Origin: Sipunculus nudus
Lineage: Eukaryota > Annelida > Sipuncula > Golfingiida > Sipunculidae
Length of the DNA stretch: 64,000 nucleotides
Direction of reading: 5' to 3'
NCBI GenBank assembly: GCA_026874595.1
Contig: CM049317.1
Location: forward strand, 27,308,401-27,372,400
Part shown: positions 1 to 64,000 of the stretch, piece by piece
Position numbering within the stretch: position 1 is the stretch's first letter
Layout: each line of letters begins with the position of its first letter
Made by a program: the position numbers and the translations under genes
The notes under the pieces: generated by a model
What the model was told of the DNA's origin: nothing
The model's database searches: none
Seen by the model: only the letters and a program-made list of their open reading frames with translations

Positions 1-80
1 AGTTTCGGTTCCCCAATTTAATTTCGGAAAACGAATTTTCGGAAAAACGAGATACGGAAATTCGAGGTTCTACTGTATAT
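1..80. mobile_element. Right end of a TIR element cut by the window edge
   Basis: The first 80 bases repeat a 'ttcgga/acga' theme and end in TTCGAGGTTCTACTGTA. This matches the style of the inverted ends of the element at 35034-35875 (GAGGTTTCACTGTA). It is probably the end of a non-autonomous DNA transposon with TA target preference. The left part is outside the window. Confidence 0.35.
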
Positions 81-1344
81 ATATATTATATATATATACA
101 TATATATATATATTTATATATATACATATGTATATATATACACACACATATATAAATGTATATGTTATAGAACATGTTTTTATCAAGGTTAATTACGGGT
201 ATGGGGAGGGTATGGGAGGGAGTATCCCCCTCCCATATTGGTATTTTTTTTTATTATGCAAGGTAAAGAGGGCATTTTGAGGCTATTTTCACCAAAAAAA
301 ATATATCAGGATTTTCTGTTCCTGAAAAACTGTTCACTTATGTCTTTGCCTTATGAAGTCAACCTGTAGAGAAATATGACATTTAACATTTATATTTCGT
401 CAAAATTGGGATATCAAATTTCAGTAGTTTTAATATGTTAAAATCATTATCCAAAGGCGCATTTACTGTTGAAACTTGCAAAACAATCTTTTTAAATGTA
501 ATGCTCGGAGAATAAATAATTGATATGTTGAAATCTTATGATAAACATTGCATTTTACCGAGGTCCGTGGTCTTGACAGCACACAGGATTCCTGAGAGCA
601 CAGATCGGGAGTTCGTGTATACCGGTATCGCCAGAGGAGCCGTGAGATTGTTCACTTTAAACCGAAAACAGGGCCTGGTGCTCTGCAGTTGATCTACAGC
701 TGTTCATAAATATCATCATCCTAACCTTATGAATGTGAAAGTAATAACCTGCAGATAACTTATATAAAATCTAATTGTTAATGAATAGAAAGAAACATGA
801 AATATGAAAATTAATCACGAAAATTGGGAAATTAGACAAAAAGAGACATATCGCGCTCAATAGAGGGCCGCGCGTCGAAAGCGTCCCCTCTGGATCCGCC
901 GCTGATAAAAAAGGCAATTTAATGCCCATATATATATTTATATTTATATATTAGTATAAAACTAAGTGAATTCCGAAAGGCCGGCGAGTACTGGATGCGA
1001 TCGGCCGGGGGGGGGGGGGGGGGGGCATGGCCCCCTGCGGCCCCCCCCCCCCCCCCTTGGCTACGCCCCTGAAAAAGATGATAAAATTAAATGATAGCAA
1101 ATATATCAGTTAAACTAACACCGTGTTTATTTTACTTCAAGATTTTCCTTGAAAACCGTGAAAATGTATCTCACATTCAATATTGGCTGTTCTATCAAAC
1201 GAAAATTTATTGTCGGTACCAGTCTAGTTTACCTGGACTTTTGATCCAATCAGCATGCAGGTTACAATGTGACGACAGAGAAACCTTTGTGCGGGGGGAC
1301 TCTCAACAAATACAAGCGGCGATGTTTCCGTATACACAGGTGAC
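80..1344. other. Upstream region of the cholinesterase-like gene, with repeats
   Basis: There is an AT/ATAC microsatellite at about 70-160, homopolymer G and C runs at about 1007-1056, and two motifs resembling hAT-type transposon ends. GGATCCGCCGCTG lies near 891-903 (reverse complement CAGCGGCGGATCC) and GGCTACGCCCCTG near 1059-1071 (reverse complement CAGGGGCGTAGCC). No coding exon was recognised. The stretch just before 1345 is probably 5' UTR. I could not identify a TATA box or start site. Confidence 0.4.
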
Positions 1345-1683
1345 ATGATGAACACTTCATTAATTTTCAGTGTTTTACTAATTTTGGTTGTCACTGAACT
1401 TTCGGGACAGCAAGGGTATGATCAGTACCCGTATTGGAGGACAGATCAACCAACATGGTATTGCCCTCAAAATTACTGGAACGAAAAAGACAGGTGTCAA
1501 CCGGGGGACCCCCGGGGCTGGAACTGCTGGGAACCCCCATGGCACCCTTACGATGAAATCCATCGAAATCTGGATATTGGGAAAGTTATAGGGCGATCTA
1601 TGATGATAGGCCCATACAGGTACATCAACATGTTCCTTGGTGTACCTTTCGCAAAACCGCCTGTGGGGGACCTCCGCTTCAAG
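1345..1683 (+). CDS. Exon 1: signal peptide, Trp/Cys-rich extension, start of esterase-like domain
   Basis: Encodes 113 residues in phase 0 up to donor AAG|GTGAGA. A hydrophobic leader (about residues 1-22) is followed by a segment with eight tryptophans and three cysteines before the conserved FLGVPFAKPPVGDLRF strand. This N-terminal segment is not part of the usual cholinesterase fold. Confidence 0.85.
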
Positions 1684-2094
1684 GTGAGAAAGAAATATAT
1701 TTTTTTACCTGTCAAGGTATACGGAAGTAGGTCAAATATCGCTCAGGTATGGCGGTCTCCAAACGGTTGTCAATCAGATGAAACTTGCATTCATTTTAAT
1801 TTACTGATGTTTTTAAATACTATATGGTGGAATGCAATAATAAGCAAATTCACTTTACAATAAAAAGTTATCTTGGGCACTTCGTGATTTAATTTTTTTA
1901 ATCTTATTTCATCAGTGTTAAATATTTTGATTTCATATTATATAAAAAACTATTAGTTTCTTACCAATGCTTCATGTTGTTTAAATAGCCCAATTTAATC
2001 AGATTCAATATTATTAATTTATATCAAATTATGACAGGGCCTAATATTATTGAGTCTGATTAAATTGGGCTTGTGGTTTAATGGCCAAGAATTA

Positions 2095-2172
<78 letters not shown>

Positions 2173-5100
2173 TCAATTTATAGAGGAAGTTGAAATAATT
2201 CATAGTTTCATATCATATCCTTTAATTATATTTTAAATTTATAACAAAATGCCACATAACAGTTAAATTCTAATGCCTGTTAGATAAACTCTCATTTAGG
2301 GAAAGTCAGGTGGAAATTGAAAAAGGAAAGTTTGACAAGTGTAACAAATTCTTGGCTTATAAATGGAAAATTCCACAATAGAAAAATGCTATGGATTTGT
2401 ATCATCAAAACACCTGATTTAAAAAGTATGGCTGTCCAAGCAGGCTTGTTCCATATAAAAGGATTATGTATCCAGTCTGATTGGCAGGTTAATCAATGAG
2501 TAGGTTCTCTTTTGAGTTTTGAGCACTATCATGATGATTGGTGGCCAGCTGGGTGCTGGCGGATTAGGTTAGGTGTAAAACTAGGTATGGCTCTAGTGTA
2601 AACAGTGGCTCTTGGCACAACCTTAATTCATCCCAGTAAGGAATGGTCAGTAATGATAGATGATAAAAAATGCACATTTTATTGTTCTGTGATGAAGTTT
2701 TTCCTATTCTGTGTTCATAATTTTAGGTAAAATACTATGCAATTTAAGTTATACAATTACTTTTGCAATATCCTCAGAACCAAATGCAAAAAAAAAGTAT
2801 TGTATATGTAAAATGATTCTCAATTTAGACATTGTATGCCAATGAATTTGACAGATAAATACACTTAGCTATCATATAGATCTACATTATTCATTACAGA
2901 AATTAATTTGCATTATAAAAATAAGTTGATTTAGCCACTCTTGCTTAGTCTACAAAATAAAAATGATGAAAAGAAAACAGGAACAGATGTAGCATGTACA
3001 CTGAAGTCATGAAAATTAGTTGTTTTATCCTGACAGGTATGGTTAGAGAATTAGGTTTTATAGCACTAGTTACGGTATTACAGCAAGAAATTGTTGATTT
3101 ACTTTGAAGTGGTGGGTCCAGTAAAGCCCCAGCTGTGGCAGGGGTATGCATTCTCTGAATGGTGTAGTTCATAAGATAACATTGCTGAATAATTTGATTT
3201 TGTTTCAGCCTACAGAGCCCCCTGGTGCTGGGTGGGATCAGAACATCAATGAGTGGGATGCTTCGTGTTTCCGTCCAGCCTGTCCACAGGAGATCTGGGA
3301 GCTGCAGGAGAACTTCTACGAGACCAAAAACATGAGTGAAGACTGTCTGTATATGAATATCTACAGTCCTAATGTAAGTCAGCAAAATGTCAGATCAGTG
3401 AATATCTACAGTCCTAATGTAATATATGGGGCCAAGGTAATATTTGTTTCATGGAGGACTATTCATCATTGAATATTGCTTTTTTACTTTTGTTTCTTAT
3501 AATGTTTTTAAAAGTACAGTTTGCTATTCAGTTAATTTTATTTTAATATTCGATGTGCTGTCATTTTGCGTTATATTAAAAATAAATAAATTGATATGGG
3601 TCAATTCAGTGCCAGTGTATATTAGAAATAAATAAATTATTCACTATCATTTAAATTGGAAAACGTTTTTTTTCTCTATTTATATATATCATTTTACAAT
3701 AATAAAAATTTTGTTGTATTTTTATTTTAGATAACTTCATACACCCCGGAACAAAATAAAAACTACCCAGTGCTTGTGTTTATACATGGAGAGTACTTTA
3801 ATTTTGGAGACTCCCAGCTCTACCCAGGCCACATACTGGCTCAGAGGGAGATCATTGTCGTCACCTTCAACTACAGACTGGGAGCCCTAGGTGAGACGCA
3901 AATAAATACAGTGGAACCTGTCTGAAAGACCACCTGTTTATAAAGACCACCTGTTTAATAAGACCACCTGTTTATAAAGACCACCTGTTTAATAAGACCA
4001 CCTGTTTAATAAGACCACCTGTCTGATAAGACCTCCTGTATAATAAGACAACTGTCTGATAAGACCAACTGTCTATTAACACCACCTGTCTGATAATACC
4101 TCCTACCTGACAGACCACCTATTTTAAAGACCATCTATCTAATAAGACCACCTGTCTATTTACACCTCCCATGAGTGAACTGAACACATTCACACCACCT
4201 GTCTGAAATTATACCACCTGTTTATAAGACCACCTTTCTAATAATACTAACTGTTTAATAAGACAACCTGTTTATAAGATGACACCTGTCTGAAAGACCA
4301 CCTGTCTAATAAGACCACCTGTCTAATAAGACCATCTTTGAGTGAACTGAACATATTCACATTGGTTATATTAACTGTCCTGTTTAATAAGAATACCTGT
4401 GAATTTAAAACCAATTTGTGGTCATATTCACTCTGTGTAGGTTTAACTGCATATATGGTCATTATGATTATATAAAATGATTTAAAAGCATTTGCATAAT
4501 GTTAAAAATTTACTCAAGGTGTACTCAAGGATACTCTTTCAAGTGTGTCCTTTGAAATCAGATTAGGTTTTTTTTTCTTATTTCCCTCAATTAATAACAA
4601 ATTTTAATTAATTTCAGGTTTTCTTAGCCTTCAAGATCAGCGGTTACCTGGTAACTATGGACTGTTTGACCAAAGACAAGCATTACGGTTTGTTAAACGA
4701 TACATCAGCATATTCCGAGGAGACCCAAACTCTGTCACGATCGCTGGACATGGCTCTGGGGCAGCCAGTGTTGGCCTCCATATTGTCTCACCTGGATCAA
4801 AGTGTGAGTTTACAATGTCACCACCTTATACAGTAAAACTTGTATTAGAGACTGCACTCTGTAAAATGTATACATGATGCATCTGATCATTTTATTACTG
4901 CTGATTCTTAATTGCAGATATTTGGTGTATGAGTATTAGTAATGTAAACATTTTAATAATTAAACATATCTTTCTGCATCATGATTTACCTCTAAATGCT
5001 GGTTCTGGTCATTTATTGCCATATAATGTCATACACAGTTGTGTATTATTCAATTTAAACCAATTACCACATTGTAAAAAAAATCATGGGTGTAAAACTT

Positions 5101-5453
5101 CATTCATTTATAATAAAATGTTATAAAAACTTATGAATTTCAAACATTATGAAAAATTTATGTGCAAGACAGACTATTCCATAAATTGCATATGCTGTGA
5201 ATTTACCTAGCTTTAGACTGATTGGAATTTAATTTTATTTGCTGCATAATTTTGTATCACTTATATATTGTTATTTAGAACAATTTTAAGTGTTAATGAA
5301 TTTGAATTCATGCCCCCAAAAAAATCTTGATTCAGAGAAATCGTGAAAATAAATCTTAAGGAAAGGGCTGACTCAATATGTAGGCAAAAATCACATCCTT
5401 GAAAAGAATGCTAAAAACGATTTACTTCAAATGATTTGTTATAAGCTGTTTGT

Positions 5454-5502
<49 letters not shown>

Positions 5503-8500
5503 TTATCCATATGAATACATGACTTTTTTGCTTACAGACCTGTTTGACCAGGCGATTGCTATGAGCGGCAGTGATCTTTGTGAGTGGGCAGTTTCTGGCC
5601 GGACTTGGAGCCCGAAGGAATATGCCTACGCGCTTGGTCGTAAGGTGGGATGTGACCCAGAGCTCATGGATGATTTTCGACTCTATGACTGCTTCAGGAG
5701 AAAATCTCCAGAGGACCTGGTGAATGCCACGGCAACCGTGTTCAGAAGAGTAAGTATGGTGTTGCATTTGTGGTAAAGTGTAGTATAAGTGACCGGCCAC
5801 AAACTTGCATTACTTTACTTTACTTTTCAATCAAGTCTGATGTTGTCTTATATTTATATGAATCTTATAAATATGTGTGCATGTTGATGAAATCAAGTTA
5901 GCTCCATGTGTTAAACATTGTCATATCTAAATGTCGGAAGAGGATTGGACTGAGATTAAATAAACATGAGAAAATGATTAAATAAACATGGTAGATGCAT
6001 CAGGGATTGCATGTTGAACTGTTATGTAACTGTTAACACCATGTAAATGTCATATACTAGTGTTAACTGAAACCTAAAACTCACAAATACAAATAAATCT
6101 TTCCTGGCTTTTATAAAAGCTTATTATCTGTCATCTTTTATGTTTGGACTGAAATCTTTAGTTATTTTTACTTTTCATTTTAAAATTCACACCAAAAATG
6201 TTAGTTATTTGTTCCAACATGTCTGAATTCTGAAAATTAATTACCAAAAATACTTGCAAGATACATTAAAATACCCTTATAGTTAATTAATTTTGTTATA
6301 TGTAGGCTTCTTCAGTGGCAGGTCATTTTTTACTTTTCTTTTGTTTTCAGTATAACCTCATACATCTTCCCACTTTTTTTTTGTATTTTCAGTGGGGTTC
6401 TATGGCTGGTCCCTTTTCACCAGTTGTGGATGGCGATTTCCTACCAGACGACCCCAGACATCTGAGGCAAAGAGGACAGTTTGCTCGAGTCAGATACATG
6501 TCTGGCTTGTCAAGAGATTCTGGAGCATATATTGCATGTATGTTCTTTTATGTATTTTCATTCACACGCATGATTTAATCAAACCAAAAAGGCCATTGGG
6601 AGGGAACTTTTGATTTATATCACTGTTACAAGAGAATCATAGTTAAGCAGGTGACTGGTTGTAAATGAACCATGCTGTAAACATTCAATTCTGCTATTTG
6701 AGTGCTTTACTTTAAAGAAAATAGAATTTGTGCTTATAACTATTGGATTACTCATTATGAGCTTATTAACTGATAGAGTTCTGCAGTCTGGTGTTTGTTT
6801 TCAAAATTAAATTAATTTGTGCTTTTAACTATTGGTTTGTTCATTATGAACTAATTAACCCATAGATTTCTGCTATCTTGTGTAAGTTTTCAAATTAAAT
6901 TAATAAGCCTCAAAGAAGAAATGCCATAGATTGTAATCAACTTCATTTCCTTCTGAGTTAAAATTGCCATATCATTGTCTTAATGATCAATGACTTACTA
7001 TATAAGTAAAATAATATTTAATGTTGGAGCACTCTTTCTTACCACAGTAAACCAAACTAAGGGTGTAAAAGGCCTAAATCTTGGGAAAGGAATGGATCCA
7101 GCTATCTTCAGGCAAATGGTACGCAAGTTTGTGGAAGAGCGATTCATCCGTAATGTAGACGAAGTTGCTGGTGCCATTGAGTTCCAGTACACCTACTGGG
7201 CGAACAGAATGAACCGCACTGCCGCAAGACAGGAATACTTTGATGTGGGTAAAAACTTTAAACTTGAAACACTTCATATATGGTGTTTCATTTTATTAAA
7301 TTTGCCCAATCACAGAACTGACCTTTATAAACTAAAGGTAGTCTCATGGAGCTTTTATAAAATAGGCCACAAAATGTGGATATCACTGCACACAGACTGC
7401 TTGTTTTGTTTATATCAACGTGGTTATTATATTTTGGGGCCTGCCAAAATAATCAAAACAAATTCATCAAAGGCATCTGCCGTGTTGTCAGATAAATCAG
7501 AACATTGCAAATGGAGTTTTGCAACAAGTCACCCTCACATAAATGCAACCTTCCACCTTAGGGTACATGTTCTACATTTTAAGCTCAGCTGACTAAAAGT
7601 CATCTGAGCTATAGTCGTGGTCCATTGTCCTTCGTCCGTCTGTCTGTCCATCTGTCCGTCCGTCCGTAGATGTGGCACGTTTTGAAACCATAAGACCTAG
7701 GAATCTAAAATTCAGCATAATGTTAGATGTCCCCAAGATCTCCTACCCAGCCGAAAACTGGGTCTTTGCAACTTTGTTACTTTGAGAAATGAAGGAAAAT
7801 CCTCAATTTTTTTTTTATTAAAAACCTATTTTCACACTTCAGGACTGCCTAATTTCAAAACCACTCATCTGTTTTTACTCATATTTACCTTAAATATTCC
7901 TCTATATAGTTCCTATGTACATGCTAGAAATTAAGTCTGTTAAGTATAATTTCTTTAAGTTATGGGCCCCAACATAATGGCCTTTCTAAAAAAAAAGGAA
8001 AAATATTTACTCACTTAACATAAGAAATTTTGAAACTAGAGCCTATTTTCCCCAAGTATATAACTATGTTTAATAAAGATTCAATTGTTTACCCAAAATT
8101 AGATCTGAATTTTGTAATTTTTTTAAGTTATTAGCATAAAAATAAAATCAGTACCTTAAATTTTGCCCAAATTTGACCATGGCACGTTTTTTTTTCTGTA
8201 CATACCATTGATTTAATTTTCACAGCATGTAAACATAAGTATTTAATTTGTTTAAATCTGAAATTTGAAAATAAAAGCTTGAAAATTAGGCTAGTTATTG
8301 ATTTTTTAATGAGGCTCTATTGTAGTCATTGGCTTTGATTACAGATTTGAGATGCAGGGTCACACTCCAGGTCATTAGAAGTCGGCTATGCCAGGGTTTC
8401 TGATTTGTTCAGTCACTGGGGGAGATCCCCTGTGGTGACAGGTGTACAGTTATTCTCATATCACCACCCCAATCCCCCCCAAAACCCAACCTGTATGTAT

Positions 8501-11500
8501 GTTGTTAACTAGTCATATTTCATAAAATAAAAAAAAAATACATATATATTTAATAAAATATATTATACTAAAAAATTGATTAAATTGAACAAATATGTAA
8601 ACTACTGAAATGTCAACAGTTAATCAAAAAGCCAACTAATGATTATGGTAATAGTACAGGTCATTTGTTCACAGACTGCTCACATGCTTCAGTTTCAACA
8701 GTAGGAAACACAAGGTCAGGTCACAAAATATTATTTGCAACAATTTCTTGCTCATCAATACAAACCAGTCATATAAACCAACCATGGCCTATATTACCTC
8801 TTCCTCTTACGCTTTATACCCATTTGAAATTATCTTAAATTTTTACCTTCAAGGGCATCTTCAGCTGAGCACAGTGACCCAGGGTCTCTTGTTTCAACAT
8901 TGCTGTGTTTACAAACATGTTGTTGATAAACAAGTTAAAACATCTGTCATGGAGGTGTTATATGATCATTTAATGACCAGAATTACCCTTAGATCATTAA
9001 TATATACACAGAGGAAGCAAGAAATCACATAAATTCTTTTTCAAAAGGCAGGTGAGTGGGCATCTTTAATGTAACTGTCTTCCTATTCTTGAAATAGTAG
9101 AATAAATTTTCAGATGGTTCTAGTTATAACATATTAGTTCTTCAGTTTCTTGTTACTATTCACATAAGCTATGGTAGACATCCAATACAATAATACAGTC
9201 TCTTTAAAAATAGATATGCTTCATTTGCTTATTCCTCAATACAAATTAATTCTGTATTTTTGGTAATTGGCGAAATATACACAGTTATTTGAAATCATTG
9301 AAAGGCACTGTAACTGGGTGCAGATCTGATGAAAAATGTGCAAATTCTAACGTAAAATTGGTGATAATCAGTGTAGATCAATCATAGTAGATAATATTGT
9401 TATTTTTATTATTGTTATTATTATTATTATACCATATATATAACACTCCTTTTCACTCAAAGAGTGTGCAAAAGTGCTTTACAATGTACATTAGTTATAT
9501 AATAATAAACAAAACATTTATAGCTGATTATCAAAATACAAATTATACAATGACTAAACCCTATGAAGTATAACTGATTAAACATCAGGGGTTGAAGACT
9601 TTTGATTAGACAAAAGTGAATAATACAACTAAGAATTAAGAAGACTGGTAGAGGTAAAAATAAAAAAAAAAACATGACTGTATAAATCATGAACAGCATA
9701 AAGTTAGAATTAACAGCTTCTCACTGACATGGCAACCCTGTAAACATAAAAGGGACATCTATTTACTGATGCAAAATATGCATAAAATTGGCTGCTTGAT
9801 GGCTTTATTATATCCCAATGAAGGAATAGATATAAATACTAAAATTAAACGGAGTGGAAAAAACCTATCAAAAGCATATAACTAATAAATGTTGAGATCC
9901 CTATGCCAGCCTATGATAATGAATAAATTGGCCAAAAGGCTGCTCATAAATTTGCAGTAATATTCAGATATGCATGTACCGGTACATACACCAGTACTCA
10001 AGTCCAAATTTTTGGACTCGAGTACTCAGTAAGTATTATCCAGACTCAAATACTAGAGAACTTCAGACTGAATTAGTAGATGGTGTGTGTATTTGAGGTT
10101 GTAATAGTGTGTGTCTCCACTTGTAGCTGTGGTCAGACTATGTCCATGGCTGGTGTGTTGATGAGGCCCTGAAGTACCACGCCAATGACACTGCCTACAG
10201 CTATCTGTTCCATTATAGATCTGAGTATGAACCTCTTGAAGACTGGATGGGTTTGTATTATAGTTTCATTATCATTATTCACTCCATGGCTAAGCATGCA
10301 GATTCAAATGAATATAAAGAATGCATGTCATTTGCTGAGTGCAACAAGATTTAAATTTCTTTTGAATGTAACATACACATCTATATTTCATGTTAAGCAA
10401 TCTGTAAGACCTAAGCCCATCACTTTCTCGATCTTCTCTCACCTTATCCTTCCTCTTCATCACCTTTGACCTGACCTCAGATTCCTCTCAGTAATAATAT
10501 CACAGCACATGCTGACACAGACAATATGCTTTGGCAGACATAAACAGGTAAAGTTAAAGGAGTGGGTCTTTAAAAAAAATTATTGACATCTCCATACATC
10601 ATCTTGTTGCATTTATGTAATGTATATTGACATAATTTACTCTTTTTTCATGCTTGCATTATAAGTTTGTTCTACATTTAAGTCTCTCATTAAAGACACG
10701 CACCCCTCTATTCCCCCTGTATACCCATATACTCCTATATCTACAATTGATTGTAATTCTTAAGATTTTCTCCTACATCATTGTCCTGGCAGCTTGTGCA
10801 TGGGACCATGATGTGAAGATATTTGATAATTTTATTATAACTGACAAAGAACTGTTATTGTATCATGCCATGTTTATGCTACGAAGAAAAAGTAGATTGT
10901 AGTGTTTAATTGTTTTATATATATTTTCTTACAGGTGTGCCTTATAAGAGAGACTGTGACTATGTGTTTGGCTTCCCATTCTTTAACGAGACACTGGGTA
11001 ACATCACAGGTCTCATCCCGGAGCAGGACAGCTGGACGTACGTGGACAAGAACATCTCATTCTTCATGCAGGAGATGTGGGCAAACTTCACCAAATATGG
11101 GTCAGTGTCTGATCAGCTGTTTGGCTACTTGTTGTCATGCTGTCTGTAATCTTGCACCTTTCATAACTCTTTTTGTAAATTTGTTTTCCATAAAAGTGCT
11201 TTCCATACATATTTCAATCCTTTCTATAGTTTTCATATTTAAGGTCTTTGCTTTACTCCAGTCATTCCGTGTATATGCTCTCTCCATAATTCTAACCTCT
11301 GTTTATTCACTTTTTCAAGCAACTTCAGTCTCTCTAACTCTGCTCTTTTCATTCCATCATTCACCTATTTATATTTTTCAATTCTAACCAAAAATCTGCA
11401 ATTTTCATATTCATCACATGATAAATGGGATAATATTAGCCATCAATCTGTTTTCCACACATCTGAGTCAATCAGCTGACTGCCAGTTACTCTTCTTATA

Positions 11501-13027
11501 TCTCCCTGGATATCACCTTTTGCTAATAATTTGTCTCCTGTATTAATAAAATTGTTTAAAAAAATTAGTTAAGATACAACAATCGATGGTGCAGCATGAC
11601 AGATTTCAAACAACTTAAGAATAAATTTTTTGTCACGACTGATGATGTTATCCTACCAACTGGTGTATAGATGTACATAAAATTATGGACATCCACCATA
11701 ATTAAAACGGTAGAAGAGTTAAAAAGGAAACCTGTCATGGCAACCTATCAGTTAATTATCTGTGAATCCTGTACAAAATGTGTATGAATGAACAATAACT
11801 TTACTACTTTTTTTGCCCCTAACAGCACTCCGACCACACAGTATGTGCGTAACGTCACGTGGTGGCCGTACAGTGCTCAGAACCTAAGCTTTCTCTACGT
11901 CAATGAGTGGAGCTTCATGGACATCAACTACAGACAGAACTTCTATGCTTTCTGGAGACAGTACTTCCCTGATGTGTCCAGCAGATATCCATGTAAGTGT
12001 TTGATTGTATGAGCTTTTGGAATATTAATTAGATATACAATGGAACATAACCCTGTGACAACCCCAAATTGCGACCACTCGATAATTATGACAAATTTCT
12101 TGGTCCAGAATATATAATCCAGGTAACTTAGAATTTCACCAATATATGATCACAACCAAATTACGCCCACTTTTGTCAGTCCCAATGGTGGTTGTTATTG
12201 TGATTTTCCACTGTATATGGAACATACGGTAATTTTTTTCTGTATATGCATTATCTTCATTTTGTGAAGCATAACTAGATCTTGGTCCATTTTAAAGGTA
12301 GTCCACTCCTTTTTGATGTCTCTGTAAATATAATTCTCTGTATTTAAGGAAGGAATATTGAAGTATATTCCTGAAGAGTAATGAAGAGAAATTAACAAAA
12401 AATTCTTCTATTTTCCAAACAAAGGCTTCGTGTAAATATGACTGTATCAAAGAGAGAATAGATCTGAATTCTAAACTTCTGAGCTTGGTGTGAATTTAAT
12501 TTTTGTTGTGAGCAGTAACGCATGCACCCTTGCTTCATGACCCTCATTTATGTGATTTACCTGCGAACATGTATGTCGTATTTGAACCCTCATCCTACTA
12601 TCATTCTAAATCCACGTAGGTTAGAATCTGTCACAATTGTGAACATTGCTCTGACCAAAAACCATTACAAAAAATGAAGACCGATTAATACAACAAGTAT
12701 GATACGGCACGAACTGTAAGATGGCAAAAATCTCCCGACAGTACTTAAGTTAAGGCTACAGTAATTCAAGAAATAATACCTTATTATGAAGGTCTCTCTG
12801 CCAATAAATTGTTTGATATCCTGTTAAGACTGCTTGTAGGTTTATTACTTTAACATGTGTTTTTTATTTCAGTGACAACAACACCCCAGCCTACACCTAG
12901 ACCGATGCTGAACTTCCAAATTGCTACTTTCTCATTGGTTGGTATAGCGCTTATCATCCTCTTCATCCTAATTGCCATGGGGATGACATACCGAAAACGA
13001 GGCAAACGTGACGATGCGTTACTGTAA
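1345..13027 (+). CDS. Catalytically dead cholinesterase-like adhesion molecule (neuroligin/gliotactin-type), 11 exons
   Basis: Exons: 1345-1683, 3209-3373, 3731-3890, 4618-4803, 5538-5749, 6393-6537, 7048-7244, 10127-10250, 10935-11100, 11826-11992, 12873-13027. All introns are GT-AG and phases join into 671 aa. Residues 1-22 are a signal peptide. Residues about 25-70 are Trp/Cys-rich. An alpha/beta-hydrolase domain follows, with family landmarks GVPFAKPPVGDLRF, SEDCLYMNIYSP, NYRLGALG and GNYGLFDQR. About 637-659 is a membrane helix, followed by a 12-residue tail ending DDALL. Against acetylcholinesterase, the nucleophile Ser is Gly267 (GHGSGAAS), the acid Glu is Ser397 (RDSGAY), His is Tyr513 (GVPYKRD), and the oxyanion GGG is GEY (188-190). 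Hydrolysis is therefore not expected. The family role is cell-cell adhesion or junction assembly with the domain outside the cell. Eleven N-x-S/T sequons support secretion. The HGEYF site recalls gliotactin, but orthology is unproven. Either ATG at 1345 or 1348 may start translation. Confidence 0.88.
1987..2071. repeat. 30-base near-perfect inverted repeat (hairpin) in intron 1
   Basis: The arm at 1987-2016 (starts AGCCCAATTTAATCAGATTC) is nearly the reverse complement of the arm at 2042-2071 (ends GATTAAATTGGGCT), with a loop of about 25 bases. It could be a tiny foldback element or a transcribed hairpin. It lies just upstream of an (AT)n tract. Confidence 0.7.
2096..2172. repeat. (AT)n microsatellite
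   Basis: Uninterrupted TA dinucleotides for about 65 bases, then a short CA run, inside intron 1 of the cholinesterase-like gene. Confidence 0.95.
3209..3373 (+). CDS. Exon 2: Cys-loop segment of the esterase-like domain
   Basis: Encodes 55 residues from acceptor TTTCAG to donor AAT|GTAAGT, phase 0 at both ends. It contains the conserved SEDCLYMNIYSPN strand and sequon NMS. The last 18 coding bases and the donor are duplicated in frame 45 bases downstream (3401-3421), so a second donor at 3419 could add 15 residues. Confidence 0.88.
3731..3890 (+). CDS. Exon 3: oxyanion-hole strand
   Basis: Encodes residues 169-221 plus one base. It includes VLVFIHGEYF, where active esterases have a GGG oxyanion hole, and VVTFNYRLGALG, a hallmark of the family. 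The donor is CTAG|GTGAGA. Confidence 0.88.
3915..4345. repeat. Minisatellite 'aataagaccacctgtctg' in intron 3
   Basis: More than 20 imperfect copies of a 15-18 base unit built around GACCACCTGT with TTTATAA or CTAATAA spacers. The array starts after TACAGTGGAACC, which resembles the terminal inverted repeat of small elements elsewhere in the window. It may therefore have expanded inside a MITE. Confidence 0.85.
4618..4803 (+). CDS. Exon 4: nucleophile elbow with Gly in place of Ser
   Basis: Encodes residues 222-283 (the first and last codons are split). DQRLPGNYGLFDQRQALRFV and DPNSVTIAGHGSGAASVG align directly with the cholinesterase elbow. The serine of G-E-S-A-G is Gly267 here. The donor is AAAGT|GTGAGT, chosen because only this end keeps phase with exon 5. 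Confidence 0.87.
4804..5537 (+). other. Intron 4
   Basis: AT-rich intron with an (AT)n tract at about 5453-5510, ending just before acceptor TTGCTTACAG. I see nothing else in it. Confidence 0.8.
5538..5749 (+). CDS. Exon 5 of the cholinesterase-like gene
   Basis: Encodes residues 284-354. It contains LFDQAIAMSGSDLCEW, equivalent to the family LF..AI.QSG helix, and three further cysteines including the pair flanking the acidic CDPELMDDFRLYDC loop. The donor is AGA|GTAAGT. Confidence 0.86.
6393..6537 (+). CDS. Exon 6: acid-residue region, Glu replaced by Ser
   Basis: Encodes residues 355-402. PVVDGDFLPDDP is the typical cholinesterase strand. MSGLSRDSGAY aligns with GVVKDEGSY, with the catalytic Glu replaced by Ser397. 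The donor is GCAT|GTATGT. Confidence 0.86.
7048..7244 (+). CDS. Exon 7 of the cholinesterase-like gene
   Basis: Encodes residues 403-468 from acceptor TACCACAG. It has sequons NQT and NRT and an EAIEFQYTYW-like helix (as GAIEFQYTYW). The donor GAT|GTGGGT was chosen over GTAAAA at 7249 because only it is in phase with exon 8. Confidence 0.8.
7581..8340. repeat. Dispersed repeat 'agctcagctgac' type in intron 7
   Basis: The stretch begins AGCTCAGCTGACTAAAAGTC with a CTGTCCGTCCGTCCGT tract. I associate this start with a repeat often seen in mollusc genomic sequence, which is memory and not checked. The right boundary is uncertain. The rest of intron 7 (8340-10126) holds an ATT-rich tract at 9395-9430 followed by CACTCAAAGAGTGTGCAAAAG, resembling a SINE 3' end, and no recognised gene. 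Confidence 0.45.
10127..10250 (+). CDS. Exon 8 of the cholinesterase-like gene
   Basis: Encodes residues 469-509 plus one base. VDEALKYHANDT and YSYLFHYRSEYEPLEDWMG match the pre-histidine strand of cholinesterases (AYVYYFHHR... type). The donor is ATGG|GTTTGT. Confidence 0.86.
10935..11100 (+). CDS. Exon 9: histidine region, His replaced by Tyr
   Basis: Encodes residues 510-564. GVPYKRDCDYVFGFPF aligns with the cholinesterase GV.HG.E..FVFG.P block, with Tyr513 in the His position. FMQEMWANFTKYG matches the conserved W..FA..G helix. Four sequons (NET, NIT, NIS, NFT) are clustered here. Confidence 0.88.
11826..11992 (+). CDS. Exon 10 of the cholinesterase-like gene
   Basis: Encodes residues 565-620. 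It contains WWPYSAQNLSFLYV, like the family WP.Y......YL strand, and ends with the C-terminal helix FYAFWRQYFPDV. The donor is CCAT|GTAAGT. Confidence 0.86.
12036..12215. mobile_element. Short MITE-like element in intron 10
   Basis: Ends are TACAATGGAA and, on the right, TTCCACTGTA (reverse complement TACAGTGGAA), 180 bases apart, with TA at both outer edges. The inside holds GACCAC-type motifs like the intron-3 minisatellite. No coding capacity. Confidence 0.5.
12873..13027 (+). CDS. Exon 11: stalk, membrane helix and short tail
   Basis: Encodes a Thr/Pro stalk (622-631), a hydrophobic helix (about 637-659) and the cytoplasmic tail YRKRGKRDDALL. The DxxLL arrangement at the very C-terminus resembles an acidic dileucine sorting signal. 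Unlike neuroligins and gliotactin, there is no long tail and no obvious PDZ ligand. Confidence 0.88.
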
Positions 13028-15200
13028 TGAACCAGGATTATGAAATGAAGTTTATGCTGTCAGGATGATATTCTAGATACAAAACAGTGCATTTAGTGAT
13101 TTTTTTAATACTACATAAAAAAATTGTCTCAGGTATAAATAGATGGTTTATTTTGTAAGATGTCTTGAATTACACAGGTTACACGTATCTTATCTATAGT
13201 GACACGTTGATTGTCATTATTATAAGGATAGGGTTTTCTCAGATTTATAAAATTAATCACTTTTAGAACAAATCTTGTATATTAATGTATATTATAGGGT
13301 TTCCTCAGATTTTATATATTAATGATTTTAGAAAAAAAAAATGTATATTACTTAGTATAACATGCTGACTTCATGACTAGAGACAGGTATAAATTGGTCT
13401 TATTAATGATATTTGCACCGTCTTATTCTATTTTTATGAACTTGAACAATCAATACAAGTACTTTGAAGCTTAGGGCTATAATAACAAATAAGCCAACCA
13501 CAGGAAGGTGTATGCATCTATAGTTATTCTCCAGATGCACCAGTTAGAGTCAATTTATATTTGATATAGAGCTATACTTCTGTTGATAACCAAAGTCAAA
13601 GAAATATCTCAGTGACTTTGATTTGATGAATCAAGTACATATCTATATACTATCGTCAAATCTAAACGTCTTCTAGTTTGTAACCACTCCACTGTAATGA
13701 CAACCCATGGATTGCAGCCATGCTCCTAATTATGCATTGTAAATATCATCAAGTGAGTCATTTCAGCTTGGGAGAGGTGTTTCAATTACACCCAGAGAGT
13801 CCAGAAAGCTTTTTAAACTAGTGTATATCATACTGACAATTTTAAACTGTTAAAAATGAGACAAGTGACAAATATATCATCGAACGTCCAAAATATCAAG
13901 TTGCCTTCATGCTTATATTTATGTATATAAATTATTTTTCTACAAACAAATACTATTTTGCAGTTTGCACATCAAATCTTTTTATCTTTTTGTGTGATGC
14001 GCCAGATATATTATAAATCGTCGTGATTGTTTTTTTCTGACCTTTTTTAATTGTAACTAGTGTGTAAATTTTAAGGGAAATATCAAAGTAATATCAGATG
14101 ATATGTAATATGTTCATATGTAAATCACGCCCATGTGTAATTATATTGCCTGTTATATCTGTATATTTGGCTAGGGGATATTAACTAGTTTGATACAGTT
14201 ACTTATATATTAAAAGTGTATTATACGGAATATATACATTATCTTTGTACAGTCACTTCCTCGTGTATTTGTCCTTTTATATATGTTACATATCTATGTT
14301 AGGAAGATTGAATGCAATGAGGATAATTTGGTTTTGTATATAATGTGAGCAATGATATATGTTACATTAATCAATTCCATCTGTAAAAATATAGCATTTG
14401 TACGCCTACTTTACACCAGGAGGAACACAAACACACTGCCACTCAGTGCACATTTTCATGATTTCATTGTTCGTGATACACTTCATTCCAGGTTTGTGTA
14501 TAAAGTAATTTGATACCGGTTTGTAACATCTGTACAGAATATATTAAACTCTTGGATTTGTAAATGATGGCCTATTTTTTGGCATTATGCCATTCAGAAT
14601 AATATAATTGCTTTACTTATGGTTAGATCAAAGTTCTAATCGTGTACTCTTCATGTGCCCTCGTGATCATGATCTTCACCTGTTTTGAGACCCAATTATT
14701 TTTGTTCTTTATTATGGGCACCTCGTTTTTTCCTTTATCGGGCAAATATTTTGATCCGACCGGGTATCCAGAACATAAGTTATGCGACCACTAAGATTAA
14801 ACCTTGCCAAGTCAGTTCATCCCAAAGCGGTGCATTACCTCACTAATAAGTGAAAGGCTGCACATCGGACAATTATAGGGCATAGCTCAAAGCATGGTCG
14901 TGGACAAACAGAGCAGGCCAGGAATATTTGTCATTTGTCACCTGTATATACATGCGGCATATATATAAGCTTACATTTTATTAATCTTGCTGGTTAATAA
15001 AAATGTATTATTTGTTCATATGATAACTCTACAATGGCATAACACCAATTTAAAAAAAGTGCCTGAGAACCATACTTTATTTGGCCTTATGCTATTCACA
15101 GAAGCTCGTAAAAAAGCCTAATTTATGCAGGAAAGGGTAAATAGGTAAAAGTGAAATTTGAAATTTGTGCCCTTTGATTTTGTTAAACTATTACATCTAA
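13028..15200 (+). other. Probable long 3' UTR and intergenic DNA
   Basis: Non-coding after the TAA stop. An ATTAAA hexamer at 14543-14548 and an AATAAA near 14996 are candidate polyadenylation signals, and the true end cannot be told from sequence. A segment at about 15050-15115 (CTGAGAACC...) recurs near 57250 and 58200. Confidence 0.35.
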
Positions 15201-17640
15201 GACGGGTAAGACTTATGGCGTCGTCTACTATTTCCTTGCATTATACTAGAAGTTTTCAGAATAATTGTATCGCCAGACATAGTCTGGAGATACTATGGTT
15301 TAGGCACGGTCGCGCCGCCACCGCCACTGCCGCCGCCGCAGAGATTTCTTTTGGACACAATAACTCAAAAAATATTTCACGGATCTTTACCAAACTTGGT
15401 ATATGTATAGATATGGGTGAGAGGACGACGCCTATTTAAAATGAGGTCATGACCTCAACTAGGAGAGGGACCTTGATCTGAATAGGTTCAGTTTTGGGGA
15501 AAATCACACAAATTCTTAAATATTTCAAGAAAACTTGCATGGATTGATCCCAAAATCAAGTTGATCGAAGATCATGGATAGGGTTGTCATGTTCCAGAAA
15601 CTGGTGGCGCCACCTATTATTCTTTACTTGTTTTCATGCCGTTTAATATCCCCAAAATTGCTACTTGACAGTACTGTGAGCATTATAAGTCAAAATCTAA
15701 TGGACAGATTTCTTTCATATTATGCAAATACATAGATATGGGTTATGGGATGATGTTTATTTAAATTGGGGTCATGACCTTTCCTATGAGAGTGGCCTTG
15801 ACCTTGAATATTGCCATATATGGTGAAAATCACACAAAATCATTAATTTCTCAATAAGGGATGCATGCATTGGTCCAAAAATCAACTTGACCGAAGATCT
15901 TGGATAGTAATGTCATGTACCGGAAACAGGTGGCGCCACCTGTTATTCTTTTACTTGTTTTCGTGCCGTTTAATACCCCATCATTGCCACTTAACAGTAC
16001 ATTTATAACCTGTGAGCATTATAAGTCAAAAATTAATGGACAAATTTCTTTCATATTATGCATATACATAGACATGGGTTATGGGATGATGTATATATAA
16101 ATTGGGGTCATGACCTTTCCTTTTAGAGTGGCCTTGACCTTGAATATTGCCATATATGGTGAAAATTACACAAAATCATTAATATCTCAATAAGGGATGC
16201 ATGCATTGGTCCAAAAATCAACATGTTCGAAGATCTTGGAAAGTATTGTCATGTACCGGAAACAGGTGGCGCCACCTGTTATTCTTTTACTTGTTTTGTG
16301 CCGTTTAATACCCCATCATTGCTATTTATTAGTACTGTGAGCATTATAAGTCAAAAACTAATGGACAAATTTCTTTCATATTATGCATATACATGGATAT
16401 GGGTTATAGGATAATGTTTATTTGAATAGGGGTCATGACCTTTCCAATGAGTGGCCTTGACCTTGAATATTGCCATATATGGTGAAAATCACACAAAATC
16501 ATTAATTTCTCAATAAGGGATGCATTGATTGGTCCAAAAATCAACTTGAACGAAGATCTTGGATAGTGTTGTCATGTACGGGAAACAGGTGGTGCCACCT
16601 GTTATTCTTTTACTTGTTTTCGTGCCGTTTAATACCCCATCATTGCCACTTAACAGTATTGTGAGCATTATAAGTCAAAAACTAATGGACAGATTTCTTG
16701 CATATACATAGACATGGGTTAGGGGATGATGTATATTGCAATTTGGATTTTGACCTTTTCTATGAGAATGACCTTTTCTATGAGTGTGGTCTGATATTAA
16801 TTGTATTGCCAGACATAGCCTGGAGATACTATGGTTTAGGCACGGTTGCGCCGCCGCCGCCGCAGAGATTTCTTTTGGACACAATAACTCAAAAAATATT
16901 TCAAGGATCTTTTTCAAACTTGACACATTTATAGATATAGGTGAGAGGACGAAGCCTATTTAAAATGGGGTCATGACCTCAACTAGGAGAGTGATCTTGA
17001 CCTTGAATAGATCCATTTTTGGGGAAAATTACACAAATCCTTAAATATCTCAAGAAATCTTTCATGGATTTATCCAAAAATCAAGTTGGACAAAGATCTT
17101 GGATAGTGATGTCATGTACCGGAAACTGGTGGTGCCACCTAGTATCCTTTTCTTGTTTTTGTGCTGTTTAATACCCCCATCATTGCCACTTGACAGTACT
17201 TTTAGCATCACAAGTCAAAAACTGATTGACAGATTTCTTTAATATTATGCATGTACATAGGTATGGGTTATGGGATGATGTATATTAAAATTGGGGTCAT
17301 GACCTTTCCTTTGAGAGTGGCTTTGACCTTGAATATTACCATATATGGTGAAAATCACATAAAATCATGAATATCTTAAAAAGGGATGCATGGATTGGTC
17401 CAAAAATCAAGTTGACGGAAGATCTTGGATAGTTTTTTCTTTTGCAGAAGATAGGTGGCGCCACCTGTTGTCCTTTTCTTGTTTTTTGCGCCTTTGAATA
17501 CCCCATCATTGCCACTAGTCAGTATATACTGTGAGCATTATAAGTCAAACAGTAATGGACAGATTTCTTTCATGTTATGCATGTATATAGATATGGTTTA
17601 TGGAATGAGGTATATTTAATTTTAAATTTAATTTTAAAAT
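15200..17640. repeat. Array of about 325-base repeats with GGTGGCGCCACC blocks
   Basis: The block GGTGGCGCCACCT (or GGTGGTGCCACC) followed by TTCTTTTACTTGTTTT recurs near 15603, 15930, 16265, 16588, 17129 and 17455. Spacings are about 324-335 except one of about 540. Each unit also contains CATTATAAGTCAAAA and GGGGTCATGACCTTTCC. The header CCAGACATAG(T/C)CTGGAGATAC, followed by GCCGCCGCC repeats, occurs at about 15277 and 16810, so the array consists of two super-units. There are no long open frames. It could be a satellite inside a Helitron-like or other tandem-carrying element. Confidence 0.85.
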
Positions 17641-18370
17641 TTAATTTAATTTAAATTTTTTTTTTAAATTTAATTTTTTTTTTCAAATGTTGGATATTTT
17701 GGAATGCAGTTTATTTCTCAAACAAGTTACTCCAAACATACATATACAACTCAATACATCATTAAATATATACTTCTATTTATACATAACCTTTTACATA
17801 ACAATTGCCTTCACTTTAAATATTCCTATATTTTGTACAAATGTTTCTCACATTTATTGCTAAAATACAAATACATCACATTATATCAACAAAATACCAC
17901 AAAACCTCATTTGTCTGGCGATACTATGGCACCAGCGGTGCCAAGAAATGTCTAGTTATTAATGCGACGCATTTTAAAAATACAAATATAAAAATCCAGA
18001 CATGTTTACCAAAAATATTGAACGTTCTAGTAATTATTAATATCTGGAGCCGTGAGGCAGGTTGATTATACATCCAGCTAGCTGCATTTTCAGCGAACCT
18101 GTGAGCTTAGGCGATGTTGTGGCGCCGTCCGATATCCCTCGTCTGTACGTTAACACGTACTATCTAAATAATCGGCAGGAGCTAGCATCACCAAATGTTA
18201 TGCAAAAAAAAAGTCATCAAAAGGACTTTCATCAAAAAAATTTTCGGATTGAGCTCATTTTTTCCATTTGCATTACTCTATAAAAAAAAAAAAAAAGGCA
18301 GGAGCTAGCATCACCAAATGTTATGCAAAAAATCAGTTATCTTAAAGACTGTCGGCTTGAGTTCATTTTT
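17640..18370. other. AT-rich non-coding stretch
   Basis: An A/T palindrome-rich tract lies at 17610-17690. A CTGGCGATACTATGG piece near 17915 resembles the header of the preceding array. The pair 'ggcaggagctagcatcaccaaatgttatgcaaaaaa' occurs twice (about 18175 and 18298). No gene was seen. Confidence 0.6.
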
Positions 18371-19215
18371 ATGCCCCCGCCACAAAGTGTCCGGGGCATA
18401 TAGTTTTACCCATGTCCGTCATTCCGTCCTTCCGTCTTAAAACAGTTGTACGGACTTGTTTTGGCAGTGCCTACAGATATTGGCCTGATTTGTGGTGTGT
18501 GGGCAGATAATGACCAGGTACAGATCGAGTTCGCGTTTCGTCCCGTTTGACCTTCTTTTGACCGTTATACGGCTCCTAAACTTAGAAAATTTTATGAAAA
18601 ATAGAAATTTTCATGACAAATACACATGTACGGACTTTTTTTCGCAATGCCTGCAGATATTGTCCTGATTTTTGGTGTGTAGGCAGATAATGACCAGTTA
18701 CAGATCGAGTTCATGTTTTGTTCCAGTTGACCTACTTTTGACCGTTTGACGGTGCTCTAACATAGAAAATTTCATGAAAAATAGACTGCTCCTGAACATA
18801 GGAAGTTTCATGAAAAATAGAAATTATCATAACAAATGCATATGTACCGACTTTTTTTTCCTCAATGCCTGCAGATACCACCCTGATTTTTTTATGCGTG
18901 GGCAGATAATGACAGTTACAGATCGAGTTCGCGTTTCATCCCGGTTGACCTACTTTTGATTGTTTTACGGCTCCTAAACATAGAAAATTTCATGAAAGAC
19001 AGAAATTTTTAAGGAAAATGCACGTATGGACTTTTTTTACAGTGCCTGCAGATACTGGCCTGATTTTTGGTGTGTTGCTTGATAATGACCCGTAACAGAT
19101 CGAGTTTGCATTTTGCCCTTGTTGACCTACTTTTAACCATATGACACCTCCTGAACTTAAAACATTTTTCAAAATTTTACAAATGTTTTTAATTTGCCCC
19201 AGGCGGGGCATTCGT
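18371..19215. mobile_element. Compound repeat with GCCCC-type ends and four internal monomers
   Basis: Starts ATGCCCCCGCCACAAAGTGT and ends GCCCCAGGCGGGGCATTCGT, giving short GC-rich inverted ends. Inside, the monomer beginning GGACTT(T/G)TTTT..GCAGTGCCT is repeated about four times (near 18453, 18631, 18848, 19028). Each copy contains CAGATCGAGTT and TTGACCTACTTTTGACC. There is no coding capacity. I recognise this type of start from mollusc genomes, but have not verified it. Confidence 0.65.
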
Positions 19216-20460
19216 GTCATTCCGACACATCTGGTTTCTTGAGCTCAGGTGTATTAATTTAGATTTTATAGGGAAAAAGCAAAAAAATAATAAATAAACC
19301 AAAATATTTAAAAATATTCTTCTCCGAAACTTTCCAGCCAAATTTGTTCAATATTTAACAAAAAAGATTCCAGAAACAATCTTTCTCGAGTTAGGTCAAA
19401 TGGATCCAGTTCCGTTATCTTTTTCCGAGTAATAGGAAGCTGGACTTCGTCATTGGGTCAAAACATCATACTAACATTACAATCTCAGAGACGGCTACAG
19501 CCGTCGTCAACAATTTTTATGCAAATGTTGGTCACTTCGTCTTGTATCCATATTTGAAATTGTGGTATTTGTAGCACCACCTGCATCAAAATTTTTTGCA
19601 CAGTGGTCATCGGTAATCAGTATATTAACCAATAATTTCTTAGGAACAGCAGGAGCTAGCACCCATAAATTGTGTGCATTGACCAGTTAAAATGTTGTGG
19701 GATTGAGCTTGTGTGTCGCCACCTGCATCAACTTATAGAAAAACCTTTGAAAATCTTCTCCGACGAAATCATTCAGTCAAATTGTTCATTATTTCACAGA
19801 AATAATCCAGGAGATGAGCTCTCTCCAGTTTGTTCAAATGGTTTGAGTTTGATGACTATTGTCCAAAATGCTGGAATTTGAACTTAGTCATTTGGCCAAG
19901 AAAGCATGCTAACATAATATCAGAAACGACAGAAGCTAACATCACCTAGTTTTGTGCACATGTTGGACACATGACTCATATTTTAAATTTAGGTTTTTGT
20001 GGCGCCACCTTTATTGACCTGTTTTTTACGGGAAAAAACAACTTTGTTTGAGCAACTTCTAGCTCCTACGTTAAAGATGGTATATAATGAAAATGTCAAG
20101 CCAAATGGTTTGATTTTTCACAAAAGACCCAAGATTTTGCATGTATCAATATATGTATTGTGTTTTATCGTGCTTTCCGTAAATAAATTTAGAATTGTTT
20201 CAACTACTGTTTAAAAAGAATAAGCAATCCCCAGCCCAAAATAAGAATAATATACAGCGTTTTCAATTAATATAATTTAAAGTCGAACTCTTTCACTGCC
20301 TTGATTTCATTGGCGAAAAGACCGCAATATTTATCCGAAATAAATTTTGCATCGATGTCCTTTCATGGTGTCCGTTAAATTGTGGTGTTTTTATTTAATT
20401 TCCTATCAATCAATTTCTCTTTACCCATGTAGTGTCTTCATGAATGTTGTGTCTCATTCG
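19215..20460. other. Non-coding, repeat-derived
   Basis: Degenerate copies of 'agctaacatcacc..tttgtgcaca..ttggacac' and 'ggcgccacc' motifs (about 19440-20040) suggest an old diverged array related to the 15-18 kb repeats. No gene was recognised. Confidence 0.5.
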
Positions 20461-20475
20461 TCTCACTTTTATTCT

Positions 20476-20530
<55 letters not shown>

Positions 20531-20634
20531 TAAAAATATAATAATAAAATGATATTAATAATAAATAGTATTTACATAGCGCCAATTATCCGATAGTGAG
20601 AGTCACAGCGCTGTTCACACAAACACACGCACAC

Positions 20635-20672
<38 letters not shown>

Positions 20673-20945
20673 ATACCCACTGAGAAAACACTACCCCCTG
20701 TGCCTTTCCAAACTTTCTGTTTGACCTTCGTGATTATCCATTGTAAACTACTTATGAAAAAATGGTACATATAAATGACCAAAAGCTTTCCGAAAGAGAT
20801 TAGTTTTTAAATTGGTTTTAAAAGATGGAAGAGTCGGAGATTTTCCAAGTGTAGTAGGAAGCGATTTCCAGACTTTTAGGGCTATGAAACTGCAGGAACG
20901 CTCCCCAAGTTTCATTTGACACTTTGGTACTTAAAAAATACCCCC
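20460..20945. repeat. Dispersed SINE-like repeat with (TAA)n and (CA)n
   Basis: (TAA)n at 20476-20530, then ATTTACATAGCGCCAATTATCC, CACAGCGCTGTTCAC, a (CA)n run to 20672, and a segment with GGAAGCGATTTCCAGA. The TAGCGCC/GCGCTG pairing next to a trinucleotide tail is typical of an invertebrate SINE or LINE tail class. The assignment to a class is inference. Confidence 0.5.
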
Positions 20946-23400
20946 CAGCCGAAAGCAGCGTAGGCAACCTGGATCAAACTATTTTACCTTTCTCACACAT
21001 AAATATCCAAAATATTTAAGCGGCCATGGCAATAGATATGAATCCCTGAAAAACTTCAATTGTAAAGACTTCTACATTGAAATAACTGTTTAACATATTA
21101 ACACCTAAATTTACATGGAGTTCTACCTCTCTCATGATAATCCAAAAATTAATATGTTTCAGAAGTATAATCACCAAACAAATTTTTTATCATAGTTATT
21201 AAATCTTTACACATGCGACAAATATTTAAATCATATAATCACTGAATATTCAGACATATGAAAAATATAATTTAAACATTTAAACATATTTTCCAAGCAA
21301 AGCGGCAGGGAAATTAAGTTTTATATAGAATAAAGAATATAAAGATGGGACAATAGCTAGAGAATGAACTGAACCCTTAAATAAAATCAAAGTATTTGTT
21401 TAATAACATTTCATTTCTTGCATGACTAAATATATAATAAGTTCTTTGGTGGGTTTCACTCCACCCCATCCCTCACAAATCCATCCTTTCATTATCATCC
21501 CTTATTCTGATACTATTGCACCACATCTAAATATATTATTCACTTAGACCGCAGTCTTAAAAAAGCTAGATCATTATCATTCCTTGTACCAAATGTGTGC
21601 AAAACTTGTACCTGAATCCATCTTCATGCATACTACCGAGTCTGTAGCGCTGCGATTTTCATGGCTACCAGAGACTTGGTAGTATGACGATGCTGAACAT
21701 TTGTAAAAGTTTTCTTTTCGGCAATTTTTTTTTTCCATGCAAATATTCCTTCCAGCCCCTACATTCAACGATTGTTCATAAACTATCCGTACAAAAGGTG
21801 AGATATTCGACAGAAAGAAGATGCTCTTTAAAGTTTGAACTTTGCCTTGCTGAAGTATATGTAACTGCCCAAATTACATAAAAATAAAATGACAATATTT
21901 CCAGAACACTTTAAATTATATTGTATATGCACGTTAACTGACCATAACGTATGCCTGACCTACGGTACACATTTAGGTTCATGCATAACGTAATCAGTAT
22001 AGTATGTAAGAGGGAGCATTTCTCTTCGGAAAGGTGGGGTTATGCAGCCTAAGGTATGACCGTCCTTTGCTCAAGGGGCGTTTCCAGTTACTAATGTAGC
22101 TTGAGTCCGCTTGAAAAAGAGTGGGGTTACTGTTAGAGAAGGGGGTCAGCTTATGATAAAGAAATATAAATGGTAATATTCATGGCAAATTTTAGATGAA
22201 AGGTTGTATTAAGTATGCAAAACGGCCAAATAAAACTAAAATATAAAAATTAATAAAATAACGAAAATTTAAGGGGGGGGGGCACGTGCCCCTGTGCCCC
22301 CTCCGCATCCACCTATATATTTACTTTAACAAGTAAAGGAATAATGTTGCCCGCACTCTGATTATCGCTGCCCTAGTTTGTTTCTGTGCGAGTGGAGCGG
22401 TTTACCGGTGAGCATGGAATGTAGATCTAACGCTCATGCCTACAAATAAGCTCGACATCACACGCGTGGTGCGTTAAACATGACAGCTCACATGGGGCTG
22501 CGGAGTGATTCATGCAAAAAAAAAAGGATAAAAAAAACCAGTCGAAGGTTAATAATCAATTACAAATATATAGAGGTTTGCACTAAATTGCATAGATGTA
22601 TTGTTAATACGCACAAGTAAGGCAATGCTGAATATATAACATCTTATGCAAAAAATGTGTACAAGCATGTACACAAACACACTAAACATGAGTGAAAGAA
22701 CGAATCAGTGAAGAATATTACGACCCGGGCTTTTCTGAAGGCGCGACCACGTGAATGACATGATATATAAGACAGCATCTCTTCAAGCTCCAGAAGGAAA
22801 TCTTTGGTTTCATTTTCTCAGTAGAAGAAAATGAGTTATGCCATCCCCGTGACAGCCAGATGTTCCTGTCGTTATGTAATCTGGTTTGTGCGATGTCGAC
22901 TGTTTCCTACAGGATAAGGTCTGTTATACCTCGATGTGAAGGTCGTCATACAATCGTCATATCCATCATCAACTAGATCTGCTAGATAATCTAGTTGGGT
23001 AAAGATTTACTAACACACGAAGCTGTCACGAAACGCTTGAGATCTAAGAAATTATCTCTTCGCGCCACCTCTTTTGGCCCCAGGTGTCCTACTGGCCAAA
23101 AAATCCACGGGAGTGGTATGTCTGTGCGTCGGACGGAATTAATTTGTTGTTTACACACACAGCAGGACCTCGGGATCAGCTACATGTATCATGGCTCATA
23201 CAAACGCACTTTAAAACGACGAAATAGCCGTTGAAAATGATGACGTATCATACCGAAATCACTTATCCTGTTTCCAAACGAGGTTATGAAAATTGCGTTC
23301 AGTTTGAACTGTCATGACTAATATTTCATATACAAGGTTTACTAGAGGATGAGAACTAAATAAGATGGAAAACCCGCACATGATTGATACAGCTGATTTT
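20945..23400. other. No gene recognised
   Basis: AT-rich DNA with short accidental open frames only. A G-run followed by GTGCCCC...CCGCATCCACC near 22275-22312 resembles a decayed hAT-type transposon end. Nothing else was identified. Confidence 0.5.
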
Positions 23401-23700
23401 TGTGCAACCAGAGAATGCTTTTAAAGTGTGTGTGTGACGGCGAGGATGTGTGTGTTTGTTCACAACATAACTCACGCAATCATGAACGGAATATCATGGT
23501 ATTATTAGGGCAACACGGGAATGGACCAATGAAGAATCTATTAGATTTTGGTGTTGGTCCGGAAAATGTTCCGGATCCAGGAATGACATCCAGGAATATC
23601 TTCAAATGTGCAGTCACATATGCCCCGACTGAACATGGGACTATGGGCCGAATAATTGAATGCCAACACTTTGTGGACCATATGCACCAATGAACCTGGG
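23400..23700 (+). repeat. Dispersed repeat, copy 1 ('NSRNHERNIM' repeat)
   Basis: Contains ACTCACGCAATCATGAACGG, then a readable frame (HNSRNHERNIMVLLGQHGNG, then GPENVPDPG and SRNIF). A second diverged copy lies at 38210-38460 with the same order of motifs. Reading-frame similarity is kept between copies, but no known domain was recognised. Confidence 0.7.
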
Positions 23701-25740
23701 TATACTGACAAATAAGTGAACAAAATACGTTTTGCGGAGTAACCACATTAAGGACCACCACATTGCGGAAGCCAGGATTATTGATAATGCATATTTCTAG
23801 TTTAAAAATATGATCTGAGCCGCCTGGAAAGCAACAGTTTCTTGAGAAAAAGAAAGTAGTCAACGCTACTTCAAAACAGCTACATGTATGTGTTGACCTA
23901 TAGGTCTGTGCATATTAAGTGTAACCTCATTTATCCGGCAACGTCGGGAGCATTATAGGCGGTAGGAGGTCAGGGCCGTAGCCGTAGCGGGGCGAAGCCC
24001 CCCCCCCCCCCCCCCGATTTTGCACGGTACGCTCATGATAACGTTTTATCTAATTCAAGAAACTAAATATTTCATAGTGTGAATTATATTATGAAAGAAG
24101 AGTTTACAAAATTGGCATTGTTTACACCAGATTCATGAACCAAGTTCTCAAGAAATGTGAAGTAATCATTGCTGACCTATCATGGCTGCATATACTGTGT
24201 ACATTTTGTAATAATAATAATAATAATAATAATAATTATAATAATAATAATTATAATAATAATAATTATAATAATAAGCACCACAATTCGGATTATTAAG
24301 ATAATAAAAAAATGAACATAATAAATATAATGGACGTTATCATAATGATGAGAATCAAAATAATGAATGTCATACCTTTATGTTAAATAAAAGAACTGCA
24401 GAAACATTTTAAAAAAGCAACGACCCCCCCCCCCCCTCTTTAACACGCACACGTGTCTTAATAAAATGAACTGAGGTATATCCCTTCCACACCGTGAACC
24501 AGTCACACCCAAACGCGCCTCCTCTACATACCCGGACTCTCTCTCTCTCTCTCTCCAACCTCGAACCCGGCCTCTCAAATTACTCCAGCCTTCTCATGGG
24601 CAAATCTCACTTGGACCACACCCTGAGAGGGTCCACCGGTATCAAGTCCCCTCGAACCTTACCCTAAGAGAGCCCGCCCGTATGAAGAGTCCATTTTCCA
24701 ATAAGCTTTACTACAGGGTGCCAAAACCAAAAGGGGGCTTCCCATTTTTTTTATGACGTCAGCGGACCGCCCCTTTGTACATTACTTATGGAGCAATAAT
24801 TCCCGGGGGTCCTGACAGTGTTGGTAAAAACGCTCTTATATCAATAATGAGAACTATTAAAACCCGTTATCGTCGTGCGTTCGATGACCCATTACAGATC
24901 TATACAATTTTAAGTCCTGTCGATTGTCATCGTCATTTATCGCTGTCGTTTGTAGAATCTCGTGTGAAATCGACAACTTTTGAAGCTGAAATTTTACGTA
25001 GGTTTTAATTTCGAAATAATTCTGTCATCTAAATAGTTTACAGTAACTTCATATACATGTATATTCCTTTTCAATTATGCATATCATATGAAAAAAAAAA
25101 AAAAACACTGTGTCCCATTGCCTCACGTAAGAGTCATAACTGTTATAAATGTTAGCCAACAGACAGTACATTGTTGAATGTTTGTCAATTATGGTAACTT
25201 TAATCTGCTTTAAATTGTGAAATTAAAGTAATGATACTTAGTAAAAATACTTTTGTATAACTATAACATATTATTATTTTGGTAAAATTATGAAAATTAT
25301 GGTATTTTTAATAAGCTTATGTCATCTTACCTCAAAATAGACTGAAATTGTCTGGAGGAGAATTTGAGCGGGGATTCTTACTGTGTGTGTTTGTCCTTGG
25401 CAAACGGTCTTATTACTTGAGTCTATATATGAAAAGTCTATATATCTGTTAAAGAACTCAAACGGGATTTCATATTATTGCTCTGATCATGCATAAATCC
25501 GTACATTTCCGAATTATCATTAACCCTGATTTTATTTAGGAGAAAAATAAATAAAATAATGCCCCTTGACACGTCTTTGTGATCTAGGGGTACAGCACTG
25601 AACTCAGAACAAAGTCGTGAGTTCGAATCTCAGTCCTATTTTAACATGTTCATCGTAATATATTTCAAAGCATATGATTATCGTATAATTATAAATTAAA
25701 TCATAAATTTTTGCCTGAGGTTTGCTGTTTACTTTAATAC
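23700..25740. other. Non-coding with microsatellites
   Basis: CAGGGCCGTAGCCGTAGC with a C-run at 23972-24016 looks like a hAT-type terminal repeat. (TAA)n lies at 24212-24280, a C-run at 24425-24436 and (CT)n at 24537-24556. An 77-codon open frame at 24775-25008 has no recognisable domain. No gene was called. Confidence 0.5.
25573..25642 (+). other. tRNA-like sequence (pseudo-tRNA or SINE head)
   Basis: TGATCTAGGGGTACAGCACT resembles a tRNA D-arm/A box and GTGAGTTCGAATCTCAG a T-arm/B box at about tRNA spacing. I cannot form a proper acceptor stem, so a functional tRNA is unlikely. Confidence 0.35.
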
Positions 25741-26177
25741 TTAATCTCACCCTCTCAGCGTAGACAGTACACCTGTAATCTAAAAAAGCTATGAGGAAAT
25801 TATCTTTCTCAACGATGGAAGTGTGTAAATCACCTTGAAGTGGCTAAATGTAAACGTATCACAGATGTTCAAGGCCAGGATAACATGTATAAAATAAATT
25901 AGGAAATATGTTACTTGCAGTTGTATTTGTGCTCTGGTCACTTCTATACAAGCTGGGAAACAAGGCTGTATGAGCATTCGTGCATGGACCTCCCACAATT
26001 TAAATTATGACATGTCCGGTGTTCGGTTTTTAATAGGTTACACGGACCTCTCACACACAACGTATATTAAGTATAAATTTAATTTATTTTATAAAGCATT
26101 AACCATATTAGTGCTTTTAAATGCTTTACACATATTGCAATACATAATATTATGCTGTATAATAACTTGCTGACGAC

Positions 26178-26178
<1 letters not shown>
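25738..26178 (+). pseudogene. Ghost copy of the beta-gamma crystallin locus (gene body deleted)
   Basis: 25738-25995 closely matches 26664-26924, the sequence upstream of the crystallin gene, including CAGCGTAGACAG, CACCTGTAATCTAAAAA, ACATGTATAAAA and GGACCTCCCACAA. 25997-26178 then matches 28079-28255, the sequence downstream of that gene (TGACATGTCCGGTGTTCG through TGCTTTACACATATTGCAAT). The roughly 1.15 kb between them in the intact copy, with the whole coding region, is missing. This is a tandem duplicate that lost its gene, or an internally deleted copy of a mobile unit. Confidence 0.75.

Positions 26179-26243
<65 letters not shown>
26179..26243. repeat. (AT)n microsatellite
   Basis: An uninterrupted TA run directly abutting the left end of the MITE at 26244. 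Confidence 0.95.
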
Positions 26244-26245
<2 letters not shown>

Positions 26246-26664
26246 TGTGGTAGCCTTTTTGATCGCGAGGGTTTTATTTTCGCGATATTCGCGAATGAGA
26301 TATAATCGCGAATATGAATTCCCGGGAATAAGCTGCCTTGCTATCGGGGATGAATAAGAGGATGATGCTGCCGCAGGTTCTGCACAAATGAATCAGTTAT
26401 CACACCTCGTAAAACATGGTTTATAAATCAACAACATGATCTGTGGATGGTATCGCAACCTTCTCATGCAAACACGCAATGATAATTGTCAAAACATCGA
26501 TTTTGAGACATGTTATAATGCAATGACTATAACGGTAATTATTAATATTATTGTACTTCGATTCCATAGATTCTGGTGCAATCGCGAAAATGAAACCCCC
26601 GCAAAACATTCAAAATTAACGAATCGCGAAATCTCAGCCTCACGAATATGAAGCCAACCACAGT
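26244..26664. mobile_element. MITE of the TACTGTGGTT family, copy 1
   Basis: The left end is TACTGTGGTAGCCTT and the right end GAAGCCAACCACAGTA, which are inverted copies. The internal sequence is rich in TTCGCGA/TCGCGAA. TA lies on both sides. A second member lies at 34483-34785. It sits exactly between the ghost and intact crystallin units. Confidence 0.7.
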
Positions 26665-26970
26665 ATATTACTTAATCTCTCGCTCTCAGCGTAGACAGCA
26701 CACCTGTAATCTAAAAAGCTATGAGGAAATTATCTTTCTAAACGATAGAAGTGTGTAAATAACCTTGAAGTGGCTAAATGTAAACATCTCACAGATGTTC
26801 AAGGCCAGAATAACATGTATAAAACAAATGAAATATGTTACTTGCAGCTGAATTCGTGTTCTGGTCACTTCTATACAAGCTGCGAAACAAGACTGTATGA
26901 ACAGTCGTGCAGGGACCTCCCACAAGGATACAACTAATCCATTTGTTAAGGGAATTACACAGTACTAGCA
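26664..26970 (+). promoter_or_regulatory. Putative promoter and 5' leader of the crystallin gene
   Basis: TATAAAA at 26818-26824 lies about 150 bases before the ATG and is also kept in the ghost copy at 25882-25888. Start-site position is inferred only. The whole segment is duplicated upstream. Confidence 0.4.
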
Positions 26971-27438
26971 ATGAACGGGTTTGCTGTAATTCTAATATCC
27001 ATTCTTCTCTGCTGCACCCATGCTGGATGCCCAGGTACGACCTCATTACGCAGAGATCAGTGCGCTATTGTTTATGAACACGCAAACAAGCAAATGCGTT
27101 ACTCCTGCGGCGGAGACTCCCGATCTGTGCCGATTGGATACGTGGCTGACATCGGTCGAGAATGGAATGACAGAATATCGTCACTGGTTGTCCGACGACA
27201 ATGTGTACTGAATGTCTGGGAACACGCCGGAGGATGGGGGAAAATGCGCACGTTCCGACCTGGAGTGACGCCACACTTGGGTCTCATACGTCGTGGTTAC
27301 TGGTCGTGGTCGCGTAAGACGTGGAATGACGCCATATCTTCCTACGAGTGCAAGTGTAGGCCCACGGGTAGCATCCCGAACGTTGCGCGCCTGCGAATGC
27401 CCCCGTCACAAATGAAAAGCAGCGTCTGCTTACAGTAA
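26971..27438 (+). CDS. Secreted beta-gamma crystallin-fold protein, single exon
   Basis: 155 aa. Residues 1-18 form a signal peptide (hydrophobic, ending CTHAG). Two beta-gamma crystallin Greek-key motifs follow. In the first, CAIVYEHANKQMRY leads to EWNDRISSL. In the second, CVLNVWEHAGGWGKMRTF leads to TWNDAISSY. The pairs NDRISS and NDAISS fit the N/D-N/D-x-x-S/T-S calcium-binding signature of this superfamily. The second motif ends ECKC and a basic tail follows. Several cysteines suggest disulfides in an extracellular protein. AATAAA at 27486-27491 fits a single-exon transcript. However, the stop is embedded in TTACA|GTAAGG, a good splice donor at 27435, so a spliced longer form cannot be excluded. 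The biological role is unknown. Related secreted proteins occur in epithelia and eggs of other animals. Confidence 0.78.
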   Translation: MNGFAVILISILLCCTHAGCPGTTSLRRDQCAIVYEHANKQMRYSCGGDSRSVPIGYVADIGREWNDRISSLVVRRQCVLNVWEHAGGWGKMRTFRPGVTPHLGLIRRGYWSWSRKTWNDAISSYECKCRPTGSIPNVARLRMPPSQMKSSVCLQ

Positions 27439-27485
27439 GGTACTCTCACCTGGACTCCTTCAACCAAGACAAGAACAGAGGTATC

Positions 27486-27491
27486 AATAAA
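27486..27491 (+). terminator. Polyadenylation signal of the crystallin gene
   Basis: AATAAA 48 bases after the TAA stop. Confidence 0.6.
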
Positions 27492-29815
27492 CTTCATACG
27501 TAACTGTAACAATTGTTGGTTAAAACCAAAACTGAGTGATATCCTGACGTAAACAAGGCATACGTATTCATCGGATGTACTGTAGACGGATATTACAGTC
27601 TATTCACAGAACTGTGCTGATCATACTCTTGAACATTACTCTAGATATGATATCTTTATGATTAACAGAGAATACCAGAGAATATACTCTCATTAAAGCT
27701 AAGTAAAAGGACTTTGCAGTGATGTCAATTCATTATTCTTAACCTACACTTATCTTATTTTTTCAAACTATTGCCCGTGTAAGCGCTATTTATTCAATAA
27801 ACCATTAACAGTCCGTCAATCATATAATTCTTTGATCGAGTATCTAGGGAAAATTAACAAAAACAAACTTCTGAGGCCGTTATCTTATAGCCTATCTTTT
27901 CACTTTGTTATCTTATTAACATATTCCGCATGAATATGAATACTTTGCTTTTTTATACCTTCATTTAAAGGTCAGCGTATAAGTTAGATTTATCCTTTAA
28001 TATGTAAAATGTTTTTAATTAAAAATATTAATTATATTGTCATAATTATTTTATGAAGGCATGCTTTGTTTTGTCGAATTTTAAATCTGACATGTCCGGT
28101 GTTCGTTTTTTTTAATAGGTTAAAAGGACCTTTCACATACAACGTACGTATATTAAGTATAAATCTAATTTATTTTATATAGCATAAACCACATGAGTGC
28201 TCTTAAACGCTTTTCACTTATTGCAATGCATACTATTTGGTTGTATGATAATTTGCACAAGTATATAAACAGAAATAAAACTTCAATGTTCATATTTCAC
28301 TAAAAAATGCACAGAGACATTCAACTAAAAACAAATACATATATGAGTTACACATAGTCAAACTCTTATAATAAAATGATGTTTCTATTTAATTATCGAG
28401 CGTCTCTGTAGATTTCAAATGCTGAGATTTCCATAAGCTAGGATCTGCATAACCAAAGGCTTGTTCCATAGTTAAAGTTGATCTAGTGAAAGGTACTACC
28501 AGCTGATTAAAACGACGTTGTAGGTTCATAAACTTGTACCCTTTTCTTTATTTTATTTAAAATATCATGCAATCTGCTCACATCCAGTTCCAAAAGCAGT
28601 TTTCTGGGAGGGAGCAATAAGCAAAAACAAACATAGCGCGCACGCCGCCTTGCGGCCGTATACCGAAACTTCACAAATCAAGATTGTTCAAACCTCCAAC
28701 CGGAATATTTCATCTTTCTTTTACTTGTTTGGAGTGGTAGAACATGCACAAAAATCCCTCCTCTGTCATGGTCACCTCTTGTTACGGTAAACGGACATAG
28801 TATATGTATTCTAAAAATGAATTCTTGGTTAAACTTTCAAGATGATAATATATGTCTTCTGAAAGCCCGATAAGTTGCATAGATTTAGATTGCACCATAC
28901 TTCCTGTTAGAAACAAAATGAATTCAAGGCATAATTATTTCATGAATAGCTGCATAAATACCTCGAAATGTAGGCAAACACGAGTTCTAGAGTAAAAAAA
29001 AATCAGACCTCAAGTGATCGGTTTGAATTTCACGAACTCAAGTACTGATTATTTCTCTCGGTAGTAAATGGAAGAATATATGGAATGATTAGGGATAATT
29101 CATTTAATATACAGGCATGTGATAGGTAGGCCTGATTAATGCAAAATTCTTCACCCTACCTCACACACTGCGCAGAATCGGACTCAAAGGAGTACAACCC
29201 CGCCGGTTATGTTTTGTTGACTACAAAGTCTGTTACCCACAATGCACCTGGGCTTCCAAAACAACAACAGCTTATAGGTATAAATATGGTGAAGAGGGTA
29301 ATGTTGAATTGTTTCAATGTTGACTGCATAAACATGGGTGTTTTCCTGGTAAAGACTTCATGGAAGATGTAAAATTTTGTAAATATGTGCATGTGAATAA
29401 CAGAAGGTGTTCCCTTTAAATGCAACAATTAAATTTAGTTTTAAAGTTTGGCAGTTGACAAAAATAGTCCAGGCCGTGTCTAACAGGGAGAGATCCGTTT
29501 TGAGTAGAAACGACCTCTGGTGGAAGGGTGCCTCCTAAAACAAACTCACAGCTAATCAAAGTGCATGCGCAGCAAGGGTCATCATCTTCTGCTTCGCAAG
29601 AAAACATGGCGGGTTTCTAGTGGTCTCAGAGAAACTTCTATTTTATCTAATACTAAAATATTATCCAGACGATGCTTTAATATAATGAAGACTGGCTAAA
29701 CTATTTAATATTTATAGAAAACACAACATCACACACTTGACATTTAAACATTTGAACATTTTGGAATAGCACGCGTAAAGATAATTTGAATACTTATATT
29801 TTAAGCAATAGATAA
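27492..29815. other. Downstream flank and non-coding DNA
   Basis: 28079-28255 is the 3' flank shared with the ghost copy. From 28260 to 29815 I see AT-rich DNA with no recognised gene or repeat structure. Confidence 0.5.
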
Positions 29816-29819
29816 AGCA

Positions 29820-30245
29820 GCGATTCCATTTGCGCGTATATGCGTATATGCGTGAAAAATCGCTCATATGATTTTGTAGCTGGGGTGTTTCCAGGTGTCT
29901 GTCAGCGTATATGCATATGTGCGTATATGCGTGAAATTCGCCACAGGAGCGATTTTCACGCATAGGGTCTGCGTTAACTCAGGGATTCAGGGTAAAATGA
30001 CGTCATTTTACCATCTTTTTGTGAAGGGCATGCTTGATCCACTGTACAAATACATACGATTGCCAGTTCACGCATATACGCATATACGCGCACATGGAAA
30101 CTTCCCTGTTTTTCAAGCATATACGCACACATTTAATACGCGCACATGGAAATGCTGGTTGTAGGTGAGTTTCTATGTGCGCGTATATGCGTATGTGCGT
30201 ATATGCGTGAAACATTAGGTGTGCTTCCATGTGCGCGTATATGGG
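29820..30245. repeat. Palindrome-rich 'gcgtatatgcg' element
   Basis: Repeated blocks of GCGTATATGCGTA and CGCATATACGC in both orientations, with CGCGCACATGGAAA and TTTCTATGTGCGCG as inverted partners. Several nested hairpins can form. A related cluster lies at 42830-42890 and 43095-43125. Confidence 0.65.
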
Positions 30246-33075
30246 ACCTTTTTTAGGTTTTGTCTCTCTTTTACCACCATTTTTTTGGCCTGGACCCCCC
30301 CCTCCTTTCCGGACATGGGATTTTTTTCAGGGTTTTGTTATTAGTCCTTTTTTGTTGTACCCCTCATTTTCAACCAATTTTTGTCCACCTTTCTGTACAT
30401 GTGACCTTTTATTATAGGTTTTGTCATAAGTCCTCCTCGATTGGACCCCTCCTTTTCCTAAATCATAGATCCGCCTCTGTATGGGCCTACCAATCCTCCT
30501 GAGATTGTGATATGACCCCTGTCGTCAGTAAGTAGACGGTTGATGTAAAAGAGATTAACAAATTCTAAATAATTTGTTTTGTAGTGACTAAAATTAAGGA
30601 TGTATTAAAGGTGGAGGAAACCACTCAAATGAAGGAATATTTTGTTTTTTATGGACTATAAATGATGTAATTAAAGAGGAAAACTACTTAAAGTGAGGAA
30701 ACGGAAATCAGTTAATCAAATCTTGATGGAAGGCCTGCGTGGCGGAGCCTCATTTTGGCCCGGGTAATGTCCTTGTTGACATTTATGTCTAAGGATAAAA
30801 CAACCTATCCACACTCATTCACATGCCGAAATCAAGCTGTTTTCCTAGTATTATAAGAAAAATTAAGTAAATGGAGCAGATGCAAATGCCAAATATAACC
30901 AATAGGAGGTACTTGTCCCTGAAATATATTTGATTTATCGATAAATCTGTGGATCTATTTTGCGGTGTAATATCCGTGACGCGGCATTGTAAATATAAAC
31001 AGACACTTATTAAGGTGCTACCTTGGATAGTTAACGTGATACAACCGTTTGCGGAAATGTTGAAGATGTAAATGCAAGGTGATGGTGCAGGGCCACTTGT
31101 TCTGGTCATTTCAACATTATGCAAAAAGATAACCTGGATGAATTGGGGGATTAACCATTATTGCATGCTGAAATAGGAAATGAATGTCAAGGGATCGAGA
31201 GTCACATGTTGTTTACATTTACATACCAGGCAAGTAGGTCACTGACTGGGTCAAATGTGAGGTCAGACATGCTTAAATCCGTCACTCACAGCATGGGTGA
31301 TTCATGTGAACATTACATTAATCCTGCCCCGGAGGTGGATTATGCCACACGCTTATGTTGTGAATAACCTGATTACTAAGCGACGACGCAGGCATTCCGT
31401 TTTCGGCGAAGGCAGTTCGGCTGTTTCGTTGGTAGTCCTCAACACAATTAAAAAAAATATAACTCAAAATGATGAGTACAGTAAACCATATTTGTGATCA
31501 TATCGGCGAGGTCACTGGGGGAACAATAACCTTTAAAATGAGATTTATCACGGTGTCATACGCAGAGCGATTTCAGAGAACATCGGGGACAAATGTGGAA
31601 CAACTACCTATACTTCCGTAGAATATGAATCAGACCAGTGTCACCATGTAGACGGTCCGTGGAGATTTTATGGCGCCAAAATCCAAGATGGCGGCTATGG
31701 GATCCCCAAAATCGAATGCAGCGGGCGAAATAAATGTGGAAATGCGGTATTAAAACACTCAAAACTGAAGGTGATTGTGGTTGACCATAAAAAATGGCTG
31801 ACCAAAAAGGATAATACTTTTGCAGAAAAAGAGATTTAAACTTGTAATATGTATACATTTTCTGATAATTTTCCGGCATTTTCAAGTTGTGAAAGACATT
31901 CGATTTACCCATTTACTTCAAAGATGCAACGATTCAGGAATGAATCGTGTATTAACATACCTCTTTTATCTTATATTTTTGTTTCGCATTATTGTTAAAT
32001 ATGACCTCGCGATGAATTTATCCATATTTGCTTACTCTAAATACATTTTTACCCGACCTTTATGAAGAAAAGTTTCAGAAATTTTCAGAATACTAAGCAT
32101 AAGATCATTTACAAACTGAGGGTATGAATTTATATATTATTGTTGAACATGAACTAATCACAACCAATTTTCCCAAGGCCTGGTGAGAATCTAATGACTT
32201 ATCAATGGTTTACATTTTGTAACACATTTCCCCATATGGTCCTCTATATTTCTACATGTAAGCAAACAGAAGCATTTCCTAGCTCTCCTCATGCAGGGCT
32301 GGATTGCAGTATGACCTGAATGTAGTTTTTTTTTCAGTATCTCTGATCTTATGTTACACGATACAGTGTTTTACAGTGTTTAATTCAGCATCAAGTACAG
32401 TTGCTTGCTGAATTCTCCAGAGGCACATAATATAACGTTTATGTGATCATTTTCGATTTCAACTTCTGACTGAATGCAATGTTCAGTATCTCATCTGATT
32501 TTGTAACTTTAACAGTGTGTATGCAGCAGTTGTGCCCATTAGCGCATCAGCTAATTGCATTTCAATACATTTCTTTTATGTTACGACCACTTTTTCAAGG
32601 TCCCAGTTTTTTTTTGCTGCTTATATCATACCTTTCTCAGAGGACAGCCTCGAAAACGTGACCATTTTATCGAGGTCCGGTTGGCGGTCGTAATTTCCAG
32701 ATAAACTGTACTTTGTTTTGTTGAACATTACCAGTAATTGGTCGGTACTGGTTAGATATCATATATCTGTGAAAACATCTTGGGTAATGGAGTTACAGCA
32801 TGCTTACCATAATGTAAAACAAAGAGTATTAATCTTTTTCTTGTTTTTTTTTCAGGAAACATGTAGAGAAAAAATATCAAATGTAACAGTCTATACGAGG
32901 ACAGCACAAGAAATATACATAGACATCAGCATTTTTTTTTAATTTGGGGTTTAATATGTGTATCCGTCATGTAGTCTATAGTCCATTCAATCCCCTCATG
33001 TTCATCTGTTTTACATTTCAAGGGAAAAGATGGTTAATGGGCTTGATTTTCAACAACGTAAATAATTAAACGTGA
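30246..33075. other. No gene recognised
   Basis: A T-rich repeat with GGTTTTGTCATAAGTCCT and GGACCCCTCC motifs spans 30250-30480. It ends ATAGATCCGCCTCTG, whose reverse complement CAGAGGCGGATC resembles a hAT terminal repeat. The remainder is ordinary AT-rich DNA. Confidence 0.5.
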
Positions 33076-33079
33076 TTTA

Positions 33080-33300
33080 AAAAACACAGTTATTAGAAAT
33101 ATAAGAAATAAGTCTACCTTTTGCAACATATGGCCCACTTAAGGTTCACATGCACAAATAGCATCAAATGTCAGCTGCTGATTGGATGATGTCATGTAAA
33201 CAGTCTAAATAGTATAACCAGCTCAAACTAAAATGGATACTCATCCAGGGATACACTTGATCTGTCAGATCATTGTTAAGAGGCCAAACAATTGTGAAAC
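33080..33300. repeat. Dispersed repeat, shared with 50190-50430 and 51780-51880
   Basis: Shared blocks include CACAAATAGC, TGTCATGTAAACA, TATAACCAGC and ACACTTGATC(T/A)GTCAG in the same order. The copy near 50.2 kb is about as long, and the copy near 51.8 kb is partial. Confidence 0.6.
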
Positions 33301-34430
33301 ATGGATAAACTGAAGACTTTTGTAAAATTCTTAATTGAAATATTAGGGAGTCACTTCCCTTTGCAGCTTTCTGGGAAATTATTGAAAAATATATACTTTC
33401 GAGAGCATTATGTAAACATAATTTTTGGTGGACCAGAGTGCAGTGCATGTAAAAAGTGTTGCGTTGATGTCGCGCTGTACCGTATATGATAGATACTACA
33501 TCCGGTGTCAACATCAAAACGTGATGATTACAAAAGTAGGAAATATCGTGTCGGCACGCACCAAAGACTGCAGCGTCAAAGTTCAGAGGTAAGAGTTTAC
33601 ATGGTCAAAGTTCAAGTTGTGTCTGTCAATCCGTATACCACCATATTTAGATAAAACTCTTGGGGACGCTCGTGGGAGGCACAGGTTTGTCACATCCCCA
33701 ACCGTCTCTCATCTCGCCATCTGATAAAATAAAGAGATCATTTAATCTCTCTCTCTCTCTCATATAACCCATTTCCCACATCTAAGAATTTGAGTCAGTG
33801 ACATCTACACATTTTATCTGGATCTTACATGGTTTTAGGTACACCTGACTTTCATGTTTCACCGAGACGAGTTTCGGACGACACGTGAGGTAAACAGGGA
33901 AACAATTTATGCGTGAAAAGAGAAATGCAAGATCATGGTGTCATTACTCACATTTCCGTGCCTGCTCACATCTGGTGTTATGGGCCACGACTTTCATTTT
34001 ATTAATGGCGTAAATGAGGGCGTCATTTGCAACTTCATTGCATTTTACATCTTTTCTTATGTTGGTGGCGAAACACTGAACAGTTGCGTTAATCCTGGAC
34101 ACCACAAAACTGAAAAAAAAATGAACAAATAAGTAGAAACGTTTGAACCAGATTTTGGTTAAAAAAACCTTATTCAAAGACACATCGATGACGCATGAAT
34201 GTGTAGTCTATACAAGGAACATTATATTTGAGACAAGCTTCAGACCCTTTTATTGCATTATAATTTCACTAAAGTTTTTTAAACGTGAAAAAAGTTAAGA
34301 ATGCCAAGTGTATCAAATCCACGGGTGCTCACCTCTGGTAGGAATTGTTTGTAAAATAATGTCCGATGATTGAAAGAAAAAGTGACCGATCAACAATAAT
34401 TAATCGATGATTTTATATACTCTCAATACC
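33300..34430. other. No gene recognised
   Basis: A (CT)n tract lies at 33748-33764. A 62-codon open frame at 33301-33489 has a CSACKKCC cluster, but no start context, domain or splice support, so it is not called. Confidence 0.5.
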
Positions 34431-34437
34431 AAATTAC

Positions 34438-34841
34438 CAAGGGCGCCTAGCCAAGCCCCCCCCCCCTCCCCGCTTGCATATATACTGTAGTTAGCTTCAT
34501 AATCGCAAGTTTAAAATTTGGCGATTTTGTTATTTTGAACTTTTGCAAGCGTTTCTTTTTCGCGATCGCACCAGAACAAAAATGATATTTGTATTTATTA
34601 TAACATATGACTAGATCAGACACTGTATCATTTATTTCTGTTACAGTCGTTATATTATTATAATAATTACTGATCGTCTAAGTGTATGAGGAATTTTATT
34701 CCCGAAGGTTTCATTTTCACGATTATTTACCATTCGCGAATATTGCGAAATTTAAACCTTCTCGAACAAAAAGTCAACCACAGTACATCTATCCTTTGCC
34801 AAATATTTCGGCCCCCTCCCTTGACCCTGACTACGTCCCTG
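34438..34841. mobile_element. Non-autonomous hAT-type element interrupted by a MITE
   Basis: The left end CAAGGGCGCCTAGCCAAGCC and the right end GACTACGTCCCTG (reverse complement CAGGGACGTAGTC) resemble CAGGGGCGTAGCC-type hAT ends. It is flanked by AAATTACC (34430s) and AAATTACT (34842-34849), an 8-base target duplication with one mismatch, as expected for hAT. A TACTGTGGTT-family MITE (34483-34785) is nested inside, leaving under 100 bases of host element. Confidence 0.65.
34483..34785. mobile_element. MITE of the TACTGTGGTT family, copy 2
   Basis: The left end TACTGTAGTTAGCTTCATAA and the right end AAAAGTCAACCACAGTA are inverted copies, with internal TTCGCGA-type motifs and TA at the edges. 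Same family as 26244-26664. It is younger than the hAT-type element it interrupts. Confidence 0.68.
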
Positions 34842-35033
34842 AAATTACTATATTGAAATATGCTGTGCACAATTATATATGCATAATATGTTGACCGAGT
34901 TCGTTTGAATTTGTACATCACGCCGAAATCACAAGATAACGGCCGTTTTGTTGACACTTGTTCGCTGCAAAACATTCTGATGCTGTTCGCCATTTTATGA
35001 CCCGTCTTTCTTATATCACTGACAAGACCTGAA

Positions 35034-35875
35034 TACAGTGAAACCACGTTGTGTCGAAGTCGAAGGGACTGGTGAACTTACTTCGACACTACCGGAGTTC
35101 GAGACAACCGATGTTCATTATATTCAACCTTCTTCAGCCTCGATTATTATCAATAAATACTGCACATGTATAGGGCCTATGTTATTTAGGTCTCACAAAT
35201 GTTTTCATGAAAGAACAACACAAATTTTATATACATTTTTTATTAATAATAAGAACACATTAGTACCAACAAAATTAGGATAAGGTTGATCAAGAAAGTG
35301 AAATAAGAGCACATACATGTAAACATGTATAAAAAGCACCCAATTCAATAAATGATTGGCTCAGATCATTTTCAGTTCAACTTTATCCTAGACACATCAA
35401 AGGTAAGGATTGGATAATGTTTGGTTTATCAAGTAAACAACGGACTAGGTATATGTCAGCCATCGCGCTTGATGAGTAAGATCCTTGCCGGTATTAAGTG
35501 TAACTAGTCATCGCGGCCGTAGGTATGATTGTTGGACCATGTACAACTGTTGTTCAAACATTAAAGCGGCATGACCTTGAGTCGACAGAGCCATCGCGCT
35601 TGATGAGTGAGAGCCTGGTCGGTATTAATTAATTATGACTGGTCATCACGGCCCAATCATGATTGACGGCATGACTTCGAGTTAAGCGGTAGAAATACAA
35701 GCTGGGGACCAACAAAACACCTCGACACATCCGGTTTTTCGACACATCAGACATCGACACCAGCGGAGTTAAATTAGTAAGGTTTTAACTATTTTTTGCA
35801 GGAACCCCACGTTCGACTTCGACACATGCGGGAATTCGACTTAACCGAGTTCGACACGACGAGGTTTCACTGTAT
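35034..35875. mobile_element. 842-base TIR element, 'tacagtgaaacc' ends
   Basis: The left end TACAGTGAAACCACGTTGTG and the right end inverted CGTCGTGTCGAA-type sequence GAGGTTTCACTGTA pair for about 27 bases with few mismatches. TA flanks are consistent with a TA target. Inside, a segment beginning CCATCGCGCTTGATGAGT is tandemly repeated (about 35461 and 35592). There is no transposase frame, so it is non-autonomous. Confidence 0.7.
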
Positions 35876-36077
35876 TTTTATCTGGATAAAATGACTTTTT
35901 TTCTGTGCATACATTATCTTTTTTTAATGTTTTATAGGCATAGTTTTTTTTCCTTGTGTCGAGGTAACCGCCTCCATTTTTAAGTACTGACTTATCTGAT
36001 TATTTACCTAAGTATGTACACCTGCAGAGCTTCATTATCGGTTTGGGACTATTTGACAGAGCTACGGAAGGACTCAC

Positions 36078-36262
36078 TTCCTATCATTTTTTTATTTTTT
36101 TGTGTCCTGGTGTCACCCAGGCCCGATGTCCACCGCACCTGCAGAGCACTCACCCTAGGTGGGGGCCGAACATGAAAAACCTCACCGCCTCGGCTGAGAT
36201 TTAAACCCACGATTCCCAGGCTTTGAGTCCTGCGCTCTACCCCTGAGCCACAGAAGCCGGTG
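36078..36262 (-). mobile_element. tRNA-derived SINE
   Basis: On the minus strand, GTGGCTCAGGGGTAGAGCGC (A box) is followed at tRNA spacing by GTGGGTTTAAATCTCAGCC (B box), then a tRNA-unrelated body and an A-rich tail (CACAAAAAAATAAAAAAATG at about 36082-36105). This is the standard order of a tRNA-headed SINE. Confidence 0.65.
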
Positions 36263-36840
36263 TGTGCATACATAATCGTTTGTGACAGATTGTGAAAAGA
36301 AAGATAAATCATCGATATAATCGATTAATTTACACACCACTAGTATAGTGTTCAGCTGGCTAGCCCGTGCTGTCGGCACGCGTGCAGGCGTGGTCATTGG
36401 TGCTAAATGGCTGCCTTGGTCAACCCTTCCCATATAGCTCTTTCTATATCCGCCGCGGCTCAGGACATAACTTACCAGTTGTGAGATTTTTGTTAGTTAT
36501 GAGATAATATATGTGAAAATTTGCGAGTTTTTTTTTAATCTCATGACTGATATATCACGTGTTTCTCTTTAATATTATTAGAAGGATCACATGGTAAAAC
36601 TATTACAGAAAAATTAAAGATATACAGACTAGTCACATATGTCATTTGTCTTCCTGTTTGGCTTCACGACACACGGCAGAATCTTCTGGAATATTTTGCA
36701 TTCTACAGAAAATAAAGTATATTTTATATTATCAAAGATAATTTTATGAAGATAGTATTGTTTTATGAAATTGTAATCGATGTACGTGTATTATAATTTA
36801 ATGAAAGTATTATTGTTTCATAAAATTTAAATACGTGTAC

Positions 36841-36911
<71 letters not shown>

Positions 36912-37150
36912 CTATATAGTCAAGACATTTCATAATTAATTATTTTCTATTATAAAGATCATTGAGTATAATTAACTGCATTGGAAAATCCTTAAATAGC
37001 ATAATTCACTTGGATTTAAAGCACCAATTTGAACACATTATTTCAGTAAACATGTCCACATCAATATTAACTCTGTTTCGTCGTAAGGTTTTAAAAAACG
37101 TTCAGACAGGTACAATAGAGTATACAGTTTTACAACGTTGAGCCATCATT
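36262..37150. other. Downstream flank of the EGF/GDNF-like gene
   Basis: An (AT)n tract of about 65 bases at 36845-36909. No polyadenylation hexamer is obvious for the minus-strand gene. Nothing else was recognised. Confidence 0.5.
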
Positions 37151-37175
37151 CAGACCGTCGGCTCTGTCGTAGGCA
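37150..37175 (-). CDS. Candidate terminal exon of the EGF/GDNF-like gene
   Basis: A strong minus-strand acceptor (TATAATTTTCTCTGTAG) precedes 26 bases that keep phase with the exon ending at 37751 and add VPTTEPTV before TGA. That would give a 442-residue secreted protein with no membrane anchor. Such a short exon can match by chance, and the real 3' end may lie elsewhere. Confidence 0.3.
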
Positions 37176-37619
37176 CTACAGAGAAAATTATAGGGATTAA
37201 TGAGAACAAACGTAGCCACAAAGAGGGCCAATACCCCTGTAATTTTCACACCCAGTATCCAAACGGCTCACCCCAGTACCCCTCGCGGCATGTCAGGGAA
37301 GCCACTGCGGACGTTTATAATGTTATGCATCCTGCGCAAGCATTAAACGATCGATCGGCTGGCCGCTAAAGATAAAAAAAACCGTTCCACCGCGGAGTTA
37401 TCCACATTTGGCCTAGGCTTGCCTGTCACTCTGTCCACATTACAGAGGTGTTTTGTCAGCACCGTTCCTCGATAACTGTCCGTAATTTAGAATAGAGAGG
37501 TGCCCGCAATTAAGAAAATAAATACATGATAATAAATAGTAAACTTTTCAAAGGACTGTCCGTAATTGGCCGTAAATCGCAGGTGCCTTCAATACAGAGA
37601 TGCCCGTAAGGAGAGGTTC

Positions 37620-37623
<4 letters not shown>

Positions 37624-37677
<54 letters not shown>

Positions 37678-37700
37678 GTATGTGTGTGTGTGTGTCTAGC
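37624..37700. repeat. (AT)n then (GT)n microsatellite
   Basis: Pure dinucleotide tracts. They follow GGAGAGGTTCCACTATA, another sequence like a TACAGTGGAACC inverted end. Confidence 0.9.
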
Positions 37701-37750
37701 GCGGGAAAAAATTAATGTAAGGGCGTGACAATATCTAACTAAAATCTTAC

Positions 37751-37881
37751 CTGAACAAATCATATCCACAGACAGTTTCCCGGTAAGACCGAACGTCTCG
37801 AAAAAATACTGATACGCGGAGCAGCCCGCCAGAGGGAGCTGTCCTCTTTGGAATTCTCGATAGCAGCGGTTGGCAGTCTCC
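37751..37881 (-). CDS. Exon encoding the second half of GDNF/GAS1-like domain 2
   Basis: The minus acceptor CCTGCAG precedes WETANRCYREF and GCSAYQYFFETFGL, ending LSVDMICS before donor GTAAGA. The C-x2-Y-x2-FF...C block resembles the KCHKALRQFF...FC block of GDNF receptor alpha domains. Confidence 0.75.
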
Positions 37882-40800
37882 CTGCAGGAAACAGTAAATC
37901 ATGTGATTGTGATAATTCTTGAAAGATCTTACACTACAAGTTGTAGTCGTATAAATGTCATCGTGTGTCACCTGATGTGAACTCGTCCTTGCTATGTATG
38001 CATTAAACCATTACTCTGTGACGTAACTAAAACTACCACTAATTGTTATCATTTAAATGGCTGTGGGCAGTTATGATTCAATAGCTCTGGTTAGTGATCT
38101 ACTCCTAGATTACAGTTCGCTCTCTGGCAGTACTTCAGGTCCAGTATGGGCGACATATTGTACTGTCGGAATCCTTCCGCCAGGAGGGCATGCGTTCATC
38201 ACTGCTCGTTAGAGGGTGTGTTTGTGTGTGTGTTTTTGTGTGTTTGTTTACACATAACTCACGCAATCATGAACGGAATATCATGATATTTTCAGGGCAT
38301 TTCGGGAATGGGCCAGTGAAGAATCGAGTAGATTATCGTGTGAAACCGGCACATGATCTGGATTCAGGAGGGTCATCAAGGAATATTTAAAAATGTACAG
38401 TCACTTATGCATGAATGAACATGGGAATATGGTCCGAATAATTGAATGCAAAAACGGTGTTGGGAGCACCCCGACAATAGGGACCCCCTAATGGCTCGCA
38501 TTCCTTAGAATGAGATTTCTAGTCTATCAGACAGCAACTGTGTAACTGTCGGAATGCCTGTGGTAGGAAGCGAGTCGAAGAATAAAATACAGCATAATTG
38601 CTATTTTGTGTCAAGTTTAGGAGTTCCAATACTTATTCACATAGACCTAATAGGACTAACTTTGACAAATGTCCAGGAATCCTGTTGGACAATGTGAGTG
38701 CAAGGTACCATTTTCTCAGCATACTCACATATATCCATATATTTTAGTTTTTAGTTTTGTCAGAAATAATCGACATGCAATTGATTTCAGGGACACCGCA
38801 ATCCACATTTTATGCCGTAAATGGTAATCCACCGTTTAATAATTGATATTAAAAGTTTAGGAGCCATTATAATCCATGACAGATCTTTTCCACGAGCATG
38901 CGCACTGCGCGTAACGTTTGTCTGTTATGATCTGGTCCAATCAGCCGGCATCGAGTTTTGTCGAGTGGTCTCTGATAAAAACTAAAGACCCCCACAAGAA
39001 CCTGTCCATTAAATACAAGGAATTTTCTTAAATAACATGATTTTGACTAAACGTAGGCTTTCTTTAACAATGAACCACACCGAACACATAGTGTTAGCGT
39101 TCGATGACAGGTGTCGCTAGTGTTAGTAGGAAACGTCTATCTTGATTTTCTCCCTCTCCACTTATCTTGAATTTGTGTGATTTTTTATAAGATTTTCCTG
39201 GTCGAGAGAATTCTGCTGTACCTATATGCTATACCTGTATGATACGTAATAAGTTTACGTTATAAGAATATGCCAAATAAATGATATAGACTGGTACTTA
39301 CCACAGTGACTTGTTGCAAATGGGACTCTGGTAACGATAAGCTTCGATCAGCGCCTCACCGCATTGGACCGTCCCCTTGGCACAACCAGGTTGGTTAAGA
39401 GCTAGAGAGATTAAAAAAATACATAAACAGAAAAAAAATAGAAAACAAATGGCCAACTGGTTACAACGCCAAGCTGCAAAGCATGAAAAATATGGTCCGA
39501 TATTTATAAACATCACCGTCGTACACGGAGCAACAGTTGCACAAACTAGAGCAGGAAAATTGAACCTGGAGAAGAAATGAACATGGCAAAAAGATTACGA
39601 GATATTTTATACATCTAGTCACAAATATTGTTACGGAACCTGATAAAAACAGATCACGTAATCGTGACGAGCATAAATTTTGTAACGGAGATAAAAAAAA
39701 TCAGATTCACTAGGCAGCGTGAAATGTCTACGGGAATGAATAAAGAAGTCAGTGTTTTTTGTTAACAAATAACTATAATTTATTCTTAGAACAATCCTAA
39801 CATTACAATACACTAAATAAATACAATTACACAGAATAACAATAAAAATGTACAGTACCAGAGTGTACGGATCCTAGGCTTTGATCTCTGGATACCACCA
39901 CTGTCATAGCTCAACAAAAGTCCTTTCACACAAATATTCCAGGTAAATAGTAATAATCCATAGGCAAACTGAAGACAGTCCGTATTAAATCTGTATTAAG
40001 TCCTTTGAATATCTGACTCCACTGCAATTATCGGTAAGGTCCCAAAACTGACGAGACAGTAACACTCTAAGTGCTCCCTGGTATTTTCCTTTCTGTCGGC
40101 TCTTAACATAGCCGCTAATTTATAGCTTCTCACCCGAAAATTCTAGAAATGGAAAATTCGCAAAGAACAATACACCCGCACATGAACAGACCCGAAACAC
40201 CTAGAACAAAGAACGCCTTGTCTCTACACTTCAGACCCCATACGCGAGCCAGCGCTCAACAAGCGAGGTTCCCATAGCAACAAACTATGCCTGCGCTACA
40301 TTTAAAGTTTAATACATAATCTAAGATAAATATTAAACATCCGGACAGATATCCTAAAACAGTTTTACGGTAGTATATTGTATACCGACAAAGCAGGCAA
40401 AACGATCCGGACAGATATCTTGAAAAAATTTTACCATTTTTATATTGTATATGGACAAAGACAAAAATGTCAACGATCCGGACAGATATATCCAAAAACA
40501 GTTATAATAAAGTATACTGTTTACAGACAAAGCAGACAAAAATGTTAACCTATCGGACATATATCCTTAAACTATTATACTTTTGTATATTGTTTATAGA
40601 CAAAGACAAAATGTAAACTATCCGGACAGATATCACCGAACAGTTTTACTTTAGTATATTGTATACGGACAATGCAGAAAAAAAATTAATAATTTGGACA
40701 GATATCCTAAAACAGTTATACTTTAGTATATTGTATACGAACAAAGACAAACATGTTAACCATACGGACAGATATCTTAAACAGTTTATACTATAGTATA

Positions 40801-43800
40801 TTGTATACAAAATATACAAAGCAGACAAAATGATCCGGACAGATATCGATCAATTGTAGGCAGAGAGCAGCGGGGTTATAAAGCGGGGTACCAGTCTATC
40901 CACGTACCTGGCTGCTCGGTTATGCAGTGCCAGGCCACATGCAAAGTTGGGTCCGTGTTCAGCCGTGAAAATAGCAGTCTGGTCACGTCATCCTTGGTGC
41001 AGGCGCAGTCCTTCTTGGCAATCAATTCCTCATATAGGTTATGTAAGCAGGTGGTCTCGTTCTGGTACTGCTGCTGTGTGTATTTCCTTGAGAAGATATG
41101 TATAAGTTAATAAAATCAGGCATGGGAGGAAACCAGTCATGCAGGACATGCACGTGTCCAGGGGTGGACTCGACTCCGGACCCATGTACACTTTTTCGGG
41201 ACTCAAGGTCTTGGACTTGAAAAGGCTTGAAAGGTTGTAATCGGACATGGACTTTAGGGCTCGAGAAATCAGACCGAACCTATCTTGAGTCCAGCAGATT
41301 AAAAAGAACTCGGTCACGCAAGGTCTGATATTGCAAAACAAACAATACAAAAGACTTGCATGTGCAAAGTGTTTACAGAAGTGTTTGCTTAAAAGGATTG
41401 GGGAATATATAACTCTCCCATCCGCCCCCACCCGTGTATTGACGCTCCTGTTTGAGCTGAAAAAAAAAAAAATTCGATGTGTATTTTGAACATCTAATGT
41501 CAGTCGTCGCCAACAGTGATCGCTAGTGTGGTGGAAACGACCATTGCAAATTTGCCAACCTGCGTACAGGGTGTAAGGTCTATTAAGCCAATGATATGAA
41601 CCTGCCAGTAAGTACGGTCTAAAACATGTTTGATCTGATATTTGACCAAATCAACGTCTCACTTGGGTGATCAGTAAATGTAAACAACATGTGACTCTCG
41701 ACCCCTTGGGACTCGTGTCTTATTTCAGCATGCAATAATGGTTAATCTCCCAAGTCATGCATGTAATCCTTTTGCATAATGTGAAAAAGACCACAACAAG
41801 TGTCCCAGCACTATCATCGTGCATTAGTTTCAGCAATGCTGGCAACAGTTTATCACGTAAACCATCAGTGGTAGCACGTGTACAAGTTTCTGTCTACAAT
41901 ACCACGTCACAGATATTACAACACAAATAGGTCCGTAGGTTTATCAATATAAAAAAAAATATATTTCCCGGACAAATTCCATTTGTTGGTTATATTTGGA
42001 ATGGATGTTTTCGAAGCATACTTTATATTTTCTAATTGCCTTAATGACTGTTATTTTCAATTGTGGGTGATACAGCCTGCGTCCGACTTGAAATAGTGCC
42101 TTGCCCACACTGATTTGCTGAGATCTATCCCCTCCATAGACGAGATCTCGCGTGATGACAATGATTTCCTTGCACAGTTACTTCTTGCATGTAGAGAGTG
42201 ATTTATGCAGCTGGAAATTAATATATAACTTCAGAGAACGTATAAGTCGCGAAACTTTCAAACTTAAAGCATGCAATTCACCTACCTTCTATGGAATTTA
42301 TATAATTTCTGGCTTTAAATACTCTGCGTACATGTAAATGAACTCTACAGGTAATTCCTTTTAAGAAAGGTTCTTATAACGCCTCTGTGACGGATGTATT
42401 AGCTTTGTTTCTATAAACTGTTAGTAAACACAGACATGTTGACAAAAGGAAAAAAAATCATGTGACCTGGGGTGGTTGGTTGCAAATGTGCTGAAGTTGA
42501 AAGTTGACTTCGCCAGCTATCCTTGTCGAATGTTTGGATTATTTTGGCGGGATTTACACGTGGATGTAAACAAATGAACAGCCAGGTGCGGCATGATCGT
42601 CTTTTCGGGCTTATTTTTATGAAAGGTTCAAGGTTTATCTTTACTTAATTGACGTCAGATATTCAAATAGGCCCCTTCAACATTTTCTGGCCTCAAAGCA
42701 CAATTCTTATCAAAGTTTTGTAAAAATCACCGATAAATTCTGATTTTTTTTATAATACGGTGAAATGACCCTGCACCCCAACGTAAATCTTCAGCCAATA
42801 TTAACACAACCGAAGATGGCATCCCATATATGCGTATGTAGTACGTATGCAGTACGTATATGCGTATGCGTATACAGGACCTTTCGGTCGCTAATGTAGT
42901 GACTGAAAACGCAAACGCATGGAAACGGACGGGGGAATCTCGCTCTATGACGTCCGTGGTTTAGAGTATTCCTCTGGCAGATAGGTTCTCTGCTCCTGCA
43001 GTGCTTTTCTATATAATCCGAATTTTGCAGCATACATAGTACCGTATAGACATAACTATAATTAGTATTAATAGAACCACAGGCGTCCGCTTTCTAGCGT
43101 TATACGGATACGCGTCGCATACGCATTCGCCCTGCACTCATATATATGGAGTGCTTGCTTTAAATACAAAATAATTATCCTATATACCTGCACTCGGTGA
43201 AGTTGTTCGGATTGGGCTTCCGGTTTGCCACTCGACATCTCGAGGCATCAATACTGCATATCTCTACAGTAAAAAAATAGTCCGCTGACAAAATGTTTTT
43301 GTTAATCTATTTTATATAACATATCACTGAAATAATTTATCATTTTAGGAAAAAAAGACAAATTCTCAAACAGAGATATAAAATTAAGTTTTCATTTCTT
43401 TGTTTCCCATCACACTTTTTCTATCACTGCAATAAACATTTAGTACTTTGTAGTAATAAGTCTCTGATACATTAAATTTGATGTTTTTTTTAAAATTTAT
43501 ATATCTATAGTGTATACATGGTAGATATAAAAATTGAATGTTATAAAAGACGAAAATAATAATTATTTACAAAACGTGTCGTATCAACAGTACGCACCAA
43601 AAAATTTACATTTCAAACGTTTCCTACAAAGTCCGTACATGTACTTCTCTTTTAACCAGTTAAATAATTTAATCTCAAGAAGAAATTGATTAATAAAAAA
43701 TGTTTCCATTTCATTCATTGAAAATCTTCTTTCGGTAACAAATCCCTCAAACATTTGTTTGATATTGCCTATACAAAAATACATCCTCGTGACAAATAAA

Positions 43801-46800
43801 CACTTGGTTAAGTGATAAATTCCCTGTTTTATAGCTGTATAACAGATAGTCTGAAAAGTAGTCCAATGTCTGAAAATTGAGAAGTCCTGTCCTATGTCCC
43901 AGCGCCTCAATTTCTCAGCAAATTGGTTTCTATAAGTTGACTAGGCCAATGGCCCAGTACTTTTGCAACCCGGTGTTTGCAACTGAGTAGTCCCGTATCC
44001 GTTCAATCCAAGTGTCTCCAAGTTGAGTAGTCCCATGTTTAAGCGACTTAATAGCAGTTGTCTTCAGTTTGAGTTGTCCCAGGTCTCAGCACCTCAGCCG
44101 TCCGGATTTTAAGTTGAGCAGTCCAGTGTCTGATCACCTCAGCAACCCAGTGTCTCCGAGTAGGATGGTCTGATGTCTCAGCACCCCACCAACCCGGTGT
44201 CTCCAAGTTGAGTTGTCCCATGTCTTAGCACCCCACCAACCCGGTGTCTCCAGGTTGAGTCGTCCCATGTCTCAGCTACTCAGCCGTCCGGATTTTGAGT
44301 TGAGCAGTCCAATGTCTAATCACCTCAGCAACCCAGTGTCTCCAAGTAGGATGGTCTAATGTCTCAGCACTTCGATGAGCAGTCGGATTTCTGCCTCGCA
44401 TCTACACAGTTCGGTCATTTGACTGAAGACTTAACACGGTATGGTAGTAAACCTCGGGGCAGACAGACAGACAGACAGACAGACAGACAGGCAGACGGAG
44501 AGAGTACATACTTTGTTCACAGTGGCGCCCTCTGTGTCCTCGAGTACAGGAACATCGGGCGTGCTTCGGACCAAAACTGTAACACGTTCCACCATTGTAG
44601 CACTTGAATCCCTGGCATCCCTGGCCTTCAAACAGATATAACAATCATTATTTGTATCTCGTCACCTTTATCTCTTGTATGCCTGGCTTGAATACAAATA
44701 TCACTCACATCACTTGAATCTCTTGTATGCCTGGCCTGAATACAGATAACCGTCACGGCGACCAGATCTATTGTGTTGTTAATAACAATGCAAAGATTCA
44801 CCATGTGGGTGTAATATCCAAAATATTGAATACCGTATTTCCTTGATCAGACGCCGGGCCTTAGACAGTCGAGTTCCTTATTTAATACATCGTCTGAATG
44901 AAATAAGTGCAGGGGCGTTAATACAAGTAAGGATTTGGGTATATATCCCCCACTTAAAGCAAAAGGGAATCCCCATCTAATCCGAGAATATAAATGGGCA
45001 TTTGTTGATAAAACTACCTGAAGACTATTGCATGTCTTTTTGTTTTAAATGAGAAAAATATTATGTGACGTAATGACAACACGGGACTGAAATGAAAAAT
45101 TCTGATTCATTATCTTGTTATTTATTAAGGAAATAATGTTAACAGCACGGTTACAGGAACAGTCGCCTCATATTCGTAAGGAAATAATGTTTCCAAATGC
45201 ACTTGGTGCACATTTAAAGCAACCAGCACAAGAAAAACGAGATATGTGGCCTCGAAGGCCCCCCGGACAGATTACTAATGCCCGCTGCAAAATCCCTCGC
45301 TTTAATCCCCATAAAAGAACTTATTATATTCCGTGATTGAGTCGACTGAGCTTTTGTACTCATATCCCTATTACATCTTAGGGTACTTTATAATTTGCCG
45401 GCTGTTTTCAAATTCACTCCAGACAGGTGACAGGTATTCCTGTTGGATTCTCTGTTGTGCAGGGCCGGATAGTGTATTTGTTTAATCATCAGGTCATCTG
45501 ACGCGAGGGCACTCGAAATTTCGAGTGTCCAAATATTCCCTTACTTTAGCTTGTAAATTGTAATTCTAAACTTTTGATATGCCAGTCTAGAAGATTAGGG
45601 GTTAAACAGCATGTATTACAGTTTATATTACTGTTAAGTGTATGTGATATGGTAAAAAAAACTGCACAGTCGTGGAAAATTATTGTAGGCGGCTCTACCA
45701 GTTAAGCTCTAGGGAAAGCTGAACAAGATCTTCTGTCCTGTAAGCTTTCAGGCCCATCCATCCACGGACTCCGGCGATATCCAAGGTTATGATCTGCATC
45801 CTAAATGGAACTATTAAAAGCATTGGTCACCCGCAGAGTAGAGGCCAGGAACCCGTAATGAGGCTACGTTATCTGATGTATCTTAGCACAGTGACTAAAA
45901 TCCCTATTTGTGGGTGCGATTTTATCGAGAGATGACATCTTTTCATACGGAGATGACGTGAATTACCAAGAAAGTGCTCAAAACAGGCATTTGTTCTCAT
46001 TTCCTCTAAATAAGGATTCAAGCAATTGTGATCTGAGTATATGCGTAATTTGACATATATCCTATCGGTAGAATTTTTTAGTTAAACACATTGTTGACGA
46101 CTACCAGAAATAGGAGTTGAAACTGCACAAAGAGAGACAAACGTTTGCAGGTGGCGGCACCTTGCATGTGTTTGGAATAATACAGTTCAAGACGATGCAC
46201 ACGGAAAATAAATCACACCAATACATAAAACCACTCCACTCCTGTGATTTTCCTCTAAAACAGAGACCACGACAAAACATGGTGGCGCCACAAGCCTCGT
46301 GCTCGAGATACAGCTACATATATAAATGCAAAATTCTAGGCTAAAACGCACCCAACCACTTCTACTATTTATACAACTTTTATAATCAGAGTATTACTAT
46401 CACACGTGCAGAACTACCATTATTTCACAAACAGATTTTGATTAACACAGAAGGAGCTTTCGATTTTTTCTTACGGAAAGCAGGACTCATCTGCCGTCAG
46501 TGGGACAGTTCTTGCTTGGATCATCATATAACGCTTATGCATTTAAAAAATCACTCTCGACTTGAGTGAGAATTAAACATGCCTATCAAAGGTGTATTAT
46601 TTTATTAACCCCGCTATGAATCTGACATATTTGTCGTGACTTTGAAACTTGTATGCTAAAAACGGAACCGGGTATTAGACAGGATTATCGGCCTTTACCA
46701 TAAACTTTGCCATTTTGAACGGCTATTTCGTCATTTTCAGACTGGGTTAGTATGTGCTTGGGGAAAACAACAACAAGCCAAGTGGGACAAAGCAGGCATT

Positions 46801-48547
46801 TCAGACCTTCCATTCAGTGGCCGGTTTACAACTTTCATACAATTAGGTTAGGTAGATATGATGTCTCCATGGACCTTTCACGTGTTATGAGTGCAAAACA
46901 CTAGGTAATATTCGGGCTCCGAGTGCGTCAATCGGGGGGGGGGGGGGGGGGGGGCTCTTTAAACATTCTTTTATAGAATGCAGAGTACCTTTACACTTTC
47001 ACTACCTTAGGCGGTCTTTTAATTAATAAAAAATAATTATACTTAATTAAGATTAAGGGTTTAAAAAAATAGATACGGTCATATTAATATTTACTTTCAA
47101 TCTAGAGAATGGCTTAACAGTTTTTAAAAGGCCTGGAATGTGATATTCATTATATCTAATTTTAATGAAATGGTACTCAATATTTTCTTCACTTCAAGTA
47201 TTTGTTTATCATTATTTGATCGAGTGTCTCACCTATCTCACATCGTTTTCCTTGAAATCCTCCTCGGCAATCACAACGTTGGTGCCAGGAATTGTTCCTG
47301 GTTCGACTGGAGCGACATCTACCGCCGTTCAAACAAAAATTCTTTGTTGTCAAGCAGGGATCAACTGCAATCGAATGAGAGTTATTCATATCACTGTGAA
47401 TGCAGACAGAATTACTGTTTTTTTTTCTTTTTAATCAGCAGGGACTCTAATTTATTAGTAAGACGTTAAGTAGTTCCTAAATGGTCAATAGTGGATTGAG
47501 ATGTTGCTTGAAACCCAATGTATTGTTTAACAGCAGCGCCGTACTCGATGTTCCTTGGATGGTAATCAGTGTTCTCAAAACAGCGATAATATCCAGGTTA
47601 CATGTATGGGAAGATCAAAATAGTTCAACATGATGTTAATTATATCAGGAAGCATAATTTTTACAGAACGATGTGACCTTGTGTTTGGCCTCTAACTAAA
47701 TAAGACGAAAGATCAAATGCTTTGCCCTTGCCCCTGTCACCTATCGAATGGACTTTTCCACTAATTAAATCAGGTTCCCTTGCTTTGATTGCCTATCCAT
47801 CTGAATTACTAGTATGTTATAGTCACCTTAAAATAGAACCTAAAGTAACTTTTCACTGTCTTTACTTGGCCTCTCCCGCTGGTGTTCCAATATTGCACAA
47901 GGCATGAAGGCTGACATAAATACACGAGAGGTCTTGAGAAGAGATCGTCATGAATGTTCATGAATATTCAGATATTAGGAAAAAACAGGTCATACTTAGC
48001 AGTTGTCTTCACAAACTTAGGAATACAGAGTCTTATTAACATATGGAGGTAAAGGTATAAAGCTAACCCCAAAATCAAATGAGCCTATTTTTTTATAAAC
48101 GCTATATCTGCATATGATTTACGGTGGTCGTCTATGTCCACGCCTCGAATATGCGTCAAGTTCGCGTAACCCATCCAACTTGGTGTAACCCATGTATTTT
48201 TTTCCTATCTTAAAAATGTGAGGTTTAACCCTTTACATATATAACGCAATGAAAGAAGTTCTGGCCCAAGAGGATTCACGATACCACGGACTGTTACCGA
48301 TAAATGATAACTGAAGGCCATATTCTGCATATCGGACAGTCGGACATGGTTGCAATAGTCCATTTTAGGATGAAAGTTATCAAAATTAAAGAGGGAAATG
48401 GTTCGCAGTGACTCTGCACTCAGCACTCTAACTTATATTTTATTTTAACTGTCATCTGGTTTGCGCGAACGAAAATATGATCGCGCCAATTTAAATATGC
48501 GTAACCCTTGTGTTACGTTAAAGATCATTCACATAATTTGTCCAGGG

Positions 48548-48603
<56 letters not shown>

Positions 48604-51600
48604 GTACCACAAAGTGTACATTTATTGTGTACAACGAGAAAGGAGAACATGACAGTGAAAAACGAAATACATTATGTATTACATATATAGGACCTTTCAG
48701 TTTTAAGATATTTGTGTGTGTGTGTATGTATGTCTCACCTGCAGTACAATTTACGCCCGCGTACGTCCAAGGACAGTAACACTTGTACCCGCGTCCCCAA
48801 CCGACGGTACGACACCTGCCTCCGTTCATACATGGCTTCTCCCGTACACATATGTTGTTGTACTCTACGAAGAAAAAATGTACATCCGGTTATGAAGGAA
48901 CCTATTTATGTATTTATACATCATACATGTACACCTTATTTGTACATATTTCGGCTGGACAATTAATACAGAAGTTAAGAAATATAGAACAATATAACTT
49001 ATTGTTAGGACCTAAACATGTCTGGTAATAAATTATCACAAATTGTTATATCAAAACTAACTAACAATGAGGTAAACTGTTATACATGAAACAACAAAGA
49101 AAACAAAGGAAAGAAAGAATTATATCTGATATATATACATAGGACTATAGCTATAATATAATTATATTAAGGTCCCATAACTTGCTAGGAGTCTGTTAAC
49201 ACATTGTTTCACTTTTTCCTTAATATTGAATAAGCTGTTGCTATTGGATTACTGGACATGTAGGCCTACATATTCTGAAAGCTAAAATATTCTTTTTTTT
49301 ATATAAGATTTAAAACAATTATACTACTCTTATATATTTCACTTTAAATTGATAATTCTCAGTCATTTATGGTTCAAAACATTCCATCTGCACTATATAG
49401 AGCTGTGAACATATGATCTAAAATTTTCATTTTTATGTTTTTGCCTATCTTTAATATGGAGCTTTCATGGGGGAAAATTAACAAAGAATATATATATATT
49501 TTTTTTACATTTAAAACTTGAATACATTAATAATAATTTTGATAGTTCAGATCCTATTAAGTAACAGTTTTAGTGGTATTACCTTTATTTTAATATGATA
49601 TCCAGAGATATCCGATAGGTGTTACATGAATGCTGAAATAAATTTTATTTGGTCTAAGGTCAGATTGAGTCTACCTGTATCAGAATCCAATTTTTCTATA
49701 TAAAAATGATTAGCACGTTCTCATCTATTAGAATAGGTACATTTCAAGGGTTCCAGACCAGTAGTTTGTACAGTATTAAGGAAAGCCGAAACAGTGCTTG
49801 GCCATGTTCATTGGAGAGTTCTTACACCTTGAAAGCCAACTGAACCTACCCTTTTCACAAAACCTTCCATGGAAACCGTTAGTACAACGGCACCGAGTTT
49901 TCCAAGACCCGAACAAGCGAAATGACCAGCACCTCCCTTTATTCTGACAAGGGTTTGCCTTCTTACACGGATCTTCTGCAATAAAGGCGATTGACATATC
50001 TCACATACTGTGTTCTTTACAAAGCGTTTAATTAAACTCTAAGCACTCGTGGCCACCTCTTGTTTGCTTTTCAAGCTAAATTTCACTTCAATGTAAAAAT
50101 GGGACAGTAGGACAGAACATTAGAAGCCCGAATTCCCAACAAGGCAAATTAATACCTATACTTAACACCTTATTGATGAAATAGAATTATTTAAAAATAT
50201 GAGAAATCAGTCTACATTTTACAACCTATCAGACCCATTTATGGCGGTCAAGATCATTGTTCATGGGCACAAATAGCTTAAACTGACAGCTGCTGTCTGG
50301 ATGGTGTCATGTAAACAATCTAAGAAATATAACCAGCCAAGACAAAGATGGTTATTTATGTAGGGACACACTTGATCAGTCAGTTATTTGGAAGTGTCCA
50401 AAAATGTGAGAAATATAACTTGGAGATTTATTTTAAAAATTTTCATTGACGTATTAAATTATCAGTCCGACATGCGGTTTTAATTGAAATACATGAAAAA
50501 TATATTTTTTTTTTCTAAAAAAAGTCTCTAAATAATAGATTATTATATACTATTAAAATATATTTATATGTTATTAACCCGAAGGAAAATAAAAGGTTAT
50601 GCCGAAATATTCAAATGAAACACTTCAACAGTTTACACGCGCCGGTACCTTCATACATATAGTGTTCCTGTATGCTGTAAATTTCATTCCTGAGCTGTGC
50701 GTCACAGAGAACTTTGACGTCACACGAAATGTGGAGCTTGTCGATTTCAATCTGGATCGTTGCCTCACTGAGTATATTAAGAGCCGAGCTGATATAAGCT
50801 CACTGTGTTAAAATTTTTAAACCATATCGTCCACGGGCATTGATATAACCTTGAACAACGTTTCGTATTTCTTGTGCCGGGTCCCGGTATCCATATGATA
50901 ACATGCGTTACTGGTTGATAAATTTAAATATATATCATCGCTTACTTTGGGTGCATGTCTTGGCGCTGTAGCCTTTAGCACAGCGACAGAAGAACCTGTC
51001 CTGTCTCCCCCAGGGTACACATCGCCCACCGTTCTTACAAGGGTTATCCCGCAAGCAGATGCTGGCTGTGAATAAGGAATGTGAAATGTTCATAAATATT
51101 TAAAATCAATAAAACATAATAACTTATAATGATTTCAGCTGTCTTATTTTTTGATAAGGTACATTCTACCACCATTGTCCACCTTTTTTTCTCGATAATT
51201 TTGAGGTTCGACAAATTTGCCAAACAAAACTTGCACCAATGACAGCAAGAGGACAATGTGTATATTTGGCTTAAGATATAAATACTATCCACTTCACTGC
51301 CTGGTTGACTTATCTGTTGCATATCCGTGATTCATGGCGTCCCTAACAAATAACCATTGTTTGTCATTCGGGGATATGGTTATGCATAATGTGTGATGTA
51401 ACAGTGAAGCACGTGCACAAGGAGAATACAAGCCTCACTGTAAACAGGGGTTGGCAGCTCTAATCTGGACCCATGGTTATGGGAGATTTTTTGTGGGTAA
51501 CGTCTGTTATAACGTCATCACTGTTCTCTGCCATGTCCATTTGATAAGATGTTGTTACAGAATAGTTTCTCTTAAAATTGTTCTAATGATTTACAGGAAA

Positions 51601-54600
51601 TGGCATAAGGTAGTTCATTTCACTTTTTTGTCACTTCCTGAATTTGGGGCAAAGATTTTTGGCTTTCTTTGATTTGCATAGCTGGTCCTAATTTAGGTTT
51701 TATTTATATTACAAGATTATGGAATTTAGGCCCTATTTCATGATGACAAGAAGAACAAAGAACAGTCAAGTATTTAATGTTAATATAAAAAACCGTTCCA
51801 TTTAATCGCATGGCTATTAGTGCAAGGACACACTTGATCAGTCATATTATTAGAACGTGTCCTAAAGTTGTGAATCATAAACTGGAGATTTATTTTAAAG
51901 GTCTTCATTGACGTGTTAGATTATCACCCAGACAGGCAGTTTTTTTTAAATAACTGAAAAATATATAATTTTGAAAAATATGTCTCTAAATAACAGGTTA
52001 TTATAAAGAATTAAATATATTTAATATGTTATTAACCCGGAAGAATATTAAGGGTAATTCCGGCCAAGATGGTTCATAATAATTTATAATAAAACGGCCA
52101 CGCAATCTATCGATAAACCAAACCGTGTACAGTCACTTAAATGTCACGCAATATTCAATAGAAACACTTCTACAGTTCACACGCGCCTTACATTCATACA
52201 TATAGGCCTAGTGTTCTAGTATGTTCATTCCTGGCCTGTGCGTCACCGAGCACTTTGACGTCATACGAATTGTGAATTAAGCTTGTTGATTTCATTCTGG
52301 GGCGTTGCCTCACTGAGTACTAGTATATTGAGAGCCAAGCTGATATAAACACACTGTGTTTAATGTATAATTTATATCGCCCACGGGCATTGGTATGAAC
52401 CTTGAATAACGTTTCGCATTTCGTGTGCTGGGGCCTCTGTATCCATTTGATAACATGCGTGACTGGTTGATATATTTAAATATATATCATCACTTACTTT
52501 GGGTGCATGTCTTGCCGCTGTAGCCTTTAGCACAGCGACAGAAAAAACTGTCTTGTCTCCCCCAGGGTACACATTGCCCGCCGTTCTTACATGGGTTATC
52601 CCGCAAGCAGATGCTGGCTGTGAATAAGGAATGTGAAATGTTTATAAATTTTTAATATCAATAAAACATTATAACTTTTAATGGTTTCAGCTGTCTTATT
52701 TTTTAATATAATCCCTTCCAACATCCCTCGTGTTGGGTTTCTTTGGATTATTTTGAGTTAGACAAACATGCCAAACAAAACTTGCACCCATGACAGTAAG
52801 GAGACAATGCGTAAAATTTGTCTTACGATATAAATATTATCAACTTCACTGCCTGGTTGACTTATCTGTTATATATCCGTGATTCATGCCGTCCCTAACA
52901 AATGACCATTGTTTGTCCTTCAGGTATATGGTTATGGCGCAATGTGTAACGTACGTAACAGTGAAGCACGTGCACGAAGAAAATACAAGCCTCACTGTAA
53001 AAAGGGTTTGGCAGTTCTAATCTTTTGTCCCATAGTTATAGGAGCTTTTTTGTGCGTAACGTCTATGGCGATGTCCGCACTAACAAATAATCCGGATCGT
53101 GAATCGGTTTACTCAGTCTGCACTAGGCTACTAATCCACATCAGTTCGTTTTGCTGTAGCCCGCTTAAATAAGGGGGTCTACAGTAGTCCGGTTTACCTC
53201 AGGCCAGTTTACAGAAAACCGGTTTCTAGTGCGTAAAGACAAACCCACTTCTAGTCCGAATGAGTCCTGTTTTATCGAACGGCCTGGACCGGTACCCCTG
53301 ATGTTGCCCAAACTTACGTTGCCCGAGGGAGCTTTCAGTTGAAGGCCTGGATCGGATTACGAACCAAATGCGGACAGCAAACTCAAGTTGAGTTGTACAA
53401 ACCGGTTTAGGCTTTTCTAAAGCGAACTTCCGTGCATACGCAAAGTGGACTACTTCGAGACAAAGTAAATCTGTTTAGCATCATCCGGTTAAGATGCGAA
53501 CCAAGTGCGGATACGGCCTTTTATAACGTCATCACTGTTCTCTGTCATGTCCATTTTATAAGATGAGGTTACAGAATAGTTTCTCTTAAAATCGTTCTCA
53601 TTTTACTGAACATCACACAAAGTAGTCACACAAAGTGTTATTTAAAAATAGTTAATTACGCTTTTTTCCTTATGCTGGACTTGGTGCAAAAAAATTGAAT
53701 TTCTATTAATTTTTCTGATAAATATTCTCGAAAAAAGGTGAGCAAATTTTGTCTTGAGCTGAGATAACAGGGTGAGGCTAGGGTGGTTGCGTCTAGATTG
53801 GAGCGTAGTAAAACCTTGTCTATATTTAACATGGTTGATCCACAACGCGGGGATCCACAGCAATATAGCAATACAGAAGGGTATATAGATTTTCCATGCA
53901 TCCGGCTCACAAAAAAAAGAACTTGATAAATAAACACTAGAATACACACAAACAACATCCGGTGGCGTGGTTCATGGTGACAATGTTAATAAATTGGTGA
54001 ACTGTTTGATTTTTGTATTAATACTCTCCGCTTACAGTCCATCATACCTGGAGCTGAACATCAATATGTCACAGTTTGATAGCGTCCGGTACTGGGGTAC
54101 CATGTAGATCAATATAGGTCGGTGGGACCTAATTTGAAGTGTCCCTGTCAGAAAACTTTATGTAAACTTCATTTATTTTACATGGATTGTACAACTACTT
54201 ATGATAACTAATGCTAGACACTCTTCGAGGCTCGGATGGTATCGTTTGGTAGTCTGAAGCGGCGGAGGAAACTGGAGGACCCGGAAAAAACCACCGACTT
54301 TAGACAAAAACAACCAACTCTCATAGTCACGCCATGGGTCGGACTCGGGTCGAGAGCGGAGAGCGTTTAACTTTTTACCACTCGACTGTCTAGGGTCTGA
54401 TGGTTACAATTCTCAGCGTCAGACGTATGAGAGCCCGAGGCATTCAAACTGTATCTTTGCCAGGCGACGCAGACCCTCCATGAGGGTCTTCTGAGAATTT
54501 ATTTGAAAAAAAAATCCCAGTAAGAGCTGCCTTTTCTTTGAGCCGGAGTCTCCTGTCTAGCAGCTATAAGTTGTGTTTTACTTAAGTTTGCACTATAGTT

Positions 54601-55156
54601 GTAATCTGTGATTCTGTGAATGTTCTGCTGTTGCATTTTCTGATCTGATATAATGGTGAACTTTGAGAATGACTTAAAATTGTATTATGTAAATATGCTT
54701 AGTCGATGCATTTGAAACTTTGCAATTTTAAAAACTGACCATGTGTTTTGACGTACTATGGCTAGCAAAATCAATCCGGTTAATTTGACCATAATTTTTT
54801 TTATTTAAAAGTGACCCTCCCCCCCCCCCCCCCACAACAAACAGTTGATGCTGTGTTTATTTTACAGTTAATTTATCATTCATAATTTTTGTTATCTTTT
54901 TTTTTAATTTTAAATCAGAAACCCACGTTACATGTCTGTCATTTTGTCAATGTTCAACGCTATAGGAGTTTGTAAGATAAACAAAGACCTTTGCCCCTTG
55001 ACAGTAGACTTTTGTTTAAATGACTGACAAGGGCCCGGATGCTCGAACCAGTATAGAAAAAGAAGGACAAGTCATACCCTCTGCAGAGGTCACTCCAGTC
55101 AACATGAAAACGGTAACTAGGGCAATCGCAGTCCCCGTGACCAGCACAGGGAACAT
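37751..55156 (-). CDS. Secreted protein with six EGF-like modules and two GDNF-receptor/GAS1-like domains
   Basis: Minus-strand exons in order: 55156-55078 (signal peptide), 52617-52498, 51065-50946, 49975-49850, 48864-48739, 47364-47233, 44625-44512 (one EGF-like module each), 43263-43188, 41086-40908, 39401-39302, 37881-37751. All introns are GT-AG and all junctions are phase-compatible, giving 434 residues plus one base. Residues 1-24 are a signal peptide. Six EGF modules span about 27-272, each with six cysteines in the C-x4/5-C-x5-C-xn-C-x-C-x8-C pattern. Residues about 273-435 show CxxxxxxC, a long gap, C, then C-x(n)-C-x-C or C-xxA/Y-x-x-FF spacing as in GDNF receptor alpha and GAS1 domains. 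The family binds GDNF-type ligands or Hedgehog at the cell surface. Whether this protein binds any ligand is unknown. The 3' end is unresolved. A 5' UTR exon probably lies upstream of 55160. Confidence 0.8.
38210..38460 (+). repeat. Dispersed repeat, copy 2 ('NSRNHERNIM' repeat)
   Basis: Shares ACTCACGCAATCATGAACGG and GGTCCGAATAATTGAATGC with 23400-23700, with motif order kept. It lies in an intergenic or intronic part of the minus-strand gene (intron before 37881). Confidence 0.7.
39302..39401 (-). CDS. Exon encoding the first half of GDNF/GAS1-like domain 2
   Basis: Acceptor TCTCTCTAG precedes LNQPGCAKGTVQCGEAL and AYRYQSPICNKSLW, and donor GTAAGT follows. C-x6-C followed by a tyrosine-rich helix and C matches the start of GDNF receptor repeats (C-x6-C...SYISIC). 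Confidence 0.75.
39620..40260. other. Intronic stretch with possible LTR-like sequence
   Basis: The segment between TGTTACGGAACCTG (39630) and about 40250 looks like repeat-derived DNA (CTCCCTGGTATTTTCC, TTCTAGAAATGG). I cannot find paired ends, so the class is undetermined. Confidence 0.25.
40338..40850. repeat. About 70-base minisatellite in an intron
   Basis: TCCGGACAGATATC recurs near 40340, 40405, 40476, 40551, 40620, 40690, 40762 and 40832, with TAGTATATTGTATAC between copies. There are about eight units of about 70 bases, ending some 60 bases from the donor at 40907. Confidence 0.85.
40908..41086 (-). CDS. Exon encoding the second half of GDNF/GAS1-like domain 1
   Basis: Encodes RKYTQQQYQNETTCLHNLYE, then ELIAKKDCACTKDDVTRLL and HVAWHCITEQP. 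The C-x(13)-C-x-C spacing with an LxxL helix resembles ECRSAMEAL...NCRCKRG of GDNF receptor alpha. The NET sequon is present. Donor G|GTACGT. Confidence 0.75.
42820..43130. repeat. 'cgtatgcgtatac' repeat cluster in an intron
   Basis: GTATGTAGTACGTATGCAGT and TATATGCGTATGCG motifs, followed by CAGGACCTTTCGGTC. Related in composition to the palindromic element at 29820-30245. Confidence 0.4.
43188..43263 (-). CDS. Exon encoding the start of GDNF/GAS1-like domain 1
   Basis: Encodes KICSIDASRCRVANRKPN, then NNFTEC before donor GTATAT. C-x6-C at the start is the same as in domain 2 and in GDNF receptor alpha repeats. Phases: 1 in, 2 out. Confidence 0.72.
43950..44390. repeat. About 47-base minisatellite in an intron
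   Basis: CCGGTGTCTCCAAGTTGAGT..GTCCCATGTC..AGCACC repeats with spacing of about 46-48 bases, roughly nine imperfect units. It ends about 120 bases from the EGF module 6 exon. Confidence 0.85.
44459..44492. repeat. (CAGA)n microsatellite
   Basis: Tetranucleotide run just inside the intron, about 20 bases from the splice donor of the EGF module 6 exon. Confidence 0.95.
44512..44625 (-). CDS. EGF-like module 6 exon
   Basis: Encodes GQGCQGFKCYNGGTCYSFG and ARCSCTRGHRGRHCEQ, with six cysteines in EGF order. Phase 1-1, the usual class for shuffled EGF exons. Donor AAA|GTATGT. Confidence 0.88.
45400..47150. other. Intron between EGF modules 5 and 6
   Basis: Contains a poly-G run at 46936-46955. 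The start of the same intron (44850-44960) has ATACCGTATTTCCTTGATCA, resembling a dispersed element end. No additional exon was recognised between 44626 and 47232. Confidence 0.5.
47233..47364 (-). CDS. EGF-like module 5 exon
   Basis: Encodes VDPCLTTKNFCLNGGRC, then CDCRGGFQGKRCEI, with six cysteines. Phase 1-1. Acceptor GATTGCAG, donor ATAG|GTGAGA. A longer loop between cysteines 3 and 4 than in the other modules. Confidence 0.9.
48548..48602. repeat. (AT)n microsatellite
   Basis: Uninterrupted TA run, intronic, about 135 bases from the EGF module 4 donor. Confidence 0.95.
48739..48864 (-). CDS. EGF-like module 4 exon
   Basis: Encodes EYNNICVREKPCMNGGRC, then YKCYCPWTYAGVNCTA, with six cysteines. 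Phase 1-1. Acceptor CTTCGTAG, donor GCAG|GTGAGA. Confidence 0.9.
48900..49840. other. Intron between EGF modules 3 and 4
   Basis: AT-rich, nothing recognised. Confidence 0.6.
49850..49975 (-). CDS. EGF-like module 3 exon
   Basis: Encodes KDPCKKANPCQNKGRCW, then TRCRCTNGFHGRFCEK, with six cysteines. Phase 1-1. Acceptor TTATTGCAG, donor AAGG|GTAGGT. Confidence 0.9.
50190..50430. repeat. Dispersed repeat, second copy (see 33080-33300)
   Basis: Same motif order as 33080-33300: CACAAATAGC, TGTCATGTAAACA, ATATAACCAGCC, ACACTTGATCAGTCAG. A partial third copy is at 51780-51880. Confidence 0.6.
50600..51640. repeat. Tandem duplication unit A (carries EGF module 2)
   Basis: Matches 52160-53610 in order on both sides of the exon: TGTGCGTCAC..GAGCACTTTGACGTCA, GTTGCCTCACTGAGTA, the exon, CTGTGAATAAGGAATGTGAA, GACTTATCTGTT, CAGTGAAGCACGTGCAC and TATAACGTCATCACTGTTCT. 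This is a clear segmental duplication of an exon with its introns. Confidence 0.9.
50946..51065 (-). CDS. EGF-like module 2 exon
   Basis: Encodes SICLRDNPCKNGGRCVPWG, then FFCRCAKGYSAKTCTQ, with six cysteines. Phase 1-1. Differs from module 1 at 3 of 39 whole codons' residues (R/Q, R/S, A/G). Confidence 0.9.
52498..52617 (-). CDS. EGF-like module 1 exon
   Basis: Encodes ASICLRDNPCKNGGQCVPWG, then FFCRCAKGYSGKTCTQ, with six cysteines. Phase 1-1. Joins the signal-peptide exon in phase (G + CC = Ala). Confidence 0.9.
53062..53518. mobile_element. Insert with imperfect inverted ends in duplication unit B
   Basis: Unit A runs GTAACGTCTGTTATAACGTC without interruption at the equivalent site. In unit B about 450 bases intervene. 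The insert begins TGGCGATGTCCGCACT and ends AGTGCGGATACGGCCT, imperfect inverted repeats of about 16 bases. There is no transposase frame. A target duplication is not clear. Confidence 0.6.
53620..55070. other. Intron 1 of the EGF/GDNF-like gene
   Basis: A C-run lies at 54822-54835. Open frames at 53642-53958 show no domain or splice logic. No extra exon is needed for phase between the signal exon and EGF module 1. Confidence 0.55.
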
Positions 55157-55160
55157 TTTG
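55078..55160 (-). CDS. First coding exon: signal peptide
   Basis: Acceptor TTTATTGCAG precedes CAAAATG. The ATG at 55156-55154 opens MFPVLVTGTAIALVTVF and continues to GVTSAE, a typical signal peptide with cleavage likely after TSA. The exon ends in phase 1 at G|GTATGA. The acceptor implies a non-coding upstream exon. Confidence 0.82.
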
Positions 55161-55285
55161 CTGCAATAAACAAAAATCAAATCAGTAGTACATGCAATCT
55201 GAAATTACCATAGCATCAAACAGCTTTATACTTTTATTATATACAATTATACTAATTCAATCGATATTGCAATACGGAACACAAA

Positions 55286-55288
<3 letters not shown>

Positions 55289-55350
<62 letters not shown>
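55289..55350. repeat. (AT)n microsatellite
   Basis: Uninterrupted TA run upstream of the signal-peptide exon. Confidence 0.95.
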
Positions 55351-55352
<2 letters not shown>

Positions 55353-57030
55353 TTAGCTCAGTTTGGACGCAAATAATAAAATAAATAAAGTCAATTACAT
55401 TATCTGATGTAATACTTCTCCCACCCCCCAGTATTACTTAAAGATGGATTTTATTAAGCAAACTAACCAATAACCGATTCCTTCAGCATCTTGCAGAATA
55501 TACCAAAATTATGTAGAAAAAATTACCTGTTTTGAATCCCACGTCTGAAGTCCTCACCAGGTCTGCACATGCGTGTCTTCATGGCCAGACGATGACGGAT
55601 GTAACAGCGAAGGCGGCCGTAATTATTATCCTACCAAGGACACCCGGATTACTTAGAACCGCTTACAGTGGTCGATTGTGTGTATGTGTGATTGTTATTG
55701 TTAAAAATGGTGTGCACGTGACATGTCGCAGAAACACACGTACACATATACACATCTACACAAGTCCATTCTCTCTCACACATACACCCCTGCGCTGCAA
55801 CCCATACACACACACCCACCCACACCCCTACACACACACACCCATACACAGACACCCATACGTAGATAAACAAACCCGCGAGGTTTCACCAATGCATTAC
55901 CAAGGACCAGCAGTTCCACTACAGTGAGGATGAATTGCTACTAAGATGAAGAAAAACAGAAAAAGACGCATTTATCGTAGCACCCTTTTTATGGAAAAGG
56001 CTGATAAGACGTGAGAACGATGCGTTGACTTAGCGCATAATTTGCGAGGACAACTTGCGAGGACTTTCATGTGCATATTGCACTTTTATGTCATGTCTTT
56101 ATGTCGTAGCGAGGACATACTAATTAGCATATCAAGCCCACTTCGATAACCATTTTTAACATATTATCGAGGACCGGCTTACATCCGACACACACTTTTC
56201 CAACAATCACGCAAAATTCTAAATAGATGGCGCTGTCTCTCTCTCTCTCTCACACACACACAAAACAAATTTCAAGCTAAACGTTCTTTATGAGGATTTG
56301 CAAGAAACTTCCCAAGCATATGTTTCCCAGCTTTTTCAATGCGTTAACTGCTTTTCGTTTGCGAGGACCCGTGAGCAAGTCCTGACAGGAAAAAAAAGTC
56401 TTCGCTCGTTTGCTGTGTATTCAATATTGTGTCCTTTTAAGTCCGGTTGTACACACACACACACACACATATATATGCAACATTCCATCATTTCGCTCAG
56501 TAGAGACTAATTTGCAAGCACTGACGTTTGATATTTCAAGACCTGTAAGATTAATTATAATTTTACGTCGACAGCTGTAGATTCATGCACAGTGGAAAAT
56601 ATTACAACCTGTACCGGTATTTTAAAAAATCTTGGATTAGCCTATGCCGGTTATGGGCTAAAACATATTATTTTTTTCTTGGTACAAAACTCTGATGCCT
56701 TCTGTTTCCTACTCAGCATGCTCATACGTGCTCTTTTCCAGAATGGCCTTGTTTAGTACGGTAACTATGACGTCACCAAACTGAAAAATATGCGGGCCGT
56801 GTGCAAAAGTCAAAAGCTGGGTGGCTGAGGCAGTCCTTCTGGATAAACGGAACATTTTAAAAATTATAAGCTTTTTTATCCAAAATGTAAAAAAAAGTCT
56901 GTCATCGATATGTATGATTCAACAGGTATCTGAAAGTATCGTTACTGTCACCATTTTATTAGAGCAGACAAAGACTGTTACAACTAGTATAGTAGGCCAA
57001 ATAGATATGGTATGGTTCTCAGGCACCCCC
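55351..57030. other. No gene recognised; CA-rich tracts
   Basis: CACACA/CCCATACACA low-complexity sequence at 55735-55865, (CT)n/(CA)n at 56235-56262 and (CA)n at 56450-56468. The promoter of the minus-strand gene may lie here, but I cannot locate it. Confidence 0.45.
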
Positions 57031-57701
57031 ACATCAATTTTAAACCCTCGCATCACAATTATTATTTTGATTTTCAATAGAAACTTACCAATTTTGAGCT
57101 CGAGCTGCTCGGACATCTCTTTCAAGAAGATAAAATAATACAATTTTGATAAAATTTCCTTTGTTTTGTAGTGCTTTTACTTGTTTAGCAAAAATCTGTT
57201 ATTATAAAAAATTATGTTAAAAAGTCGCCCGCTCGCATTGATTTATGAAAAAAGTGCTTGAGAACCAGACCTTATTTTTTTGCATGGTCTTACAAGTATT
57301 CTCTTTTTCCTCGAACAGTTCCTGTTTTGTACGCGCTTCCAGCTTCCATTAAGAAATCAAGTGATGCAGTGTCGTTTGATTCAAAATTAGCTATACGGAA
57401 CTAAAAAAAACAGTATAATGATACACCAGGCGATGCATGGACACTCTGGCATGTAGGTAAACTCTTACAAACCAACAAGCGCCAGGTGCATGATGTCAAA
57501 TGTACATACTAGAATTTTGTTTTTTTTGTGATACAATGACAAAAGAGAAGGAACGATTTAATTAACTCTGTCTTTTTATTTATTTTTAAATACAATTACA
57601 TCGACTTAAATTAATTAATTTGTTAAAATAAAATAAAAAAAGCAGATATTGCCAGGTATTTTTTATTATTTTGAGAAGTTAGTTGTGGCAAAATATAATA
57701 A

Positions 57702-57739
<38 letters not shown>

Positions 57740-58260
57740 GTTAACATAGAACCAAAAGTATTTTATTGTGCGTGATTTAAATGTGTGTACTGGGGTAACT
57801 TTATTGAGGTTTCGCTTTATCAATGGATTATAGCTTATATCTCCGCTAGGTGGCGTGGTATTATCTTTTCATCTTGCTTAGTTATCTAGATTGTCTTAGG
57901 CAAAAAAATAAATAAATAAATAAATAAATAGATAAATTAATTAAATGTCAGATTTCTCAGGTCCGCGTGCGTCAATTTTGCCTTTCAATTTTGATATAAG
58001 AAGAGATCTACCAATTTTGATCTAGAGACATTTCCAATTTCGATAATATTTTTTTTATCATATTATATGACATTATCTGTTACAAAATTATTCTGTCATA
58101 ATCATACTATCCTCAGAACATAAGAAACTGTCACTGATAATCTTGTTTGTAAAGGTACACAGTATTTTGCCCTCCCTCACTGATTTATGAAAAACATGGC
58201 TGAGAATCAGACTTGATTTGGCGTCATAAATCAATACTTAAACATAGTTGGGAACAGATC
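57030..58260. repeat. Two diverged copies of a dispersed repeat around microsatellites
   Basis: TGATTTATGAAAAAAGTGCT..GAGAACCAGACCTTATTT at about 57237-57275 recurs as TGATTTATGAAAAACATGGC..GAGAATCAGACTTGATTT at about 58180-58222 and partially at 15050-15090. Upstream of each, CCAATTTTGA motifs also match. (AT)n at 57706-57736 and (TAAA)n at 57905-57940 lie between. Confidence 0.6.
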
Positions 58261-58434
58261 TTTAATGCTGAAATGTTGTTCAGGGTTAGGGTAAGGTTGA
58301 ATCTATTAATTTTGAAGCTTCCTTGGATCAACATGGGATGTCATAAATGCAATGGTTGTTTACCTTTGTGAGATAGACACTTGATATCCCCCGAGTTGGT
58401 GAACTGGGACACTCACTTTACTGTATTACAGTAA

Positions 58435-58458
58435 AACCTACACAGGAAGGTGCTTATA

Positions 58459-58519
<61 letters not shown>

Positions 58520-58679
58520 CTCTATATTATACGCACCCTTGGGACTGGGCCAAACTGCATCTCTTTATAGATGTGCCCACAATATTAAGTTCTAGATCAC
58601 ACGACAAATATAGGGACTACCCATTATATAGAGGTGCACAATTTATGGAGGTGCCTATTAGGAGAGAATTCATAGTATA

Positions 58680-58721
<42 letters not shown>

Positions 58722-58722
58722 A
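58435..58722. repeat. Element with two (AT)n tracts
   Basis: TACAGTAAAACCTACACAGG at 58433 and a GGTGCC..TTATGGAGGTGCC repeat, with (AT)n at 58460-58517 and 58676-58721. The start resembles the TACAGTGGAACC-type inverted ends seen elsewhere. Confidence 0.45.
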
Positions 58723-60850
58723 ATTTATTCACACGTGCGTGTTTGTGTGTGAAGCCGTATTGATGACATATAAAATATTGTTACTATGTTGTATTTGCTA
58801 ATGCTAAATACGTGTTTATGAAATGTGCATGTGGGTTTAGATGATTAATTTGTTATGTTCAGCAACTTGAAGGTTATTCTGTTATTCTCTAATCTCTGGA
58901 CTGTTTAGAGAACGAGATATATATTCAAATATTAGTTCGGTACTTAAGCGGGATCCTGGATCGTATTTATTAACCCTACCGTACACAAAATGCACCGCAA
59001 TCTTTCATGTAAGTCACTTCATAGTTTCACATTTTTGCTTCGGAAATATGAAATATCACATGGGAATCTGTACAGCTAATCATGCTTTAACTTCCGTGTC
59101 TTGCAAGGAAAACACGGACAATGTGAGGTAGACGACCTTTATTTCGGGGTACAATAATAAGTTTCCATTCAGAAGAGATAAGAAGAAAAGTTCCGGGGGT
59201 TGTATCATATTGCATTTGAATCTCATGCCCTCAAAACGATAACACCATGTAATCAAAAGTCGGTATAAACTGAAGTTATACGTATATTTATTTTTTTTAT
59301 TTCAATTTGTTATTTTATCTGCCACCAGGTGGCGTATCACTGTCTCTCACAGTAGAACACCTTTGTCTCATGGCTTAAGATTCCAAAATTTTTTGTAATT
59401 AATGCAATTTACATCAGAATAGAATTATGAAAGATAAAGTGTTGAAAACGTGACAAACCCACATTCTTGGGGTTTCCTCCCTATACCTGTATGAGTGAGT
59501 TATAACTATACATCTATGTATACATCTATGTATACATAGTCGGCTGGTATTCCCGGCACGCTTGTTCATCTGTGCCAGGTTGCTGGCACCTACCCCCGCC
59601 CCCACCACCTACCTTTCCGAGTGACCTGGAGATCTCGGACCTTTTACAACTCAGCCCACACGAAATCGGAACATTTCAGATCGGACCATTACGATTTTTG
59701 AACTCTGGGCCGATGATCTCGGACCACTTTGTATCTGGCCACTACGATCTCGGACCACTTTGTGATCGGGCAACTACGATCTCGGACCTAAGTAAAATAC
59801 ATGTTCTGCTGCTTAAACTGTTATGAAATACCAGATGTTATGTTTATAATACACAATATTATTTCGTCTGAGCGCGATTCAGATTTAAAAATTCCATTTG
59901 GACAAGTAAGGCCTACGACATAGCTCAGTATGTATATCCACTCAGAAAACAGATTTCACACTCAAACACACACACATGCACACGCACTTACACTTAATTT
60001 GTAATAGTTTGTGTGACGCGCATGGTACCATATTCTAACTCAAGGGAAATGACTATGTTTCTCAGAATTTAATATATACAATATCAAAAAGAGGTATGAA
60101 AACCGAAATATGAAATATAAAAAATCTAAGTAAGCCAAAAATGCACAAATGAGCATGTTTGAATCCAAGAATCAGAACTGGTGTATTGCTATTACATATC
60201 TACAATTCAACTACTGTACTACATAAAATTAAAGAGTGAAATCAGTTTTAGTTTCGATATATACATAAAACAGCAATTCGAAAATGGGAATTGACACCAT
60301 ATTTAAACTCAAAGAACTGACATAGTTTATTATAATTTAGTACATATACAATATAGGACAAGATACAATAGCCGAAAAAAAATCATCAAACGAACTAACA
60401 AATAAAAATCACACTCATCACATTTACAGAGTAAAAACAGTAGTAGTTTAGATATATACATGAAACAAAAAAGTAATATATCAACTAAAGAGTTACAATA
60501 AATTTATTTATACCAGATTTTACTCGCACAAAATTTTTATAGCTTATACTTAAGAATTCTTAGTCAGAAATGCATTTTTTACAATGTACCAAACAAATTA
60601 CATACCAATTCCCTGCGATAATATATCATCAAAGGTAATTTTTTTCCACCGGAAAGGCAACACGAATCAGTCATCTATATATTTAAAAACTAACCATGCT
60701 ATCGCAGTTAGCATAAATCCTACGAAGTGCCATTCATGTGTTCAAACAGTCGTAAGCTGGGGCTGGTAGAGGCGGCTTGCTCTCCTCAGGAACTTCGTAG
60801 CAGAGATATCCCCCACTTCGTACGTTCTCCAAAGTTCCACTATTCTTTTC
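58723..60850. other. No gene recognised
   Basis: AT-rich DNA. A short minisatellite 'gatctcggaccactttgt..ggccacta' with a unit of about 30 bases occurs three times at 59712-59800. Otherwise nothing. Confidence 0.5.
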
Positions 60851-61200
60851 TCAGAATTCATGTACTTGGACATGCGCGTAAGTCCTCAGTTTGTTGGCTG
60901 ACAGTAACTTCACCTGCAGTGGCAAGAGTTTCGCCTCATCATGAAGTTTTGGGATCTGGAGGTAGAGAGGAGTGTTGCTGATGACCTTGGAGTTTATCCG
61001 CCGATGCCAGCCTTCACATCTGTTGTTCGTTCTTATGGACTGTTTAAAAACTGACCAGGTGTCTGTCGAAAAAACAGAGTTGTACAGCCAGTTCCGCTCG
61101 ATGTGAGTCATCAGCTGTACTGTCTTCTCACTGCTGGACCTCTCCTTTAACTGTTGGAAAGCAGGCTTCATTGGCTTTGATAATTTCCATTGTTTAGTAA
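60851..61200 (-). pseudogene. C-terminal fragment of a MULE-type transposase
   Basis: A minus-strand open frame contains MKPAFQQLKERSSSEKT, HIERNWLYNSVF, SVFKQSIRTNNRCEGWHRRI and LHDEAKLLPLQVKLLSANKL. The RTNN-x-x-EGWH-R-x-N block and the LH.EA..L.LQ..L....KLR block are hallmarks of the C-terminal part of MULE transposases found with FLYWCH zinc fingers in invertebrates. The catalytic DDE core and zinc finger are not visible upstream. The frame reaches into a simple purine-rich tract (61230-61320) that is not part of the protein. It ends at a TGA at the usual family end. It may be the last exon of a decayed or still-spliced copy. Confidence 0.7.
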
Positions 61201-61229
61201 TCACCATATGAAAGATGAAATTCATAAAA

Positions 61230-61400
61230 TCTCCCCTTCTCTCTCTCTCCTTCTTTCGTTTTCTTTCTCTCACTTTCTTCCTTTCCTTCATCCTTCCATC
61301 ATTCATTCTTTCTCCATTCAATCTTATTTTCTTTCATTCAATGTGCTTACCATTCAATCTTTCATACATTCATTCATTCATTCAATCTTTTAATCTTTCA
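61230..61400. repeat. CT-rich and (TTCA)n low-complexity tract
   Basis: Pyrimidine-rich sequence with CATTCATTCATTCATTCA on the plus strand. It generates spurious charged open frames on the minus strand. Confidence 0.8.
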
Positions 61401-61847
61401 TTTATTTTGTCTGTCAACCTGGGAGTTTCTGGATGGAAATTCTTTCTGATCCTTCGCTCTTGGTCTTCTATGCCAACACGTGTAAATCCTGCTCTCCGTC
61501 TACCTGAACGAACTATGATGTTATATGATGTTCCCATTTCAGTTCGGCACAAGTAGTATATTGAGGTGCAGATACTCATTGTAATTTAGTAAAAATGACA
61601 TATTAAGATAGGAAAAGCTGGTAAATAGGGAGATCTTTTTTCTTTATTCTTAAAGGATAGGCCAATGGCTTGTGTGTGGCATCCTCTGTCGAATAAGGAT
61701 GAAGGTATCTTTACAATTAGAATAATATGTCATTATAAAGCCTGCTTAGGAATAATCCGGAAGTCATATCCTGTCATTTAGGAATTAGAGCGAATATCTG
61801 AGGCTCTGTGACGAGATTTTAACATCAATATTTCGTTGAGGTACCGG

Positions 61848-61915
61848 CGGGGTTCGAACCAGGACCTTCAACTCCGAAGTCAAACGACTTTACCACTAGG
61901 CAACGTCCTAGTTAG
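61848..61915 (-). other. tRNA-like sequence (tRNA pseudogene or SINE head)
   Basis: On the minus strand, TTGCCTAGTGGTAAAGTCG (D-arm/A box), ACTTCGGAGT (anticodon-loop-like, TCG) and CTGGTTCGAACCCCG (T-arm/B box) occur in tRNA order. Stem mismatches argue against a functional tRNA. Confidence 0.4.
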
Positions 61916-62041
61916 ATCTAATATAAACACGTGACATGATTTTGATATTACGTTATAACATAATCATCATTCATGTCTTCCTACCATTCCGAGAAAACCG
62001 CCTAGCGAGCCATGTATCTTGCTTGAGTTGCAGATTTTGCT

Positions 62042-62170
62042 TTATTGTTCAAGCTCATTTTGGTCAGATATTTGTATTAAATAACCACCGGCTTCAATAC
62101 ATTTATCCTTAGCCGTCTTATAACATCTGTTGTTGATCTCGTGTCCAGCTGCTCGGGCATAGAGCCGTAC
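62042..62170 (-). CDS. Candidate terminal exon, truncated C-type-lectin-like
   Basis: A strong minus acceptor (ATTCTTACTTATTTCTTTTGCAG) precedes an open frame containing NNRCYKTAKDKCIEAGGYLI and ISDQNELEQ, then TAA. AATAAA at 62046-62041 overlaps the stop. CYK..K..C...GG.L..I.D..E is the start of many C-type lectin domains, but the frame stops before the rest of that fold. It could be a short novel C-terminus or a dead fragment. Upstream exons were not identified. Confidence 0.35.
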   Translation of the reverse strand, partial: VRLYARAAGHEINNRCYKTAKDKCIEAGGYLIQISDQNELEQ

Positions 62171-62174
62171 CTGC

Positions 62175-64000
62175 AAAAGAAATAAGTAAGAATAATATGA
62201 AAAAATAAGTGATGTAAATACCACCAAGAATTCTGTAGTGCGAGATTTTTATTTGCTATAGCAAACTAAACCTATAAAAGTTATTATTGTTTATAATTTA
62301 ATTTAAGTGACCTCTGTTGCAATTATCAAAGACGGTTAAGAAGAACCAGTATTAAAAAAATTTATCATGCATATTTAGATAGCAAGAGCTGATTTCAAGT
62401 ATAAGAGACGAAAAAGACCTTCTTTAAAATTCTATAAGATATACTTATATAATAATAGAAATCAGTAAAATCATAAAAATATATTTTTACTCCCAGGGTG
62501 TGTACACCAATAACAAAAGTTAGAAGAACCACAAGTAATTTGTCACGTTTACCATAGTCATCCCTTGTAACGAAACATCGAGGCAGCCCCGCACGGCCTT
62601 GTTTTCTGTTTAATTAAAACCAACCGCCGTTTCATTTGTCCAGCATAGGATTTTTTAAACCTCTGAAACGCATTAATTCAGCTTTCCTTTGTCATAGCCA
62701 CTGCTTAAAACTGTTCAAAACGGTTGTTGTATTGTTCGACAAAGGAATTTTGGTATAACCACCGAGGCCTAATGGGAATATGTTCCCTTACCTGCGTCCA
62801 TGTGTAATGTAACGTAGAACGTTTAACAATAAGTCTATTCATGCACCATTGGTCCTACGTCCTAACCCGGTCTCCACTTAGGGGTCCCAGTAGTCTCTTC
62901 ACCTTTGAAGTATCGTTATTTATTGCAGCCATGGATATTTTCGCTCCCAGTATTTTACAGATTATGTGCCTGGCCTACTAGTCATTTGTTTGTTTTGATC
63001 TATCAGGTATTCCACGGGAAGAATTCTACCTAGTATTTATAAATTATATTAAAAATAATATAGTAAAATAGTTGAATTTTTAAAAGCTGATTTTGACATT
63101 TCTTTCAACATGTGTGGAACCTTGTCGAAAAGATACGTCACTGATTTATACGACATGACAAAGTCTGTGAAATTACTCTTTTGATGCCCTGCTTTAAGGC
63201 TAGTAGAAATGAATAATGAAACAATAACAGTTTCATCAAACATGTAATGGTTATTTTCAGATACTTCACTAAGGTTTATCGTATAATCGTATTGAACGAG
63301 GGCTTTAGTAAATATTTGCATTCCTAAATTGCCGTTTTCAAATCTACTCGATTTTGGAGGTATATGTTTATACCTGTGTAATCATCATGACACTTGTCAT
63401 AAACAGCACTTTACCATTACAAAAATGAAATAGTGACCTAGCTCAAGTCTGCAGGCGGATGATTTGTGTTTTTTTTTCAAATATATCTTGAAGCAGTATT
63501 CTGTAAGACATAAAGTAATTTCCCTTGAATATCAAATCTTTAAAGGCAAAAAAAATCTGTACTCGATGGGATTATAACAGGTACACAGGTACATTACGGC
63601 AATAATATACGTAAGGAGTTCGATAAAGTATGATTATTGTTGTATTCAAAAGTTACACAGGTTTAACATCAAAATCACACGGAATTGTTATATTTCTTTA
63701 GCATTACTATGTTGGCTTTGATCACGAGGTACTCTGAATTAAATACATAGGCCTTTTTTATTTAGACAAAACAACATATACAAAGGTGTGATAATTACAC
63801 TTCCATTGCTAGGTACAGTGTGAACACAATACTTAATCATGAAAATATGCAAGTGTCAGGTATAATATGTTTGTTTAGCCAGCCAACATAACCCGGAAAT
63901 CCAGCCCTGAAGAAACCTTTCTCCAAAACATGCATTTGACAGGAAGTTGGATAAAAGCCGACCCACCCAATCACAGGGTGGGGGTGACTGGGAATGGAGC
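62175..64000. other. No gene firmly recognised
   Basis: The minus-strand open frame 63321-63049 (90 codons, with FDETVIVSLFIS and NFTDFVMSYKSV) is slightly suggestive of an extracellular beta-sandwich, but no family could be assigned and splice sites are weak. The rest is AT-rich non-coding DNA. Confidence 0.4.

Follow-up and report, generated by a model that had tools for sequence, protein, structure and literature searches.

Secreted arrays of EGF-like modules are found in mussel foot protein 2 and in the EGF-containing shell matrix proteins of molluscs, while O-fucose and O-glucose motifs are typical of Notch-type EGF arrays. Another group of cysteine-rich extracellular proteins comprises the GDNF receptors (GFR) and GAS1, the latter being anchored at the cell surface. 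The GDNF/GAS1 domain contains ten disulphide-forming cysteines (PMC4349606, PMC3527400), two of which are missing from the C. elegans homolog (PMC4349606). GFR proteins are surface-anchored, DmGfrl of Drosophila being described as attached by a GPI anchor, with four GFR domains; four such domains are also predicted for a C. elegans gene, and the passages on them do not mention EGF modules (PMC3527400). Among the literature matches listed, as far as their excerpts go, none announced the fusion of an EGF array with a GDNF/GAS1 domain.

The locus described here lies within a window (the whole stretch of DNA analysed, 64,000 nucleotides) of the Sipunculus nudus genome, and it shares features with each of these systems. 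Like other proteins with EGF-like domains (PF00008), its product has modules of the EGF pattern, six in number, each encoded by one exon of phase 1-1; unlike them, it joins this array to an unrecognised domain and the number of modules varies among copies. Mussel foot protein 2 and the shell matrix EGF proteins are similar as secreted EGF arrays, and none of them is known to us to have a 20-cysteine C-terminal domain of this kind. With GDNF receptor alpha, GAS1 and GFRAL, the C-terminal part shares a C-x6-C opening, a CxC in its first unit, tandem units, cysteine richness and possibly helices; it differs from them by the absence of a PF02351 match, of ten cysteines per domain and of an anchor, and by the presence of the EGF array.

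The initial annotation had described eleven minus-strand exons joined in phase, between 55156 and 37751, and all eleven were indeed present there, with GT-AG borders throughout and compatible phases (0-1, then 1-1 for the six EGF exons, then 1-2, 2-1, 1-2 and 2-1). Once joined, they provide 434 open codons, the chance of which is about 1e-13 from base composition, a naive figure because the exons had been picked for openness. A splice chain lacking exon 8 was rejected as out of frame, while the chain that includes it is open. The gene is however longer than first delimited: three exons added 3' of exon 11 (Table 1) lead to a stop codon at 33647, giving a protein of 535 residues in which a signal peptide and six EGF modules are followed by a C-terminal part of 263 residues with 20 cysteines. 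Each of these three exons has a counterpart in the copy on C11 (weak for exon 14 in the genome search, E 1.57), and exons 12 and 13 have counterparts with the same phases in two copies on C13 (A and B), where the donor of exon 12 is gtaagt and its cysteine spacing similar. In the window, the weak donor of exon 12 was preferred because it results in the phase needed by exon 13. Exon 12 differs from its C11 counterpart by a 3-base in-frame indel, yet the donor, the frame and the splice borders are identical. Ending the gene with exon 12, or splicing this exon at CC|gtgtgt, was rejected on the identity of window and C11 over the bases right after the site. Other open reading frames in the window had no bearing on this gene.

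Table 1. Exons of the EGF and cysteine-rich gene, in positions of the window.
Exon	Position	Strand	Content	Phase	Remarks
1	55078..55156	minus	start codon and signal peptide	0-1	hydrophobic peak within first 22 residues; signal peptide judged by eye
2	52498..52617	minus	EGF module 1	1-1	
3	50946..51065	minus	EGF module 2	1-1	duplicate of exon 2
4	49850..49975	minus	EGF module 3	1-1	
5	48739..48864	minus	EGF module 4	1-1	
6	47233..47364	minus	EGF module 5	1-1	
7	44512..44625	minus	EGF module 6	1-1	
8	43188..43263	minus	unit 1, first half, C-x6-C-x14-C	1-2	76 bases; matched in C13 A and C13 B
9	40908..41086	minus	unit 1, second half, C-x13-C-x-C-x24-C	2-1	
10	39302..39401	minus	unit 2, first half, C-x6-C-x14-C	1-2	
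11	37751..37881	minus	unit 2, second half, C-x13-C-x21-C	2-1	end of the initial annotation
12	36630..36702	minus	unit 3, first half, C-x8-C-x11-C	1-2	new; weak donor TA|gtctgt
13	33952..34109	minus	unit 3, second half, C-x10-C-x23-C	2-1	new
14	33647..33720	minus	final cysteine and stop codon TAA		new; counterpart in C11

Exons 1 to 11 do encode, in this order, a signal peptide, the six EGF modules and the cysteine-rich region, as first described. Pfam EGF (PF00008) matched the 535-residue protein in five stretches (2.2e-19, 69.8 bits for a cut-off of 21.5), and the six-cysteine EGF spacing was found in all six modules. Calcium-binding EGF was absent among the three Pfam families listed for this protein. 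The EGF part is strongly basic, with 46 lysines and arginines for 13 aspartates and glutamates, i.e. a net charge of about +33.

The fusion of this array with the C-terminal part in one protein, which had been proposed at the outset, is real. Two adjacent genes, one encoding EGF modules and the other the cysteine-rich part, might have been wrongly joined in an exon chain read from genomic sequence, and exon 8 was absent from the first chain tried. Such an error is nevertheless highly improbable: the phases fit through exon 8, six of the nine related loci (window, C11, C5, C13 A, C13 B and C13 E) have EGF modules ahead of the C-terminal domain, and the relative on C5 carries both halves in the same frame, which makes a mistaken joining very unlikely. 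This relative (L011:532-2292) is indeed a single exon of 586 codons without a stop, in which a signal peptide, an EGF array and the same C-terminal domain as in the window follow one another without interruption. Its array matches PF00008 in five stretches and EGF_2 in seven (Pfam), with seven modules counted by eye, and identity with the window copy over the C-terminal part amounts to 24%.

At least nine related loci were found in this genome (1.43 Gb, 153 contigs), a lower bound obtained by using the window, C5, C13 B and C13 A copies as queries. They comprise the window itself on C12, one locus on C11, one on C5, one on C8 at 10.57 Mb, and five on C13, at about 48.38, 48.744, 48.767, 48.835 and 48.870 Mb, thus within about 0.5 Mb. 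The C8 locus gave only a weak signal across the genome (best E 0.32) and was retained on account of three consecutive exons that match in the right order; that called C13 D is based on a single exon match at E 5.7e-5, with two weaker ones in order. No EGF modules were detected in the 1.1-1.5 kb examined upstream of the C13 C, C13 D and C8 domains, and of the two modules upstream of C13 B, one was found by its pattern and the other by tblastn. Window exons 2 and 3 both match one single exon of C11, and the C11 copy contains ten matches to the EGF pattern versus six in the window, which indicates that copies gain or lose EGF modules without losing the C-terminal domain. The window gene is thus a member of a multigene family in which EGF number is variable and the C-terminal domain retains its cysteine frame.

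Two cysteine-rich repeats had been announced in the C-terminal part. Its cysteine richness and the C-x6-C openings (units 1 and 2) were found as described, but the count was not: cysteine spacing and exon phases suggest three units, each encoded by a pair of exons (E8+E9, E10+E11 and E12+E13). In the window, the successive spacings are 6, 14, 13, 13, 1, 24 in unit 1, 6, 14, 10, 13, 21 in unit 2, and 8, 11, 13, 10, 23 in unit 3. The phase pattern 1-2, 2-1 is repeated three times over E8-E13 in the window, C13 A and C13 B, and in the C11 copy the exon chain is open with borders matching those of window E8-E13. The three spacing orders resemble each other, only 28 of 14400 orders being as good in the window (12 to 52 over five copies), and no sequence similarity among the units beyond cysteines was demonstrated by unit comparison or hhalign. 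Within the family, by contrast with the variable array, 18 of the 20 C-terminal cysteines of the window protein are invariant in a five-member alignment, in which distant members are 24-26% identical to the window copy over the C-terminal part. One further cysteine is out of register in the C5 relative alone and is aligned in other alignments; the last one is present in all three copies read as far as the tail. A scan of five family members against NCBIfam gave a best E of 0.028, with unrelated names, and the domain is unrecognised by the Pfam, NCBIfam and PDB copies searched. The window protein has six N-glycosylation sequons. No hydrophobic segment was found in its last 60 residues (best 19-mer 0.45, Kyte-Doolittle), nor in the C11 protein, and both thus lack the C-terminal stretch expected for a GPI or transmembrane anchor of the GFR alpha and GAS1 type.

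The identification of the C-terminal repeats as GDNF/GAS1 domains, as initially proposed, found no support in sequence comparisons. The PF02351 search, set as a check beforehand, left unmatched the window protein and its units, the C-termini of C11, C5, C13 A and C13 B, and the units of C13 C, C13 E and C8 F (C13 D being left out; cut-off 22 bits, E limit 10, with HMMER filters dropping most matches above about 0.1), while the positive control, GFRA1 D2-D3, was found at 7.7e-33 and 113.5 bits. A search of the whole genome with PF02351 gave no match, but as this was also the case for control genomes it carries no information. Human GFRA1 had a sole match in the genome (E 1.76), read as chance because the frames were broken by stops. 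GFR chains were absent from the PDB matches obtained with the window sequence and four profiles. Some C13 A and C13 B rows, among them those scanned against PF02351 and NCBIfam, carried one surplus final cysteine; its removal left the outcome of the alignment, of hhalign and of the PDB search as before. With HMMs of eight GFR domains (six when GFRAL was left out), 57 to 146 of 200 full shuffles scored as well as the window copy, whereas held-out GFRAL domains reached 29.1 and 14.5 bits; the best relative, unit 1 of C5, reached 3.5 bits, with 3 of 200 shuffles as good. In line with this, each unit has six or seven cysteines, not ten (leaving out the last tail cysteine), and the longest GFR-like register, over unit 2 and the start of unit 3, comprises 9 cysteines, without cysteine 3. 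In a separate pattern search, viral contigs gave 23 matches, none of which was confirmed.

Sequence comparison is however a weak test of GFR relation, since hhalign gave only 5% probability to the known-related GFR D2 and D3. With the same tool, whole domains reached 0.4% and 0.1% against GFR, and units 1 and 2 reached 0.76% and 2.3% against the eight GFR domains, compared with 86% for the control of GFRAL against other GFR domains. The C-terminal part could be a very divergent GDNF/GAS1 domain, in which case the product would be a secreted binding protein of GFR type borne on an EGF stalk. The C-x6-C openings are consistent with this, as is the cysteine spacing under a post hoc pairing in which GFR cysteine 3 was dropped and the comparison ended at cysteine 7: orders as good numbered 2 of 120 for units 1 and 2 and 10 of 120 for unit 3 against GFRA1 D3, and 4, 4 and 12 of 120 for units 1, 2 and 3 against D2. 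In Smith-Waterman comparisons with GFRA1, the C5 relative gave z values of 4.1-4.6 in three of ten comparisons, which are not independent; the best z was 2.2 for the window copy and 2.1 for the known GFR pair D2 and D3. A structure model of the C5 C-terminal part alone consisted entirely of helices, at low and thus unreliable confidence (pLDDT 39.3, pTM 0.23). By contrast, the model of a 108-residue piece, built from four single-exon rows and also of low confidence (pLDDT 52.3, pTM 0.37), combined helices with strands in the exon 11 region; at this confidence neither model can decide on the fold. Against a GFR-like domain stand the negative PF02351 and PDB searches, the shuffle-like HMM scores of the window copy, the small number of cysteines, the missing anchor and, at low confidence, these strands. 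We therefore regard this divergent GDNF/GAS1 domain as unlikely, and a distant relation at the fold level as similarly improbable. A fuller scenario is also unlikely: a helical cysteine module related in fold to GDNF/GAS1 would have been cut to six or seven cysteines, tandem-duplicated as repeated exon pairs and, in this lineage, fused with EGF arrays, before reaching at least nine loci, including a single-exon one. The family would then be a branch of the GFR superfamily that is secreted and has no anchor.

Taken as wholes, the window and C11 copies are under purifying selection. The dN/dS ratio between them was 0.36 over 494 codons (Nei-Gojobori, shared exons), with 0.29 for the EGF part, 0.41 for E8-E11, 0.31 for E8-E13 and as little as 0.13 for exon 13. 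Taken singly, the signal peptide (0.77), exon 12 (0.88, on five changes) and exon 14 (1.2, on eleven changes) give no constraint signal, and the tail encoded by exon 14 is not conserved. The C11 protein compared here lacks five further EGF-pattern stretches, and a three-way alignment spread the C11 exon that matches both exons 2 and 3 over the two.

From a functional point of view, the predicted signal peptide, the lack of an anchor and the basic EGF part, as opposed to the surface-anchored GFR proteins, favour a secreted binding or scaffold protein. Our best reading, with a probability of about 0.55, is that of a multigene family whose members are secreted, basic proteins combining an EGF array with a 20-cysteine C-terminal domain of their own, and which probably play an extracellular binding or scaffold role as matrix or pericellular binders, even though exons 12 and 14 alone are without constraint. 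We infer secretion, disulphide bonding, matrix location and partner binding from the features described above. The 535-residue protein would be released without an anchor, its basic EGF rod may favour retention in acidic extracellular matrix, mucus, or shell or byssus material, and the C-terminal domain, tied by putative disulphides, would be the binding head for a specific partner. The basic charge would also fit an antimicrobial or a ligand role.

A diffusible signal or decoy, whose EGF modules would act on EGF-type or Notch-type receptors with the C-terminal part as a carrier, would also be in line with an EGF protein that has a signal peptide, no anchor and a history of purifying selection. 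It appears improbable to us considering the tandem arrangement of six (window) to ten (C11) modules, and the presence of the O-fucose motif in only one of the six window modules and of the O-glucose motif in none. The charge of the EGF part and the clustering of five loci on C13, with four elsewhere, would rather evoke an expanded family of basic, cysteine-rich secreted proteins involved in immune recognition or antimicrobial defence. This is not likely either, as selection on the window and C11 copies as wholes is purifying, not diversifying. The secreted binding or scaffold family thus remains our preferred reading.

This work reveals, within a family of putatively secreted EGF proteins, a conserved extracellular domain of 20 cysteines arranged in three exon-pair units, which is not recognised by the Pfam, NCBIfam and PDB copies searched and on which structural and expression studies can now be focused. 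Should the GFR fold prove true, receptors that are known, to our knowledge, as surface co-receptors would here have a counterpart that is secreted and linked to EGF modules.

The gene encoding a signal peptide, six EGF modules and a 20-cysteine C-terminal domain has a close second copy on C11, another chromosome of the same genome (G000). Window positions 33175-55836 were aligned with C11:22988226-23021848 over most of this gene, mostly at 71-87% identity, and the alignment takes in its introns and upstream DNA. The two loci represent an interchromosomal segmental duplication. The first intronic minisatellite listed in the table also matches the C11 copy, in many alignment registers, and may therefore be older than the duplication.

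Repeats, tRNA-like stretch and additional reading frames in the window
Feature	Position	Strand	Details
ORF with carboxylesterase start	1345-1863	+	PF00135, 8.4e-8
Intronless ORF, 155 residues	26971-27438	+	Pfam Syncollin (PF15138), 7.7e-19
tRNA-like stretch	36260-36185	-	Seen by eye
Minisatellite, EGF-gene intron	40328-40847		Units ~72/142 bases
Minisatellite, EGF-gene intron	44012-44370		Units ~47/92/186 bases

The tRNA-like stretch looks like a SINE head, and no tRNA gene was called there by ARAGORN. The carboxylesterase-like ORF is probably the opening coding portion of a cholinesterase-like gene. The syncollin-like product likely bears a signal peptide, judged by eye; nothing pairing syncollin with molluscs was found in the paper library searched.

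At least five members of the EGF-gene family are clustered on a single chromosome, C13 (48.37-48.87 Mb), where they lie in both orientations (+ and - strands).
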